Shown one piece after another: positions 1-64,000 of a DNA stretch of 64,000 nt (position 1 is the stretch's first letter; every line of letters begins with the position of its first letter). The notes under the pieces are model-generated. The model saw only the letters and a list, made by a program, of their open reading frames with translations. It had not been told where the DNA came from and searched no databases. The position numbers were made by a program, and so were the translations under genes. Source of the DNA: Acinetobacter terrestris (GTDB lineage: Bacteria; Pseudomonadota; Gammaproteobacteria; Pseudomonadales; Moraxellaceae); the NCBI RefSeq assembly GCF_004331155.1, contig NZ_SJNZ01000002.1:1-64000 (forward strand), given 5' to 3'.

Positions 1-73
1 AATAATTCAAGTGAATTTATTTGAAATAAAAACCTTAAAAGCGTTATTTTCACCCGATAAAGTCCCCATCAAA

Positions 74-146
74 CAAGAGAAGCTTAAATGAGCTTCCTCT
101 TGTAAAAATTGTGGGACAGCAGTGCCCTTTGGGGTGCTTTTTTATT
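74..146 (+). terminator. Hairpin pair ending an unseen plus-strand transcript
   Basis: An imperfect inverted repeat (CAAGAG..., 74-102) is followed by a second hairpin (121-137, AGTGCCC/GGGTGCT with G-U pairs) and a T-run at 138-143. The second hairpin has the form of a Rho-independent terminator reading rightwards. No coding sequence is visible in bases 1-120, so the transcript being ended must start left of the window or be a non-coding RNA. Confidence 0.5.
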
Positions 147-211
147 TCTATAAAAAACATTTCTTGCTCAACCCACAATGAGTCTTGCATTTCAAATCCT
201 GAAATGTAGAT

Positions 212-925
212 TTACCACGTTCTTGGATCCCACGGCTTAAATGGCGTAGTCAGTTGTACATCTTCCTCAGGATCATATTTCGCAGGTTTCAACTTTTGAG
301 CTTTTTTACGCACTTTACCTGTATTTTGATCTTGGGCCACAAAGTTAAGACTTTCCGACTTTAACTGGGTAAATGCGATTTCGTTTAAGCCTGCTTTTTC
401 AGGCACGATCATCAAGGGTCCCGAAACTTCACGACGGGTACTTAAATTTTCTTCATCATATTTAATGAAATAAGACTGCCCTGCTTCTAAGGTAAAATCT
501 AAATATTTAGGCTTTTGAAAATGCTGTGTACCCAAAGGACGACTGCTCGATAAACGATACGTTCCTGCGGGCAATTCCATCCAGTAATAATGATTATTCA
601 ATAAACTCGGAATACGCTCACTATTAATAAAAAGACTGGATGCCACAATTTCTTGACGGTTCCATTTGCTGTCAGGTCGGTACATATACACAATGGCAGC
701 TTGATCATTTTGTGCTTGTACAGGCTGAAAGCGCTGTCCTAATTTTTGGTTGACCCAAGCTCCAATGGTAAACATACCCAGACGGTGCTGCTCAATAAAG
801 CCAGGTTCACTGTTAAAATCAACAGGTTTTAAGGTTGATGTTACTTGAGCATGTTCAACAGCAGATTTGCCATGACAACCCATCAAAATAATACTTGCAC
901 AGACCGCAATACAGACTCCACGCAT
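212..925 (-). CDS. DUF2846-type outer-membrane lipoprotein
   Basis: Predicted lipoprotein of 237 aa. The N-terminus is a short hydrophobic signal ending in the lipobox L-M-G-C, so Cys17 is the likely lipidated residue and no Asp follows it, which suggests outer-membrane sorting. Residues of about 75-170 resemble the DUF2846 domain: a strand-rich segment with R-P-D-S-K-W, then L-P-A-G-T-Y-R, typical of small beta-sandwich lipoproteins. The C-terminal 40 residues are basic then acidic and look disordered. The start is supported by a GAGGGA ribosome-binding site. The gene follows the clpX terminator, so it probably has its own promoter. The function of the family is unknown. Confidence 0.75.
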   Translation of the reverse strand: MRGVCIAVCASIILMGCHGKSAVEHAQVTSTLKPVDFNSEPGFIEQHRLGMFTIGAWVNQKLGQRFQPVQAQNDQAAIVYMYRPDSKWNRQEIVASSLFINSERIPSLLNNHYYWMELPAGTYRLSSSRPLGTQHFQKPKYLDFTLEAGQSYFIKYDEENLSTRREVSGPLMIVPEKAGLNEIAFTQLKSESLNFVAQDQNTGKVRKKAQKLKPAKYDPEEDVQLTTPFKPWDPRTW

Positions 926-1080
926 GATTTTCCCTCACCGCGTATTTTTTATTTTTTGTACTCAATTAAACACTTAATTTTTCGCTATTATTAATCGCGA
1001 TATTAATTTTACTTCGTTAATTTTATTTAGACGTCCACGCCTAGTGATTAAGATTAACATTCAGTTTTATTTTTGGAAAT

Positions 1081-1117
1081 AAAAAACGTGCGAAAACACC
1101 AGTTTTCCGCACGTTTC
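1081..1117 (-). terminator. Rho-independent terminator after clpX
   Basis: On the minus strand AAACGTGCG pairs with CGCACGTTT across a 16-nt loop and is followed by a T-run. It lies 14 bases past the clpX stop codon and closes the clpP-clpX transcript. Confidence 0.85.
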
Positions 1118-1131
1118 AGACGAATAGCGAA

Positions 1132-2442
1132 TTAAGCAGATTTAGAATTTACAACTTTCAAATCTACTTTAAGCGCAGCTTCAGTCTCTGCTTTAGGTTG
1201 ACGCTCTGCCTTTAACTCTGGCTTTCCTTCACCACTAATCACCGCATCATTTACAATCACAGTACCCACATCGGTACGGCTTGGTAAATCATACATGGTT
1301 TCAAGTAAAGAATTTTCCAGGATTGAACGCAGACCACGTGCACCTGTATTGCGTTCTAATGCTTTTTTAGCAACAGCACGCAATGCAGAATCTTCAAATA
1401 CAAGGTCAACATTTTCCATACCGAATAAATATTGGTATTGGCGTATTAAGGCATTTTTAGGTTCAGTCAGAATCTGCATCAGTGCTTCTTCATCCAACTC
1501 TTCCAAAGTTGCAATAACCGGTAAACGACCAATGAATTCTGGAATTAAACCAAATTTCACCAAGTCATTCGCTTCTACTTGACGGAACAAATCAGACAAT
1601 TTTTTAGTTTCGTCTTTTTTCTTCACGTCTGCAGTGAAACCAATACCGCCTTTTTCTTGACGTTGTTGTACGATTTTCTCAAGACCCGAGAATGCACCGC
1701 CACAAATGAACAAGATATTCGAGGTATCAATTTGAATGAACTCTTGTTGCGGATGCTTACGACCACCTTGTGGTGGAATTGAAGCAACTGTACCTTCGAT
1801 CATTTTCAATAATGCTTGCTGAACACCTTCCCCCGATACATCACGGGTAATGGATGGGTTTTCAGACTTGCGGGTAATCTTGTCGATTTCATCGATATAG
1901 ATAATACCCTTTTGCGCTTTTTCTACATCGTAATCCGCTTTTTGAAGAAGTTTCTGTACGATGTTTTCAACGTCTTCACCGACATAACCGGCTTCGGTTA
2001 ATGTCGTTGCATCTGCCATAGCAAATGGAACATCTAAAAGACGCGCTAAAGTTTGAGCAAGTAAGGTTTTACCTGAACCTGTTGGTCCAACCAGCAAAAT
2101 ATTACTTTTCGAAAGTTCTACAGCATCATCAGGTTTATGGCCTGAGTTGGTGACTTTTAAACGTTTGTAATGGTTATAAACCGCAACTGAAAGCGTTTTT
2201 TTCGCGACATCTTGACCAATGACATATTGATCAAGCGCAGCACGAATTTCATGTGGTTTTGGCAAAGGTTTAGTTGCCCAATCACCAGATTCGACTTGCT
2301 GACTGGTCTGGACTAAATCTAGGCATACGTCCACACACTCATTACAGATGTAAGCGTCCTCACCTGCAATCAGTTTCCCGACTTCAGACTGCGTTTTACC
2401 GCAAAATGAACAATGCTTTTGTCCTTGAGGATGTTCGGACAT
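1132..2442 (-). CDS. clpX: ATP-dependent Clp protease, ATP-binding subunit ClpX
   Basis: AAA+ unfoldase (436 aa) that recognises tagged substrates and feeds them to ClpP in the cytoplasm. The N-terminal zinc-binding domain shows paired cysteines at 11/14 and 33/36. Walker A (GPTGSGKT) is at about 119-126, the pore loop GYVG at about 152-155, and Walker B (IYIDEID) at about 180-187. Further on come the RKH pore loop and the ClpP-docking loop G-G-I-G-F. I chose ATG at 2442, five bases after a GGAG; a GTG two codons upstream would overlap that GGAG. It lies 27 bp downstream of clpP, so the two are very probably one transcript. Confidence 0.98.
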
Positions 2443-2469
2443 ATTCACTCCAATATTAAAATCTGAAAA

Positions 2470-3075
2470 TTATGGACGTTTACTTAACACTTCATCCACG
2501 AGACCGTATTCTTTCGCAGCCTGAGCTGTCATAAAGTTGTCACGGTCAGTATCTCTTGCAACAGTTTCATAGTCTTGACCACTATGCTCTGCCATTAAAC
2601 GGTTTAAACGTTCTTTGATGAATAGAATTTCACGGGCGTGAATTTCAATATCCGATGCCTGGCCACGGAAACCACCGAGTGGCTGGTGAATCATGACACG
2701 GGCATTTTCCAAGCAATAACGTTTGCCTTTTGCACCGGCATTCAACAAGAACGCACCCATAGATGCCGCTTGACCCATACAATAAGTCACCACATCCGGT
2801 TTAATAAACTGCATGGTGTCATAAATTGCCATACCTGCAGTTACAGAACCACCTGGTGAGTTAATATAGAGGTGTATATCTTTATCTGGGTTCTCTGCTT
2901 CTAAAAACAACATCTGCGCAACAATTAAGTTGGCCATGTTGTCTTCAACTTCACCGCTCATAAAGATGACACGCTCACGTAAAAGACGTGAAAAAATATC
3001 AAAAGAACGCTCACCACGAGACGATTGTTCTACAACCATTGGTACTAAAGCGTTATTAATTGTTGGAACATACAT
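2470..3075 (-). CDS. clpP: ATP-dependent Clp protease proteolytic subunit ClpP
   Basis: Serine protease subunit (201 aa) that forms the tetradecameric degradation chamber capped by ClpX. The catalytic triad is visible as Ser105 in GQAASMGA, His130 in MIHQP and Asp179 in the DTDRDNF segment. The handle helix and the INSPGG oxyanion-region motif (about 71-76) are intact. Length is normal for the family. It is the first gene of the clpP-clpX pair and lies downstream of tig, from which it is separated by a strong terminator, so a promoter is expected at about 3080-3220. Confidence 0.98.
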
Positions 3076-3225
3076 ACGTTATTTATTCCTAAATTTTTTG
3101 TTACTCAACTCATAGTCACAATATGAGGGATAATTGTCGAAATTGCAAAATATTCCCAATTAAATAACAGATATTTTTTGCATAAGCATTATTAATACAA
3201 GCCACGCTCAGTATAAGCCAATGCA

Positions 3226-3255
3226 TAAAAAAAGGCGCATGATGCGCCTTTTTTC
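3226..3255 (-). terminator. Terminator between tig and clpP
   Basis: AAGGCGCAT/ATGCGCCTT is a near-perfect palindrome flanked by A-run and T-run, so it can act in either direction. On the minus strand it ends tig. Confidence 0.9.
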
Positions 3256-3267
3256 GATCAGCTAAAC

Positions 3268-4602
3268 TTAGCCTTGTTGACGAGCTTGTTGCTCTTTCAA
3301 CAATTCTTCGTAGCTTACCGCTGTATCAGTCACTTTAGCAGACGCTAAAATGTGATCAACAATTTGATCTTCTAATACAACCGCTTCGATTTGAGCACGT
3401 TGCTGTTTGTCATTTTTGAAGTATTCAATCACTTCAGTCGGGTCTTCGTAAGAAGAAGCCATGTCGTCGATATAAGCTTCAACGCGAGCAGGATCAACTT
3501 CGATTTTAGCATCAGCTAAAACTTTGCTCACCAACACACCCAATTTAACTGCTTTTTGAGCTTGTTCTTTGAACAAGTCATCTGGAAGCATGCTGCTGTC
3601 AAATGCTTGCGCACCTTGAGCACCAAACTGTTGAGTGAATTGTTGAATCATTTGTTGACGTTGACGGTCAATTTCTTGAGCCAACATAGATTCAGGAACT
3701 TCAACTTCGTTTGCAGCTACAAGCGCGTCAAAAGTCGCAGCTTTAACTTGATTACGAAGACCGTTCTTCACTTCACGATCCATGTTTTTGCGAACGTCAG
3801 CTTTTAATTTTTCAACGCCTTCTTCTTCAGTTAAACCAAAGGTTTTCAAGAATTCAGCATCAATTTCTGGAAGTTTTGGTTTTTCAACCAGTTTCACAGT
3901 AATTTTGAACTGTGCAGCTTTACCAGCAAGGTTTTCAGCTTGGTAGTCTTCAGGGAAAGTAACATCAATCACTTTCTCTTCGCCTTTCTTCATTCCAACG
4001 ATACCGTCTTCGAAGCCAGGAATCATGCGACCAGAACCTAAAACAAGTTTAAAGTCTTCAGCAGTACCACCTTCAAACTTTTCACCATCAACAGTACCTT
4101 CGAAATCGAAAGTTACTTGCATGTCTTTTTTAGCCATGCCTTTGGTTTCAGCCCAACCTTGACGTTGTTTCTGAAGATTTTCAATCATCTGGTCAACGTC
4201 TTTGTCGTTAACTTCAGTTGTTTTACGTTCAACTTCCAAAGCGTCAAAAGCTTTCACTTCAACTTCTGGATAAACTTCTACAGTTGCTTCATAAACAAGA
4301 GCATCTTCTTTATTTTCAACTTTATCAATGTTTGGCATGCCAACAGCATTGATTTTTTCTTGCTGAATTGCTTCGAATACTGTGTCACGAATTACATCGT
4401 TCACAACTTCTTGATAAATACCCGCGCCATATTCACGACGTACAACATTCAAAGGCACTTTACCTGGACGGAAGCCGTTGATCTTCACAGTTTTAGCAGT
4501 GCGTTTTAAACGAGCTTCAAATTGCTCGTTCACACGGCTCGTCGGTACAGATACATTTAAACGACGGGCAACGCCCGAAACCGCTTCAGAAGTTACTTGC
4601 AT
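3268..4602 (-). CDS. tig: Trigger factor, ribosome-associated chaperone
   Basis: Trigger factor (444 aa) binds the ribosome exit tunnel and folds nascent chains, with a peptidyl-prolyl isomerase domain in the middle. The N-terminal ribosome-binding loop contains the signature G-F-R-P-G-K-V-P (about 43-50). The FKBP-type domain lies at about 150-245 and includes FEGTVDGE and [10 protein letters not shown]. The C-terminal helical arms complete the protein. The longest open frame extends 25 residues upstream, but ATG at 4602 has a GAGGA ribosome-binding site and gives the conserved family start (MQVTSEAV). It precedes clpP-clpX in the usual order. Confidence 0.97.
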
Positions 4603-5530
4603 GGCTTCCTCGATATAGAAATAGTAATTGCAATTTTGAAAGTGCCATATTATATGACAACATTGGAAGATATACAAAACAGGATGATTTAACCATTAAA
4701 TTTTAAGCTTTCTTCCGATAAAAATCCGTTTTTATTTCAATTTCCTAACATTTTATCTGCCAAAGACGCTCATTTCGTATATATTTTAGCTAAAAGCGTA
4801 AATTTTTCCAAGTTTGAGTTCTTTGCTGATTTAATTCATGCATCTTAAAGTAGTGTTGGATCATTGCTTATATTGACCAATAAAAAACCTGCATCAACTT
4901 TTAACAATTCCAATCACTGCACATCAGTTTTTAATGACTTGGAAAAATATATAACTCACCAATGCCATCGTTCCAACTTCTCTTCATCACATTCATCATC
5001 CAAAACAAAAACGGATGATCTGTGTGTAATTTCATTACAAGACATCTCTTTCATCACAAAAGATCTAGAATAAGTTGGGTATCCCTCTCCCATCGAGTGA
5101 AAAGATCCATTAAACGTTGCAGATTATTTGTATGAAATTATAAAGTCCAGACAGAGATTTTAAAAATGAGGCTGAACATCTGGAATTAAAATTACTTTTT
5201 TGTTTTGGCATGAATTTATAATTCAAGATAATTGTAACCAGCTTATGCGGTGGCTTTAACTCGAGCTATTCCAAATAAATGTAAGCGATGAAATCGAATA
5301 AACATGATTTAACATTAAATTAACTGTTCGATATCATAAATTGCTTAAAAAATGCTAAATATCAGTATGATTAAAATTCACAATCATAAAGAACGAATCA
5401 AGAGATTTTATAGATATATATTTAAAATCATATGCTTGATAAAAATTTATCGTATTTTATTATTCTTTCTTGGAATTATAAATACGATAATGATCGCAAA
5501 CTCCAATCCAACTTAATAGTTATAAAAAAT
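4603..5530. other. Long AT-rich intergenic region between tig and piuA
   Basis: This stretch holds no convincing gene. A 69-codon open frame at 4864-5073 starts with TTG and has unremarkable composition, so I do not call it. The left end must carry the divergent tig promoter. The right end carries iron-regulatory sites: a GATAATGAT-containing half-site (5485-5499, 9 of 14 positions of the 7-1-7 Fur model) lies upstream of the stronger box at 5529-5551. I see nothing else I can name. Confidence 0.5.
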
Positions 5531-5551
5531 AAGAATCATTATTATTCTCAT
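5529..5551 (+). promoter_or_regulatory. Fur-box candidate upstream of piuA
   Basis: The inverted repeat AGAATCAT-T-ATTATTCT lies about 32 bp before the receptor start codon. It matches 13 of 19 positions of the classical Fur consensus by eye. The position and the downstream gene make iron repression likely. The assignment is inferred from the sequence only. Confidence 0.6.
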
Positions 5552-5582
5552 ACCTTTTCCCAGTACACTTTTTGAGTTAGAA

Positions 5583-7862
5583 ATGGCCTTCATTAAAACA
5601 CGCAAAAAAATCGTATCTTCTGCGATTGTGTCATCACTTTCAGTCATGGCGGGTAATGCAATTGCACAAGATCAAGTGACCCAACTTGATACTATTCGTA
5701 CTCAAGCAGAAACAGAACAAACACTTAAAGTCGATAAATCTGCGAATTCCAAGTTTGTTGCTCCACTGCTCGATACGCCTAAATCAGTTTCTGTGATTTC
5801 TAAACAGCTGATTGCAGATACTCAAGTGACAACTTTAAGCGATGCTTTGCGTACTGTGCCTGGTATTACTTTAGGCGCGGGTGAAGGTGGTAACCCAAAT
5901 GGCGATCGTCCATTTATTCGTGGTTATAACTCTGAAAGTTCGATGTATGTGGATGGTGTGCGTAGCGCAACTTCACAAAACCGTGAAATGTTTGCTGTAG
6001 AACAAGTGGAAGTTACTAAAGGTTCTGCATCTGCAATGGGTGGTGCGGGTACCACTGGCGGTAGCATCAACATGATTTCTAAAGTTGCGAAGCAAGGTGA
6101 CTTCCTAGAAGGTTCTGTTGGCGCAGGTACAGACAATTACCAACGTATTACTTTAGATGGCAACAAAGATTTTGGTAATGGCATTGCAGCCCGTGTTGCG
6201 GTATTGGGCCACAAAAATGAAAAAGCGGGTCAAGCCGATGGTGCTGAATATGCACGTGCCGGTATTGCGCCAAGTATTACTTTTGGTTTAGACACCCCTA
6301 CTCGTGCAACTTTAAGCTATTACTACTTAAAATCTGACGATACTCCAGATTCAGGTGTTCCATATTGGAATTCTGCAGACAATACTGCTACTGGTAAACC
6401 ATTAAATGCTAAACAAGGCATTTACTACGGCTGGAAAGACCGTGATTTCCAAAAACAGGAAAATCAGATTGGTACAATCAAGTTAGAACATGATTTAACC
6501 GACAATTTAACCATTAGCAATACTGCTGTGTATAGCAATTCTAAAAACGATTATCTATGGACCAACCCAGATGATTCTCAAGGGAACATTTATAAAAATG
6601 ATAATGTGTGGGCACGTGTAAACTCTCGTGTCGCTGATACAGATACCTTTACCGACCAGCTGGCATTAACCGGCAAGTTCAATACTGGTGCTCTTGAGCA
6701 TAGCTTTAACTTGGGCGCTGAATATTCAGATCAGGAAACTGACCGTACCCAATACATTATTGATGGCCTTAACGCTACAGGTAGTGCAAATAATGCCTGT
6801 ACGCCTGCCAATATTACTTCGGGTTGGTGTACTTCTGTTCAAAATCCTAATCGGGGGCCATGGACAGGAAGTATCAGTACAGAAGGTGCAGACCAATACA
6901 ATACACAAACCAAATCCACTTCTGTTTATTTCTTAGACAGCATTGAATTCAATCCACAATGGATTTTAGACTTGGGCGTTCGTTGGGACAAGTTTGATAC
7001 TGAACAAACCATGACTTATGGTGCACGCAATAGTGCTGTTTTAGGATCATCCACTACCCCCCCAACAAAACTAGTTGGCGAGAAAGACACAGCTGAAAGT
7101 GATACTGACTTCTTTACTTATCAAGCAGGTCTTACTTTTAAACCTGTAGAGCATGGTTCAATCTATGCAAGCTATGCAACATCTGCAAACCCTGTTGGTG
7201 TAGATGCTGGTGACGGTTCCGAAGGGGTAGGTGCGGCATATAGCAACTTAGATCCTGAAGAAAGCCAAACTTTTGAAATTGGTACTAAATGGGATCTTTT
7301 ACAAGATCGCTTGAATTTAACTGCCGCAATTTTCCGTACTGAAAAGCAGAATGCTCGTATTCAGTTGACTCCTACCACTTATAGCAACATTGGTGAAAGT
7401 AAAGTTGACGGTATCGAGCTTGGCTTGAACGGTAAAATTACTGACAAGTGGGATATCTCTGCAGGCTATACCTATCTAGATAGTGAAGCGACTAAGAATG
7501 GCGTAAGCTGTCGCGGTACAACCTGTACTGACCAAACTGTATTTAACGGTAACCAAATGCCTAACGTTCCTAAAAACAGCGCTACACTTTGGACAACATA
7601 TCAAGTTCTTCCACAACTTCAACTTGGTGCGGGTGCAACCGCAATGGATAAAGTCTACGGTGACTTAGCCAATACCAAGTATGTTCCAGGTTACGTGCGT
7701 TACGATGCCATGGCACGTTACAACGTAAACAAAAATGTTGATCTGCAATTGAACGTCAACAACTTGTCTGACGAACGCTACTTCACGAAAGCTTATGCAT
7801 CACATTATGCAACTGAAGCAGAAGGCCGTAGCGCTGTATTGTCTCTAAACTTCAAATACTAA
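5583..7862 (+). CDS. piuA: TonB-dependent catecholate siderophore receptor, PiuA/Fiu-like
   Basis: Outer-membrane TonB-dependent receptor (759 aa) for ferric catecholate-type siderophores. It has a signal peptide ending near N-A-I-A-Q. The plug domain spans about 60-165 with L-L-D-T-P-K-S-V-S-V-I, F-I-R-G-Y, M-Y-V-D-G-V-R and the conserved V-E-V-T-K-G-S. A 22-strand barrel follows to an aromatic C-terminal residue (LNFKY). I recognise it as close to the Acinetobacter PiuA receptor. A PiuC dioxygenase gene follows after a terminator, repeating the fiu-ybiX pairing of Escherichia coli. Regulation by Fur is likely. The exact ligand cannot be told from sequence. Confidence 0.9.
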   Translation: MAFIKTRKKIVSSAIVSSLSVMAGNAIAQDQVTQLDTIRTQAETEQTLKVDKSANSKFVAPLLDTPKSVSVISKQLIADTQVTTLSDALRTVPGITLGAGEGGNPNGDRPFIRGYNSESSMYVDGVRSATSQNREMFAVEQVEVTKGSASAMGGAGTTGGSINMISKVAKQGDFLEGSVGAGTDNYQRITLDGNKDFGNGIAARVAVLGHKNEKAGQADGAEYARAGIAPSITFGLDTPTRATLSYYYLKSDDTPDSGVPYWNSADNTATGKPLNAKQGIYYGWKDRDFQKQENQIGTIKLEHDLTDNLTISNTAVYSNSKNDYLWTNPDDSQGNIYKNDNVWARVNSRVADTDTFTDQLALTGKFNTGALEHSFNLGAEYSDQETDRTQYIIDGLNATGSANNACTPANITSGWCTSVQNPNRGPWTGSISTEGADQYNTQTKSTSVYFLDSIEFNPQWILDLGVRWDKFDTEQTMTYGARNSAVLGSSTTPPTKLVGEKDTAESDTDFFTYQAGLTFKPVEHGSIYASYATSANPVGVDAGDGSEGVGAAYSNLDPEESQTFEIGTKWDLLQDRLNLTAAIFRTEKQNARIQLTPTTYSNIGESKVDGIELGLNGKITDKWDISAGYTYLDSEATKNGVSCRGTTCTDQTVFNGNQMPNVPKNSATLWTTYQVLPQLQLGAGATAMDKVYGDLANTKYVPGYVRYDAMARYNVNKNVDLQLNVNNLSDERYFTKAYASHYATEAEGRSAVLSLNFKY

Positions 7863-7901
7863 GCTCAATTAAAACCATAAATTAATTATGGATTTGATTT
7901 T

Positions 7902-7929
7902 AAATAGCCTCATAATGAGGCTATTTTTA
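7902..7929 (+). terminator. Terminator after piuA
   Basis: AATAGCCTC/GAGGCTATT with a 5-nt loop and a T-run. It sits between piuA and piuC, so piuC is either read by partial read-through or has a separate promoter. Confidence 0.85.
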
Positions 7930-7967
7930 TAGCTATACAAAATTCATTCTTCCAAAGGTGTATTGCC

Positions 7968-8651
7968 GTGATTCATCATATTCCTAACGTCCTGACTAAA
8001 GAACAAGTTCAATATTTCCGCGAAGAAATGAATAAAATTGAATGGGTCAATGGTAAAGTCACTGCGGGTACACTTTCAGCTACGGTCAAACAGAACCAAC
8101 AGCTTCCAGAAGATCTTCCGCTGACCCATCATTTAAGTACGATTATTTTAGAATCACTCGGACAACATCCATTATTCCTGTCTGCCGCCATTCCTTTAGA
8201 CATCATTCCTCCCCTGTTTAACCGTTATGAACGCAATGAAGCCTTTGGTTTTCATGTCGATAATTCAATTCGTCGAATCCGAGGAACCAATGAGCGTTTA
8301 AGAACCGATTTGTCCTGTACAGTTTTTTTAAGCGAACCAGAAGAATATGAAGGTGGTGATTTAGTCATCGAAGACACATATGGCTACCATGAAGTTAAAC
8401 TTCCGGCAGGCGACATGATTCTCTACCCTTCCACAAGCTTGCATGAAGTTACGCCTGTGACCTCCGGTTGCCGTATGGCATCCTTCTTTTGGGTGCAAAG
8501 CATGATTCGTGATGAAGCAGAACGTCATATGTTATTTAATCTTGATCAGAGCATTCAGAACCTGCGTATGCAGCTGGGGGACCAGCATGCTGAAGTGATC
8601 AAGCTGACCAATCTTTATCATAATTTAATGCGTAAATGGGCTGAACTTTAA
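7968..8651 (+). CDS. piuC: PKHD-type Fe(II)/2-oxoglutarate dioxygenase PiuC (YbiX family)
   Basis: Non-haem iron dioxygenase (227 aa). The double-stranded beta-helix core shows the 2-His-1-carboxylate triad H96-x-D98 and H159, and the 2-oxoglutarate-binding Arg169. This matches the PiuC/YbiX family, which is genetically linked to catecholate receptors but whose substrate is not established. The start codon is GTG, preceded by AAAGG at the right spacing. The gene follows piuA by about 105 bp. It is about the same length as the second copy at 11347, and the two share motif order (SEPEEYEGG versus SEPDEYAGG). Confidence 0.93.
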   Translation: MIHHIPNVLTKEQVQYFREEMNKIEWVNGKVTAGTLSATVKQNQQLPEDLPLTHHLSTIILESLGQHPLFLSAAIPLDIIPPLFNRYERNEAFGFHVDNSIRRIRGTNERLRTDLSCTVFLSEPEEYEGGDLVIEDTYGYHEVKLPAGDMILYPSTSLHEVTPVTSGCRMASFFWVQSMIRDEAERHMLFNLDQSIQNLRMQLGDQHAEVIKLTNLYHNLMRKWAEL

Positions 8652-8667
8652 GCTTTATAACGCCAAA

Positions 8668-8704
8668 ATAAAAAAGGCTGCTGGAACTTAATATCAGGCA
8701 GCCT
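8668..8704 (-). terminator. Minus-strand terminator facing the iron-uptake genes
   Basis: AGGCTGC/GCAGCCT hairpin whose T-run lies on the minus strand only. No intact minus-strand gene precedes it; the only candidate is the remnant at 8749-8865. Confidence 0.65.
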
Positions 8705-8748
8705 AACCAGTAACTTGCAAGTATTTGAATTCTTAATTATTTTATCTT

Positions 8749-8865
8749 TTAGTCGAATTTAACTTCTTTGACATCGTTTTTCCCTTTAAGCATGATTGCT
8801 TTATCTAATAAATAAGCGCGAATTAAGTCATATTTCCATCCAATTTCATCATCATTAAATACTTG
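8749..8865 (-). pseudogene. 3' remnant of an unidentified gene
   Basis: This minus-strand frame is open for 38 codons before its stop and then meets TAA upstream (8866-8868). No start codon with a ribosome-binding site exists. The peptide (W-K-Y-D-L-I-R-A-Y-L-L-D-K-A-I-M-L-K-G) has the composition of a real protein C-terminus, and a minus-strand terminator lies 45 bp downstream. I read it as the tail of a gene whose 5' part has been lost, at the edge of the second receptor module. I do not recognise the family. Confidence 0.45.
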
Positions 8866-8876
8866 TTACTATTGTT

Positions 8877-8895
8877 AATGATAATAATTATCATT
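8877..8895 (+). promoter_or_regulatory. Perfect palindromic Fur box
   Basis: The 19-bp sequence AATGATAATAATTATCATT is an exact palindrome and matches all 14 informative positions of the 7-1-7 Fur model (TGATAAT-N-ATTATCA). It lies 123 bp before the receptor start at 9019. Strong Fur control of the second receptor module is expected. Confidence 0.88.
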
Positions 8896-9018
8896 AGAAT
8901 TCGCATCAATTGTTACAGGCCATAACAATATCTCCGCTTTTGCTGCTATTTTGCCGACTTTAAAAGTTGCAAGGCAGTAATGGAATTTTGTCATATACGA
9001 TATTAGGGATTAGCTACA

Positions 9019-11238
9019 ATGGCACAGATTAAAAGCCGCAAACACAATCGAAATGCTCAACTGGTTGCTTTAGCGGCCTCTCTCCCGCTCATGGCTCATG
9101 CAGCGAACACACAAGATGTCACTCAGCTTCCAACCATTACAGTGAAATCAGATGCAGAAAATAAATACAAAGCCGATAAGGTGAGTTCGCCTAAATATAC
9201 TCAACCTCTGGTCGATACCCCGCAAACAGTTTCAGTCATTAAAAAAGAATTATTAAAAGAACAAGGTGCAACCTCCCTGGTTGAAGCCTTAAGAAATACC
9301 CCGGGAATTACCCTACAACTGGGTGAAAATGGCAATACCAGTGCCGGTGATGCTTTCCAGATGCGTGGATTTTCCACTCAAACTTCGACCTATGTCGATG
9401 GTATTCGTGATCTGGGTGCTGTTACTCGGGATGTATTTAATCTGGAACAGATTGAAGTAGTCAAAGGCCCTTCTGGTGCAGAAGCAGGACGCGGGTCGGC
9501 ATCGGGTTATATTAACCTGGCCAGCAAACTTCCTCAGACTGAAAATAGCCGTGAATTTTCGGCTACCTACAATACTGCTGAGCATGCACGTCTGACTGCC
9601 GACATTAATCAGGTGATTAATAATAGTACCGCTTTTCGCTTAAATGCGATGGGACAAGACGGCGGGGTTGAAGGTCGGGACTATCTTGAAAATAATAGTT
9701 GGGCCATTGCTCCTTCCATTTCCTTCGGCTTAGATACCGATACACGTCTGCATCTCTATTCGCAACATGTTCGTCAACGTAATATTCCAGATGGCGGAAT
9801 TCCGACTGTAGGGATGAAAGGCTTTTACAATGCCGATTCTGCTTTAAGTTCAGCGCCTAAAGTCAACCGTGAAAATTATTATGGTCATGTGGATGATCAT
9901 GAAGATGTCGATGCCGATATGTTTACGGCAAAGATTGAGAGTGATCTGGCTGAAAACGTCAAACTGACCAATATTATTCGTTTAGGCAAAACCCATATGC
10001 AACGTGTATTAACCGGGATTAATACACTCAGTACCAACAGTTCAACCAATCCTAACGACTGGACAGTGAGCCGCTCTCGCCAAGGGGTGGATCAGGAAAA
10101 TAAAATTCTCGCTAACCAGACGACTTTAAATTTAAATCTAAAAACCAGAGCCATTGAACATGATGTCGTTGCGGGTTTAGAATTTTTAAAAGAACAACAA
10201 CATACAAAAACTTTAGCGACTCAAATGCCGGGCCAAACGGCTGTAGCAACACCTTGGGCAAATTTATACAATCCTGATCGGAATCAAGTATTACCCGGCT
10301 TAGTTTATAACGGTGGCTACAGCAACGGTGAAACAGATACAGCTGCCGCTTATTTGTTTGACACCCTGAAGTTTGGTGAACGCTTCCAGCTGAATGGGGG
10401 TGTGCGTGTCGATTATTATGATACTGAATATGATGGACTGGCTATTCCCCGTAATGAAAATGCCTTAGTCGCATCCAGTTTTGCTGCACATGACACGTTG
10501 GTCAGCTGGAAACTCGGTGGTTTATTTAAGCCAACCCCATTTAGCAGTGTCTATGCATCTTATGCAAAATCACTGACGCCTCCGGGAAGCGCGAATTTCA
10601 CCTTGTCCGAAACAGGTGCAAACAGCTCGGCAGCCGAAGCTCAAGAAACCCATCATTATGAAATTGGCACAAAATGGGATCTTTTAGAGGGCAAATTGGC
10701 GTTGAATGCTGCAGCTTACCGTACTGAAAACGAAAACCAGTTTACGATTGATCCCATTACCCAGCTCTCGGTACAAGAAGGTAAAAAGCGCGTTGATGGT
10801 GTAGAACTCAGTGCTGTGGGACAAATCACCGATGTGTGGAATATTTCAGCAGGTGTCGCGCATATGAAAGTGAAACAGCTGAATCAACAGACGGAAACAG
10901 CAACAACCTTGGCTGAACGCTGGTCACCGGAATGGACTGCAAGTTTATGGTCTACTTATGATGTTGCAGGCTTTAAACTGGGCTTAGGTGCACGTTATGT
11001 CGATGATCAAAAACGTGTGATTACGGACAGCACTACAGCGGCAAATATGCCAAGCATTCCAGGCTATGTGGTATTTGATGCCATGGCAGGTTATACCCTG
11101 AATAAAAATACCTCTGTAAACTTGAATGTCTATAACCTGGCAGATAAAGAATTCATCAGCACCTTGAACAATGGGGGTGGTCGTGTGATATTGGGGCAAC
11201 CGCGTTCTGCAGCCTTAACCTTTAACTATAAGTTTTAA
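9019..11238 (+). CDS. TonB-dependent catecholate siderophore receptor, Fiu-like
   Basis: Second outer-membrane receptor of the window (739 aa). It has a signal peptide ending A-H-A-A-N, a plug domain from about 60 with V-D-T-P-Q-T-V-S-V-I, F-Q-M-R-G-F, Y-V-D-G-I-R-D-L-G and E-V-V-K-G-P-S-G, and a barrel ending in N-Y-K-F. The plug motifs are closer to Escherichia coli Fiu than those of the 5583 receptor are. The two receptors share barrel motifs such as E-I-G-T-K-W-D-L-L but differ clearly in the loops, so they probably take up different ferric catecholates. It starts a module with its own PiuC-like dioxygenase and an FMN oxidase, behind a perfect Fur box. Confidence 0.92.
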   Translation: MAQIKSRKHNRNAQLVALAASLPLMAHAANTQDVTQLPTITVKSDAENKYKADKVSSPKYTQPLVDTPQTVSVIKKELLKEQGATSLVEALRNTPGITLQLGENGNTSAGDAFQMRGFSTQTSTYVDGIRDLGAVTRDVFNLEQIEVVKGPSGAEAGRGSASGYINLASKLPQTENSREFSATYNTAEHARLTADINQVINNSTAFRLNAMGQDGGVEGRDYLENNSWAIAPSISFGLDTDTRLHLYSQHVRQRNIPDGGIPTVGMKGFYNADSALSSAPKVNRENYYGHVDDHEDVDADMFTAKIESDLAENVKLTNIIRLGKTHMQRVLTGINTLSTNSSTNPNDWTVSRSRQGVDQENKILANQTTLNLNLKTRAIEHDVVAGLEFLKEQQHTKTLATQMPGQTAVATPWANLYNPDRNQVLPGLVYNGGYSNGETDTAAAYLFDTLKFGERFQLNGGVRVDYYDTEYDGLAIPRNENALVASSFAAHDTLVSWKLGGLFKPTPFSSVYASYAKSLTPPGSANFTLSETGANSSAAEAQETHHYEIGTKWDLLEGKLALNAAAYRTENENQFTIDPITQLSVQEGKKRVDGVELSAVGQITDVWNISAGVAHMKVKQLNQQTETATTLAERWSPEWTASLWSTYDVAGFKLGLGARYVDDQKRVITDSTTAANMPSIPGYVVFDAMAGYTLNKNTSVNLNVYNLADKEFISTLNNGGGRVILGQPRSAALTFNYKF

Positions 11239-11270
11239 GCAATTCGCCAAGTCTTAGCAGATTGAGTATA

Positions 11271-11313
11271 AATGTAGTGTATTAAAGCTAATGCACTACA
11301 TTATTTTATTTTT
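11271..11313 (+). terminator. Terminator after the second receptor
   Basis: AATGTAGTG/CACTACATT hairpin followed by a T-rich run. As at piuA, it lies between receptor and dioxygenase, which would lower dioxygenase expression relative to the receptor. Confidence 0.8.
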
Positions 11314-11346
11314 GGGCCTCAACAATTCAAGGGATGCATAAAGCTG

Positions 11347-12030
11347 ATGATGTTACATATTCCTGAAATTTTAACCAAACAGCAGGTTGCTGAATTACGT
11401 CAGCAACTGGATGCGAGTCATGCCTGGGTTCATGGTCAGCAAAGCGCCGGCTTTCAGGCTCAAAAAATTAAAGATAATCTGCAAATTGATGTGAACAGCA
11501 TTATTTATCAGTCCCTTTCCCCGAAAATACTGCAGGCCTTACAACGAAATGCTCAGCTAAAATCGGCTGCCCTCCCCAAACATATCCTCTCTCCTTTATT
11601 TAACTGCTATCAAGAGGATGGCCATTATGGCAATCATGTCGATAGCGCAGTGCAATATTCAGATGCAACCGGACATGCGATTCGTACCGATGTTTCAATC
11701 ACGCTGTTTTTGTCTGAACCTGATGAATATGCAGGGGGTGAACTGATTATTGAAGATAATTATGGCAGCCATGAAGTGAAGCTGGATGCTGGCGATGCCA
11801 TTCTCTACCCAGCTACAAGCTTGCATCGGGTTGAACCAGTAACGCACGGTAAAAGAATTGCAGCATTTACCTGGTTACAAAGCATGGTCAAAGATGACTG
11901 GCAACGCAGTATGCTATTTAACTTAGATATGACCATTATGAAACTACGGCTACAAGTGGGTGATTCCGAAGAAATCATCAGTTTAACCAGTCATTATCAT
12001 AATTTATTGCGCCAATGGGGCGATCTATGA
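11347..12030 (+). CDS. PiuC-like Fe(II)/2-oxoglutarate dioxygenase, second copy
   Basis: Paralogue of the 7968 gene, also 227 aa, with the same metal triad (H97-x-D99, H160) and Arg170. The N-terminal half differs markedly from the first copy (around residues 25-75), while the core S-E-P-D-E-Y-A-G-G-E-L-I-I-E-D is conserved. It follows the Fiu-like receptor and ends inside the start of the FMN oxidase gene (ATGA overlap), so dioxygenase and oxidase are probably made together. The substrate is unknown; modification of the imported siderophore or its iron ligand is an inference. Confidence 0.9.
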   Translation: MMLHIPEILTKQQVAELRQQLDASHAWVHGQQSAGFQAQKIKDNLQIDVNSIIYQSLSPKILQALQRNAQLKSAALPKHILSPLFNCYQEDGHYGNHVDSAVQYSDATGHAIRTDVSITLFLSEPDEYAGGELIIEDNYGSHEVKLDAGDAILYPATSLHRVEPVTHGKRIAAFTWLQSMVKDDWQRSMLFNLDMTIMKLRLQVGDSEEIISLTSHYHNLLRQWGDL

Positions 12031-13139
12031 AACCAGCTATCCCCCTTGAGCCCTTCAGCCAAATTCCAGCACATTTACAAACCCTTGCCGATTATGAACA
12101 ACAGGCTGAAAAGCACCTTCCGAAAAATACCTGGCACTACTTACAAGGCGGTGCGATGGATGAAGTCAGCGTTCAAGAAAACCTGGATCAATTTAAAAAA
12201 ATTCAGCTGATTCCCAGACATTTAAACGACCTGACTCAAGGCAATACAGAATGTGAAATTTTGGGGCAGACTTTTCCTCATCCAATTTTTTTGGCCCCGA
12301 TTGGTCATCAGCAACTGTTCCATGCTGACGGTGAAATGGCGACTGCCTTAGCGGCTGAAGTACTACACAGCAACCTTATTTTAAGCACCTTTAGCAATAC
12401 CGATATGCGTAGCCTCAAAGCTGAAAATCAGTACAAATGGTTTCAGCTTTACTGGCAAGGCGATCGTGAAAAATCGCTGGCACTGGTTAAACTGGCTGAA
12501 CAGCAAAAATTCAAGGCGCTGGTGATTACGGTAGATTCACCGCATAGCGGCATTCGCGATCGTGAACGACGGGTATTTTTTCAGTTACCGCAAGGCATGC
12601 AACATCCACATACCCCGGCACATATTCCCCTGCCTGAAATTGGTGAAGATCAACATCCTGTCTTTAATGGCTTAATGCAGATTGCGCCGAAATGGCAGGA
12701 TATTGAATGGATGATTGCCAACACGTCTTTGCCGGTTATTTTAAAAGGTGTGGTTCATCCCAAAGATGCAGAACGTGCAGTTCAATCTGGTGTGCAAGGA
12801 CTGATTATTTCCAATCATGGTGGGCGGGTTTTAGACAGCTGCATTTCGCCACTCACTGCCCTGCAGCGGATTAAAGCAGTTGTGCCTCAGGATTTCCCTT
12901 TAATTGTCGATGGTGGAATTCGTCGTGGCACCGATATTTTTAAAGCCATTGCCTTAGGTGCTTCAGCGGTCTGTATTGGTCGACCTTATATTCATGGTTT
13001 AGCGGTTGCCGGTGCTTTAGGCGTTGCCCATGTGATTAAAATCTTGAAGGAAGAATTTGAGATTACAATGGCTTTAGCAGGAACTGCGACATTAAACGAG
13101 ATCACTTCCGACTATATTTTTCATAAACAGCCAAATTAA
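12027..13139 (+). CDS. FMN-dependent alpha-hydroxy-acid oxidase/dehydrogenase (LldD family)
   Basis: About 370 aa and the length of the LldD/glycolate-oxidase family. The family marks are all present: the N-terminal W-x-Y-L-Q-G-G-A (active-site Tyr), P-I-F-L-A-P-I, T-V-D-S-P with nearby R-D-R-E-R-R, then the catalytic S-N-H-G-G-R (base His and substrate Arg), and V-D-G-G-I-R-R-G-T-D binding FMN phosphate. No membrane segment is visible. ATG 12027 overlaps the dioxygenase stop as ATGA; an ATG four codons upstream is also possible. Its place behind a siderophore receptor and a dioxygenase argues for a role with an alpha-hydroxy acid linked to iron uptake rather than lactate growth, but this is inference. 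Confidence 0.88.
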   Translation: MKPAIPLEPFSQIPAHLQTLADYEQQAEKHLPKNTWHYLQGGAMDEVSVQENLDQFKKIQLIPRHLNDLTQGNTECEILGQTFPHPIFLAPIGHQQLFHADGEMATALAAEVLHSNLILSTFSNTDMRSLKAENQYKWFQLYWQGDREKSLALVKLAEQQKFKALVITVDSPHSGIRDRERRVFFQLPQGMQHPHTPAHIPLPEIGEDQHPVFNGLMQIAPKWQDIEWMIANTSLPVILKGVVHPKDAERAVQSGVQGLIISNHGGRVLDSCISPLTALQRIKAVVPQDFPLIVDGGIRRGTDIFKAIALGASAVCIGRPYIHGLAVAGALGVAHVIKILKEEFEITMALAGTATLNEITSDYIFHKQPN

Positions 13140-13141
13140 AG

Positions 13142-13193
13142 GAAAATATTTTCTATAAAGTTGTTGTAAACGCAAAAATAGAAAATTATTTTC
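13142..13193. repeat. Two similar AT palindromes upstream of leuA
   Basis: GAAAATATTTTC (13142-13153) and GAAAATTATTTTC (13181-13193) are near-identical palindromes about 39 bp apart, in the gap between the FMN oxidase and leuA. They could be operator sites for one regulator. AT-rich chance similarity is not excluded. Confidence 0.35.
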
Positions 13194-13246
13194 GGAATAA
13201 ATGGATTAATATTTAGTTATAGATTTGCAAGTGCTGCAATAAAGCT

Positions 13247-13279
13247 AAGTCGTAATAATTTATCAATATTTTACGACTT
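13247..13279 (+). other. Hairpin in the leuA upstream region
   Basis: A 9-bp perfect inverted repeat (AAGTCGTAA/TTACGACTT) with a 15-nt loop. Only three T residues follow, so it is either a weak terminator for the oxidase gene or part of the leuA leader. No leucine-rich leader peptide is visible, so classical attenuation is not supported. Confidence 0.45.
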
Positions 13280-13396
13280 TCGACTAAAGTATCCTAAGCA
13301 TTACTTGTAAATTGATAGAATAGACACAATCTATATTCGTAGTACGTTGCCGTTATCCACGACTTAAGCAATGCCTGCTACACAAGGAGTTACCTC

Positions 13397-15094
13397 ATGA
13401 TGTTGGCTGATCCAAGTAAAAAATATCGTCGCATGTATCAACGTGTCGACTTGCCAGACCGTCAATGGCCAAATAATGAAATCAATCAAGCGCCTATTTG
13501 GATGAGCACTGACCTTCGTGACGGTAACCAAGCCATTTTCGAACCGATGGATATGGAACAGAAATTCAAAATGTTCCAGATGTTGGTGAAAATCGGCTTT
13601 AAACATATTGAAATCGGTTTCCCTTCTGCATCGCAAATTGACTTTGATTTCACCCGTAAATTGATTGAAGAAAATCATATTCCGGATGACGTTTACATCG
13701 AAGTTTTGGTTCAGGCACGTGATCATTTGATCCAACGTACGTTTGAGTCTTTACAAGGCGCGAAACGTGCGATTGTGCATATCTATAACTCCAACTCCCC
13801 GACTTTCCGTGAAAAAGTGTTGAATGTTGATGTTGCCGGCGCAAAACAGTTGGCGATTAATGCTGCACAGAAAGTGAAAGAATATGCAGCAAAACAGCCT
13901 GAAACTGAATTTGTATTCCAGTACAGTCCTGAATGTTTTACTGCAACTGAATTAGAAGTCGCAAAAGACGTTTGTGATGCAGTCACTGAAATCTGGGAAG
14001 CATCACCGGCCAACAAAGTAATCTTGAACTTGCCTGCAACGGTTGAAGTTTCAGGCCCACATGTGTATGCCGACCAAATTGAATGGATGCACCGCAACAT
14101 TCAACGTCGTGACGGCGTGATCATTTCTGTGCACTGTCACAATGACCGTGGCTGTGGTATTGCAGCTTCCGAATTGGCGATTATGGCCGGTGCTGACCGT
14201 GTCGAAGGTTGTGTATTTGGGAATGGCGAACGTACCGGTAACGTCGACGTTGCAGCGATTGCCTTGAACATGTACACCCAGGGTGTTGCACCAAACTTGG
14301 ACTTCTCCAATATTAATGAAATTATTGCGACCGTTGAAGAATGTACTGGTTTGCCTGTTCACCCGCGTCATCCGTATGCTGGCGACTTGGTCTTCACCGC
14401 ATTCTCGGGTTCGCATCAAGATGCGATCAAGAAAGGTTTCGAGTTCCAGAAGAACCAAGAAATGTGGGATATGCCATACTTGCCAATCGACCCTAAAGAT
14501 TTAGGTCGTGACTATGATGCGGTGATTCGCGTCAATTCACAGTCTGGTAAAGGTGGTATCGCCTACTTGTTAGAATCAAACTACAACGTGGTATTGCCGC
14601 GTCGTTTACAAATTGAATTCTCGCAAGCGGTTCAGCAAGTGACAGATGAACAGGCTAAAGAAGTTTCAGCACAAGATATCTGGGCTTTGTTCAAACAGAA
14701 TTATGTTGCAATCAAAGATGCACATTACTCTGCGAAAAACTACCGCTTGTTTGATGACAATGGCAATCAGGTGATTGAGTTGGATATCGAAGTGAACGGT
14801 GAAAAGCAGCACTTGCGTGGCGAAGGTAACGGTCCTATTTCTGCCATCTTGAATGCTTTGCAATTGCCAATTGATGTGTTGAACTATGAAGAACGTAGCA
14901 TTAGCTCGGGTGCGCATGCCAAAGCCTTGGCTTTAATTGAACTTCAAGTGAAAGGTACCGGTAAATCTGCATTTGGCGCAGGTATTCACGATAATATTGT
15001 GACTGCCTCAATCGAAGCGATTATTGCCTGCACCAACCGCATGATCGAGCAAGGTGTATTAAGTACAGAACAGGTGATTGCGGCTGCCGTATAG
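13397..15094 (+). CDS. leuA: 2-isopropylmalate synthase
   Basis: First committed enzyme of leucine synthesis: condenses acetyl-CoA with 2-oxoisovalerate. The length of 565 aa fits the long LeuA type found in gamma-proteobacteria and yeast. The TIM-barrel catalytic domain has the metal-binding S-T-D-L-R-D-G-N-Q (about 38-46) and the metal-site S-V-H-C-H-N-D (about 236-242) followed by G-N-G-E-R-T-G-N. The C-terminal part from about 430 is the leucine-sensing regulatory domain with the G-E-G-N-G-P-I-S-A-I-L segment. The start has AAGGAG seven bases upstream. A terminator follows, so it is probably monocistronic. Confidence 0.97.
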   Translation: MMLADPSKKYRRMYQRVDLPDRQWPNNEINQAPIWMSTDLRDGNQAIFEPMDMEQKFKMFQMLVKIGFKHIEIGFPSASQIDFDFTRKLIEENHIPDDVYIEVLVQARDHLIQRTFESLQGAKRAIVHIYNSNSPTFREKVLNVDVAGAKQLAINAAQKVKEYAAKQPETEFVFQYSPECFTATELEVAKDVCDAVTEIWEASPANKVILNLPATVEVSGPHVYADQIEWMHRNIQRRDGVIISVHCHNDRGCGIAASELAIMAGADRVEGCVFGNGERTGNVDVAAIALNMYTQGVAPNLDFSNINEIIATVEECTGLPVHPRHPYAGDLVFTAFSGSHQDAIKKGFEFQKNQEMWDMPYLPIDPKDLGRDYDAVIRVNSQSGKGGIAYLLESNYNVVLPRRLQIEFSQAVQQVTDEQAKEVSAQDIWALFKQNYVAIKDAHYSAKNYRLFDDNGNQVIELDIEVNGEKQHLRGEGNGPISAILNALQLPIDVLNYEERSISSGAHAKALALIELQVKGTGKSAFGAGIHDNIVTASIEAIIACTNRMIEQGVLSTEQVIAAAV

Positions 15095-15131
15095 GTATTA
15101 GCAATAATATTTAGCACTAAAATGACTTTAG

Positions 15132-15158
15132 AAGGATACCCTCAAGTGGTATCCTTTT
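15132..15158 (+). terminator. Terminator after leuA
   Basis: AAGGATACC/GGTATCCTT with a 7-nt loop followed by T residues. It ends 38 bp before the chosen metX start. Confidence 0.85.
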
Positions 15159-15195
15159 GTTTATACATCCTAAAGATTTAAGGCGAATTATTCCT

Positions 15196-16356
15196 GTGTC
15201 TTTTCCAGCTGACTCAGTGGGTCTCGTTACCCCACAAAAGTTTTCATTCGAAGAGCCGTTAGAGCTTGAATGTGGCCGCATTCTCCCACGTTTCGAAATC
15301 ATGATTGAAACCTACGGTACGCTTAATGCCGATAAATCGAATGCAATTCTGATTTGCCATGCGTTGTCTGGGCATCATCATGCCGCCGGCTATCATCATG
15401 AAGATGATAAAAAGCCCGGTTGGTGGGATGCCTGTATTGGCCCGGGTAAAGCGATTGATACCTCTAAATTCTTTGTTGTTGCCCTCAACAATATTGGTGG
15501 CTGTAGTGGCTCTACCGGTCCGATCTCGCCGAATCCTGAAAATGACAACCGTCCTTATGGGCCAGATTTCCCTTTAGTTACCGTTCGCGACTGGGTCAAA
15601 ACCCAAGCCATGCTGTCTGACCGTTTAGGCATTGATGTCTGGTACTCAATTATTGGCGGTTCGCTTGGTGGCATGCAGGCTTTGCAATGGTCGGTCGATT
15701 ATCCTGATCGTTTAAAAAATTGCGTGATTATTGCCAGTGCACCCAAACTGTCGGCACAAAATATTGCCTTCAATGAAGTGGCGCGTCAGTCAATTTTGTC
15801 AGATCCAGATTTCCATAATGGCCGTTATCTGGAAAATGACAGCTATCCAAAACGCGGTCTGATTCTAGCCCGTATGGTCGGTCATATTACTTACCTGTCT
15901 GAAGAAGCCATGAAACAGAAATTTGGTCGTGACCTGAAGTCCGGCAAGTTTATGTACGGTTTTGACGTGGAATTTCAGGTCGAAAGCTATTTGCGCTATC
16001 AAGGTGAGCAATTCAGCCGTAACTTTGATGCCAATACTTATCTGATTATGACCAAAGCACTGGATTATTTTGATCCTGCACGTGAATATGAATTGTCTTT
16101 AACCAAGGCGATGGCGAATACCCAATGCCGTTTTCTGGTAGTTTCATTCACTACGGATTGGCGTTTTACCCCGAAGCGTTCACAAGAAATTGTGGATGCG
16201 CTGATCACCAATCATAAACCTGTCAGCTATGTCGATATTGATGCAGAACAAGGCCATGACTCGTTCCTGTTCCCTATTCCGCTTTATGTGAAATCATTAC
16301 GTGCATTTTTAGGTGGCGCAGAACACCTTGCAGCAACACCTCAGGAGACTGTGTAA
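15196..16356 (+). CDS. metX: Homoserine O-acyltransferase (succinyl type likely)
   Basis: Alpha/beta-hydrolase enzyme of methionine synthesis that acylates homoserine (386 aa). The triad is Ser156 in G-G-S-L-G-G, Asp321 in F-T-T-D-W and His354 in E-Q-G-H-D. The open frame runs to 15157, but GTG at 15196 gives the conserved start ([11 protein letters not shown]) and the usual length, and excludes the leuA terminator from the gene. Published work reassigned Acinetobacter MetX as a succinyltransferase; I apply that by genus, not from a residue I can prove here. The stop overlaps the metW start (TAATG). Confidence 0.95.
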
Positions 16357-16949
16357 TGCGTATCGACCATCAATTGGCAGAAACATGGATTAAACCCGAT
16401 TCAAGCGTACTCGATTTAGGCTGTGGTGATGGTGAACTGCTGGCTCATATGGGCAAAAAGCACAATATTCGTGCCTATGGACTGGAAATTGATCAGGAAA
16501 AGATTGCAATTGCGGTCAGTCGAGGTTTAAATATTATCCAACAAGACTTGAACCTCGGTTTAAGCCGCTTTGCAGACCAGTCATTTGACTATGTCGTTAT
16601 GGCACAGGCTTTGCAGGCAGTAGATGCACCAGACGTATTATTGCGTGATATGGTGCGTGTGGGGAAACAAGCGATTATTACCTTTCCTAACTTTGCGCAT
16701 TGGAAGACGCGTTCTTTCTTGGCTTTAAAAGGAATGATGCCTGTTTCAAATGCTTTACCGTATATGTGGTATAACACGCCTAATATCCACTTATGTACTT
16801 TCCGTGATTTTGAAGCACTTTGTGCTGAAAATGATATCCGGATTATTAATCGACTCGCCGTGAATGGGGATCAACAAGGTAGTTTACTCAGTAAACATGT
16901 CCCGAATCTGTTTGGTGAAGTCGCTATTTATCGAGTGAGCGCATTATGA
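16356..16949 (+). CDS. metW: Methionine biosynthesis protein MetW
   Basis: SAM-binding methyltransferase-like protein (197 aa) that always travels with metX and is needed for its activity or stability in several bacteria. The motif V-L-D-L-G-C-G-D-G-E-L-L (about 18-29) is the SAM-binding loop. The characteristic F-P-N-F-A-H-W and the Y-N-T-P-N-I-H-L-C-T segment are both present. Start and stop overlap metX (TAATG) and the next gene (ATGA), which indicates tight translational coupling. Confidence 0.95.
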   Translation: MRIDHQLAETWIKPDSSVLDLGCGDGELLAHMGKKHNIRAYGLEIDQEKIAIAVSRGLNIIQQDLNLGLSRFADQSFDYVVMAQALQAVDAPDVLLRDMVRVGKQAIITFPNFAHWKTRSFLALKGMMPVSNALPYMWYNTPNIHLCTFRDFEALCAENDIRIINRLAVNGDQQGSLLSKHVPNLFGEVAIYRVSAL

Positions 16950-17533
16950 AAAAAATATTATTAAGCACACTACTGGTTGGTTTTTTTAGCATTCAAGCGC
17001 ATGCGGATTATGTTGCACCAGCACCGTCTATTTCCAGTCAGGCTGCACAATATTCTGTCATGGATATTAATAGCCTGATTAAGTCAGCAAAATCTGGCCA
17101 GGCCGCTGCACAGTTTTATTTGGCGACCAAATATCAACTCGGCAAAGATATTCAAAAAGATGTACAGCAAGCTTTTGCCTGGTACAAAGCCGCTGCGGAC
17201 CAAGGTCTGACTGCTGCCCAGTTGAATGTCGGTCGTATGCTGGCTGATGGTATGGGCACCAAAAAAGACGAAGCTTCGGCGCGTAAATACTTTGAAAAAG
17301 CTGCGAGTCATGGTGACAACCGTGCCAGCTTTAATCTTGCGATGATGGAAGAGCAAAAGAAAAATTACGTGGGTGCATATCAGTGGTATGAACTTTCTAC
17401 CCGTGATGGCATGCTCGACAATAAAGTGATTTCATTATCTGAAGGTAAGAAGACAGCATTGGCTGCCAACTTAACTCAAGAGCAAATCCGTATGGCACGT
17501 GACCGTGCCGATAAATGGATTCAAGCGCAATAA
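16946..17533 (+). CDS. Periplasmic Sel1-repeat protein
   Basis: Exported protein of 195 aa with a signal peptide ending I-Q-A-H-A-D. Two or three Sel1-like repeats follow at about 45-150 (A-A-Q-F-Y-L-A-T-K-Y..., A-A-Q-L-N-V-G-R-M-L-A-D-G..., A-S-F-N-L-A-M-M), the type that mediates protein contacts. The gene overlaps metW by four bases (ATGA), so it is the third member of the metX operon, although no link to methionine synthesis is known. The C-terminal 30 residues are a charged helix. Confidence 0.8.
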   Translation: MKKILLSTLLVGFFSIQAHADYVAPAPSISSQAAQYSVMDINSLIKSAKSGQAAAQFYLATKYQLGKDIQKDVQQAFAWYKAAADQGLTAAQLNVGRMLADGMGTKKDEASARKYFEKAASHGDNRASFNLAMMEEQKKNYVGAYQWYELSTRDGMLDNKVISLSEGKKTALAANLTQEQIRMARDRADKWIQAQ

Positions 17534-17549
17534 TTTTGCCTGACTCTAG

Positions 17550-17573
17550 AAAGCACCTTCGGGTGCTTTTTTA
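17550..17573 (+). terminator. Terminator after the metX operon
   Basis: AAGCACC-TTCG-GGTGCTT, a stable UUCG tetraloop hairpin followed by a T-run. Confidence 0.92.
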
Positions 17574-17639
17574 TTGGCTAAATTATCTAGATAAGTTTGC
17601 TAAAATACACACAATTATTTTCACATTAAGATTGAAATC

Positions 17640-18266
17640 ATGGCGTCTCAAGACTGGTTATCTCAAGGAACTCTCGTTCTTGCAAGCAACAACAAAGGTA
17701 AAATTGCAGAATTTGAGAAAATGTTTGCAGAACTCAAGCTGCCTGTCGAAGTGGTTGCTCAGGGCAAGCTCAACATTGAAGATGCGGTAGAAGATGGGCT
17801 GAGCTTTGTTGAAAATGCCATTATTAAAGCCCGTCATGCGGCTAAAATTTCTGGCAAACCGGCCATTGCCGATGATTCCGGAATTTGTGTACCAATTTTA
17901 GGCGGTGCACCGGGTATTTACTCAGCACGTTATGCAGGTGAGCATGGGGATGATGCTGCCAATAATGAAAAACTGTTAGCGGACTTAAAACCGCTACGTA
18001 AAGACGGCGAAGTGATTGAAGGGATGTTTGTCTGTGTACTTGCTTTGGTACAACATGCAGAAGATCCGCTTCCACAAATTTTCCAAGGTATCTGGAAAGG
18101 AGAAGTCTTGGAAGCAGCACGTGGTGAAAATGGTTTTGGTTATGACCCATTGTTCTGGTTGCCTGAACTTGGGATTTCCAGTGCAGAACTTTCTAAAGCA
18201 GAGAAAAATAAAATCAGTCACCGTGGTCAGGCGATGCAACTGTTTAAGGCGAGTTTGGAGAAGTAA
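17640..18266 (+). CDS. rdgB: XTP/dITP diphosphatase (non-canonical purine NTP pyrophosphatase)
   Basis: House-cleaning enzyme (208 aa) that hydrolyses ITP, dITP and XTP to the monophosphates. The HAM1/RdgB marks are clear: L-A-S-N-N-K-G-K near residues 14-21, the E-x-G-x-S-F-x-E-N-A motif at about 52-61, the metal-binding A-D-D-S-G at about 76-80, and the C-terminal G-F-G-Y-D-P and S-H-R-G-Q-A. It lies between the metX-operon terminator and a repeat-rich gap and is probably transcribed alone. Confidence 0.96.
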   Translation: MASQDWLSQGTLVLASNNKGKIAEFEKMFAELKLPVEVVAQGKLNIEDAVEDGLSFVENAIIKARHAAKISGKPAIADDSGICVPILGGAPGIYSARYAGEHGDDAANNEKLLADLKPLRKDGEVIEGMFVCVLALVQHAEDPLPQIFQGIWKGEVLEAARGENGFGYDPLFWLPELGISSAELSKAEKNKISHRGQAMQLFKASLEK

Positions 18267-18280
18267 AACCTTTTCCAGCA

Positions 18281-18376
18281 CCTCCCTTTTTCAAAGGGAG
18301 GTTGGGAGGGATTTTATATTGAGCTCCCCTCACCCTTGCGCAACAGTGTTGCTCATCTCCCAGAGGGAGAGAGAAC
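18281..18376. repeat. GA/CT-rich intergenic inverted repeats
   Basis: The gap between rdgB and the convergent permease gene holds CCTCCCTTT...AAAGGGAGG and, further on, CTCCC...GGGAG together with TTGCGCAACAGTGTTGC. The same kind of GA-rich inverted units occurs at 35040-35243. They look like short dispersed intergenic repeats and may help to terminate converging transcripts. Confidence 0.45.
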
Positions 18377-18387
18377 TTTTCTTATCT

Positions 18388-19269
18388 TTATAAACCCGGC
18401 ACTAAAACGTGCAACACCACCCCATAAATCCCAATCAAGATTGCACTGGCAATTGTCCCTGATGCAATATATTTCGCTGAATGTCCTGTGCCCTGGTAAT
18501 AGGTTTCTAAAGCCACAATATTGGCTGCTGGTGGCAAGGCAAAGAACATAAACATGACCGCATAAGTCAGCCACTGATGCGGTATCGGCAAAACATAATA
18601 AGCTGCCAAACACACAAAGACAGCTAAAAACATCCGGCTACTGATCAGTAATAAACTCTGTTTTAGATCACTCAAACCAATACGAATTTTACTGAGCCAC
18701 ATGCCCAGAATGCACATCCCGGTAAAGGTCACCAAGATCTTATTGGTTTGATACAACCTCTGTACCCATGGATGCGACTCATAAGCGGTAAAATCCCAGA
18801 TCGACAGAATAGCGGCTAGACTTAAGGCAAGAACAGGAGGAGAAAGCAGGACATTTTTAATAATAAATTTTGGATCTTGCTTGCTTTGACTGACTGCCAT
18901 CACTGCACAAATATTGCCAAACAAGGAACCGCCAATATATAAAGCGACAATTGTGCTGCTGGCTTTCGGGCCAAATAATGCCAAGGCAAAGGGAAAACCC
19001 AACCAAGCCCCATTTAGATAGCTTAAGCACAGCGCACGTAATTTATCTTTTTTAAAATAATAAAAAATACAAAAGAAGAATACCGAACTGATAAAGCTAA
19101 AACCAATCAGCCACAAACTGCCCTCTTGGTAAAACACCATATTGTAGACAATGATCGCTGGAATAAGCAATCGTGCCAGTAGCGAAGCCAATAGCTGTCG
19201 TATCGGTGTTAAAACATGGACTCCCCAATATCCAATCAAGAATGAAATTAAAGGAAGAATCAATGCCAT
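18388..19269 (-). CDS. AEC-family (auxin efflux carrier-like) permease
   Basis: Integral membrane protein (293 aa) with about ten hydrophobic segments in two five-helix halves, the layout of the AEC/malate permease family. Supporting motifs are L-L-A-R-L-L-I-P-A-I-I-V-Y-N near the N-terminus (helix 2) and A-L-P-P-A-A-N-I-V-A-L in the second half (crossover region). AEC members carry organic anions such as malate or malonate; the substrate here cannot be deduced. It is convergent with rdgB and not obviously part of an operon. Confidence 0.78.
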   Translation of the reverse strand: MALILPLISFLIGYWGVHVLTPIRQLLASLLARLLIPAIIVYNMVFYQEGSLWLIGFSFISSVFFFCIFYYFKKDKLRALCLSYLNGAWLGFPFALALFGPKASSTIVALYIGGSLFGNICAVMAVSQSKQDPKFIIKNVLLSPPVLALSLAAILSIWDFTAYESHPWVQRLYQTNKILVTFTGMCILGMWLSKIRIGLSDLKQSLLLISSRMFLAVFVCLAAYYVLPIPHQWLTYAVMFMFFALPPAANIVALETYYQGTGHSAKYIASGTIASAILIGIYGVVLHVLVPGL

Positions 19270-19450
19270 AAGATGTAGTTTGATAAAAGCAGAATGGCTT
19301 AAATCCTAACATAATTCTATCGGGCAAATGGCTTGTTGCATCTAAACTGAAGAACAACGACGTTTATATTCTGCTTCAATCTCAATATAAAAAATCATCC
19401 TGCTTAGATTTAAAAAACTGGCTTGTTACCCGCATTTTTTAGTGGCTTAT

Positions 19451-20233
19451 TTAGTAGCTTAAAGGCAAATTAATGTGAATAACATCCCCTTGAGTTTGGC
19501 CCTGTTGCGATTTTTCCTGCCACAACCATGTTTGATTTTTCATTCTTAAAAAATTAGAACAGCGTGTGCCATACACGGGACTTTGAATGAAAGTCGATGA
19601 AAGTAATTCTTCCATCTCTGCACTAATACCGGTTTGTGGGAGATGTCCAGGAAGGATCTTTCGTTCATCTTCTAGAATATCCCACACCATAACTTCAAGA
19701 TCCGCTTCTGGTGTATCTGCATGCTGCAACATCGGCAAGAATTCTTGGGTAAAGCGTTTACGCAAATGTTTGGTCTTCTCCCAATGTTCAGTCATCAAAC
19801 CATTGGATACCACATACACGCCTTTGGCTAAAACCTGGGGTGCTTCACCGCGATTGCTCATATAAACCGCCTGATCTTGATCGCCGAACAATAAATTAAA
19901 ACCAGCATAATCACATTGGCGTTTTTCTAATGCTTGAGCAAAGCGGATCGGGGTTAAATCAGATTCTAAAAAGGCTTGAATCAGATGACCGCGTGAAGTC
20001 GGATAGGTTTTTTTATCGGTCGCATCCCGGAAGTTGGTCACGACTGCCCATCTGCCGGATTTTGTTACGCCCATCCATGTTCCACCCGATTGCAGGTCTT
20101 GTCCGGCAATAATCGGGCTATTTTCCCAAGCTTTTAAACCGGTTGTCGGGCGCTGATAAAACTCATCCCGGTTTGAAATAAGACATAAAGGCGTATCTTC
20201 CAAGACTTGCCAAGCTAAAGCGACAATACACAT
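19451..20233 (-). CDS. NRDE-family (TANGO2-like) protein
   Basis: Protein of 260 aa with Cys2 next to the initiator Met, then the naming motif N-R-D-E at 21-24, G-G-T-W-M-G-V and V-T-N-F-R-D. These place it in the NRDE/TANGO2 family, whose N-terminal Cys suggests an Ntn-hydrolase-like fold. Work on animal TANGO2 connects it to haem trafficking and lipid metabolism; bacterial function is not established. It is transcribed divergently from lgt, 93 bp away. Confidence 0.88.
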   Translation of the reverse strand: MCIVALAWQVLEDTPLCLISNRDEFYQRPTTGLKAWENSPIIAGQDLQSGGTWMGVTKSGRWAVVTNFRDATDKKTYPTSRGHLIQAFLESDLTPIRFAQALEKRQCDYAGFNLLFGDQDQAVYMSNRGEAPQVLAKGVYVVSNGLMTEHWEKTKHLRKRFTQEFLPMLQHADTPEADLEVMVWDILEDERKILPGHLPQTGISAEMEELLSSTFIQSPVYGTRCSNFLRMKNQTWLWQEKSQQGQTQGDVIHINLPLSY

Positions 20234-20326
20234 AATCTATGCTCTTTATCTTTACACATTGAATGTACAACATTTTTCATCACATTCAGCTAAAATCTGT
20301 GCAAAACAGAATCACAAGGAACAGGA

Positions 20327-21139
20327 ATGCTGACCTATCCAAATATTGACCCAGTTGCCGTATCGCTGGGACCGTTACAAGTCCATTGGTATGGACTGAT
20401 GTATTTACTGGCATTTTTATTTGCCTGGGGACTTGCCACTTATCGTACCAAACACCGGGATGGCTGGACACCCGACATGGTCTCTGACCTGATTTTCTAT
20501 GGGGCTTTAGGTGTCGTGGTCGGTGGTCGTCTTGGCTACGTGTTCTTTTATGGCTTTGAGCAATTCCTTGCCAATCCGCTCTGGCTATTCCAGGTCTGGA
20601 CAGGTGGTATGAGCTTCCATGGTGGCTTCCTGGGCGTGATGATTGCCATGCTGTTCTGGTGCAGAAAATATCAGAAAACCTGGTTCCAAACACTCGACTT
20701 TATTGCACCCTGCGTACCGACGGGCTTGATGTTCGGCCGTATTGGCAACTTTATTGGGGGCGAACTCTATGGTCGCCAAGTCACCGATCCAAACTTTGCC
20801 TTGGGCATGGTTTTCCCGACCGATCCGCTGCAATTGGTGCGTCACCCCTCACAGCTTTATCAAGCATTGGCTGAAGGCTTAATCCTGTTTATTGTGTTGT
20901 GGTGGTTCAGTTCAAAATCACGTCCACGTATGGCCGTTTCAGCCTTGTTCCTGATCGGTTACGGTATTGCACGTTTTGTGGTGGAATTCTTCCGCGAACC
21001 CGACAATGGACAGCTGTTTATTGGCTGGATGAGCAAAGGTCAATTCCTGACTGTACCGATGATTTTGATCGGGCTATGGATGATGTGGTATGCCTACCAA
21101 AAGAAAATTTATGATTGGGGTCCACAGAAAAATACTTAA
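20327..21139 (+). CDS. lgt: Prolipoprotein diacylglyceryl transferase
   Basis: Inner-membrane enzyme (270 aa) that transfers diacylglycerol from phosphatidylglycerol to the lipobox Cys of prolipoproteins, the first step of lipoprotein maturation. Seven hydrophobic segments are visible. Family motifs: V-H-W-Y-G-L-M-Y-L near the N-terminus, M-S-F-H-G-G-F-L-G (essential His region), and the Lgt signature [14 protein letters not shown] with its phospholipid-binding Arg. AAGGA precedes the start. Lipoproteins in this window such as BamB, PilF and the 212 gene would be its substrates. Confidence 0.97.
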
Positions 21140-21144
21140 TTTTT

Positions 21145-21169
21145 AGCGAGGCAAAAGCCTCGCTTTTTT
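21145..21169 (+). terminator. Terminator after lgt
   Basis: AGCGAGGC-AAAA-GCCTCGCT followed by six T residues. Confidence 0.93.
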
Positions 21170-21221
21170 AGCTTTGTTTTTGCTAAAGTGCAGTCAGTCT
21201 CCGTCTATCTATCAGAAGAAT

Positions 21222-21608
21222 ATGCTCGAATTTTGGTTTAATCCTAAAGTGTCTATGCTCGGTAAACTCATGATCTTTGCTGTCATTGCGATTGCAACAG
21301 GCGTGCTTTACTGGATGGATCCGCTAAAACCTGATGCAATTCTGATGTTCCTGGGAACAGGGATCATTTTCCTGATTTGTCGTTATTGCAAAATTCATTT
21401 TGCCGCAAAAAACCCAACCGGACTGTTATATCGCCTGCTGACCTGGATTCCGATTGCCTTGTTACTGGCCCTTATTTTTATGCAGATGAAAGAGGGTGAA
21501 ATTTTAATTCCGGGGGCACAAGGCATTGGCTTTACGGCTTTAGCCATCTGCCTGTTTTCACCTTTGTCTTTGCTAAATAAAAACAATGTTTCAGACGAGA
21601 AAAAATAA
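21222..21608 (+). CDS. Small four-helix membrane protein (first of a tandem pair)
   Basis: Membrane protein of 128 aa with about four hydrophobic segments and short charged ends. I chose ATG 21222, behind AGAAGA, because it begins with M-L-E-F-W like the following gene; the open frame extends 16 codons upstream. I do not recognise a family. The gene abuts the lgt terminator and overlaps the next gene by one base (TAATG). Confidence 0.7.
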   Translation: MLEFWFNPKVSMLGKLMIFAVIAIATGVLYWMDPLKPDAILMFLGTGIIFLICRYCKIHFAAKNPTGLLYRLLTWIPIALLLALIFMQMKEGEILIPGAQGIGFTALAICLFSPLSLLNKNNVSDEKK

Positions 21609-21988
21609 TGCTGGAATTTTGGTATTCAGATCAATGTAGCCTTCAAATCAAGCTGATGGTCTGTATTGCTACCTGTGTGATGATTTATCTGTGCTCCACA
21701 GTGCAACAGCTTTCACCTATATTTACAGGAATTAGCATTGTGATCGGCATGGGCATCCATGGCTTAAGAGCATTAAGCTTAAAAATTGCAGCAGATAATC
21801 CCTATAAAAAAGGTTTTGTTATTCTCATTCTGGTGATGCCGCTTATGGCGTTCATCACTTTAATTTCAGCTTTACCGGCCCAGCATAAAATCATTCTCGC
21901 CATGCAAGTGATTGGATTTGCTGCAATCGGTTTGTTTATCTTGTCAATGTTTCCAAACCGTAGCTTTGATAAAAATGAACAGAGATGA
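21608..21988 (+). CDS. Small four-helix membrane protein (second of a tandem pair)
   Basis: Protein of 126 aa that begins M-L-E-F-W like its upstream neighbour and has the same helix layout, with A-A-D-N-P matching A-A-K-N-P in the first. The two are probably diverged tandem duplicates acting together in the inner membrane. No catalytic or binding motif is visible and no family is recognised. Confidence 0.7.
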   Translation: MLEFWYSDQCSLQIKLMVCIATCVMIYLCSTVQQLSPIFTGISIVIGMGIHGLRALSLKIAADNPYKKGFVILILVMPLMAFITLISALPAQHKIILAMQVIGFAAIGLFILSMFPNRSFDKNEQR

Positions 21989-22076
21989 CCAGGCATCTTT
22001 GTGATTCAGCTGCAATTCATGCATCATTATCAAGATTGATGAATTTTATCATTGATCAATTTTCTATTTCTGAAAA

Positions 22077-22108
22077 ATAAAAAAGACCGCTAAAAGCGGT
22101 CTTTTTTT
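22077..22108. terminator. Bidirectional terminator
   Basis: AAAAAGACCGCT/AGCGGTCTTTTT hairpin with A-run before and T-run after. It ends the small membrane gene pair on the plus strand and rpmI-rplT on the minus strand. Confidence 0.93.
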
Positions 22109-22125
22109 CAATCATCCGAAGACGA

Positions 22126-22485
22126 TTAAGCAGCTAATGCGTCTTTCGCTTTTTGAGCGATAGCAGCAAATGCAACTGCATCATGCATAGCGATGTCTGC
22201 AAGTACACGACGGTCGATAATCACTTGAGCTTTTTTCAAGCCAGCGATCATACGGCTGTACGATAAACCATTAAGACGCGCACCAGCATTGATACGTGCA
22301 ATCCACAAAGCGCGGAATTGACGTTTCTTTTGACGACGGTCGCGGTAAGCATATTGACCTGCTTTAATTACTGCTTGGAACGCTACGCGATATACGCGTG
22401 AACGAGCGCCGTAGTAACCTTTAGCACGAGCAAGAATTCTTTTATGACGGCGATGAGCCTGGACACCACGTTTTACACGAGCCAT
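22126..22485 (-). CDS. rplT: 50S ribosomal protein L20
   Basis: Ribosomal protein L20 (119 aa), essential for early 50S assembly. The very basic N-terminal extension (M-A-R-V-K-R-G-V, with many Arg/Lys to about residue 50) and the C-terminal globular domain with D-R-R-V-L-A-D-I-A are standard. It follows rpmI by 11 bp. In enterobacteria L20 represses rpmI-rplT translation; whether an equivalent leader structure exists here was not worked out. Confidence 0.98.
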
Positions 22486-22496
22486 TTATAAATCTC

Positions 22497-22691
22497 CTAA
22501 AGGTATGGGCACATACGGCGAACTGAAGCAACGTCACTTACGTGAACCATTACACAGCCGCGCAATTGACGAATACGCTTAGCAGATTTCTTAGTCAAAA
22601 TGTGGCGTTTGAACGCTTGTTTACGCTTGATACCGTTAGCTGTCGCTTTAAAGCGTTTAGCAGCACCACGGCGAGTTTTCATCTTAGGCAT
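22497..22691 (-). CDS. rpmI: 50S ribosomal protein L35
   Basis: Ribosomal protein L35 (64 aa) with the typical start [14 protein letters not shown] and basic body. The frame stays open for 43 more codons upstream, but ATG 22691 has GAGG at the right spacing and the family start. Unlike the common order, infC is not adjacent: rpmI-rplT stand alone about 5 kb from infC and must have their own promoter in the 237-bp gap shared with the divergent MFS gene. Confidence 0.97.
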
Positions 22692-22890
22692 AACAACCTC
22701 TTTTGAACACCTGTTCGGAACGTCTGCACCATTGCAAAAACGACCTGCAGGTAAGGGAGCCAGTATTCTAAAGCATCTTTGCTTAAAACGAAAGCAGATA
22801 TGCCCAAAATACTCGACCAATCGTCTACTTCTCTTAGTTTTATTTCCCCTATTAAATGCAGGATCTTTTTATTAATAATTCAACTATTCA

Positions 22891-22905
22891 GCATTATAAT
22901 TATCA
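22891..22905 (+). promoter_or_regulatory. Fur-box candidate before the MFS gene
   Basis: GCATTAT-A-ATTATCA matches 11 of 14 informative positions of the 7-1-7 Fur model, with a perfect right half. It lies 23 bp before the start of the EntS-like transporter and in the upstream region of rpmI. AT-richness makes chance matches possible. Confidence 0.35.
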
Positions 22906-22928
22906 CGACATAAGAATATTGGACCAAC

Positions 22929-24188
22929 ATGACTCCCGCACAGGATGCTTTTGCAGCACTACGCTATCGTGATTTTTCTATTGTCACGATCAACCAGTTC
23001 TGTCTTACCCTCGCCATTTTAATTCAAGAAATTATTGTTGCGTATTCACTTTATCAGATTACCAAAGACCCTCTAACTCTCGGTTTAATTGGACTTGCCG
23101 AAGCAATTCCATTTATTACCTTGTCTTTATGGGGCGGCTATTTTGCAGACCGCTTTAATAAACAGACCATTATGAAAATCTGTTTGTTCTTTGCCGTGCC
23201 TTTACCTGTGGTTTTGTGGTGGCTGTTTCATGCCTATGGCCTAGGTCAAATCGGAGTGAATACGCTGTCTTGGGGAATTTATGCCGTGATTTTTGGCTTG
23301 GGCACGATTCGTGGTTTTTACAACCCATCTGCAACTTCACTCAAGCCTTTTCTGATTCCACGTGAACTCTATGCCAATGGTGCAACCTGGACCACGATCG
23401 GATGGCAAAGTGGTGTGATTATTGGTCCTATGCTCGGTGGTTTTATGCTGGCATTTTTAGGCCGTGAAACCAATTTGCTGTCGGTCGCGGTATTGCTGAG
23501 CATCAGTTTTATCCTGATTAACCTGTTGCAGAAACGCAGTTTCCCCAAAATTGAAACAGATAACCTGCTGGAAAGTCTGGGCGATGGTTTCCGCTTTATC
23601 TGGAAAACCAAGATTGTGTTGTGGGCAATTTCACTGGATCTGGTTTCCGTCCTGTTTGGTGGGGTCATTGCCCTGCTGCCTATTTTCGCAGAAGATATTT
23701 TAAAAATCGGCCCTGAAGGTCTAGGTTATTTACGTGCAGCTCCTTCCATTGGCGCACTTTTTACCATGATTGCCTTAACCAAGTTTCCACCCACGCAAAA
23801 TGCCTGGCGCAATATGCTGCTTGCCGTAGCCGGTTTTGGAGTATTTACACTGCTGTTTGCCTTCTCGAACAACATGTGGCTATCCCTGTTTGCGCTAGCC
23901 ATGACCGGTGCCTGTGACAGTATTTCAGTCGTGGTTCGGCAAACCATTCTGCAGATTTACCCACCGGAAAATATGCGTGGTCGCGTTGCCGCAGTAAACG
24001 GCATGTTTGTCTCAAGCAGCAATGAACTCGGGGCATTTGAATCGGGCTTGGCCGCAAAATATATGGGCACCATTATGGCAACAGTCTTTGGTGGCTGTAT
24101 GACCATGGTGGTGGTTGCGATGAGCTGGGCAAAAACCCGTGATTTATTTGGCGTAGATATCACGAAAGGTGATGATCAAACAGGTTAA
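22929..24188 (+). CDS. MFS transporter, EntS-like (DHA3-type)
   Basis: Twelve-helix major facilitator (419 aa). It begins with A-L-R-Y-R-D-F, common in the MFS_3/EntS group, and has the loop 2-3 motif G-G-Y-F-A-D-R-F-N-K and P-E-N-M-R-G-R-V-A-A-V-N-G-M-F in the second half, a hallmark of this group. EntS exports enterobactin, so siderophore or small-molecule export is plausible, and the Fur-like box upstream agrees, but substrate prediction within MFS is weak. It reads divergently from rpmI, inside the segment that separates infC from rpmI-rplT. Confidence 0.85.
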   Translation: MTPAQDAFAALRYRDFSIVTINQFCLTLAILIQEIIVAYSLYQITKDPLTLGLIGLAEAIPFITLSLWGGYFADRFNKQTIMKICLFFAVPLPVVLWWLFHAYGLGQIGVNTLSWGIYAVIFGLGTIRGFYNPSATSLKPFLIPRELYANGATWTTIGWQSGVIIGPMLGGFMLAFLGRETNLLSVAVLLSISFILINLLQKRSFPKIETDNLLESLGDGFRFIWKTKIVLWAISLDLVSVLFGGVIALLPIFAEDILKIGPEGLGYLRAAPSIGALFTMIALTKFPPTQNAWRNMLLAVAGFGVFTLLFAFSNNMWLSLFALAMTGACDSISVVVRQTILQIYPPENMRGRVAAVNGMFVSSSNELGAFESGLAAKYMGTIMATVFGGCMTMVVVAMSWAKTRDLFGVDITKGDDQTG

Positions 24189-24292
24189 TTTACTGTTTAG
24201 ACTTGCGAGTATTTCTAATTCAGGAAATACTTCGCACTCACCATGCTCCGCTATCGATACAACCTCTGGCTTGATTAAAGAAATAAATATTT

Positions 24293-25027
24293 ATGAAGCA
24301 AATCCTGTGTTTTTCTCTACTTATAAGCTTACCTTTAACTGCTACCTATAGCGCTACAGCTAAAGCACCAAAACAACTCTCGGTTCAGAAAAGTGCAGCC
24401 CTTCCCGCGCATTTAACCACGCGCATTCAGTGGACCAAATTCCCACATCCTTCTTATAAAAATGAAGACTTAAAAGATCAGAACCGTAGCGCGATTATCC
24501 GGATCTATGCAGATGAAACCGGCACAATTAGTAAAGCCAGCGTACAAGAAAGTACCGGCTTAACGCATTTAGATGATCTGTTAATTAAAGCGGTTCGTGA
24601 AGCCCACGTAAAACCCCATGTCGAAAATGATACTGCCCTGCCACAAATTGGCTATCAAACCTTTAGCCTTAAACTCAGCCAAGAAGATGATGCAGAAGTT
24701 TGCCAATACAGCTTTAATTCTGAAAATTGGCAGGCGCAGCAATATAATAAAAAAGCCCCCTTTTCGTATCGTGCTCAACCGGACTTAGATCTCGACTCTG
24801 AACAACTCAACGGACACAATCGTGCGGTGAAATTCACCTTTAAAGTGAATAAACAGGGTAACGTGAAAAAAGTAAAAGTGAAAAAAGGTTCAGGCATTTA
24901 TGCTTTAGACCAGCAAATTGTACGTGCAGTCTCAAATGCAAAAGTAGATGTGCCGCGCAAATATTGGGTTTATAAAAAATCGACTCTTAAAGATGAAATC
25001 AAGTTTGATTTAGCTCAATGCCGGTAA
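24293..25027 (+). CDS. Exported protein with two TonB C-terminal-like domains
   Basis: Protein of 244 aa with an N-terminal signal peptide (about 1-22) instead of a TonB membrane anchor. Two segments resemble the TonB_C fold: about 45-130 (R-I-Y-A-D-E-T-G-T-I-S-K-A-S-V-Q-E-S-T-G) and about 155-240 (F-K-V-N-K-Q-G-N-V-K-K-V-K-V-K-K-G-S-G). No proline-rich spacer exists. Without an ExbB/ExbD-interacting helix it cannot be an ordinary TonB; it may be a periplasmic partner of TonB-dependent receptors or an envelope-binding protein. A bidirectional terminator follows. Confidence 0.7.
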   Translation: MKQILCFSLLISLPLTATYSATAKAPKQLSVQKSAALPAHLTTRIQWTKFPHPSYKNEDLKDQNRSAIIRIYADETGTISKASVQESTGLTHLDDLLIKAVREAHVKPHVENDTALPQIGYQTFSLKLSQEDDAEVCQYSFNSENWQAQQYNKKAPFSYRAQPDLDLDSEQLNGHNRAVKFTFKVNKQGNVKKVKVKKGSGIYALDQQIVRAVSNAKVDVPRKYWVYKKSTLKDEIKFDLAQCR

Positions 25028-25050
25028 TTTAAATACTGATCTAGGCCATA

Positions 25051-25080
25051 AAAAGAGATGCGCAAGGCATCTCTTTTTTC
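25051..25080. terminator. Bidirectional terminator
   Basis: AAAAGAGATGC/GCATCTCTTTT hairpin between convergent genes; the minus-strand stop codon of the YqaA-like gene lies in its T-run. Confidence 0.9.
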
Positions 25081-25504
25081 AAAACATTAAAAAAGCGGCA
25101 TAGATAAATAAATAACGGCCTACTTTGGCAAGGCTCACGATCCATAAAAAACGCCAAAAGTTTTCTTTGAGTAAGCCTGCAATCAAGGTAACCGGATCAC
25201 CAATAATCGGCACCCAGCTCAATAGCAACGACCAGTAGCCATACTTTTGATAGGTTCTCTGTGCTTTCAACATTTGCTGCTCAGAGACAGGAAACCATTT
25301 TTTATCTTTATAGTGCTCGATTTGAAAGCCCAGCCACCAGTTCACGCAGGAACCCAGAATATTGCCCAAGCTTGCAACACACAGCAGTCCAATAACTGAA
25401 TGGCTGCCCTCGGCCAACAAGGCCAATAGGACAGCTTCAGACTGTAATGGCAATAAGGTCGCTGCGCCAAAGGCAGAAATAAACAGTAAAGCGTAGGACA
25501 GCAT
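25079..25504 (-). CDS. YqaA-family membrane protein (VTT/DedA-like)
   Basis: Inner-membrane protein of 141 aa with four or five hydrophobic segments. It matches YqaA, a small relative of DedA: G-A-A-T-L-L-P-L-Q-S-E near the start, G-N-I-L-G-S-C-V-N-W-W-L-G in the middle and P-I-I-G-D-P-V-T-L-I-A-G-L-L towards the end (re-entrant loop). DedA relatives act in lipid-carrier flipping and proton-coupled membrane homeostasis; the precise role of YqaA is unknown. Confidence 0.85.
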   Translation of the reverse strand: MLSYALLFISAFGAATLLPLQSEAVLLALLAEGSHSVIGLLCVASLGNILGSCVNWWLGFQIEHYKDKKWFPVSEQQMLKAQRTYQKYGYWSLLLSWVPIIGDPVTLIAGLLKENFWRFLWIVSLAKVGRYLFIYAAFLMF

Positions 25505-25533
25505 TATGTGAACAACAGTTTAAAGGCCGAGTT

Positions 25534-25824
25534 TTAAAGACCAAGTTGTTTCTTGGTTTTTTTATATTCGTAAATCGACCACACAATGAATAAAGCCATC
25601 GCCAACCATCGTGCTAAATCATAGCGATGCGCAATCACGCGAAAAATTTCTTTAGATACAGATGGATCATTGGCTTTTAGCGTTTCTGCCACGGATTGCA
25701 TATGCACAACTTCAGCAATAAACAGCAACAGGCAAGCTGCGATACCAAAGATGATTGCCCAATAAATTTTCTTATTCGTTTCAATAATACGGGTCAAATT
25801 TAAGAAAAAGTCATTCATAGCCAT
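25534..25824 (-). CDS. Small two-helix membrane protein
   Basis: Protein of about 96 aa with two hydrophobic helices (about 18-40 and 70-88) and a charged loop between them. The frame opens with TTG three codons upstream; I chose the first ATG (M-A-M-N-D), and the second ATG two codons later is equally possible. It lies 29 bp upstream of the YqaA-like gene on the same strand, so the two may be co-transcribed. No family is recognised. Confidence 0.6.
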   Translation of the reverse strand: MAMNDFFLNLTRIIETNKKIYWAIIFGIAACLLLFIAEVVHMQSVAETLKANDPSVSKEIFRVIAHRYDLARWLAMALFIVWSIYEYKKTKKQLGL

Positions 25825-25835
25825 GAGGTCCAATA

Positions 25836-25862
25836 AAAAACCACCGCAACGGGTGGTTTATT
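25836..25862 (-). terminator. Terminator after the GST gene
   Basis: AAACCACC/GGTGGTTT hairpin with a T-run on the minus strand, 65 bp beyond the GST stop codon. Confidence 0.8.
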
Positions 25863-25926
25863 TTTGCGAGATTTAAGCGGTGTTATTCCGCAATCTTAGC
25901 ACAAAAAACATTTTTCAATTTTACCC

Positions 25927-26550
25927 TCAGCTATTCACTTGAATGGCCAATGCACGTTGCACTGCCGGACGTGCAGTTAAACGCTCCACATATTCTTTTA
26001 CGTGTGGATAATCTTCGAGTTGAATTTGCTGCCATTCATAACGCAAAATCCACGGCAGAATGGCCATATCTGCAATTGAATATTCGCCAGCTACATATTT
26101 TTGACCAATCAGCTGCTTATTCAATACACCATATAAGCGTTTGGTCTCGGCGACATAACGATCAATGGCATAGGGAATTTTTTCAGGTGCAAATTTACCA
26201 AAATGATGATTCTGACCAAGCATCGGCCCCAAGCCACCCATTTGCCACATTAACCACTGCTCAACTTCAACGCGTTGCTGTTCATCCTCTGGATAATACA
26301 AGCCGGTTTTGCGGCCCAAATATTGTAAAATTGCACCAGATTCAAATACCGAAATGGCTTCACCACGTGGTCCATCCTGATCGACAATGGCCGGAATTTT
26401 ATTGTTTGGAGAAATACGTAAAAAGTCAGGTTGAAACTGATCATTTTCCATAATATTGATGGGAAAAACTTGATAATCCAAGCCCATTTCTTCTAAAGCG
26501 ATTGTAATTTTATGACCATTGGGCGTTCCCCAATAATATAGATCAATCAT
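25927..26550 (-). CDS. Glutathione S-transferase, YfcG-like disulfide reductase
   Basis: Cytosolic GST of 207 aa. The thioredoxin-fold domain opens with L-Y-Y-W-G-T-P-N-G-H-K-I and has R-I-S-P-N-N-K-I-P-A-I-V and F-E-S-G-A-I-L-Q-Y-L; the helical domain has G-G-L-G-P-M-L-G-Q-N-H-H-F. These are the marks of the Nu-class/YfcG group, which reduces disulfides with glutathione and has no catalytic Cys. It is a lone gene divergent from hsp20, with its own terminator. Confidence 0.9.
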   Translation of the reverse strand: MIDLYYWGTPNGHKITIALEEMGLDYQVFPINIMENDQFQPDFLRISPNNKIPAIVDQDGPRGEAISVFESGAILQYLGRKTGLYYPEDEQQRVEVEQWLMWQMGGLGPMLGQNHHFGKFAPEKIPYAIDRYVAETKRLYGVLNKQLIGQKYVAGEYSIADMAILPWILRYEWQQIQLEDYPHVKEYVERLTARPAVQRALAIQVNS

Positions 26551-26866
26551 GTTCTCTACCTTTTGCCGTTCTCGTTTTACATGACATTATTGAACTGTGC
26601 CCATACTTATATCATGTTTTATATTGATAAATCATTAATCTTTACTCAAACTTAAAAGATAAAAAATTATGTATAAGCATTTATTTTTATTCACTATTAT
26701 AAATTTTATCTTTTTTTAATCAGGAATTCTTGAAAACACCCAAAACAGTACAATATAAAAAAGAGCAATGATCTTTTCAGATATTGTTCCACATACTGTT
26801 GATGAAATACATCACAGAATTGCAATCTTGTTTATAAAACTTTTCTGAACTCAGGAGGTTATATCA
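26551..26866. other. AT-rich divergent promoter region (GST / hsp20)
   Basis: No gene is visible in these 316 bases. Both flanking genes read outwards, so it holds both promoters. The only recognisable signals are the sigma-32-like promoter at 26729-26758 and a strong AGGAGG ribosome-binding site before hsp20. Confidence 0.6.
26729..26758 (+). promoter_or_regulatory. Heat-shock (sigma-32-type) promoter candidate for hsp20
   Basis: CTTGAAA matches the sigma-32 -35 element. A -10-like CAATATAA follows after 15 bases, weaker than the CCCCAT consensus. Its location upstream of a small heat-shock protein gene supports the assignment. Confidence 0.45.
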
Positions 26867-27325
26867 ATGAGCAATCTCAGTCTTACTCCGCTATTCCGTC
26901 GTAGCATTGGTTTTGACCGTTTCAATGATCTATTTGATTATGCAATGCAAAGCGATACGCCGAATTATCCAAACTATAATATTGAAAAAACAGGTGATAA
27001 CAACTATCGCATTGTGATTGCTACCGCTGGATTTAATGAAGATCAGCTTGAGATTAATCTTGAAAATCAGCTGCTCACCATTACCGGCAAAGCGGTTGAA
27101 GAAAATTCAGATAGCACGGTTGAATTTTTACATAAAGGCATTGCCAGTCGCTCATTTAAACTTTCGCTACACTTAGATGAACATATTGAGGTACAGCAGG
27201 CAGATTATGAAAATGGTTTATTGAAAATAAATTTGCAGCGTTCTGTTCCTGAGGAAGCGATGCCGCGAAAAATTCCAATCGGTCGTAAAACCAATGAGCA
27301 GATAGAGACATCTAAAACCGAATAA
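26867..27325 (+). CDS. Small heat-shock protein, Hsp20/IbpA-like
   Basis: ATP-independent holdase chaperone of 152 aa. The alpha-crystallin domain covers about 35-125, starting P-N-Y-N-I-E-K-T and including A-T-A-G-F-N-E-D-Q-L-E-I and the closing Y-E-N-G-L-L-K-I-N-L. The C-terminal I-P-I motif that docks neighbouring subunits is present (P-R-K-I-P-I). The N-terminal L-T-P-L-F-R-R-S-I-G-F-D-R resembles IbpA. Start supported by AGGAGG. Confidence 0.93.
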   Translation: MSNLSLTPLFRRSIGFDRFNDLFDYAMQSDTPNYPNYNIEKTGDNNYRIVIATAGFNEDQLEINLENQLLTITGKAVEENSDSTVEFLHKGIASRSFKLSLHLDEHIEVQQADYENGLLKINLQRSVPEEAMPRKIPIGRKTNEQIETSKTE

Positions 27326-27330
27326 GCGCG

Positions 27331-27367
27331 AAAAGGACCCGTCATCGATGGGTCTTTTTAATTTTTG
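27331..27367 (+). terminator. Terminator after hsp20
   Basis: GACCC/GGGTC stem with a 9-nt loop, then a T-rich tail. Confidence 0.75.
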
Positions 27368-27500
27368 TTTTATTCAAAAAATAATGTTCTAAAAAGCACA
27401 ACAATTAAATCTTAAAACATCCTGACTTGAATTTAAAATATACTGCCAGATACGGATCTAAAAACAACAATCTATCTTTGTGAAGAAAAACAGGTAAAAA

Positions 27501-27902
27501 ATGAATTATTCAAGACAACCCAATATTAGCCCATTTGCGATCCTAATCGCCTTGATCTGTTTTATTATCCTGATGATTCTGATCCTGTTCGGTTGGCCAC
27601 ATTATAAGGTTTGGAAACAAGGCATGGATGGTCAAGCGGCACTGGCAGAAGCAGAGCAATCGAAAATGATTCAGGTACAGGTCGCCAAAGCAGAACTGGA
27701 AAGTGCCAAATTGCGTGCTCAAGCCATACAATTAGTCGGTCAAGCCGCGAAAGATTATCCTGAATACCGTAAACAGGAATTTATTGGCGCCTTTGGCGAG
27801 GCATTACGTGATGGCCGTATTCAGCAAATTATTTATGTACCGACCGAAGCCAATATTCCGATTGTGGAAGCGGGCAAGAACACTAGCCCTGTACAACAAT
27901 AA
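27501..27902 (+). CDS. Membrane-anchored short SPFH/band-7-like protein
   Basis: Protein of 133 aa with one N-terminal transmembrane helix (about 12-32), then a helical, Ala/Glu/Gln-rich segment (about 44-85) and a short tail with I-I-Y-V-P-T-E-A-N-I-P-I. The helical part and the tail resemble the C-terminal end of SPFH (stomatin/prohibitin) proteins, but the globular SPFH domain itself is missing. It may be a truncated relative or a small membrane-scaffold protein. It converges on infC with a shared terminator. Confidence 0.6.
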   Translation: MNYSRQPNISPFAILIALICFIILMILILFGWPHYKVWKQGMDGQAALAEAEQSKMIQVQVAKAELESAKLRAQAIQLVGQAAKDYPEYRKQEFIGAFGEALRDGRIQQIIYVPTEANIPIVEAGKNTSPVQQ

Positions 27903-27912
27903 AAAATACAGG

Positions 27913-27947
27913 CATAAAAAAGCACTGCATTTGCAGTGCTTTTTTAT
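27913..27947. terminator. Bidirectional terminator
   Basis: AAAAAGCACTGCA/TGCAGTGCTTTTT hairpin with flanking A- and T-runs. It ends both infC (minus) and the SPFH-like gene (plus). Confidence 0.95.
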
Positions 27948-27965
27948 TAATGGATCAACGCATGC

Positions 27966-28517
27966 TTATTTCTTACGTTTCGGTCCAATGAGCATGCCCA
28001 TTTGACGACCTTCCATTTTTGGTGCTTGTTCGACTGTACCGTATTCAATTACGTCTGCTTCAACTTTTTGTAATTGAGCAAGACCTAATTGTTGGTGAGC
28101 CATTTCACGACCACGGAAGCGCAAGGTAATTTTTACCTTGTTCCCTTCCTCTAGGAAACGAAGAATTGCACGTAACTTGATGTTGTAATCACCAATGTCT
28201 GTACCAGGACGCAACTTAATCTCTTTAACCTGAACTTGATGCTGTTTTTTCTTCGCATCTTTTTGCTTTTGCTTCAGATCGAATAAATGTTTGTTAAAGT
28301 CCATGATTTTACAAACAGGCGGCTCTGCATTAGCAACGATCTCAACAAGATCAAGCTCAACTTCTTCTGCAGCGCGCAACGCTTCAGCTAAAGAAACGAT
28401 GCCCTTTTGCTCTCCTTCAGCACCAACGAGACGTACTTCTTTTGCACGGATCTCGTCATTCAATGCAGGACGATTGCTTTTAGCACCTTGTTGTTGGTTA
28501 CGGTCAGGCTGTTTAAT
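27966..28517 (-). CDS. infC: Translation initiation factor IF-3 with ATT start codon
   Basis: IF-3 (183 aa) binds the 30S subunit and checks the start codon. The first ATG-type frame begins only at 28463 (M-N-D-E-I-R-A-K-E), which would lose the family N-terminus. Extending upstream gives an ATT at 28517 with GGAG eight bases before it, encoding (I/M)[12 protein letters not shown]. ATT initiation is the classical infC arrangement: IF-3 discriminates against ATT and so limits its own synthesis. The thrS stop codon lies 5 bases upstream, with the GGAG inside thrS. No rpmI-rplT follow; a terminator does. Confidence 0.96.
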
Positions 28518-28522
28518 CTTTA

Positions 28523-30445
28523 TTACTCCACAATATACCGGCCACGTTCGGCTACGGCTGCTTTCACTAGGTCAACGAAGGCATCAATTGACATAGTACC
28601 TAAATTTTTTCCTGAGCGGGTACGGACATTTACTGTACCTTCCTCTACTTCACGGTCTCCAAGAACCAGTAAGTAAGGAATACGCTCTAAAGTACGTTCA
28701 CGAATCTTAAAGCCGATTTTCTCATTTCTCAAGTCAGAAATGGTACGAATTCCACTTTCTTTAAGTTTAGCGACGACTGACTCACACGCCTCAGCTTGTG
28801 AATCGGTAATATTCATTACACACGCTTGAACTGGTGCTAACCATGGTGGCATGAAACCAGCGTAGTGCTCAATAAGAATACCAATAAATCGTTCAAAACT
28901 ACCCAGAATTGCACGGTGCAACATCACAGGCTGATCGCGATCATTATCTTCTGTTACATAAGATGCGTCTAGACGCCCTGGTAAGTTGAAGTCACACTGA
29001 ATAGTACCACATTGCCAGATACGGCCTAAACAGTCTTTTAACGAGAATTCAATTTTCGGACCGTAGAACGCGCCTTCACCCGGCTGTAAATCCCATTCAA
29101 GACCCGCAGCATCTAAAGCATCCGCCAAAGATTTTTCCGCCATGTCCCAAAGTGCATCTTCACCGACACGTTTTTCAGGACGAGTCGACAACTTCATTTG
29201 TACGTCTTCAAAGCCAAAGTCTTTGTATACGTCCAGTGTCAATTTGATAAAGTCTGCAACTTCAGGACCAATCTGTTCCTTGGTACAGAAGATATGTGCA
29301 TCATCTTGAGTAAAGCCGCGTACACGCATAATGCCGTGTAAAGAACCTGATGGTTCGTTACGGTGACATGAACCGAATTCTGCTAAACGTACTGGAAGAT
29401 CACGGTACGATTTTAAACCCTGGTTAAACACCTGCACGTGACAAGGACAGTTCATTGGTTTAACCGCGTAGTTACGGTTTTCAGAATGCGTGGTGAACAT
29501 GTTGTCTGCATAGTTTGCAGCATGTCCTGATTTTTCCCACAGCGTAAAATCCACCACTTGCGGGGTACGAATTTCTTCATAACCATTGTCTTGTTGAACT
29601 TTACGCATGTACTGTTCAAGAACTTGGTAAATGGTCCAACCGTTCGGATGCCAGAATACCATACCCGGTGCTTCTTCTTGCATATGGAACAAATCAAGCG
29701 CTTTACCAATTTTACGGTGATCGCGTTTTTCTGCTTCTTCAATACGTTTTACATAAGCTGCAAGCTGTTTCTTGTCTGCCCACGCTGTACCGTAAATACG
29801 TTGTAACTGTTCATTCTTCGCATCACCGCGCCAGTAAGCGCCAGAGATTTTAGTCAGCTTGAATGATTTTAAGAATTTGGTGTTTGGAACGTGCGGACCA
29901 CGGCACATGTCCAAATAATCCTGATGGTAGTACAAGCCCATTTGAGTTTCTTCAGGCATGTCTGCAATCAAGCGTAATTTGTATTCTTCACCGCGCGCTG
30001 TGAATTCTGCAATCACTTCGTCACGAGGAGTCATTTTTTTCACGACTTCATAGTCTTGATCGATGAGCTTTTTCATACGCTCTTCAATCGCTGCCATGTC
30101 GTCTAATGTGAATGGACGTGGCATCCAGATGTCATAGTAGAAACCTTCTTCAATGACAGGACCAATTACCATTTTCGCTTCTGGGAACAATTGCTTAACA
30201 GCATGACCGACCAAATGCGCGCAAGAGTGACGGATAATTTCCACGCCTGCTTCATCTTTAGGCGTGATAATTTGTAAGGTTGCATCTTCAGTAATCAAGT
30301 CAGACGCGTCAACAAGACGATCGTTTACACGACCTGCAACTGTATTTTTTGCAAGACCAGGGCCGATGCTAAGCGCAACGTCCATCACAGATACGGCGTG
30401 ATCAAATTGTTTTTGATCGCCATTGGGTAAAGTGATAATTGGCAT
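28523..30445 (-). CDS. thrS: Threonyl-tRNA synthetase
   Basis: Class II synthetase of 640 aa that charges tRNA-Thr. Domains in order: TGS (about 1-62), the editing domain with [10 protein letters not shown] (about 73-82) and the C-M-D-like C-R-G-P-H-V-P-N, the catalytic core with the zinc-site M-N-C-P-C-H and [10 protein letters not shown] (motif 2), [10 protein letters not shown] (motif 3), and the C-terminal anticodon-binding domain. The start has AAGGA seven bases upstream, and directly before that lies a hairpin mimicking the tRNA-Thr anticodon arm, so autogenous translational control is likely. It is co-transcribed with infC. Confidence 0.98.
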
Positions 30446-30465
30446 AAGAAAATCCTTAAGGAGTG

Positions 30466-30486
30466 ATGCCCCGTACCATGGGGCAT
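30466..30486 (-). promoter_or_regulatory. thrS operator hairpin mimicking the tRNA-Thr(GGU) anticodon arm
   Basis: On the transcribed strand a 7-bp perfect stem (ATGCCCC with GGGGCAT) closes a 7-nt loop A-U-G-G-U-A-C. Numbered as an anticodon loop (32-38), this gives U33, anticodon G34-G35-U36 and A37, which is exactly a threonine anticodon loop. The stem can extend through GTGAT/ATCAC with a small bulge. The Shine-Dalgarno AAGGA follows about 10 bases downstream. In Escherichia coli ThrRS represses its own mRNA by binding such a mimic, although with a CGU loop. A small second hairpin (GAGG/CCTC, 30507-30518) lies upstream. Binding here is inferred. Confidence 0.7.
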
Positions 30487-30679
30487 ATCACCGCGAGATT
30501 ATGATCGAGGAGAACCTCAAAAGATAAAAACGGTGGATAAATAAAAATCGACTTGAATTTTACACGTCTTAGCCATGGGATTAAACCTTTTCACCTAGAA
30601 AATTCGCGATTTGGCTCATTTTGAATTTATTTGCCAATACTTTGTCTTTACTCAGATCAGGAAATTTTCAGCTTTGTTT

Positions 30680-31834
30680 TTATTCTCTAAAGCTATTCCA
30701 TATTTCAAATGTGCCCTGTACGTAAGCATAAAGCTGAGCAAATTGCGGAATAATCGCTTCACTCTGAGTCGGCCTTAAAAACACATAATCATCTACAGCA
30801 ATAGTGCATTGTTTGGGAACCTGGAGCATTTCCTGATTGCTACTGCGGCCATACAAAATGTGCGGCTGACTTTTTTCAGGATAGATATAATCTGCGCGCC
30901 AATAACCGCCATACACGAACAAAGCTTGATAATGATGTGGCAGATGATTCAGCACTTCCAAACCGGGTAATTGGCTATAGGGCAAAACTTTCAATACCGG
31001 GGTGGCAATCCAGAGTGCACATTTGAGTTCCGATAAATGATCCAGATCAAAATCACTCGGCTTGACCAGCATGGAACCAAAAGCCAGATCATTGCATTCG
31101 CTCTGCTGGCAATGCTGCATAAAAGTTGGACTTCCACCCCCGTTAAAGCACAGACCGTCATGCCATAAATCCGGGAATTGCTGCTGAATAATATTTTTGT
31201 ATTGTTGATAAGTGTGTTGCGATTGTTGATAACTTTTTTCAGGGCTGGTTATAATTTTCGGCAATTTGGCGACATGTGCGTCATAGCCCATCAAACCGGA
31301 GAGTTTTAAATGCCTTGGATGCTGTTGAATCAGCTTGAGCAATGCAACAAATTGCTGCGAATTTTGCACTCCACCACGATGCAAACCGACATCAATTTCA
31401 ATATTTACATTCAAACTGATGTCGAGTTGTTGAGCGAGCTGCAAATATTGTTGCAATCGGCTCAAATCATCAATCAGCCACTGAATATAAATTTCGTGTT
31501 GAGCATTGCTTTGATAAAATGATTCCACTGCCCGGATCGGCATGGGTTTGCCCAGCAAAATATCGGCTTGCCCAAATATCTGGATAATCTCTGCAATATG
31601 CGGAAGATGAAACAGCATAAAACGCTGCGTATTGAGCTTTTGGCTTGCCAGTTTGAGCAGCTGCATACTGGCCAAGGATTTCACCACCAAGCGCGGTTTT
31701 AACTGCGTAGGCAATTTTGACCGCACAAAATTCAAATTATCTTGATAAGTTTTTATATCTAAAATCAGTTGCGGTGTACCTGTTCCCTGCTGTTTTAAAT
31801 ACTGGGTTAATTGCTGAAAATAATTCGGTTGCAT
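30680..31834 (-). CDS. PLP-dependent alanine-racemase-fold enzyme (DSD1/D-threonine aldolase-like)
   Basis: Protein of 384 aa with an N-terminal PLP TIM barrel. Lys52 in R-L-V-V-K-S is the likely Schiff-base lysine; E-I-D-V-G-L-H-R-G-G and F-N-G-G-G-S-P-T are the expected phosphate-side motifs, and the C-terminal part resembles the D-serine dehydratase-like domain with a metal-site-like arrangement. D-amino-acid dehydration or aldol cleavage is the general activity; the substrate is unknown. The ATG overlaps the stop of the upstream lactone-oxidase gene (TGATG), so they form an operon, and downstream polarity from that broken gene is possible. Confidence 0.75.
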   Translation of the reverse strand: MQPNYFQQLTQYLKQQGTGTPQLILDIKTYQDNLNFVRSKLPTQLKPRLVVKSLASMQLLKLASQKLNTQRFMLFHLPHIAEIIQIFGQADILLGKPMPIRAVESFYQSNAQHEIYIQWLIDDLSRLQQYLQLAQQLDISLNVNIEIDVGLHRGGVQNSQQFVALLKLIQQHPRHLKLSGLMGYDAHVAKLPKIITSPEKSYQQSQHTYQQYKNIIQQQFPDLWHDGLCFNGGGSPTFMQHCQQSECNDLAFGSMLVKPSDFDLDHLSELKCALWIATPVLKVLPYSQLPGLEVLNHLPHHYQALFVYGGYWRADYIYPEKSQPHILYGRSSNQEMLQVPKQCTIAVDDYVFLRPTQSEAIIPQFAQLYAYVQGTFEIWNSFRE

Positions 31835-33129
31835 CACTCCCCCGACTGCTCAATTAAAAAAAGCTGCTTTAAATACGGATTGAGCCATTTTTGATTGGGA
31901 TCCAGTTGTTGACGCAACACCATAAAATCATCCCATTTCGGGTATAAATCCCGAAGTGAAGCTGCGCTCATGGAATGCAATTTCCCCCAATGTGGCCGTC
32001 CCTGATATTTCTGCAAAATAGGCTCGACCAAATCAAATACGACGTGATAATCCTGTTTATAAAATTGATGAATCGAAATGGAGACCGAATCGCGCTTATA
32101 AAAAGGGCTCAGCCAGATATCATCGCCTTTGACATAGCGAAATTCGATCGGAAAAAACATCGGCACTTGATGCTTGCGTAAGCGATGTAAAACCTCCTCC
32201 AGACACTGCAAGCCTTGCTCAAGCGGAATCTGATATTCCATTTCATTAAATTTGGTATTGCGTGGAGTGGGGAAAATCTGATTTGATCAATCCACATAAC
32301 AAGTCGGTTTGACAAACACACTGAGCAGTTTTTGCAGATAGGAATTTGCAGCAGGCAATCTTCGCGTCAATTCCGAACATAGGGTCAGCAAAGCATCCTC
32401 TGAAGGCCATGCATCCTGTCTGGGCTGAATCGCCTCATCCGTTTCATCCAGGGTTTTTAACATCACCTGATCAGAATGAAGAAATGCCCAAAACTCAATA
32501 TGTCGGTGCTGATGCTTCCATTGATCAATGTTTGCAAATACCTCTTGAATGGGACACAACCGAATCTGCTCTTTTAATTTATAGCGTGGCCGATTTTGCA
32601 GGGTGATTTTTGTCAGTATGCCTAAACTGCCCAGGGCAACACGTCCGGCCTGAAAGATATCAGTATTTTGCTGACGATCACATTGCAGCAGCTCGCCCTC
32701 TGCGGTCAGCAATTCAAAAGCTTCTACAAAAGCAGAGAGACAGGGTAAATCGATACCCGTGCCATGCGTTCCGGTAGAAATGGCGCCCGCCAGGCTTTGC
32801 TGATCAATATCGCCCTGATTGGCTAAGGCCTGATGGATTGGAGCAAGATATTCGCCTAAGTCATATAAACGCGTACCCACTTGTACTGTGCATTGGGTTC
32901 GATTTTCATCAAAGGCAACCACGCCCTTGAAATGATCGAGATTGATCAGCACTGCATCCGTCTTGACTAAAGCACTGAATGAATGCCCTGCGCCCACTGC
33001 ACGAATCTGCGCATGCGACTTTACGATATTTTGCAATTCATAGATCTTTTTGGGCTTAAAAATCTCAGGGCAACCGTGCTGACTGCCCGACCAATTTCGC
33101 CATGTTTCATCCGCCTGTTGTATTTTCAT
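31834..33129 (-). pseudogene. D-arabinono-1,4-lactone oxidase-like FAD enzyme, interrupted by one in-frame TGA
   Basis: Two open frames (32287-33129 and the frame ending at 31834) lie in the same frame and together make a normal-length enzyme of about 431 residues. The N-terminal part is a VAO-type FAD domain with R-A-V-G-A-G-H-S-F-S (the His of G-H-S is the usual covalent FAD site) and S-T-G-T-H-G-T-G. The C-terminal part is the ALO domain with R-P-H-W-G-K-L-H. Only the TGA at 32287-32289, between C-Y-V-D and S-N-Q-I-F-P-T-P-R, separates them; CGA to TGA (Arg to stop) would explain it. It is a recent nonsense mutation or a sequencing error. Confidence 0.8.
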
Positions 33130-33362
33130 TATTATTCCTTGGCTGATATTATTTTAATTGCTCAACTAGAGTAAAATACCTAAAAAATCAAACATGGGAA
33201 CCCATGCGTTCAAAATATTTGAGTGCGCTAAAATAATTTCATTAATATTTAATATGTTAAAAATTATAAAAATGTACTCGACTAAAGCATAAATGCAAGA
33301 TTGCCGAGAAGTGCATATCTTTTTAACAGGATATGAAAATAAATACAGAATGGAGTTTCAAA

Positions 33363-35003
33363 ATGGTTAGCGCATACGATGAATTACCGCGTACCCCTGC
33401 AAACTTTGTAGCGTTGTCACCTTTACGCTATCTTGATCGCGCAGCATATATCTATCCGAATCAGAACGCGATTATTCACGGTAAGCGCCGTATTACCTGG
33501 CGTGAGACATACAATCGTTGCCGTCAGTTTGCCAACCAACTCCAAAACTTGGGCATCGGTAAAAATGATACCGTTTCTGTACTGCTGCCGAACGTTCCTG
33601 CCATGATTGAGGCGCATTTTGCTGTCCCTATGGCAGGTGCGGTACTCAACACCTTAAATACGCGCCTAGATGCCAAAACACTCGCATTCATGCTTGAGCA
33701 TGCTGAAACCAAAGTGTTATTGGTCGATCCTGAATTTACCGCACTTGCGACAGAAGCACTCGCACTCATTAAACAAGATATCTATGTGATTGATGTCGCT
33801 GACGAAGAATATGAAAATGCGTCAACACCGATTGGTCAAGTTGAATATGAAGACTGGATTGCGCAAGGCGATGCCAATTTTGAATGGCATTTACCACAAG
33901 ATGAATGGGATGCCATCAGCTTAAGTTATACCTCTGGAACCACGGGCAATCCTAAAGGCGTGGTTTACCATCACCGCGGTGCCTACATTAACGCAGCCAG
34001 TAATATCATTGCCTGCGGTATGACGCCTCGTGCCACCTATTTATGGACACTGCCGCTGTTCCACTGTAATGGCTGGTGCTTTGCATGGACCATGGCTGCT
34101 AATGGCGGTACCAACGTCTGCTTGCGTAAAGTCGATGCGGAACTGATCTTTAAACTAATTGCTGAGCATAAAGTGGATTACTTCTGTGGCGCGCCAATTG
34201 TCTTGTCCATGCTCATCAACATGCCTGAAGAGAAAAAGACCAAGCTTGATCACCGTGTCGAAGTGATGGTGGCAGGTGCTGCGCCTCCAGCAGCGATCAT
34301 TGAAGGAATGCGCAATATTGGCGTTAACGTGACTCATGTTTATGGCCTGACAGAAACCTACGGTCCTTCTGCACTTTGCGCATCACAAGCAGGCTGGAGT
34401 GATTTGTCGATTCAGGAACAAGCACAGCTGCATTCACGTCAAGGGGTTCCTTACCCATTACAAGACGGCATGAAAGTACTTGATCCTGAAACCATGCAAG
34501 AAGTTCCACATGATGGTCACACCATGGGCGAAATTATGTTCCGTGGCAACATCGTGATGAAGGGTTACTTAAAGAATGCTGAAGCGACAGCAGAAGCCTT
34601 CGCTGGTGGATGGTTCCATACCGGTGACCTTGCCGTTTGCCAGCCAGATGGCTATGCAAAAATTACCGACCGCTCCAAAGACGTGATTATTTCAGGCGGT
34701 GAGAATATTTCATCGCTAGAAGTGGAAGAAGTGCTGTATCAACATCCTGCAGTTCTGACCGCAGCCGTGGTAGCAAAACCTGATCCACGTTGGCAGGAAG
34801 TGCCATGTGCTTTTGTGGAATTGAAAGAAGGTAAAACAGCAACAGCTGAAGAACTGATTGAATTCTGCAAACAACATTTAGCACGCTTTAAAGTACCTAA
34901 AGATTTGGTGATTACAGAAATTCCGAAAACATCGACAGGGAAACTGCAGAAATTCATCCTGCGTGACTGGGCAAAAGAGCGTGCTACAGGTGAGTTTCAG
35001 TAA
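33363..35003 (+). CDS. Acyl-CoA synthetase (AMP-dependent, AlkK/DmdB-like)
   Basis: Adenylate-forming ligase of 546 aa that activates a carboxylic acid to its CoA thioester. The phosphate loop is L-S-Y-T-S-G-T-T-G-N-P-K-G-V; further signatures are Y-G-L-T-E-T-Y-G-P, W-F-H-T-G-D-L-A, D-R-S-K-D-V-I-I-S-G-G-E-N-I-S-S and the catalytic Lys in T-S-T-G-K-L-Q-K near the end. Overall pattern fits medium-chain fatty-acyl or 3-(methylthio)propionyl-CoA ligases. I use ATG 33363, preceded by GGAG, rather than the ten-codon longer frame. It is a lone gene divergent from the lactone oxidase. Confidence 0.92.
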   Translation: MVSAYDELPRTPANFVALSPLRYLDRAAYIYPNQNAIIHGKRRITWRETYNRCRQFANQLQNLGIGKNDTVSVLLPNVPAMIEAHFAVPMAGAVLNTLNTRLDAKTLAFMLEHAETKVLLVDPEFTALATEALALIKQDIYVIDVADEEYENASTPIGQVEYEDWIAQGDANFEWHLPQDEWDAISLSYTSGTTGNPKGVVYHHRGAYINAASNIIACGMTPRATYLWTLPLFHCNGWCFAWTMAANGGTNVCLRKVDAELIFKLIAEHKVDYFCGAPIVLSMLINMPEEKKTKLDHRVEVMVAGAAPPAAIIEGMRNIGVNVTHVYGLTETYGPSALCASQAGWSDLSIQEQAQLHSRQGVPYPLQDGMKVLDPETMQEVPHDGHTMGEIMFRGNIVMKGYLKNAEATAEAFAGGWFHTGDLAVCQPDGYAKITDRSKDVIISGGENISSLEVEEVLYQHPAVLTAAVVAKPDPRWQEVPCAFVELKEGKTATAEELIEFCKQHLARFKVPKDLVITEIPKTSTGKLQKFILRDWAKERATGEFQ

Positions 35004-35039
35004 TTTTTTCTTCTAACATCAATAACCTCAATCCCAACC

Positions 35040-35243
35040 TTTCTTCTAATAAAGGAGTTCCCTCTCATATTAGGAGAGGGTTAGGGAGAGGTCATATACA
35101 TTGAAGAAATATGTGATTTTTACTTAGCAGTATAAAAATTGGTAATTTGAAAATATTTTTTGGAATAAAGGTCAGCCCTCTCTCTAACTCTCTCCCTGAG
35201 CAAGCGACAATGGCATTGCATTGTCGCAAAGCGCAAAAGAGAA
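35040..35243. repeat. GA-rich inverted repeat pair in a 300-bp gap
   Basis: The gap between the acyl-CoA synthetase and darP holds no gene. It has an inverted pair: CCCTCTCATATTAGGAGAGGG with TTAGGGAGAGG (35052-35091) and, facing it, CCCTCTCTCTAACTCTCTCCC (35175-35195) followed by an imperfect inverted repeat GCGACAATGGCATTGCATTGTCGC (35201-35224). The GA-rich parts resemble the repeat at 18281-18376, so this is probably a dispersed intergenic element of the genome. Confidence 0.5.
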
Positions 35244-35255
35244 ATACCAAAGCAT

Positions 35256-35289
35256 AAAAAAAGCGACTCATATGAGCCGCTTTTTTATT
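35256..35289 (-). terminator. Terminator after darP
   Basis: Near-palindrome AAAAGCG-A-CTCATATGAG-C-CGCTTTT with A- and T-runs on either side, 16 bases past the darP stop. Confidence 0.85.
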
Positions 35290-35304
35290 TCGATCAGGGA
35301 AAAC

Positions 35305-35841
35305 TCAGTTATCTGAAATCAATGCCACTTGCTGAATATAGTTAAATAATTTCAGCTTAGAGGCCGCGATTTGTTCTTCAGGTAACTGTTTGCTGATGTC
35401 ACGCTGAATACGCAGGATATGCTGACGAATCGGATGATGTTCTGCCGCATTATGTGCTTTCATGAATTCTTTGATTGCCGGATCACCCTGTGCAATCATG
35501 CGGTCAACCCAACGCTGCAACTGTGCGGTTTTTTTCGCACCTTGTTGCGGCGTTAAATAAGACAGAATAACTGCCTCATCTTCATTACGTAATAATTTAC
35601 CAATACGTAAGAACTGACGGCGGCGGGCTTCGTGCGAAGTAATTAAACGTACATCTTCCAATGCTTCAATTAAACGTTCTTCCACAGGGAGTTTCTGAAT
35701 TTGTTTAAGACTCAATTCAGCGAGTTGTTCACCTAAAGCAGCCATACGCTGAACTGCTTTTTTTTGTTCGGTTTTGCTTGCACGTCCTTCTAAAGTTTCA
35801 AAGTCATCTTCAGTAAAACGCTGTTGCGGTCGACGTGCCAC
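35305..35841 (-). CDS. darP: Ribosome biogenesis factor DarP (YjgA)
   Basis: Mostly helical, highly charged protein of 178 aa that matches DarP/YjgA, a factor bound to late 50S precursors that helps the peptidyl-transferase centre mature. Recognisable segments: F-E-T-L-E-G-R-A-S-K-T-E-Q-K-K, I-T-S-H-E-A-R-R-R-Q-F-L-R-I-G-K and A-E-H-H-P-I-R-Q-H-I-L. It lies 2 bp after the HPr-like gene, so it ends the rapZ operon. Confidence 0.92.
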   Translation of the reverse strand: MARRPQQRFTEDDFETLEGRASKTEQKKAVQRMAALGEQLAELSLKQIQKLPVEERLIEALEDVRLITSHEARRRQFLRIGKLLRNEDEAVILSYLTPQQGAKKTAQLQRWVDRMIAQGDPAIKEFMKAHNAAEHHPIRQHILRIQRDISKQLPEEQIAASKLKLFNYIQQVALISDN

Positions 35842-35843
35842 GA

Positions 35844-36113
35844 TTAATCTGCCTCGTAAAATTTTGCTGCAAATAGCGCCTGAATTTCAGATAAAGCTTG
35901 TTCTTCATCTGTACCCTCAAGCACTAAACGTAAAGTTGTGCCTTTGCCTGCACCGAGCATGAGCAAGGACATAATATTTTTTGCATCGACTAATTTATCA
36001 CCTTTACCAATTTGAATCGATGAACGAAATTTGGTGGTAACTTCAATTAGCTTTCCAGATGCACGCGCATGTAAACCTAGTTTGTTAATTACGTCAACAG
36101 TTGTGTCAATCAT
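35844..36113 (-). CDS. HPr-family phosphocarrier (NPr-like)
   Basis: Phosphocarrier of 89 aa with the phosphorylatable His15 in [10 protein letters not shown] and the regulatory Ser region [11 protein letters not shown] (Ser49). ATG 36113 overlaps the rapZ stop by four bases (ATGA); the longer open frame has no support. Following rapZ it is most like ptsO/NPr of the nitrogen PTS. No ptsN lies in the window, so the partner enzymes are elsewhere. Confidence 0.9.
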
Positions 36114-36961
36114 GACCAGTGCTTCATTTCCCTGTGTAAGACCTGAATAGACCATTTTGTCTCAAGAGCTTTTTTGAGTCTATCCACTATATATACTGAA
36201 CGGTGCTGCCCTCCCGTACACCCAATCGACACTGTCATATAGTGACGATGCCCCTCTGCAAAGGCAGGCAACCATTTATCTAAAAAATGATAAATGTCTT
36301 CGAACATTTCGCCGGTTTGTTCACTCTGCAGTAAAAACTGCTGCACAGGTAAATCTAAACCTGAATATTTTCGTAATTCCAGATCCCAATGCGGATTAGG
36401 CAAATGACGGACATCAAAGACATAATCGGCATCCAGAGGAATACCGTGCTTATAACCAAAAGATTGTAAAATTAAAATTAAGTTATCGGATTGTCCAAGT
36501 TTAGACAACAAAGTGTGCTTTAGATCATGCACACTTTTATCCGTTGTATCAATATGAACTGTGGAACGTAATTGTATCGGAAGCAATAAGGTTTTTTCTT
36601 CCTGAATACACTGATTCAAACTTTTAAAACGGCTGGCTAAGGGATGTGGGCGACGCGACGCACTAAAACGGGAAATAAGTTCCTGGTCTTGTGTAGTCAA
36701 ATAAATGATATCGACCGAACCATGGCTCTGCATTTGTTCAAAGACATGATCAAACTCCTGTAAATCCGCGCGCGTACTGCGTACATCGACCCCTAGAGCC
36801 AATTGTTCCAGATTATTTTCACTGTCCAGTTTGGCAACAATTTCAGGCAGCAATGCCAAGGGCAAATTATCTATACAGTAATATCCCAAATCCTCCAGCA
36901 CCTGCAAGGCAGATGATTTTCCTGATCCGGATTGTCCTGTAACGATTAAAATACGCTTCAT
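36110..36961 (-). CDS. rapZ: RNase adapter / nucleotide-binding protein RapZ
   Basis: RapZ (283 aa) has an N-terminal P-loop, G-Q-S-G-S-G-K-S (9-16), with D-N-L-P near 31-34, and a C-terminal domain with [12 protein letters not shown]. In enterobacteria it delivers the sRNA GlmZ to RNase E and senses glucosamine-6-phosphate; GlmZ is not expected in Acinetobacter, so the local target is unknown. It heads the rapZ-HPr-darP operon, about 25 bp from panC on the same strand. Confidence 0.95.
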
Positions 36962-36985
36962 GGCAAGGCTGTCCTTAACTAAATC

Positions 36986-37831
36986 TTACACAGTATACTT
37001 AACTTGCAAGTTATCAATCAGTCGTGTTTTACCTAATTTTGCAGCAACAAACAAAACCAGATCCTGATCAAATGCTTCTATTTTTTGTAATTCCGGAGTA
37101 CGTGCTTCCACATAATCCACAATAAAGCCTGCTTGTGTCAACGTATGCTTAATACTTTCCAACACGTCCGCCAGAGCCACACCACTTTGAAGTTGTTGTT
37201 CAGCAGCTTTTAAACTTTGGAAAATGGTCGGTGCAATCTGACGATGTTCTTCACTTAAATAACCATTACGTGAACTGAGTGCCAAACCATCTTCTGCACG
37301 GGTAATCGGCACACCAATCACTTCCAGCGGAATATTCAAGTCACGCACAAACTGACGAATTACTGCCAGCTGCTGATAATCTTTTTGGCCAAAGAAAGCA
37401 AAATTCGGCTGCACCATATTAAACAGTTTCGTCACAACAACCGCGACGCCATCAAAATGGCCGGGACGCTGTAAGCCACATAAATCATTGGTAATGTCAG
37501 ACACAGTGATATTGGTTAAACGCGGCTTGTTACCATACATTTGCTCAACGGTGGGCGCAAATACAATGTCACATCCCACATCTGCTAGCAAATGACTGTC
37601 ATGCTCTAAAGTGCGTGGATAATTTTCAAAATCTTCATTTGGGCCAAACTGAATGGGATTGACAAAAATACTGACCACCACAACATCACAGATCTTGCGT
37701 GCTTCACGTACAAGGTTTAAATGACCTTCGTGTAAATTGCCCATGGTTGGAACAAAACCAATAATTTTTCGCGCTGATCGAGCCGGACTCAGTGAAGCAG
37801 TTAATCCTTGAATGGTAGTTTCTGTTTTCAT
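36986..37831 (-). CDS. panC: Pantothenate synthetase
   Basis: ATP-dependent ligase (281 aa) that joins pantoate and beta-alanine in CoA synthesis. Motifs: [12 protein letters not shown] with the HIGH-like H-x-[25 protein letters not shown] and the K-M-S-K-S-equivalent A-L-S-S-R-N. Two bases separate it from panB, so the two are co-translated. Its end is close to rapZ, so read-through into that operon is possible. Confidence 0.97.
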
Positions 37832-37833
37832 GT

Positions 37834-38643
37834 TTACAGCTCGACTTGAAAAGTGTGTTCTTTAGCAGGGAAAGAACCATCCTGTACTGCAGCATGGTAG
37901 GCTTTAAAAGCATCCAGAATTGCAGTTTCCCCTGCCTGTTCTTTCATAAAGTTACGTACAAATTTAGCCACGCGACCAAAGGTCAAGCCCAACATATCTT
38001 GAACGACCAGCACTTGACCGTCGGTATCTGCACCCGCACCAATCCCAATCACAGGAATATGCGGGAACAATTCACTAATTTCTTTACCCAATTGTGCCGG
38101 CACACATTCTAATAATAATAATGCAGCCCCCGCTTCTACCACGGCTTTACAATCTGCAATCAGTTGATCCGCTGCTTCACGCGTACGTGCCTGTAATTTA
38201 TATCCGCCAAAGACATGAACGGATTGAGGTGTTAAACCTAAGTGTACACAGACTGGAATGCCATTACGTGTCAAAACAGTGACAGTTTCACTTAACCACG
38301 CACCGCCTTCCATTTTGACCATTTGCGCGCCAGCTTGCATGACGGTTTTTGAGCTTATCAATGCATCATTTAAAGTGGCATAACTCATAAACGGCAAGTC
38401 AGTCATAATGAAGGCATGTTGATTCCCACGGCGTACCGCAGCGGTATGGTAAGCCATATCTTCCACAGTCACAGGCAGAGTTGAATCACGGCCCTGGATC
38501 GACATCCCTAAAGAATCACCAATTAAAATGCTGTCGACTTCTGCAATTTCCATTGCCTTTGCCATACTGGCATCGTAACAGGTCAGACAAGAAAATTTGC
38601 GTCCATCAGTTTTAAATCGTCTTAAGTCGCTGAGACTAATCAT
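37834..38643 (-). CDS. panB: 3-methyl-2-oxobutanoate hydroxymethyltransferase
   Basis: First pantothenate-specific enzyme (269 aa): adds a hydroxymethyl group from methylene-THF to 2-oxoisovalerate. The (beta/alpha)8 barrel carries L-I-G-D-S-L-G-M (metal Asp), [14 protein letters not shown] and G-I-G-A-G. ATG 38643 with GAGGAA upstream is the start; the preceding TTG is not needed. It also shares its 2-oxoisovalerate substrate with LeuA at 13397. Confidence 0.97.
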
Positions 38644-38682
38644 CAAGATGTTCCTCTAACACGTTCCAAGAACATGCCTAAA

Positions 38683-39171
38683 TTAAATATTTGACCAAGA
38701 TTCATCATCCAAAACAGTCAGGGTTGGATGTTGAACCACGGGTAAATCTTTTAATCGTTGTGCTTTAATTTGTATATTTGCATCTAAATCTAACAAGGGT
38801 ATGACCACAAAATCACGTTCGAACAATCCCACATGTGGAACGGTTAAACGTTCATTTTGAATGTGTTCTTGACCATAGACCAATAAGTCTAAATCTAAAG
38901 TACGCTCGCCCCAACGACGTAAACGCACCCGACCGGACTCTTGCTCGAAACGTTGTAACTCATCCAATAAAACCAAGGGAGCCAAATCAGTTTCCAGCTG
39001 TACCACCGCATTTAAATAATTCGGTTGGTCTTGTGGTCCCATGGGTGGGCTTTGATATAACCTGGATGTTTTCACGGTTCCAAGCGTTGCCAGCTTTTGC
39101 ACAGCTTCAAGCAAAATCTGACGTGAATCACCCAAGTTACTACCTAAGCCAATATAGGCGACTGTGCTCAT
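38683..39171 (-). CDS. folK: 2-amino-4-hydroxy-6-hydroxymethyldihydropteridine pyrophosphokinase
   Basis: HPPK (162 aa) of folate synthesis. Signature A-Y-I-G-L-G-S-N-L-G-D at the N-terminus, N-Y-L-N-A-V-V at about 50 and the ATP/metal-site R-W-G-E-R-T-L-D-L-D-L-L-V (Asp pair binding Mg). It starts inside the pcnB stop (ATGA), the usual pcnB-folK pairing of gamma-proteobacteria, and leads into panB 39 bp later. Confidence 0.97.
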   Translation of the reverse strand: MSTVAYIGLGSNLGDSRQILLEAVQKLATLGTVKTSRLYQSPPMGPQDQPNYLNAVVQLETDLAPLVLLDELQRFEQESGRVRLRRWGERTLDLDLLVYGQEHIQNERLTVPHVGLFERDFVVIPLLDLDANIQIKAQRLKDLPVVQHPTLTVLDDESWSNI

Positions 39172-40619
39172 TGTGTCGGTCCAAAAACAACTTGGCTTAA
39201 ATCACGTTTTACACGTTTACGTTTTAGAATTGGATGGTCATATGCAATCTCTGAACCACCTGCAGAAACGGTTTGAACAGGTCTATCTGGTCGGGTTCTG
39301 CTCTTGCGTTCACGACGGCGTGGTTCAGGCTCGTTTACCAAAGGCTCAATTTCAACAGAGACGGATCTAGGTTCAATCACATCTTCTGTTGCAGCTTTAC
39401 GACGACTTTTTGCACGTTGACGATTGTATTGACTAATGGCACGTTCTTTTTCATCCGTACTCATCAGCTGATATGAATCCCACCACATGCCCATACCTTG
39501 GGTGGTGTTGTCGCCTGACTTCTCACGAAGCAACAGGAAATCGAAGCCGGCACGGAAACGTGCATGGGTCGACAACGCTTGGATTTGTTGTGGTTTTGGA
39601 TTCAGCAAACGGGTTTGCATTTCCCAAACTTCACGAATAAAGGTTTCTGCAAAACGTGGAATGATAGTACGGGTGGCCTGACGCTTTAATACATCCAAGC
39701 CCGCTTGTGCACGTGCTTCTGCAGCAACAACACCTTTACTGAGATAAAATTCACAACGTTCTAAAAAGGGCTTCCACAGCAACACTGCATAGAAAAATGC
39801 AGGGTTAATGGTTTTACCGATTTGAATACGCTGATCGGTATTGATGGCGGCACGTTCGATAAATGTCGAAATATCTGGACGGATATCCGCAAATAGCTGA
39901 CGCCAGATATCAAAATCAATCAGCATTGGGAGCACACGGTTCAAATGGCCCATGGTGAACAATTTCTGCGATTCGTCATATAAACGATGCGGAGAAATAT
40001 CACGCAACAACTGGGTCATTTCAGGGGTGAAAATCTCTAAAATCTCAGGTGCAATACTGAAATTTAATTTTGCCGCGAAACGCAAAGTACGCAGCATACG
40101 CACTGGATCTTCTTCAAAACGTAAAGTCGGATCGCCCAATAAGCGTAAAGTTTTATTTTCTATATCATCAATTGCATTACAGAAATCGAGCACGATCCCT
40201 TTACGCGGTTGGTAATACATCGCATTAATGGAAAAATCACGACGGACAAAATCTTGCTCAATCGTGCCCCAATTATTGTCACGTAAAATCATGCCTGAAG
40301 CAGAAGTGACTGCTTTTTTAGGCGGTGCACGGAATGTCGCAACTTCGATCAGTTCTCGGCCTGAATAGACATGAGCAAGCTCAAAACGTCGTCCAATAAT
40401 ACGACAACGCCGTCCGAAAACTTCTTTCACTTGCGCCGGTGTTGCATCAGTGACTGCATCAAAATCTTTGGGATTAAGACCCAACATTAAGTCACGGACA
40501 CCGCCACCGACGATATAAGCTTCAAAGCCTGCCTTATTTAAGGCATCGATAACATCTAATATGGAAGAAGGTAATTGAGCGGTTGATAAACCACATTTTG
40601 ACGCGCGCAAAGTTTGCAA
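39168..40619 (-). CDS. pcnB: Poly(A) polymerase I
   Basis: Class II nucleotidyltransferase (483 aa) that adds poly(A) tails to RNA and speeds decay. V-G-G-G-V-R-D (about 37-43) and the metal-binding K-D-F-D-A-V-T (Asp52, Asp54) mark the head; R-R-D-F-S-I-N-A-M-Y and R-F-E-E-D-P-V-R-M-L-R support pcnB rather than a CCA-adding enzyme. The C-terminal 60 residues are strongly basic (R-R-R-E-R-K-S-R). No ATG fits; TTG at 40619 with GGAG ten bases upstream is the best start, and a weak start agrees with the tight control of poly(A) polymerase known in E. coli. Confidence 0.93.
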   Translation of the reverse strand: MQTLRASKCGLSTAQLPSSILDVIDALNKAGFEAYIVGGGVRDLMLGLNPKDFDAVTDATPAQVKEVFGRRCRIIGRRFELAHVYSGRELIEVATFRAPPKKAVTSASGMILRDNNWGTIEQDFVRRDFSINAMYYQPRKGIVLDFCNAIDDIENKTLRLLGDPTLRFEEDPVRMLRTLRFAAKLNFSIAPEILEIFTPEMTQLLRDISPHRLYDESQKLFTMGHLNRVLPMLIDFDIWRQLFADIRPDISTFIERAAINTDQRIQIGKTINPAFFYAVLLWKPFLERCEFYLSKGVVAAEARAQAGLDVLKRQATRTIIPRFAETFIREVWEMQTRLLNPKPQQIQALSTHARFRAGFDFLLLREKSGDNTTQGMGMWWDSYQLMSTDEKERAISQYNRQRAKSRRKAATEDVIEPRSVSVEIEPLVNEPEPRRRERKSRTRPDRPVQTVSAGGSEIAYDHPILKRKRVKRDLSQVVFGPTQ

Positions 40620-40755
40620 AAGACGCTGTCTCCTACGTCTGAACGTAAAATATCTAAGATGACGCTAATCATATATCTAACACAATCAAAGGGCAATTTG
40701 ATTATCTCAATGCTAAATATATTGTTTGGCTCTTCTTGACTGCTTGACCTATGAA

Positions 40756-41163
40756 TTACAGGCTTAATCGTTCTTTATTCTTGGCAAATAAAGCGGGTCC
40801 AATCCCCTTCACCTGCTGTAATTCCTCAATGTTTTTAAATTTTCCATTTTTTTGACGATAGGCAATAATTGCTTCCGCTTTTTTTAAACCTACCCCAGAC
40901 AGCTGTTGTAACTGTTCCAGATTGGCTTGGTTCAAACTTATTTTAGCCCCAGTGGATGCCTGTAAAGCAGGTTTCGCCAAATAATAATTTTTTGGCGGAG
41001 ATACATGCGGTATTTTTAAGCGTGCATCTTCGGCTTCCTGTTCAGCCTTCCATTTTAAGTATTGTTGATCAAACTGTTGAGCATAACCGGTCGTTCCGCT
41101 CAGCACTGACATCAATACACCCATATAAAAAATTGCATTCAGGATCTGTATTATTTTTTTCAT
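40756..41163 (-). CDS. comEA: ComEA-like helix-hairpin-helix DNA-binding protein
   Basis: Exported protein of 135 aa: signal peptide to about residue 28 (T-G-Y-A-Q), a variable linker, then two helix-hairpin-helix units (L-N-Q-A-N-L-E-Q-L-Q-Q-L-S-G-V-G and I-E-E-L-Q-Q-V-K-G-I-G). ComEA binds incoming DNA in the periplasm during natural transformation, a trait common in Acinetobacter. The pilus assembly lipoprotein PilF at 55028 belongs to the same uptake machinery. It follows mazG by 10 bp. Confidence 0.88.
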   Translation of the reverse strand: MKKIIQILNAIFYMGVLMSVLSGTTGYAQQFDQQYLKWKAEQEAEDARLKIPHVSPPKNYYLAKPALQASTGAKISLNQANLEQLQQLSGVGLKKAEAIIAYRQKNGKFKNIEELQQVKGIGPALFAKNKERLSL

Positions 41164-41173
41164 TATCGGCCTT

Positions 41174-41935
41174 TTATTTTAATTGTTGTTTTGCCTGCTC
41201 CCAGAGTCGATCCATTTCTTCTAAAGACAGCGTTTCAATTTTTTTATGTTGTTGCTGAGCGTGATCTTCAATGAAAGCAAAACGGGTTCTAAATTTATGA
41301 ATGGTGCTTAAAAGCGCCATTTCACTGGAAAGTCCCAGTTTACGTCCAACATTGATGAGTGAAAACAAACAATCACCAAATTCATCGAATATTTCGTCGG
41401 AATTTTGATTTTGCATGGCGTGTTGCAGCTCTTCTAGTTCTTCATTCAGCTTGCCATAAGCGCCTGCTACATCAGGGAAATCAAAGCCAATTTGTGCCGC
41501 ATTTTTTTGAATTTCATGTGCTTGTTGAATTGCAGGACCATGCTTGATGTCATCCAATCGTGATTGGGCTTTGCCTTGTTTTTCTTGTTGTTTAATTTTT
41601 TTCCAAAGTACGGCTACATCATCGGAACTGAGCTGTGAAAATTGCTCTGCCTGAAACACATGTGGATGACGACGGATTAACTTTTCAGTAATCGCATTCA
41701 CCACATCATTAAAATCAAAAGCCCCAATTTCACTATACATTTGTGACTGAAACACCACTTGCAGGAGTAAATCACCGAGTTCATCGCGTATCTCGTCTGT
41801 ATTTCCTTCCCTGACTGCTGCTTCTACCTCATACGCTTCTTCGATGGCGTATTTGGTGAGGCTTTGCGGAGTTTGCTGCTGATCCCATGGACATTTTTCA
41901 CGTAACTCACGCATTACTGTCAATAATTTATCCAT
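41174..41935 (-). CDS. mazG: Nucleoside triphosphate pyrophosphohydrolase MazG
   Basis: Two-domain all-alpha NTP pyrophosphohydrolase (253 aa). The first domain has C-P-W-D-Q-Q-Q-T and the metal-site E-E-A-Y-E-V-E-A with D-E-L-G-D-L-L; the second repeats K-L-N-E-E-L-E-E-L and D-E-F-G-D-C-L-F. I start at ATG 41935 (M-D-K-L-L-T-V-M-R), matching the family; the longer frame opens with TTG. It probably limits (p)ppGpp-related or damaged nucleotide pools. Confidence 0.93.
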   Translation of the reverse strand: MDKLLTVMRELREKCPWDQQQTPQSLTKYAIEEAYEVEAAVREGNTDEIRDELGDLLLQVVFQSQMYSEIGAFDFNDVVNAITEKLIRRHPHVFQAEQFSQLSSDDVAVLWKKIKQQEKQGKAQSRLDDIKHGPAIQQAHEIQKNAAQIGFDFPDVAGAYGKLNEELEELQHAMQNQNSDEIFDEFGDCLFSLINVGRKLGLSSEMALLSTIHKFRTRFAFIEDHAQQQHKKIETLSLEEMDRLWEQAKQQLK

Positions 41936-42054
41936 GTTTTCATCACTCCAATCATTTTGAAAAAATCCGTTTTTCGCAGTCAATATTTGTTATGCTCAAC
42001 TAAAATCTTTAAAAACAAGCGCTACAAAAACAAAACTGAAAGGAAAAAAAATAT

Positions 42055-42828
42055 ATGCACAGTATCTTTATTAGTGGTGCAGCACAAGGAATTGGGGCCG
42101 CAATTGCAACACTGTTTTATCAACATGGCTATAAAGTCGGCATATATGATATCAACGAAATTCAAGCCCAGAAACTTGCTCAGCAATTAGGACCACACGC
42201 GAAAGCTGGTTTGCTCGATGTTGCCAATTATAAACAATGGCAACAAGCTTTGAGCGAATTTCAGACTTGGGCAGGCGAAATGAATGTGTTGGTCAACAAT
42301 GCTGGCATTCTCTATTCAGGGGCTTTTGAACAGACTGATATCGCAGAGCATCACCGAACCGTCGATATTAATATCAAAGGTGTTTTAAATGGTTGCCATG
42401 CCGCTTTACCTTTTCTAAAGCAGGCTTCTTCCGCTCGTATTATCAACCTGTCTTCTGCCTCTGCGATTTATGGACAACCTGATTTAGTCTCGTATTCAGC
42501 CAGTAAGTTTGCGGTTCGCGGCATTACCGAAGGCTTAGATATTGAGTGGCAAAAATACGGCATTCGCGTTTTAGATGTCATGCCCTTATTTGTTCAAACT
42601 GCTATGGTTAAAGAGATGGATGCAGGCAGCATCCAAAATATGGGTGTGCATTTAACTACAGAAGATGTCGCTCAAGCAATTTATGCACGTGTGCAAGCGA
42701 AAGACTCCATATTCACCAAAACTCATCAAGCAGTCGGACTTAAAACCAAAGTGCTGATGACCCTTTCCAAGCTCAGCCCGCAGTTCCTCAACCGGATGAG
42801 CAATAGGTTTTTGGCGAAAAGAAAATGA
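42055..42828 (+). CDS. Short-chain dehydrogenase/reductase
   Basis: Classical SDR of 257 aa. The nucleotide-binding motif is S-G-A-A-Q-G-I-G (7-14), followed by N-N-A-G and the catalytic S-S-A-S / Y-S-A-S-K pair (Tyr at about 148). The Asp after the second strand (I-Y-D-I) favours NAD(H). The C-terminal region T-L-S-K-L-S-P-Q-F-L-N-R-M is found again, in degenerate form, at 47626. The substrate cannot be predicted. A terminator follows directly. Confidence 0.9.
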   Translation: MHSIFISGAAQGIGAAIATLFYQHGYKVGIYDINEIQAQKLAQQLGPHAKAGLLDVANYKQWQQALSEFQTWAGEMNVLVNNAGILYSGAFEQTDIAEHHRTVDINIKGVLNGCHAALPFLKQASSARIINLSSASAIYGQPDLVSYSASKFAVRGITEGLDIEWQKYGIRVLDVMPLFVQTAMVKEMDAGSIQNMGVHLTTEDVAQAIYARVQAKDSIFTKTHQAVGLKTKVLMTLSKLSPQFLNRMSNRFLAKRK

Positions 42829-42870
42829 GAGAAATCAAAATAAAAAAAGAACCTGATGAACAGGTTCTTT
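42767..42870 (+). repeat. Direct repeat, copy 1: SDR 3' end plus terminator
   Basis: The last 62 bases of the SDR coding region and its terminator. A degenerate copy, over 80% identical by eye, lies in the same orientation at 47626-47728. The pair brackets the three exported-protein genes at 42946-47210. Confidence 0.8.
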
Positions 42871-42875
42871 TTTTA
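42842..42875. terminator. Terminator after the SDR gene
   Basis: AAGAACCTG-ATGAA-CAGGTTCTT with A-run before and T-run after; works in either direction. Confidence 0.93.
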
Positions 42876-42878
42876 TTA

Positions 42879-42912
42879 AGAAAATCGCTCAATTATTAGT
42901 GAGAGATTTTCT
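42879..42912 (-). terminator. Terminator of the three-gene exported-protein operon
   Basis: GAAAATCGCTCA/TGAGAGATTTTC hairpin with one mismatch, 34 bases past the stop of the 42946 gene. On the minus strand it runs into a T-rich stretch. Confidence 0.65.
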
Positions 42913-42945
42913 TATTTACTTTTAAACATAGAAACAAGCAAGTTA

Positions 42946-43641
42946 TTATAAAAATGAAGAGATATCTTGTGGTTTCGATGCAGCACTCTCAGGCATTTTA
43001 AATTCAATCCCAGCTTTTTTAAGTAGTTTCGGATATTCCACCAGAGCCATACTTGAGTTTTTAGCAATACCGGTAATATCACCTACAACATTTTTTGCAT
43101 CAATCAAAGATAGACCAGTATTTGTTAAGCTCATAGGATTTGTCATCACGCCCATGCTGACTTGTTTCGCACCCAAAGCCAAGTCACGAGCTGTTAAACT
43201 TGCAATCACAAAGTTTGATGCAGACGCCAATAAATATTTCTTTTGCTCTGCACTAAGTGATGAAAGTTTTGCAACTGTTGCATCTTCATCCTTTTTCGAT
43301 GCATCAAGAACCGCATTCGACATTACTACAATTTCTTTTTGAATCGCTTCTTTTTCTTTCGGATCAGAAGTCGCTTTCAAACTTTTTTGTTTTGTTCTTA
43401 ATTCATCTGAATCTTTTTTACTTGCAAGCAATGAAGCCAAAGCACTACGGCTTTCAATGAACATTGCATTGGTTGCTTTTGCTTGAGTAAAAAACCCATT
43501 CAAATCCATATTTGAAGAAGATACACCTGTAGCAGATTCAGTGAGTGTCGAAGCAAGACTGCTGAGTGAACCAAAGCCTGCATAAACGCTTGAAGCCCCC
43601 ATTGATGCTGTTATTGCTAAAACAATCGCAATTTTTTTCAT
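42946..43641 (-). CDS. Exported helical protein of unknown function (third gene of operon)
   Basis: Protein of 231 aa with a clear signal peptide (cut near V-Y-A-G, about residue 22). The mature part is rich in Ala, Ser and Lys, predicted helical, and has no further membrane segment or cysteine. No family is recognised. It lies 12 bp after the FlgT-like gene and is the last gene before a terminator, so it is made together with two larger exported proteins and is probably their partner. Confidence 0.75.
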   Translation of the reverse strand: MKKIAIVLAITASMGASSVYAGFGSLSSLASTLTESATGVSSSNMDLNGFFTQAKATNAMFIESRSALASLLASKKDSDELRTKQKSLKATSDPKEKEAIQKEIVVMSNAVLDASKKDEDATVAKLSSLSAEQKKYLLASASNFVIASLTARDLALGAKQVSMGVMTNPMSLTNTGLSLIDAKNVVGDITGIAKNSSMALVEYPKLLKKAGIEFKMPESAASKPQDISSFL

Positions 43642-43653
43642 ACGTCATTACCC

Positions 43654-45714
43654 TTATTGTGTGGAATCGGCTTTTTGCACGATTTGATTTAAAATTTTTG
43701 GTAAAGCTTCAAACATCTGAATGTTGTACATTTCATGACGATGTTGGTGATCGATACCCTTCAATCCGATTTCTTGCTGCAACCCATAGGCACCAATTTT
43801 TTCAGCTTTATCATTAAATCTGCGCGCACCACTCGCCATGACCAAGGTGGCATCACAGTTGCTTTTATCTGCATTGCATTTAATGCTGTCTTGTTTCACT
43901 TCGATCTTAAACACCGGTTGCAGACATTCATTTTGCGGAATATGGAAATTGACTTTCATATCCTTTTTGAATCCGGCATTTTCAGTCATGCTAACCACTG
44001 AATCTTTCAATAAAGTCTGGCCTTTAAAGCCTGAACCTGTAGCATAAAATGGCCGTTTCGACTGACTGGTAAACGCGTGATAAATCAAAGGACCAAAACC
44101 ATAGAAAGGAATTTCGCCGACTTGCTCGGTATGCAAACCCGGACATAAAACACGGGCTTGTTTTGAATCACCAACCGGAGCAGAGCTATCCAGCAAAACA
44201 CTGTCACCAGAACGCACTGGTAAACGATCTCTGCTGCTGACAGGAAAATCTAATTGCGCTTTGACTTTCGCACCCTGACGTTCCAGTACAGTGGCTTCCC
44301 ATGTTGGAATCAGGATATTACGCCCTGCTGCTTTATCTTGATGATAGACATGGACTTTCATGCCGGTCGTTAAGCGCTCGCCAGCATCATCAATGCTAAT
44401 GCTCTGACCACTTGAAGCCGAGACTTTTAAATCAGAACGGGTGAATTGAATGCCTTTTTGAAATTTTTGACCTAGTTTCAAAAGTGCATTTTTCAGTACC
44501 ACTTCCTTACGCGCATCTAAAGAAAAGCCCATTCCTTCAGAAATAACGTCTTTAATATCATCTGTTGCGTGGGCGGAATAAATAACACGACCGGAGTGAT
44601 CAATCATTTCAGCAAAGACTTCGCTATGAAAAACCTGCTGCTGGGTCATTTTGCCGATCTGCTGTTGGTAGGCAATCACTGGAACGACATTAATGCGAAT
44701 AAAGAATTCCGGTAATTCACGCTGATTAATATCTTCACTTTGAGCCAAGGCAGTCTGTTCACTGACACTTTGTGCCATGGCACTATAGCGTCGGTTGACG
44801 GGAGTTAAACTAAACGAGGCTTGCTCTCCCACCGCATCAGAAAAGATTTGCTCGATTAGATCTTTCGACTCACCTTGATAAGTCAGCACATCAACCACCA
44901 AAGCCTTTGGCTTATTCATGGCTTGACGCGTATTGGTAGATACTTTGCTAAAACGTTTACTATTACCTGACATTAATACTGGCAAAGCTACAGCGTAATC
45001 ACTGTCCGCATGAACCACACGAATCAAATCACCGTCTGTCGAACTTAGCTCATCCTGTGCGGCAATCCCCTGATTAAAACCTTTATCTAGAACCAGATAA
45101 GATTTCCATTGATCGATCACTTGAGTTTCGGTTTCAGCAATTTTAAGTTTCGAGTTTAATTCCTGAGTAACCTGTTGCGTCAAGCTCAGTAAAGTACTTT
45201 GAAATTTTTGCTTAATTGCTGCTTTTGTTGCAGCAGATTCAATTTCAGCAGTGAGTACTTGAATCGGTTGAGACAGGGTTGCACTATCGCTATAAATCAC
45301 TTCGCCCGACAATATATTGGTAAGCTTTAAGCTTAAGGTGACAGGCAGAAAAATTTCTGCGGTCGAATCCTTTTTCACAATGTATTGACTCGCACGTAAA
45401 ACCTCTAGCGATACAATATAGGTACGATTTTTAGTTTTTTGCGAAATGGTATCAACAATTTGCGTACCAAAATTTTGCTTTAAACTTTGTAAAAAAATTT
45501 GCTCTGCTTGCTTACGTGTTGCCGGGTTATCAATCGCCCGACTAAAATCACAGTCAATTGAAGAACCATTGGCTTCATACTTGTTGGGATCTGTACGACA
45601 ACCTTGTTCTAGACCAAAAATACCTTGAGATGGATAGATTTGTATATTGGCTTGTGCAACAGATACCGAAAGCATCGACATTGCAAACAAGAGTGCTTTA
45701 GCTTTTACTTGCAT
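43654..45714 (-). CDS. Exported protein with faint FlgT-like layout (second gene of operon)
   Basis: Protein of 686 aa, signal peptide ending V-A-Q-A-N. Its N-terminal 200 residues form a mixed alpha/beta region (S-R-A-I-D-N-P-A-T-R-K-Q-A-E). A segment at about 210-225 (L-V-L-D-K-G-F-N-Q-G-I-A-A-Q-D-E-L) and another near 470 (T-T-G-M-K-V-H-V-Y) resemble the G-x-x-x-G-D-E beta modules of FlgT-type proteins. Six cysteines lie in two clusters (N-terminal pair, C-terminal C-L, C-N, C-D). Chosen ATG 45714 overlaps the stop of the upstream gene by 10 bases; six earlier codons are open. Resemblance is weak; no function is assigned. Confidence 0.75.
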   Translation of the reverse strand: MQVKAKALLFAMSMLSVSVAQANIQIYPSQGIFGLEQGCRTDPNKYEANGSSIDCDFSRAIDNPATRKQAEQIFLQSLKQNFGTQIVDTISQKTKNRTYIVSLEVLRASQYIVKKDSTAEIFLPVTLSLKLTNILSGEVIYSDSATLSQPIQVLTAEIESAATKAAIKQKFQSTLLSLTQQVTQELNSKLKIAETETQVIDQWKSYLVLDKGFNQGIAAQDELSSTDGDLIRVVHADSDYAVALPVLMSGNSKRFSKVSTNTRQAMNKPKALVVDVLTYQGESKDLIEQIFSDAVGEQASFSLTPVNRRYSAMAQSVSEQTALAQSEDINQRELPEFFIRINVVPVIAYQQQIGKMTQQQVFHSEVFAEMIDHSGRVIYSAHATDDIKDVISEGMGFSLDARKEVVLKNALLKLGQKFQKGIQFTRSDLKVSASSGQSISIDDAGERLTTGMKVHVYHQDKAAGRNILIPTWEATVLERQGAKVKAQLDFPVSSRDRLPVRSGDSVLLDSSAPVGDSKQARVLCPGLHTEQVGEIPFYGFGPLIYHAFTSQSKRPFYATGSGFKGQTLLKDSVVSMTENAGFKKDMKVNFHIPQNECLQPVFKIEVKQDSIKCNADKSNCDATLVMASGARRFNDKAEKIGAYGLQQEIGLKGIDHQHRHEMYNIQMFEALPKILNQIVQKADSTQ

Positions 45715-47210
45715 TGTGTACCGCCAATACAAAGTGTAATCGTATTACCTGCCTGTAGGCGTTCTGCACTTGAAAGCGTTGGATTGACTTTACGTAGGGC
45801 TTTCGCCAACTCACCGGTAATTGGTTTACTGCTCTTATAGGTCATGGTCAATTCGACCAGTTTGCCATCCTGTGTACGTACATCAATGTTTTCTGCACCT
45901 TCAATTTCTTCAAGTGCCATATACAAATCATCACCTAAACGTGTAGAGACATTGCCTGAAACACTTTTCACAAAAATGGTGATGTCTTTACCGTACATTG
46001 AACGATTTTTAGAGTAGGCAAGAATTTGTGGTCCCACTTGGCTAATCGCTAAATCACCCAGTTTTTTTGCCACATTGGTTCGACATGAATCTGTAGTTGC
46101 ACCTGTCGATGACTCAGTACGAGTTTCACCGCCCATTAAAGTGCCATCATCTACAGAATAAATTTTAAAACTGACTGCGCCGTCGCAAACAAACTGTCCT
46201 GTTGCTTGTGAACGACCACGGTCATAAATGTACGAACTTCCCGCCATAAACCAATCGGCTTTTTCCTTACGTGCCGCAACTGCCAATTTCGCAAGCTCTG
46301 TATCACTTAAAAGCTGTTGAATAGTCAGGCTGCGACCTTTCAGGTAAGTACTACGAAAAATATCGGAATCCAACAAGCGTAAATCGTAACGGGAAGCTGC
46401 AGCGGCAATTGCATTTAAGGTTTGATTGTCATGTTCAGCTTTAGTACTTGGTGTCTGATATTCCACATATTTCACAAAGCTTTGAATATCGTTCTGGCGT
46501 TCAGATTGACTGTAATTTGCCGATTCACTGGCGTTATAACTGCTTGAAGATGCAGATTTACCCGAATTGTTATGACTTGCTGAACGTGCAGAAATGCCTG
46601 CACCAGCCCCATAATAATTGCCATAGACATAGCCTGATGCCGCTGCAGATTTGCCTTTAGACGAATAAGAACTGCTGTCGCTTGCTTTGGCACTTTCACT
46701 CGCTTTATAGCTAGCATCTTCATCATAGCTATAGCTACGATCGGAGAAATATGAAGTAAATTCTTTTACCGGTTTAGAGTTATCTTTAGGTACACCGAAA
46801 TATTCGTCCATAACAATCATGATTGGGCTTGAACGACTGTTCTTTTTAGAGAGACCAAAATCATTCAGAATAGAGCGGAATTCTTGGTCGTCCATTTCCA
46901 AGCTAATTTGAGTCACTAACTCATTCTTGCCTTGAGTCGAACTTCCACGATTCATGATATAGGTCGGATCAACTTGCTTCACAATTTCATCTAAATACTG
47001 TTGTGCCTCACCCATGGCTTGTGGACCATTTATTTTTTTGATCATTGCAATGACGGCATCTGTTTTCGCATTGTTGAATGCCTGGTTACGTGTGCCATTC
47101 GGATCTTTTTTGATAATAGCTGCTTTACCCTCACCATTTACTTTAATGATTTCTGCATTGGCAATTTGTCCTGCAAATATACACATGAGCGTCAATACGG
47201 TTTTTTTCAT
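45705..47210 (-). CDS. Exported protein with CsgG/TolB-like region and Ser/Tyr-rich linker (first gene of operon)
   Basis: Protein of 501 aa, signal peptide ending I-A-N-A-E. Residues about 22-130 resemble the N-terminal domain of FlgT (V-N-G-E-G-K-A-A-I, then a helix with A-F-N-N-A-K-T-D-A-V). About 155-245 is a long low-complexity Ser/Ala/Tyr/Gly/Lys linker. About 250-405 has a CsgG/TolB-like pattern: A-D-W-F-M-A-G-S-S-Y-I-Y-D-R-G followed by F-K-I-Y-S-V-D-D-G-T-L. The C-terminal 100 residues include a Cys pair (T-L-C, T-Q-C). Acinetobacter has no flagellum, so a flagellar role is unlikely; an outer-membrane or secretion-related assembly is possible. Confidence 0.75.
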   Translation of the reverse strand: MKKTVLTLMCIFAGQIANAEIIKVNGEGKAAIIKKDPNGTRNQAFNNAKTDAVIAMIKKINGPQAMGEAQQYLDEIVKQVDPTYIMNRGSSTQGKNELVTQISLEMDDQEFRSILNDFGLSKKNSRSSPIMIVMDEYFGVPKDNSKPVKEFTSYFSDRSYSYDEDASYKASESAKASDSSSYSSKGKSAAASGYVYGNYYGAGAGISARSASHNNSGKSASSSSYNASESANYSQSERQNDIQSFVKYVEYQTPSTKAEHDNQTLNAIAAAASRYDLRLLDSDIFRSTYLKGRSLTIQQLLSDTELAKLAVAARKEKADWFMAGSSYIYDRGRSQATGQFVCDGAVSFKIYSVDDGTLMGGETRTESSTGATTDSCRTNVAKKLGDLAISQVGPQILAYSKNRSMYGKDITIFVKSVSGNVSTRLGDDLYMALEEIEGAENIDVRTQDGKLVELTMTYKSSKPITGELAKALRKVNPTLSSAERLQAGNTITLCIGGTQCK

Positions 47211-47428
47211 CTTTTTACCTTTTTCACTAAAGTTTTTTTGGGTATTACAACTTTTACATTTTGTTTATTTTTTACGTGATTTATAAATCTACAAAAAACC
47301 AACAAATAATAAACACATTTTAATATTAACTCCATCACATAATTTTATTTTTTATTGATTTTCAATAAATTATAAATATTTAACTTATTATTTAGAAACT
47401 CTAAACAAAAAATTCTTAGATTAAGGGC

Positions 47429-47480
47429 GAGTTTTAAATGAGTTTTAAATGAGTTTTAAATGAGTTTTAAATGAGTTTTT
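47429..47480. repeat. 11-bp tandem repeat, four units plus a partial
   Basis: GAGTTTTAAAT is repeated four times exactly without spacers (47429-47472), followed by a partial fifth unit. One helical turn per unit places each copy on the same DNA face. Copy number may vary by slippage. Confidence 0.9.
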
Positions 47481-47625
47481 TAAATAATTTTAAGTGTGTT
47501 CGGAGTAAGACCAATAAAGCTGATCCAAACCCAACAGGTCATAATGAAAAGAAAAATGTGAGGTGAAGCTGAATAATAAATTGAGATGCTTTTTTCAAAC
47601 CAAAATAGCCATTAAAAGACACCTG

Positions 47626-47728
47626 CCAAACTCAGCCCGCAATTTATTAACCGAATAAGCAATATGTTTTTGGCGAAAAGAAAATAAGTAAAATTGAAAT
47701 AAAAAAGAACCTGATTAACAGGCTCTTT
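47626..47728 (+). repeat. Direct repeat, copy 2: degenerate SDR 3' end and terminator
   Basis: Aligns with 42767-42870 over its whole length: CTCAGCCCGCA, the identical stretch GTTTTTGGCGAAAAGAAAAT, then the AGAACCTGAT-AACAGG hairpin. Changes include a lost T-run and one stem mismatch. The upstream part of the SDR gene is absent, so it is a gene remnant. Confidence 0.8.
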
Positions 47729-47770
47729 AAAAAACTCAATGATCCATAAAGTTTATTTTAAAAAACTCTT

Positions 47771-48430
47771 TTAGGATGGGAAAAATATTTTAATTTCTGG
47801 AAAAGTAAAACCTTTACAGGATGCCTCTGAACGCCATGCGACCGTTAACATGACATGAGCTAAATTGAAATTTTGATACGCAAATGTTCCGATTAAAGGA
47901 TGACTACATAATCCTCCATCATAAACAGGATGCACCCGAGTCTCCAGCTCATTTAAATTGAGATGTATCCCCAAGCCAGATGCTTTCAATACCGCTTCTT
48001 TTGTGGTCCAGACTTTAAACCAATAATCACGATCGTGTTCCAGTTCATTCCAGTGTTGCAATTCATTGGGGTGAAAAGCATGTGCTGCTAAAGCTTCAAA
48101 TCGTACCTTTCGGTCCAAGTCTTCAATATCCACCCCTAAATCTTGCATATGAATACTGGTGGCTAATGCATATTTTTTTTGACTATGACTATGATTAAAA
48201 TAAAATTCAGGAGATTTAATCAAATATGGTTTGCCATGTTGGGTTGTAGCAAAATCTTCTTGCTGAATGGTTGTGCCTAATTGCTGGGAGAGCAATTGAT
48301 TGCGGTAACGATAGATGGCCTGTTTTTGCTGTTGAATTTTGGTCTTGCGATCTAATTCCGTAGATAAAGGGACAATATGCTCAATTGTATCGACATCTAT
48401 ACGTATCAATCTGGTCACGTGTACACCCAT
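47771..48430 (-). CDS. 4'-phosphopantetheinyl transferase (Sfp-type)
   Basis: Transferase of 219 aa that loads CoA-derived phosphopantetheine onto carrier proteins. The Mg-binding G-V-D-I-E-D-L-D (about 103-110) and W-T-T-K-E-A-V-L-K-A-S-G-L-G-I (about 142-156) are diagnostic; F-Y-F-N-H-S-H-S is the His motif of the Sfp/HetI class. Such enzymes serve fatty-acid, siderophore or polyketide carriers; no NRPS is in the window. The start is uncertain between ATG 48430 and a GTG four codons later. Confidence 0.9.
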   Translation of the reverse strand: MGVHVTRLIRIDVDTIEHIVPLSTELDRKTKIQQQKQAIYRYRNQLLSQQLGTTIQQEDFATTQHGKPYLIKSPEFYFNHSHSQKKYALATSIHMQDLGVDIEDLDRKVRFEALAAHAFHPNELQHWNELEHDRDYWFKVWTTKEAVLKASGLGIHLNLNELETRVHPVYDGGLCSHPLIGTFAYQNFNLAHVMLTVAWRSEASCKGFTFPEIKIFFPS

Positions 48431-48461
48431 TATCCCAAAAAATATAATGACATCTTAAAAC

Positions 48462-48491
48462 AAAAAAGCCCAAAGTAAACTTCGGGCTTTT
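48462..48491 (-). terminator. Terminator after der
   Basis: AAAGCCC/GGGCTTT stem, on the minus strand followed by T residues, 19 bases beyond the der stop. Confidence 0.85.
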
Positions 48492-48510
48492 ATGATCAAT
48501 AAACGCTTAA

Positions 48511-49920
48511 TTAGCTTCTAAATTTCTTTTCAGCTTTCTTGAATTTCTGAACATAACGACGTTTACGTGCTGCAATGCGTTCATCCATTTGCGTTTTACG
48601 ACCTTCAAATGGATTTTCAGACGTTTTAAAGTCAATACGAACCGGTGTGCCTTCAAGTTTATAGACACGGCGGAATACATTTTCCAAATAGCGACGATAA
48701 TCCGCAGGTGTTTTATCAACCTTGTTACCATGCACAATGATTGTTGGTGGATTTTGACCACCCATATGGGCATAACGCATTTTAATACGTTTACCGCTAA
48801 TCATTGGCGGTTGATGGGCTTCAGTTGCATCATTCAAAATTTGGGTTAATTTCGCAGGTGAAACTTTCAAATGTGAAGAATCAAACGCACGGTGAATTGA
48901 AGGATATAACTCCCCTACACCTGTACCATGCAATGCAGAAATTAAATGCACTTTAGCCCAGGGGATAAAGTCAAAACGACGGTCGACATCAAGCTTACAT
49001 TGCTTGCGGTCGTATTCTGTCATATTGTCCCATTTGTTGATTGCAATCACCATTGCCCGGCCCGCTTCTAAAGCATAGCCAATCAAATGTAGATCTTGTT
49101 CAACCACGCCTTCACGTGCATCCAACACCACAACCACAACGTGAGCGTCTTTAATGGCTTGCAAAGTTTTCACGATTGAGAATTTCTCAACCATTTCATC
49201 TACCTTGCCTTTACGACGTACACCTGCAGTATCAATCAGCGTGTATTTCTGCTCATTCCGTTCATACGGAATATAAATAGAATCACGCGTGGTACCTGGC
49301 ATGTCATAAACCACAACACGCTCTTCACCCAGTAAACGGTTAACCAAAGTCGATTTTCCGACATTCGGACGACCAATGACGGCTAAGCGTAAACCGGTGT
49401 TCTGATCATGTAACTCAGGATCTTCATCCTCAGGAACATCTTCAAGTACATCTTCAAGCATTTGAGCGACACCACGACCGTGGCTTGCTGCAACATGCAT
49501 GGGTTCGCCAAAGCCGAGTTGATAAAATTCAACCACTGCAGCTTCTGCATGTACACCATCAACTTTGTTTGCAACCAAGTAAACTTTTTTCCCGAGGGTA
49601 CGAAGTTCTCGTGCAATTTGTTCATCTGACGCTAGTAATCCCGCACGCGCATCAACAACAAAAACAATAATATCGGCTTCATTAATGGCTGTTTTTGATT
49701 GCTCAGCCATATATGAATCAATACCGGCTTCACTTTCGCCGATACCGCCTGTATCGACTACAATGAAGGATTTATTTTGGAATACTGCATCGCCATATTT
49801 GCGGTCACGAGTAAGACCAGCAAAGTCAGCAACGAGTGCATCACGACTCTTGGTAATCTGGTTAAATAACGTTGATTTACCGACGTTCGGACGTCCAATT
49901 AGCGCAATTACGGGTTTCAT
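48511..49920 (-). CDS. der: Ribosome biogenesis GTPase Der (EngA)
   Basis: Essential 50S assembly factor (469 aa) with two tandem GTPase domains and a KH-like C-terminal domain. The P-loop G-R-P-N-V-G-K-S-T occurs twice (about 8-16 and 182-190), as do D-T-G/A-G and N-K-W/V-D. The C-terminal end is basic. It lies 3 bp after bamB, the conserved bamB-der order. Confidence 0.98.
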
Positions 49921-49923
49921 AAA

Positions 49924-51075
49924 TTAACGGTTCTGCCAAACGCTTAACGCGCCCTTTCTGGTGGAGACATATAGTTGTCCATCAATTTCGCGTAGTGAAC
50001 GTACTTCACCACTTGTTTTTGATCGACCAATGAGTTGCCCAGAAGTTGGATCGATCAGGTGCAATACACCATCTAGATCACCAACCACAAGGTCTTGTCC
50101 GAGCACAACAGGATTACTGAGCTGACGATTGAGCAAGCTATCGTTTTGCCATAATTGCTCACCTGTTGTGAGTGCATAAGCAGTGATTTTTCCATCTGCC
50201 TGTGCAACAAAAACGGTATTATTCATTACTTCTGGACGTTGAATACTGCTTGCATCTTCACTCCACACCACTTGTTGTGAAGCCAAATCTGTAACAGTGA
50301 CTTGTCCTTGGAAACTGGTTGTTACAAGAAACTGACCTGCAACAACTGGATCGCCATCAATATCATTGAGGCGTTGAATATCTGAACGGCCATCGCTTAC
50401 TGCAACACGGCGCTGCATACGCGGTACGCCACTGAGTATATCAAGGGCATACACATAGGCATTTGATGAAGCAATCAATACCGTACGCGGATCGAGTGCG
50501 ACCGGAGATGCCATTCCACGTAAGCTAAATTGTACATTAGGAAGGTTATATGTCCAAACTTGCTGACCGGTGGCAAGGTCATGTCCATAAACAGTGCCAT
50601 CATTACTGACGGTAATCACACGACCGGACTGGATCAATGAAGTCGATAAAATTGATCCAGTTAATTGTGCAGTCCACTTTTGCTCGCCTGTCGCCTGATC
50701 TAAAGCAAACAGTTGACCTTTTTTATTGCCAACAACAACAGTGCCTTCACCCGCTTCCACACCAGAACTTAAGCCCTGCTTAGAAACTTTTTTCTCCCAG
50801 ACACGTTGCTTACCTTGATAAGCCGCGACTTCACCTTCTGGATCTAGGGCAAATATCACACCGTTATCTACATCTAAACGCAGACGTAATGGATCTGCTT
50901 TCGAGGTTGATGAAACACTTTGAGAAAATACCGGAACAAGACTTTTGGCTTGGGCCAACTTAGGTAACGGATTCGGTTTGACCTCTTCCACTTTAATTTT
51001 ATTGGTTGAACAGCCAACAAGTGCGAATGTTAAAATTGTCAGCGCAAACGGTATTTTGTATTTTCTATCCATCAT
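49924..51075 (-). CDS. bamB: Outer-membrane assembly lipoprotein BamB
   Basis: Eight-bladed beta-propeller lipoprotein of the BAM complex (383 aa), which inserts outer-membrane proteins such as the TonB receptors and the usher of this window. Lipobox V-G-C with Cys22; PQQ-like propeller motifs recur (D-Q-A-T-G-E-Q-K-W, D-L-A-T-G-Q-Q-V-W, T-T-G-E-Q-L-W). Two adjacent ATGs (51075, 51072) overlap the yfgM stop, giving translational coupling. Confidence 0.96.
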   Translation of the reverse strand: MMDRKYKIPFALTILTFALVGCSTNKIKVEEVKPNPLPKLAQAKSLVPVFSQSVSSTSKADPLRLRLDVDNGVIFALDPEGEVAAYQGKQRVWEKKVSKQGLSSGVEAGEGTVVVGNKKGQLFALDQATGEQKWTAQLTGSILSTSLIQSGRVITVSNDGTVYGHDLATGQQVWTYNLPNVQFSLRGMASPVALDPRTVLIASSNAYVYALDILSGVPRMQRRVAVSDGRSDIQRLNDIDGDPVVAGQFLVTTSFQGQVTVTDLASQQVVWSEDASSIQRPEVMNNTVFVAQADGKITAYALTTGEQLWQNDSLLNRQLSNPVVLGQDLVVGDLDGVLHLIDPTSGQLIGRSKTSGEVRSLREIDGQLYVSTRKGALSVWQNR

Positions 51076-51773
51076 GACTCATCCACTTGTGTTTCTAAAA
51101 TTGGTCGTTCCACATCAGGATCATCAACTAAAACGCCGACACTTTCGAGTTTAATTTGTAAAACTTGACGCTCCTGCTGACGCTCAACCAGTGCATCCCA
51201 TGCACTCTGGTACGATTTTTTAGCATTTTCTATATCATTTTTAGCAACATACACATCACCCAGCGCTTCATCAGCAGTCGCTTTAAAAGCGGGATCTGTC
51301 ACTGCAACCAATGTCTTTAATGCATCATCATATTTCTTTTGTGCAAGTTGAGCATAAGCCAAGCGCAGCTTAACCAACTGAACCAGACCGGCATCATCAA
51401 GCTGAGAATTTTCAACTTTCTTTAACGCTCTTTCTGCGTGTGCATAATCCGCTTTGTCATAAGCCAGTTTAGCCATCAACAATTGCGTTTGAATGGCTTG
51501 GGCAGAATCTGGGGCTTCTTTTACAATTTTGTCCGCAGTTGCAGACAAGGCATTAAATACGTTGGCATCGCCTTGCGCATTTTTAGCATCATCCATCAAC
51601 TGTTGAACCTTGGCTGTTTCCATCTGAGATTCAGCCAGGTTTTTCTTCTGCCAATATTCCCATCCGAAAAAGGCAATCAACGCAATTAAAATCCCACTAA
51701 TCATGGCAGAGCCATATTTCTTAGTGAAAGATTTCAAGCTATCAAGTTGTTCTTCATCACTCAATGCGTTCAT
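51072..51773 (-). CDS. yfgM: YfgM-like membrane-anchored TPR protein
   Basis: Inner-membrane protein of 233 aa: a short cytoplasmic end, one helix (about 22-42, I-S-G-I-L-I-A-L-I-A-F-F-G), then a periplasmic tetratricopeptide domain (D-K-A-D-Y-A-H-A-E-R-A-L, K-Y-D-D-A-L-K-T-L). In E. coli YfgM links the Sec translocon to periplasmic chaperones. It stands between hisS and bamB in the conserved order. Confidence 0.92.
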   Translation of the reverse strand: MNALSDEEQLDSLKSFTKKYGSAMISGILIALIAFFGWEYWQKKNLAESQMETAKVQQLMDDAKNAQGDANVFNALSATADKIVKEAPDSAQAIQTQLLMAKLAYDKADYAHAERALKKVENSQLDDAGLVQLVKLRLAYAQLAQKKYDDALKTLVAVTDPAFKATADEALGDVYVAKNDIENAKKSYQSAWDALVERQQERQVLQIKLESVGVLVDDPDVERPILETQVDES

Positions 51774-51803
51774 GTGATTACCTTTTCCTTATGTTTTTTA
51801 AGC

Positions 51804-53099
51804 TTATTTTGAAGAAAATTTTTCAATGAAAAATGGCACAATATTCGCCACAACAACATCAGTTTGCTCAGCGGTCGCCAATTCTTTCACAGCTAATTGC
51901 TGAGCTTCCCACTCACGTTCACCTGCAATCACAGCAAAAATAGCGCCTGATTGATCCGCTTTTTTCATCTGAGATTTCATCGAACCTTGTGAACCGACTT
52001 TCAGGCGAATATCGCTATTTGCCGCTTCCAGCTGGTTACGAATTTGTTCTGCAAGTACCAAGGCTTTCCCTTGTGATGCAGGATCCGACAACAAGAATAC
52101 TTCACAATCGCGTACAGGTGTATGGTCTTCAACCTGCTCAAGTAGAAGCAGTAAACGCTCCATCCCCATCGCAAAACCAACTGCAGGTACAGACTGATCA
52201 GCCTTACCTTTCAATTGCCCTACAAGGCCATCATAACGACCACCGGCACAAACTGTTCCTTGTGAACCCAAGTGCGTAGTTGTCCATTCAAAGACAGTTT
52301 TGTTGTAGTAGTCCAGACCACGAACCAGTTTCTGGTTGATCACGAAGCTAATACCAGCGTCAGTTAAATACTGCTGCAATTGCGCAAAATGCGCCAAAGT
52401 TTCTTCACCCATAAAGTCGTGAAGTTTCGGTGCATTTTCAAGAATTTGTTGCGTACGTGCATCTTTAGAATCGAGAATACGCAGCGGATTGGTTTCTAAA
52501 CGACGCTGTGAATCTTCATCCAGTTCTGCTTTATGTGACGTTAAGAATTCCACCAATGCAGCGCGATATTCCGCACGTTCGTCTGATTCACCTAAAGTGT
52601 TCAATTCAAGTTGAACTTTATCAGCAACACCCATGCGTTTCCACAAACGCGCAGTCATCAAAATCAATTCTGCTTCCATATCTGGTGTAGCCACACCAAA
52701 TGTTTCCACACCAAATTGATGGAACTGACGGTAACGGCCTTTTTGTGGCTTTTCATAACGGAACATTGGTCCGACATACCACACACGAGGGGTCGCACCG
52801 CGAAGCAAATTATGTTCGAGCATGGCACGTACACAACCTGCAGTCCCTTCAGGACGCAAAGTCAAAGACTCAGGTGGATTACCCTTATCTAGGAAAGTGT
52901 ACATTTCTTTTTCAACAATATCCGTCGCATCACCAATTGAACGTTTGAACAGATTGGTCTGTTCAACAATCGGCAAACGGATTTGCTGGTAGCCATAAGC
53001 ATCCATAAGTGATGCTAAATGTTGCTCAAGACGTCTCCACGCAGCAGTTTGCGTTGGAAGAATGTCATTAAAACCTTTGATTGCGACAATTGAACTCAT
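51804..53099 (-). CDS. hisS: Histidyl-tRNA synthetase
   Basis: Class II synthetase of 431 aa. The N-terminal G-F-N-D-I-L-P, motif 2 ([14 protein letters not shown]), the histidine-specific L-V-R-G-L-D-Y-Y and A-G-G-R-Y-D-G-L, and motif 3 G-F-A-M-G-M-E-R are all present, as is the C-terminal anticodon domain. It lies 3 bp after ispG. Confidence 0.98.
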
Positions 53100-53102
53100 G
53101 AT

Positions 53103-54224
53103 CTACTCAGAAAAACCTGTGCGAATAATCTCTTTAGATTTAGCTTTTTCAAGCTCTAGAACGCGTTGACGAACCATCGTTTCGATTTCATCAACCAGTT
53201 GATTGGTATCGATTAAATGGCTTTTCTCGCCATTACGATACACCAGTGAACGCGGACTTGCACCTACAACGCCAATATCGGCTTCTTTGGCTTCGCCCGG
53301 ACCATTCACCTTACACCCGATCACGGACACATCCATGGGGGTACGAATATCTTCCAAACGCTCTTCCAGTGATTGCATCACTTTAATCACGTTAAATTCC
53401 TGGCGCGAACAGCTTGGGCAGGCAATAAAGTTAATGCCGTTAGAACGAAGCCCCAATGATTTTAAAATATCAAAACCAATTTTCACTTCTTCTTCAGGCT
53501 CTGCTGCCAAGGAAATACGCATGGTATCGCCAATGCCTTCCATCAACAGGCCGCCCAAAGCAATCGCTGATTTCACTGAACCAGTCCGGTAAATGCCGGC
53601 TTCAGTCACACCCAAATGCAGTGGATTATCGATTTGCGCTGACAATAAACGGTAAGCATCCATGGTCAAAAACACATTTGATGCTTTCACCGAAATCTTG
53701 AATTCCTGGAAATCCAGACGGTCTAAAATATCGATATGGCGCATCGCAGATTCAAGTAATGCCTGACCTGTCGGCTCGCCATATTTTTTCTGAATATCTT
53801 TTTCCAGTGAACCGGCATTTACACCAATACGCATGGAAATATCGTTATGACGTGCCGCAGCCACCACTTCACGAATTTTTGCTTCCGAACCAATATTGCC
53901 CGGATTGATCCGCAAGCAATCTGCACCAGCATCGGCCACAGCCAAAGCAATTTTATAGTCGAAATGAATATCGGCAACCAAGGGTACTGTAACTTGCTTA
54001 CGGATTTCACCGAATGCTGCTGCTGCTTCCATTGAAGGTACAGAAACACGCATGATGTCCGCACCGACATCGGCACAGCGCTGAATTTGTGCAACAGTTG
54101 CCGCGACATCACAGGTTTCAGTATTGGTCATACTCTGGATGCTAATCGGTGCATCACCACCTACATAGACGGAACCAACACGAATTTTACGAGTGGGACG
54201 GCGCTTAATCGGATTTTCAATCAT
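53103..54224 (-). CDS. ispG: 4-hydroxy-3-methylbut-2-en-1-yl diphosphate synthase
   Basis: [4Fe-4S] enzyme (373 aa) of the MEP isoprenoid pathway. The TIM barrel starts R-K-I-R-V-G and carries [10 protein letters not shown]; the cluster ligands are in F-I-A-C-P-S-C-S-R and [11 protein letters not shown], followed by a catalytic Glu. The gene lies between rodZ and hisS, as in many gamma-proteobacteria. Confidence 0.98.
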
Positions 54225-54248
54225 TAATATCGCTCTTCTCTTTACCCA

Positions 54249-55037
54249 TTAACGTGACAAACGGAAATCTGCTTTGCTATTCACTGTATAAGGTGACAAC
54301 GCAATATTTTCATTATTCAAGGTTAAGGTTACAGCTGATGCATCATCCAGACGAATTTGGAATGGAGTTTCACCATTTAATTTCACTGTCGATGCCTGAC
54401 GACCTGTTGCCAGAACTTTACCGGTTGAATCCACAATATGCACAGAGGTTGGACGGCTAAACTGAAGTTCCAGTTGATCACCCGATACAGCGGTTGAATT
54501 ATCTAAATTCAATACTTCCACGTCAGATTGTGCTGGGGTAGTTTCTGGGCCATCTTCTTTATTTGACGACATGTTTTGCACAGCTATCACGGCAGCAACT
54601 ACAGCAAACAGCACCACTAAAGCAATAACACTACGTTTTAACCATTTCTTATTGCGATCACGATTTGAACCTGGCAGTTTGCCCATGATCTTAATCGGTG
54701 AATTGTTTAAGGCATGATTCGGCAATAATCCTGTATCATTTTGATAAATTTCATCAAAACGTTGAATAATTGCGCTTGCATCGACCTTTAAATATTTGGC
54801 ATAAATACGGTAGTAACCTTTAATAAAGGTCGCTTCCGGCAAAGCTTTATAATCATCTTGTTCTAAAGCTGTCAAAGTTTTCACTTGCATGTTCAAATCT
54901 TTGGCAGCGTCATTTAATTCACGCTTTTGTGCAATTCGAATTTGACGTAAGTACTCACCTGGACGCTGAACATTTCCTAATGCATTGGGTACTACGCTTG
55001 AACCATTTGATTGCTGTGAATTAGGATTTACTTCCAT
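54249..55037 (-). CDS. rodZ: RodZ-like cell-shape protein
   Basis: Bitopic membrane protein of 262 aa. The cytoplasmic part holds a helix-turn-helix (HTH_25, about 28-95: P-G-E-Y-L-R-Q-I-R, L-E-Q-D-D-Y-K-A-L-P-E, F-I-K-G-Y-Y-R), which in RodZ contacts MreB. One helix follows at about 135-155, then a periplasmic DUF4115-type beta domain at the C-terminus. The gene overlaps pilF by 10 bases. Confidence 0.92.
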   Translation of the reverse strand: MEVNPNSQQSNGSSVVPNALGNVQRPGEYLRQIRIAQKRELNDAAKDLNMQVKTLTALEQDDYKALPEATFIKGYYRIYAKYLKVDASAIIQRFDEIYQNDTGLLPNHALNNSPIKIMGKLPGSNRDRNKKWLKRSVIALVVLFAVVAAVIAVQNMSSNKEDGPETTPAQSDVEVLNLDNSTAVSGDQLELQFSRPTSVHIVDSTGKVLATGRQASTVKLNGETPFQIRLDDASAVTLTLNNENIALSPYTVNSKADFRLSR

Positions 55038-55834
55038 ACGGCCTCAGTACTGTACTGTAATTGCAGATAACGTTGGTATTCCGGACTTTCCGGGAAAAGC
55101 GCACGCAATTGATTGACTAGTGCCTGCATTCCCATCGTGTCACTATTTGCCCGTGCATTTCGGATACCAATCCAGAGCGCACGCGCACCTTGATTCTTTT
55201 GACCTACACCACGCACAAACTGTTCATACAACTGTGTCGCAGCAGTGGTCTGCTGTTTCAAATAAAAAATTTCGGACAACTCTAACATTGAAATAGAGGA
55301 ATCGCGATTTACTTGTAGGGCCTGTTTGAATGATTTTTCAGCATTCGTCATGTCACCTAGTTTTAAGTAAATGCGTCCAACATTTTCCAGTGCTTTATAG
55401 CGCTGATCATAACCCAATGTTGTCGCAGCTACATTGAGTTGCTCAATCGCATCATTATAACGCTCAATTTGATACAAATAAGTACCGTAGTTGTTACGCG
55501 CTTGTGCATTTTTCGGATCCGCAGAAATGGCACGCTTAAAATATGCGTCTGCTTTATCCATACTGACTTTACTGCCCTCTTGTTGCAGTAAAATCCCCAT
55601 CATCATATTCGCAGCGGAATCTCGAGAATTCATTTCAAGCGCTTGATCTAAAGTACGCTTTGCAGAATCCAGATCACCGGATTTAATATATTCTGCAGCC
55701 AATTGAGTGCGAACTTTAACTGCTTTTTCTGGATCTTTCTTCACCATTGTTGTCTGTGTCTGACAAGCAGTGATAAAAATAGCAGACATACAAATCGTTG
55801 TAATAAAAGCTAATTTATATGCGGGCTTTCTCAA
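55028..55834 (-). CDS. pilF: Type IV pilus assembly lipoprotein PilF (PilW), TTG start
   Basis: Outer-membrane lipoprotein with about five TPRs (268 aa) that helps the PilQ secretin assemble. From TTG 55834, six bases after AGGGGA, the protein begins M-R-K-P-A-Y-K and has a proper lipoprotein signal with lipobox I-T-A-C. The longer ATG frames would put over 30 charged residues before the signal and overlap rlmN. TPRs start at about 45 (A-A-E-Y-I-K-S-G-D-L-D-S-A). Order rlmN-pilF-rodZ-ispG is standard. Confidence 0.93.
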   Translation of the reverse strand: MRKPAYKLAFITTICMSAIFITACQTQTTMVKKDPEKAVKVRTQLAAEYIKSGDLDSAKRTLDQALEMNSRDSAANMMMGILLQQEGSKVSMDKADAYFKRAISADPKNAQARNNYGTYLYQIERYNDAIEQLNVAATTLGYDQRYKALENVGRIYLKLGDMTNAEKSFKQALQVNRDSSISMLELSEIFYLKQQTTAATQLYEQFVRGVGQKNQGARALWIGIRNARANSDTMGMQALVNQLRALFPESPEYQRYLQLQYSTEAVWK

Positions 55835-55850
55835 TTGACGTCCCCTTTTA

Positions 55851-57086
55851 TTATCCTTGAGAGCGCATAATCTCATTACTTTGCGCAATTTTCTTTTTCC
55901 ACTGTTCCGCACGACGGGTACGGTCAGCCACTTGACCCACTAACTGTCCGCACGCAGCATCAATATCATCACCACGTGTCTGACGAATCGTACACACAAA
56001 ACCGGCATCAGACAAAGTTTTTTGGAAAGAAATAATGCGGTTACGGCTTGAACGACCGTATGGTGCATGTGGGAATGGATTAAATGGAATTAAATTAATT
56101 TTACTTGGTAAATTTTTGAGTAACTTAATCATTTGTTGTGCATGTTCAGGATGGTCATTCACGCCATCCAGCATCACATACTCAATGGTCACATGTTTAC
56201 GTGAACTTTCGTTGCCATCTTTAGCAATATAACGTTGACATGCAGCAATCAATTGCTCTAACGGATATTTTTTATTAATTGGAACCAATTCATTACGCAG
56301 TTCATCATTTGGCGCATGTAAAGAAATGGCAAGCGCCACATCAATATCTTTCACCATTTGGTCAATCTTCGGTACCACACCTGAAGTTGATAAGGTCACA
56401 CGGCGTTTAGACATACCATAGGCAAAGTCATCCAGCATAATGCGCATTGAGCTAAGAACAGCTTCATAGTTAAGCAATGGCTCGCCCATGCCCATCATCA
56501 CCACATTAGTCACTGAACGCTCACGTTCTGCAACGGGGACTTCTTCCATATAGGAATAGTTTGCCATCCAAAGCTGACCGATGATTTCTGCAGGAGTTAA
56601 GTCACGCTGGAAACCCTGTTTACCGGTCGAGCAGAATGAACAATCCAGCGCACAACCCACTTGTGAAGAAATACACAAGGTTTTACGTAGACCGGTTTTA
56701 TCTTCTGCTGGGATCAGTACGGTTTCAACCAGTGAACCTTCACCATCGCCAACGCGGAACACCCATTTACGGGTACCGTCTTTAGAATAGTTACGGTGTA
56801 CCACTTCTGGTGCTCTGACTTCACAAACCCGTTCGAGTTTTTCACGAAGTTTGCCTGAAATATTGGTCATTTCAGCAAAATCAGTCACAAAGAACTGATG
56901 AATCCATTTCATCACCTGACCGGCACGGAACTTCTTCTCGCCAATATCTTCGAAGAATTTTTCCAATTGCGGACGTGACATGCCGAGTAAGTTCACTTTT
57001 TCCACAGCATTTTGCTGTGTTGGAGTGGATGGAGATGGTTGCTGTTCAGCTGAAATTGCAGAGACAGCGACGACTTCAGTACTCAT
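55851..57086 (-). CDS. rlmN: Dual-specificity 23S rRNA/tRNA adenine-C2 methyltransferase
   Basis: Radical-SAM enzyme (411 aa) that methylates A2503 of 23S rRNA and A37 of some tRNAs. The cluster motif C-A-L-D-C-S-F-C, the [10 protein letters not shown] motif, L-S-T-S-G-V-V-P and the second catalytic Cys in D-A-A-C-G-Q-L are present. The first 30 residues are a low-complexity extension, so the true start may be further in. Confidence 0.97.
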
Positions 57087-57160
57087 GTGTAATTACCTAA
57101 ACCATGTCTAAAGATGAAAGGAGAAGCTCAATAATCGAGCAAAGTTTTATTCAGAGAATA

Positions 57161-57195
57161 AAAAAACCAGATAAGTATAATAACACTTATCTGGC
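57161..57195 (-). terminator. Terminator after ndk
   Basis: CCAGATAAGT/ACTTATCTGG, 10-bp perfect stem, T-run on the minus strand. Confidence 0.94.
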
Positions 57196-57209
57196 TTGAA
57201 TACTTCGAA

Positions 57210-57641
57210 TTAACGAGTACGTGGAGCAATCTCAGTTTGCGCGAAGAAGTAGTTAACTTCACGATCAGCAGATGCTACAGAGTCAGAACCGTGAGCAGCG
57301 TTTTCGTCGATGCTTACAGCGAAATCTGCACGGATAGTACCAGGAGCAGCTTCTTTAGGATTCGTTGCGCCCAAGATATCACGGTGAGCAAGAACAGCGT
57401 TTTCGCCTTCAAGAACAGATACAACAACAGGACCAGAAGTCATGAATGCAACTAGGTCACCGAAGAAACCGCGTTCTTTGTGCTCAGCGTAAAAGCCTTC
57501 AGCTTCAGCTTGAGTCAAATGTTTCATTTTAGTTGCAACGATTTTAAGACCAGCTTTCTCAAAACGAGCAAAGATGTCGCCAATGTGGTTTTTAGCAACT
57601 GCGTCTGGTTTAACGATAGATAAAGCGCGTTCGATAGCCAT
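57210..57641 (-). CDS. ndk: Nucleoside diphosphate kinase
   Basis: Small hexameric or tetrameric kinase (143 aa) that balances NTP pools. The phospho-histidine lies in N-A-A-H-G-S-D-S (about 114-121), with K-P-D-A-V near the start and G-A-T-N-P-K-E-A in the middle. It is flanked by a terminator and is probably transcribed alone. Confidence 0.98.
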
Positions 57642-57750
57642 GATTGGCTCCTTATGTCAATTTGACGAGAAAATTTTGCCGCATTATACCGAGATAATCA
57701 GCAAGTATCAGCTTTTGATATGTAAAAAGTTGCTTTTTTCGATTTACTGA

Positions 57751-57951
57751 TTAACGAACTTCGTCAATCCACGCCATTTGAATGCCTTCCAATAAACCTT
57801 CAGTCGATTTTTCCGGGTCATCCTTGAAGTCTGGCAATGCACAAACCCATGCATGCAGGTCTGTAAAGCGAATCCATTGTGGATCGACATCTGGATGGGC
57901 TTCAGAAAGTTCAATGGCAAGATCAATGGTGTCAGTCCAACGTAAACCCAT
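57751..57951 (-). CDS. iscX: Fe-S assembly protein IscX (YfhJ)
   Basis: Small acidic protein of 66 aa. The start L-R-W-T-D-T, then A-H-P-D-V-D-P and R-F-T-D-L-H-A-W-V-C-A-L-P-D-F are IscX marks; it binds IscS and iron and tunes cluster assembly. It normally ends the isc operon; here it stands alone next to ndk, so it is uncoupled from isc transcription at this site. Confidence 0.92.
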   Translation of the reverse strand: MGLRWTDTIDLAIELSEAHPDVDPQWIRFTDLHAWVCALPDFKDDPEKSTEGLLEGIQMAWIDEVR

Positions 57952-58036
57952 GGTTATTCCTAAACGCTAAATGGATGCCCTACTTTAACAAATTCCTAAA
58001 ATCGAGAGAGAGTTTTTCGATTTTTAAAAGACATTT

Positions 58037-58588
58037 TTATAACACGATATTTAAAAATGGTGCGGTAAAAATAATGCCCGTCGCAACCAACACCCCAATC
58101 AATGCGCCTACAATCACATCGCTAGGATAATGCAACCCTAAAACCATACGTGATACGGCAACCAAAAGCGTAAACGGCAACATAAAAACAAGTAACATCG
58201 GCTGAATATAGCCCAACACTGTACTGGCCATGACAGCATGCAAGGTATGTCCAGACGGAAAACTGAAATGATCTAGCGGCGGCTCTTGTAACAGAACCAC
58301 TTGATGCACCTGATAAGGTCGAGGACGCGTGGTTTTTTGTTTTAAAATTTTATAAATTGCAGAGCCCACAGATCCACTAATTAAGATATACAGCAATTGC
58401 TCTATATAAAAGCTATCTTCCAGTACCCAAAGACTGGCCAACATTAGGCACCAAAACAAACCATTGCCCAGACGGCTGATAATTTTAAAAAAATAGGCAA
58501 CGGTTTGTGAATGGGAAAAATGATTCAGATATAAACATCCTTTTAAATCGAGATCCAGCATCGTTATTATTGCTTTTTTTAATTTCAT
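58037..58588 (-). CDS. PAP2-family membrane phosphatase
   Basis: Inner-membrane phosphatase of 183 aa with five or six helices. The three phosphatase motifs are K-x6-R-P (K-Q-K-T-T-R-P-R-P), P-S-G-H (about 114-117) and S-R-x5-H-x3-D (S-R-M-V-L-G-L-H-Y-P-S-D). Likely substrates are lipid phosphates such as undecaprenyl pyrophosphate or phosphatidate. It lies 31 bp after the glycosyltransferase gene, so the two may share a lipid pathway. Confidence 0.88.
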   Translation of the reverse strand: MKLKKAIITMLDLDLKGCLYLNHFSHSQTVAYFFKIISRLGNGLFWCLMLASLWVLEDSFYIEQLLYILISGSVGSAIYKILKQKTTRPRPYQVHQVVLLQEPPLDHFSFPSGHTLHAVMASTVLGYIQPMLLVFMLPFTLLVAVSRMVLGLHYPSDVIVGALIGVLVATGIIFTAPFLNIVL

Positions 58589-58619
58589 GATGATGCTCCT
58601 TTAAGCGTCTGCTTAAAAT

Positions 58620-59903
58620 TCAGGATGTCATTTGCCTCTCTCTGGCAACTCCATAAAGTGCCTGTTCAAATTGTCGTACCGGATGCTGCCATCCTGCATC
58701 CATTACTGTTTCACGGGCTTTCATCCCCATGTATTTCAACTGTTGATTATTCGGCAATTGATCAATTGACTGAATCAGTTTATCCATCCGACCTAAAGGA
58801 CTTAACCAACCGGTTTCACCATTTTTCACATGCAAGTGCGCACTGGCATAATTATAAGCAATTATCGGCAAGCCACTTGCCATAGCCTCAAGCACAACAT
58901 TACCAAAGGTTTCCACTTGGCTAGCGAATACAAATACATTGGCGCTTGCATAGGCCTGAGCTAAATTCAAACCGCTTAAGTTTCCCATAAAAATAACGTC
59001 ATGACTTTGGCATAACATTTCCAATCGGCTTCGATCTGGCCCGTCACCGACAATAACGAGTTTTACATCCTGCCGAGTCGCTCGCTTCATAGCCATATAT
59101 GCATTCACCACAACCTCTATTTCCTTTTCGGGAGATAGCCGTCCTACATACAACATCACCCTGGTTTCTGCAGTGACCTTCCACTGTTGGCGCAAAGCAT
59201 CCGAACGATGTTCTGGAGAAAAACATGCAACATCCACACCACGCCCGACAATAGCTAAAGGACAACGAACTCCAAACTTTCTTAAAATATATTCTGTATC
59301 TTTGCTGGGAATACATGTCAGTTGTGTATTGTTATGAAACCAACGTAAATAATGCTGAACGGGCTTAACTAAAAAAGCCAAATCAAAGAAGCGACTAAAT
59401 TCTTGAAAAGGTGAATGGAAGCCACTTGAAACAGGAATTCCTTTGGTTTTTGCAGCCTGCAAAGCACTTAAACCCAAGGGTCCTTCGGTAACAATATGCA
59501 CAAGGTCTGGTACAAATCCATCCAGTGCATATGATACTTTTAAAAATTGCGGCCAACCAAATTGAAGGTTTGAATACTTGGGAATAGATTGCGCTCTGAC
59601 CAGACACTCTTTAGTGGGTGTAAAGTCATGACAAGTCCGCTGTTGCTCTGGTCGAATCAGTAAAATTTTATGACCTTGTTTTTGTAAGCCTTTACATAAT
59701 TGTAGTAAAGACAGTGCCACTCCATTAATTTCTGGAGGCCAGGTCTCGGTAACAATAGCTATTTTTAGGCGTGGACGAACCAAGTCACTTAAAACCTGGA
59801 TCTCATCGCACCTAATATCTTGCTTTTTTTGTTTAAAAAAAAATTGAAAACTTTCTGGAAAATCTTGTTGTTTGAACAGACTTGTCGTATATAAATTTGT
59901 CAT
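58620..59903 (-). CDS. GT4 glycosyltransferase (MgtA/PimB-like)
   Basis: GT-B fold enzyme of 427 aa. The N-terminal domain has V-T-E-T-W-P-P-E-I-N-G-V-A (about 55-67); the C-terminal domain has V-G-R-L-S-P-E-K and the E-x7-E nucleotide-sugar motif E-T-F-G-N-V-V-L-E. The pattern fits alpha-mannosyl or glucosyl transferases acting on diacylglycerol or phosphoinositol lipids. The first 45 residues are an extension before the usual family start. Paired with a PAP2 phosphatase, which could supply a diacylglycerol acceptor. Confidence 0.85.
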   Translation of the reverse strand: MTNLYTTSLFKQQDFPESFQFFFKQKKQDIRCDEIQVLSDLVRPRLKIAIVTETWPPEINGVALSLLQLCKGLQKQGHKILLIRPEQQRTCHDFTPTKECLVRAQSIPKYSNLQFGWPQFLKVSYALDGFVPDLVHIVTEGPLGLSALQAAKTKGIPVSSGFHSPFQEFSRFFDLAFLVKPVQHYLRWFHNNTQLTCIPSKDTEYILRKFGVRCPLAIVGRGVDVACFSPEHRSDALRQQWKVTAETRVMLYVGRLSPEKEIEVVVNAYMAMKRATRQDVKLVIVGDGPDRSRLEMLCQSHDVIFMGNLSGLNLAQAYASANVFVFASQVETFGNVVLEAMASGLPIIAYNYASAHLHVKNGETGWLSPLGRMDKLIQSIDQLPNNQQLKYMGMKARETVMDAGWQHPVRQFEQALYGVARERQMTS

Positions 59904-60287
59904 ACAACACCTATATCATTATTTTAAACCTAGCTTAGATGTTGTTTCTTGCAGTTTGATGATTTTTAGATGACCGTTTCTTGACATATTTTATAAGGCA
60001 AATTTTATAAAACAAAATGAATAAAGACTAAAGCATTACCTATGTAACGTGCTCGTTAAATATCTCTTTACGGCTGATTTGTATCCATAAAAATCCTTAT
60101 ATTCCCTCAGCACTGATATATAAAACCATTCAAATAACAAGCTTAAGTAAACTGCCTTCCAAACTAAACTATTTTGGGACGGCACTTAAATTATCGAAAT
60201 AAATTCTCTACGCTCTAGTCATTTTTGTTATTGAGCAACTCAAAACAATCTATAGATTGGGTAACTTATTTAATAACCAAATTTATT
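59904..60287. other. Gap between glycosyltransferase and pilus genes
   Basis: No gene is visible in this 384-bp stretch. On the minus strand a promoter candidate for the glycosyltransferase has TTGTTT (60010-60015) and TAAAAT (59988-59993) 16 bases apart. The short palindrome AATCTATAGATT lies near 60248, but I see no clear terminator for the pilus operon. Confidence 0.45.
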
Positions 60288-60704
60288 TTAGAATGAAATA
60301 TCAACTGAAACTCGATCTCGATAGATGCCTGCAGGAACACCATTTAAGGGATTATCTTCAAGTTGTACAGAGATAATATATTTTTGTCTTTGCGCCCCGG
60401 CCTGATTAAGATGCACTCCCCATAAATTTTGATTTGCTCCTCTCAAATTTAACTTGGTCCGTAATTTATACGGCCCATTTGAAATATAACTCATTCCATT
60501 CGGTGTGGTTAAATTTTGGCTATTGAATAAAATTGAATAGCTCGCGTCACATGAAATATTAAATGAAGTTGCCGACTGACTACGCTGATAACTTGCCAAG
60601 CGCATTTCTGAGTTGGTAAATCCATCAATTGAACATTGTTGAGCAGCAACCATTTCACTCATCAATGCGCCTAAAATTATTAAAATGAATTTATTCATTT
60701 TCAA
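60288..60704 (-). CDS. Short spore-coat-U (SCPU) domain pilus subunit
   Basis: Exported protein of 138 aa: signal peptide ending V-A-A-Q, then a single SCPU domain (C-S-I-D-G-F near the start, W-G-V-H and V-P-A-G-I-Y-R-D-R-V-S-V near the end). It lies 3 bp after the usher gene, where Csu-type operons place the two-domain tip adhesin CsuE of over 300 aa. Here only one domain is present, so it is either a minor subunit or a reduced tip protein. Confidence 0.82.
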   Translation of the reverse strand: MKMNKFILIILGALMSEMVAAQQCSIDGFTNSEMRLASYQRSQSATSFNISCDASYSILFNSQNLTTPNGMSYISNGPYKLRTKLNLRGANQNLWGVHLNQAGAQRQKYIISVQLEDNPLNGVPAGIYRDRVSVDISF

Positions 60705-60707
60705 CTC

Positions 60708-63035
60708 CTATTTACATACGGTACTCAAAACCTGATTAGCTAAATTTTCGAATTGATTCTGATTAAGGACAAATTGAGACTGGCATTGCGTTCCCCCTTG
60801 CGTCTTAACTACAAGGTTGTAACGATCAGGCTTGGATACATACAAATAGACGATCCCATCACTACCCATAAAATATGGCTCTGTGGATATGCCTTGTACC
60901 TGAACTTCTGATCCTGCCAATACATTATTTCCATTGATATCTTTAATATTTATAGCAAGGCGTTTCGTTTTATAAATGGGAAAATCGATTTTATATCCGC
61001 GTTGATCTAGGCCAACCAGTCTTTTAGAAGAAGATTCAAAAGTTTCCTCCATAGGTAGCTGATTCTGATCAAAAGAAATATCATAATTTATATAAGGAAT
61101 AATATGATGTACAAACATATAGCCTTTATTATTGGTGCTACCGACTAGTGAGGAGGATTTATAAATATCCAAATTTGAATGATTATTGACGTTAACAAGG
61201 GCAAAAGCATTATCGGCATATTTGGTTAATGCCGCTTTATTACCCAACCAAACTAATGCGCCTTCAAACATGGCTTGTGAAATTCGATTATCTTGATATT
61301 CATCATGAGAAACACGTAAATTACCAATATCAGTTTTCCATAACCCATAAGCATTATAATTTATTTCATCTTCAATTCGATTTACACCTAATACATAGTC
61401 AAAGCCATTTTGTGTCATCGTTGTTTTTCTAAAGCTTAGTCGGGTTTCATCGTTATCAGTATCATGGTTTAAATTAATTTGACCTTTTCCAACCCAATTA
61501 TAATTAAATGCAATATTAAACCCATAGTCTTCATCATCTCCAAAATCTTTAAAAAAACCCAAAGTTGAATACAAATTATTGGTTAAATTTTTTCTTGCAA
61601 TAATATCAAAAACTTTGCGGTCATTCGGGTCAGCATTATTAGACGTATAATTTGTCTGATCGATATAACTTATGTTTAGTCCATCTATATATTTAAGGTT
61701 ATAAAAATTAAAATAAACCAGATTGGAGGTTTTTATATTAGAATTAAATTCTTCATCGCTAATATATTTATATTGTTCAGAAAAAAAACGGCTATTTAGT
61801 CCAAATGACCAATTCATAAAATCTCGGCTAAGAGATACAGAAGCACCATATCCTTGCTCATTTTCAGCATCACTTAGCGCAAAAGCAGTGTCTAAAAGTA
61901 CAAATTTACTTAATGCTTGAGTCCATAACAAACTGGCATTACTCGCCTCCTCACTATATAAAACATCTCCTCCTAAAGTAGTGGATGAAGTAATTCCTCG
62001 CCGAAAATATAATTTTGAAAAAAAGTCTCGGTAATCATCATCAACCTCATCATAGTTATATCTGAGTTTACCTAAAGAGAAATTGTATTCATTTAATTTA
62101 GGTTTGAGTAATTGATTATTGATATAGATAGGAAAACTCTGAACAGTTCTATTACCCAAAATATCTTCTACAACAATTTGGGCATTTCCTGCCTGATTAA
62201 TGAGTGCACCTGTAGGCAGGGAGTAATTACCTGGTGTCACAGAATTTTTATACAATTGAACGCCATTAAGGTATAAATCAACTGTGGAAGGTAGCGCAGC
62301 ACTTCCTTTTAGAGTCGGTGCATTCCAGTAAATAAAATCTGGCCGATCTGTATAATTCGTCCCAATACTCAGCCCTCCAAACCGGAATGAATTATTTAAA
62401 GTGTTATAAGGACTGGTCGTATCCCCTAGTGTTAATGTTAAAAATTTTTCAGGAAACTCAATATCTAAAGTACTGTTTACTCGAAGTAATTTCTTTTCGA
62501 ATTCATCTGGACTATTTCTATATAAAAAAGAATTTTTTAATAACCAATAGTCTTTAAATAGGCCTAGTTCAGAAAACGTATTAAAGTCCTGCTCATAATT
62601 ATCTTTACTATAAAAAAGACTATAGTTCAAAAAACCACCAAAACTTGCTTTTTCTGGAGGCGTAGTAGTATTTAAATTATATTGCGTATCTTCAAAATAA
62701 TCTGGTGGAAAATTTATTTTTATTGCTTGTAAAGCCTGATCATCTTCAAATTTTATTAAAGATGAAGTCAATAGACAAAAATCTTTTTTAATCGTATCCC
62801 TGCTCAATTTCTCAATACGGACCCCCACATTTTTTAAGGCCTGACATTCAATAAATTTTTTTCCATCTCTCAAAAAAGTAACTGCTTCCGTTTTATAATC
62901 AAGGCCATTGATCCAGATATTTACAATGACCATACCCACTTCTTGTTGTTGATTTACTTGCTGATTAATATCTGCATTTACATGAGTAAAACCTATACTA
63001 CAAACGATCATTGTAAGAATTTTATTGGCCTTCAT
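60708..63035 (-). CDS. Outer-membrane usher of a Csu-like archaic chaperone-usher pilus
   Basis: Usher of 775 aa that forms the pore for pilus subunits. Signal peptide ends near H-V-N-A. The N-domain, the barrel with R-R-G-I-T-S-S-T-T-L-G-G, the plug region with V-D-L-Y-L-N-G-V-Q-L-Y and P-G-N-Y-S-L-P-T-G, and a C-terminal domain with a Cys pair are recognisable. Length is slightly under that of CsuD. The codon use is very A/T-rich compared with the housekeeping genes on its left. It lies 11 bp after the chaperone gene. Confidence 0.92.
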   Translation of the reverse strand: MKANKILTMIVCSIGFTHVNADINQQVNQQQEVGMVIVNIWINGLDYKTEAVTFLRDGKKFIECQALKNVGVRIEKLSRDTIKKDFCLLTSSLIKFEDDQALQAIKINFPPDYFEDTQYNLNTTTPPEKASFGGFLNYSLFYSKDNYEQDFNTFSELGLFKDYWLLKNSFLYRNSPDEFEKKLLRVNSTLDIEFPEKFLTLTLGDTTSPYNTLNNSFRFGGLSIGTNYTDRPDFIYWNAPTLKGSAALPSTVDLYLNGVQLYKNSVTPGNYSLPTGALINQAGNAQIVVEDILGNRTVQSFPIYINNQLLKPKLNEYNFSLGKLRYNYDEVDDDYRDFFSKLYFRRGITSSTTLGGDVLYSEEASNASLLWTQALSKFVLLDTAFALSDAENEQGYGASVSLSRDFMNWSFGLNSRFFSEQYKYISDEEFNSNIKTSNLVYFNFYNLKYIDGLNISYIDQTNYTSNNADPNDRKVFDIIARKNLTNNLYSTLGFFKDFGDDEDYGFNIAFNYNWVGKGQINLNHDTDNDETRLSFRKTTMTQNGFDYVLGVNRIEDEINYNAYGLWKTDIGNLRVSHDEYQDNRISQAMFEGALVWLGNKAALTKYADNAFALVNVNNHSNLDIYKSSSLVGSTNNKGYMFVHHIIPYINYDISFDQNQLPMEETFESSSKRLVGLDQRGYKIDFPIYKTKRLAINIKDINGNNVLAGSEVQVQGISTEPYFMGSDGIVYLYVSKPDRYNLVVKTQGGTQCQSQFVLNQNQFENLANQVLSTVCK

Positions 63036-63046
63036 AGCACTCCCCC

Positions 63047-63748
63047 CTATCCTTTTACCGAGTATTCCAAATACTTCTCATCCTTATCTGTTTTAATTTT
63101 AATTTTTAACTCATTATTATTAGTAATTTCTCCAAGCTCAAGCTTGATCCGATTCCCCCCTAAAATATATTGACCTAATTTCTTTTTTAAAATTTCTTTA
63201 TCTTTATTATCCGTTACAAGAATTTCAATAATTTTTATGTGCGATTTGGCCACATTATCAATATTTAAATAAGCCTGATTATCTAATTTCTCTAATTTTA
63301 GATTTAATTTAGGATTCACCTGTTTTCCAGCAAATAATGGCAAAGAAAAATTAAATAAAAAATTAATAGTAGAATCATCTTCAATAGGGGCAACTTCTTT
63401 AAAAATGATACGCCATGTTTGTTCTTGATTCATATTTGTTAATGGTTGACTAAAACCAACACGTACAACTTGTTTACTTTCGGGCTTTAATTCAAAAGTT
63501 TTAGGATTAAATAAAAGTGTTTTATCTTCTTCTAAAATATCTTCACCTTGCTGATTTTGTTTCCACTTCACTGCAGAAATTTCAAATATCCGTGATTTCT
63601 TTAATCCTGTGCTTTCGACGCTGACCGTGGTACTTCTTTGCCGGGTAGAATCTTGAATATATAGTTGTATAGGGTTAAATTTTATTCCTGCAGATACAGA
63701 TAAACTCCACAAAAGTAATCCGCAAAAACCTATTATTTTTTTCATCAT
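63047..63748 (-). CDS. Periplasmic pilus chaperone (CsuC-like)
   Basis: Two-Ig-domain chaperone of about 233 aa. Signal peptide ends S-V-S-A-G. Core motifs: V-S-V-E-S-T-G, L-F-N-P-K-T-F-E-L, Q-V-V-R-V-G-F and T-W-R-I-I-F-K-E-V, typical of the archaic (sigma) class. GGGG six bases upstream supports ATG 63748; a second ATG follows directly. It precedes the usher as in csuC-csuD. Strongly AT-rich. Confidence 0.92.
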   Translation of the reverse strand: MMKKIIGFCGLLLWSLSVSAGIKFNPIQLYIQDSTRQRSTTVSVESTGLKKSRIFEISAVKWKQNQQGEDILEEDKTLLFNPKTFELKPESKQVVRVGFSQPLTNMNQEQTWRIIFKEVAPIEDDSTINFLFNFSLPLFAGKQVNPKLNLKLEKLDNQAYLNIDNVAKSHIKIIEILVTDNKDKEILKKKLGQYILGGNRIKLELGEITNNNELKIKIKTDKDEKYLEYSVKG

Positions 63749-63859
63749 TCTTTGCCCCAAATATATAAAATTATTTTTCTGCTATAAAGGCTAAAAATAG
63801 GAGATGCTGAAATGCACCTCCTATATGATCTTTTTTTTAAAATAGAGAATGCTTGTAAG

Positions 63860-64000
63860 TTAGAATTTAACTTCTACACCATAAGTTCCTCGGTAAGTAC
63901 CCGCATATGTTCCGATACCAATGTTACGGGCCTGAGCTCGAACACCATAAGTATGTTCCCGTCCATCCCAAGTAACCGTCGAGCCACTACTGTATGCAGC
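63860..64000 (-). CDS. SCPU-domain pilus subunit, C-terminal part (cut by window edge)
   Basis: The last 46 codons of a minus-strand gene that continues beyond the window. The peptide has W-D-G-R-E-H-T-Y-G-V, then I-G-T-Y-A-G-T-Y-R-G-T-Y-G-V-E-V-K-F, the C-terminal strand of a spore-coat-U pilin. By order it is the CsuA/B-, CsuA- or CsuB-like gene upstream of the chaperone. Confidence 0.85.
   Translation of the reverse strand, partial: AAYSSGSTVTWDGREHTYGVRAQARNIGIGTYAGTYRGTYGVEVKF

Follow-up and report, generated by a model that had tools for sequence, protein, structure and literature searches.

The window, a 64,000-nt stretch of the Acinetobacter terrestris genome, carries on its minus strand the gene thrS (28523–30445; TIGR00418, 732.7 bits), which encodes a full-length threonine–tRNA ligase (ThrRS) of 640 amino acids with its N-terminal domains present. 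The next gene after thrS on the same strand is infC (IF-3; 27966–28460; TIGR00168). The thrS start codon is the AUG at 30445, and the Shine-Dalgarno sequence AAGGA (30453–30457) stands 7 nt before it. Upstream of both, on the minus strand, lies the feature under study: a hairpin at 30466–30486 with a 7-bp stem and a 7-nt loop. The 5′ strand of the stem, AUGCCCC, occupies 30486–30480, the loop AUGGUAC 30479–30473 and the 3′ strand GGGGCAU 30472–30466; within the loop, the anticodon-like triplet GGU (positions 34–36 in tRNA numbering) falls at 30475–30477. The tetranucleotide CACU (30462–30465) follows the stem directly. The 3′ end of the leader thus reads, 5′ to 3′, GGUGAU-AUGCCCC-AUGGUAC-GGGGCAU-CACU-CCUUAAGGAUUUUCUU-AUG, with 20 nt between the end of the stem and the start codon. 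The original prediction had described a perfect 7-bp stem with the loop AUGGUAC at 30466–30486, just upstream of the thrS Shine-Dalgarno; these coordinates agree exactly with the sequence, read on the minus strand, and AAGGA lies downstream of both stem and tail.

We found that the predicted pair probabilities in the stem range from 0.68 to 1.0. The 61-nt fold around the hairpin is only mildly unusual (z −1.04; 28 of 200 shuffles were equally stable), and the 111-nt leader as a whole stands out for its stability (z −3.58; matched by 0 of 200 shuffles). Farther upstream lies a second, composite hairpin that is specific to Acinetobacter (30488–30536; CACCG/CGGUG, UUAU/AUAA and GAGG/CCUC) and lacks a conserved NGU loop. 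It is preceded by a conserved TAAAAT (30557–30562), a possible −10 element, which appears as GTGTAAAAT in most rows of alignment A2. This alignment comprises 42 Acinetobacter leaders; one leader with an expanded upstream arm (L079) and one that has lost the arm (L084) were left out. The thrS transcript would start at about 30550. A scan of the leader region found neither a sigma-70 consensus promoter nor a terminator-like site, and both explanations were rejected. In all 42 leaders of A2, the Shine-Dalgarno (30453–30462 in the window) lies inside a self-complementary UCCUUAAGGA, which presumably resembles the 3′ end of 16S rRNA, here beside its own partner.

Conservation of the hairpin and of its loop

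To place the hairpin in a comparative context, we assembled 227 thrS loci, all from the order Pseudomonadales (the same genus, family and order) except one from E. coli. Seven loci with a poorly placed start codon were left out (L043, L044, L085, L086, L089, L215 and L228; of these, L043 and L228 show the hairpin by eye), leaving 220 usable leaders. The leaders were taken from part of the genomes found, and the Acinetobacter loci are biased to close relatives. The thrS hairpin occurs across these leaders far beyond chance: within their last 100 nt, 139 of the 220 leaders have a 7-nt loop NUNGUNN closed by a stem of 5 bp or more, compared with 46 of 4400 shuffled leaders. We also scanned the leaders with the loop sequence ignored, asking for at least six of the seven stem pairs and a CACU-like tail, and 188 of the 220 were positive. 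In these 188 loops, G35 was always present and U36 was present in 187; the sole exception is a chance match elsewhere in the L179 leader, whose real operator has a weaker stem. Likewise, the motif was present in 188 leaders, and absent from 32, when G-U and at least five pairs were required.

Aligning related thrS leaders, a check proposed with the original prediction, bore out the conservation of the stem, with covariation, and of the GU of GGU, but position 34 proved free. The gap-free alignment, A1, contains 118 distinct sequences, and double, pair-keeping changes occur at all seven stem pairs; 96.1% of cells are paired, versus 31–53% for slid partners. Without the Moraxellaceae (70 sequences), five of the seven pairs show double changes and 95.7% of cells are paired. 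This covariation is strong evidence for the predicted RNA hairpin. The CACU right after the stem is nearly invariant in A1, from E. coli to Acinetobacter. An outer stem around this tail was not apparent: for most offsets, exchanging the flanks among leaders gave at least as much pairing, and at the one offset where the true flanks paired more across all leaders (0.24 versus 0.11), the values within Moraxellaceae were 0.70 versus 0.72, and the signal is therefore explained by relatedness.

The operator is absent from several leaders whose family relatives keep it (L035, L108, L115, L125; L111, L117, L123; L039, L127, L128, L137, L139, L143). These operator-less leaders belong to some Psychrobacter-like, Moraxella-like and other Moraxellaceae, and the pattern suggests repeated loss. 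In genus g95 (L145, L146, L147), the operator lies 78–107 nt before the predicted thrS start, versus about 20 nt usually.

The loop of the A. terrestris hairpin had been read as U33, anticodon GGU and A37, and from this it was proposed that the leader mimics the GGU isoacceptor of tRNA-Thr. The first part describes this leader accurately; across leaders, U33 (174 of 188 loops) and A37 (154 of 188) are frequent, not fixed. The second part would mean that the loop copies tRNA-Thr(GGU) and that control senses that isoacceptor. The tRNA-Thr(GGU) of the same genome has the loop UUGGUAA, close to AUGGUAC, and G is the commonest base at position 34 (95 of 188 loops). However, position 34 is C (53), A (21) or U (19) in the other 93 loops, and in Acinetobacter alone it is G in 28, C in 14 and U in 11 of 53 loops. 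When these 53 Acinetobacter loops were mapped on a thrS tree from a quick maximum-likelihood run, the minimum number of changes was 10 at position 34, two at position 33 and three at position 37, and none was needed at positions 35 or 36. In addition, the genome contains two genes for tRNA-Thr(UGU), with the loop CUUGUAA (the tRNA-Thr genes were found among 13 scanned loci, of 30 taken, from 70 tRNA matches), and the AGU loops, 21 of the 188, fit no bacterial tRNA-Thr known to us. We thus consider mimicry of the GGU isoacceptor very improbable. On the sequence evidence, the hairpin is one that presents the threonine identity pair G35–U36, the GGU being incidental in the A. terrestris strain.

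Counterpart in E. coli, distribution and proposed mechanism

In E. coli, ThrRS binds the thrS leader via anticodon mimics and hinders 30S binding, tRNA-Thr competes with the leader, and replacing the anticodon-like bases with those of the methionine type brings the leader under MetRS control (PMC9976931, PMC7373986 and PMC3858243). The hairpin in our E. coli leader (L229), GUGAUCU UUCGUGU GGGUCAC CACU, lies 21 nt before the AUG and fits alignment A1. The Acinetobacter hairpin aligns with this domain 2 of the E. coli operator and shares with it the 7-bp stem, the 7-nt loop with U33-N-G-U, the CACU tail, the gene that it precedes and nearly the same distance from stem end to AUG (20 nt versus 21 nt). 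The two differ in the loop (GGU and A37 in Acinetobacter, CGU and G37 in E. coli) and in the first stem pair (A-U versus G-C); furthermore, unlike the E. coli operator, that of Acinetobacter has no second NGU arm that we could find and has a different upstream structure. Sequence comparison indicates that Acinetobacter ThrRS is identical to the E. coli enzyme at four anticodon-contact positions, N502, N575, E600 and R609, which we take to be the anticodon-reading residues.

We asked how widely the hairpin is distributed, using covariance model R1. Because R1 includes Acinetobacter rows, its match at the A. terrestris site is partly by construction; the training set contains three of the 90 matching genomes described below, namely this one, G118 and G134. 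Within the A. terrestris genome, R1 gave one significant match, at the thrS hairpin (E 3e-6). A second ThrRS target in this genome was rejected on the position of the next match (E 0.66), which is antisense to an unrelated gene and within it; the third match had an E of 3.2. Across the Gammaproteobacteria, R1 matched 90 of 274 genomes, once each (E up to 0.01). The match ends 7–20 nt before thrS in 71 of 71 genomes with a listed thrS position, and tblastn confirmed the link to thrS in five further genomes, such that all 76 sites checked, of the 90 genomes, directly precede thrS. In a sample of the phylum, 52 of 299 genomes matched, several being training genomes. Only three of these matches fall outside the class; they are weak (E 0.003–0.009) and have no thrS in neighbouring ORFs by eye, and we rejected a spread beyond Gammaproteobacteria.

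Among 80 named thrS loci, 70 have an R1 match, each just before thrS, a chance hairpin in L366 not being counted. They include Acinetobacter towneri, Psychrobacter immobilis, Marinomonas, Halomonas, Stutzerimonas and many Pseudomonas. The ten loci without a match are seven from Lysobacter, Pseudoxanthomonas, Xanthomonas and Lysobacterales, a Moraxella assembly (L316), Halomonas sp. NO4, which has a degenerate remnant (L383), and a gammaproteobacterium (L389). Three Acinetobacter genomes contain a second, 46% identical ThrRS gene (G042:C26, G051:C1 and G086:C77); the leaders of these second genes (L399, L397 and L398) gave no match to the operator model.

A second model, R2, was built without Moraxellaceae. 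In the window, R2 ranked the thrS site first, weakly (14.9 bits, E 0.029; next match 9.8 bits, E 1.1). In the whole genome, the site came second (E 1.5), the top match (E 0.19) lying elsewhere. Since R2 is weak at the site, we draw the link to E. coli from the graded Moraxellaceae series in A1 together with the position before thrS, and not from R2 by itself.

The position and structure of the hairpin, its covariation, the fixed G35–U36 with a free position 34, the link to thrS and the alignment with E. coli were all computed in this analysis. Together, the conserved stem, the fixed identity pair, the position before thrS and the fit with E. coli leave autogenous control by ThrRS, as in the original prediction, well supported. 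The hairpin is probably the counterpart of the E. coli ThrRS-binding operator hairpin, and this makes autogenous translational control the best reading; we put at roughly 0.9 the probability that it serves, in an autogenous translational thrS operator, as the arm to which the repressor binds.

By analogy with E. coli, free ThrRS would bind the anticodon-like loop through the anticodon-binding domain that it uses for tRNA-Thr, and would read G35 and U36. Bound ThrRS would then block access of the 30S subunit to the adjacent downstream Shine-Dalgarno. tRNA-Thr would compete for the enzyme, and translation would resume once ThrRS is short relative to tRNA-Thr. In this scheme, ThrRS binding, ribosome exclusion and tRNA competition are carried over from the E. 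coli work. T-box leaders, like the thrS operator, place synthetase genes under control through tRNA; unlike the thrS operator, T-box RNAs bind the tRNA itself. In yeast, the AspRS mRNA with its tRNA-Asp-like motif is likewise a case of a synthetase acting on its own mRNA via tRNA mimicry (PMC9976931 and PMC7373986), but RNA and enzyme are unrelated to those described here and the principle is convergent. In a 2026 paper, E. coli strains that had evolved under ceftazidime-borrelidin selection are reported with a point mutation, likely in the thrS 5′UTR, which the authors suggest relieves autoregulation (PMC13148393).

The same hairpin might instead be a structural or standby element that serves ribosome spacing or mRNA stability, or that derives from an old terminator, without recognition by ThrRS. 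It does adjoin the Shine-Dalgarno, and structured standby sites exist. However, a mere spacer would not fix G35–U36 while the stem turns over, nothing like a terminator was found, and the model matches precede thrS in every one of the class genomes checked; we give this explanation very little weight. Still less credible is a role as operator for IF-3 or a ribosomal protein, other products of the operon: infC comes after thrS here and also in E. coli, in which it is joined by rpmI and rplT, but the conserved loop bases are the threonine identity bases, and the hairpin lies before thrS and has a counterpart that E. coli ThrRS binds (PMC9976931 and PMC7373986).

Number of arms, the upstream element and the wider family

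The E. coli operator has a second anticodon-like arm, domain 4, with the loop AUUUGUUG containing UGU. We found no second NGU-loop arm in the 140 nt upstream in any of 53 Acinetobacter leaders (shuffles 2.8%, 1.5 expected), and thus no operator of the E. coli two-arm (bipartite) type in this genus. Among the other leaders, 16 of 135 have a second arm; with shuffles at 2.7%, chance alone would give about 3.7, and it surely accounts for some of the 16. Second arms are convincing in E. coli, in L183, L186 and L188, in five leaders (L105, L119, L120, L121 and L126) from the Moraxella-like genus g99, in which a TATAAT precedes the arm by about 13 nt, and in L197, which carries a tandem pair (L197:179-242). 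The two operator hairpins of that pair are 34 nt apart, are both CACU-tailed and have model E values of 3.4e-7 and 7.5e-8. Family f8 extends the range further. Of its five leaders, L391 and L183 have three tandem arms, L392 has two that pass the strict scan and a third whose stem is weaker, and L393 lacks arms altogether; L220 is degenerate. The arms are 35–38 nt apart, and in L391, L392 and L183 the CACU tail is present on the first and third arms and not on the middle one.

A structured element upstream is common to the E. coli and Acinetobacter leaders. Unlike E. coli domain 4, the composite hairpin of Acinetobacter has a variable loop without a conserved NGU. It is genus-wide, with CACCG/CGGUG enclosing GAGG/CCUC, and an energy comparison with its alternative pairing gave −29.5 when free versus −23.9 with CCACCG blocked. 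In A2, only one pair shows a double change. Because the sequence is mostly invariant and offers little covariation, the upstream pairing is weakly tested and only partly supported.

These observations may be joined in one reading, which we offer tentatively and regard as rather doubtful. There would be a ThrRS operator RNA family throughout the Gammaproteobacteria with a single-arm core, of which the E. coli two-arm form is a variant, the arms numbering from one (Acinetobacter) to three (f8). In Acinetobacter, the genus-specific hairpin would replace the second arm, and its CGGUG might pair either with CACCG upstream or with UCAC downstream, extending the operator stem, such that the leader could adopt two alternative states.

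Rfam 15 (4227 families) gave no match in the window at gathering score and no leader match up to an E of 1, and it has no match for the E. coli thrS leader either. A full-text search of openly licensed PMC papers, seen as titles and abstract starts, found no report of the operator in Acinetobacter or of its spread through the Gammaproteobacteria, and an earlier mention of its conservation is possible. What is new is the single arm in Acinetobacter with its genus-specific upstream hairpin, and the up to three tandem arms in family f8.

Our results turn a textbook case of E. coli translational control into a widespread RNA family that is missing from Rfam 15. Its natural variation, with position 34 free, G35–U36 fixed and the stem turning over, follows the tRNA-identity rule. 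Finally, the range from one to three arms makes testable whether repression needs the two-arm geometry of E. coli.
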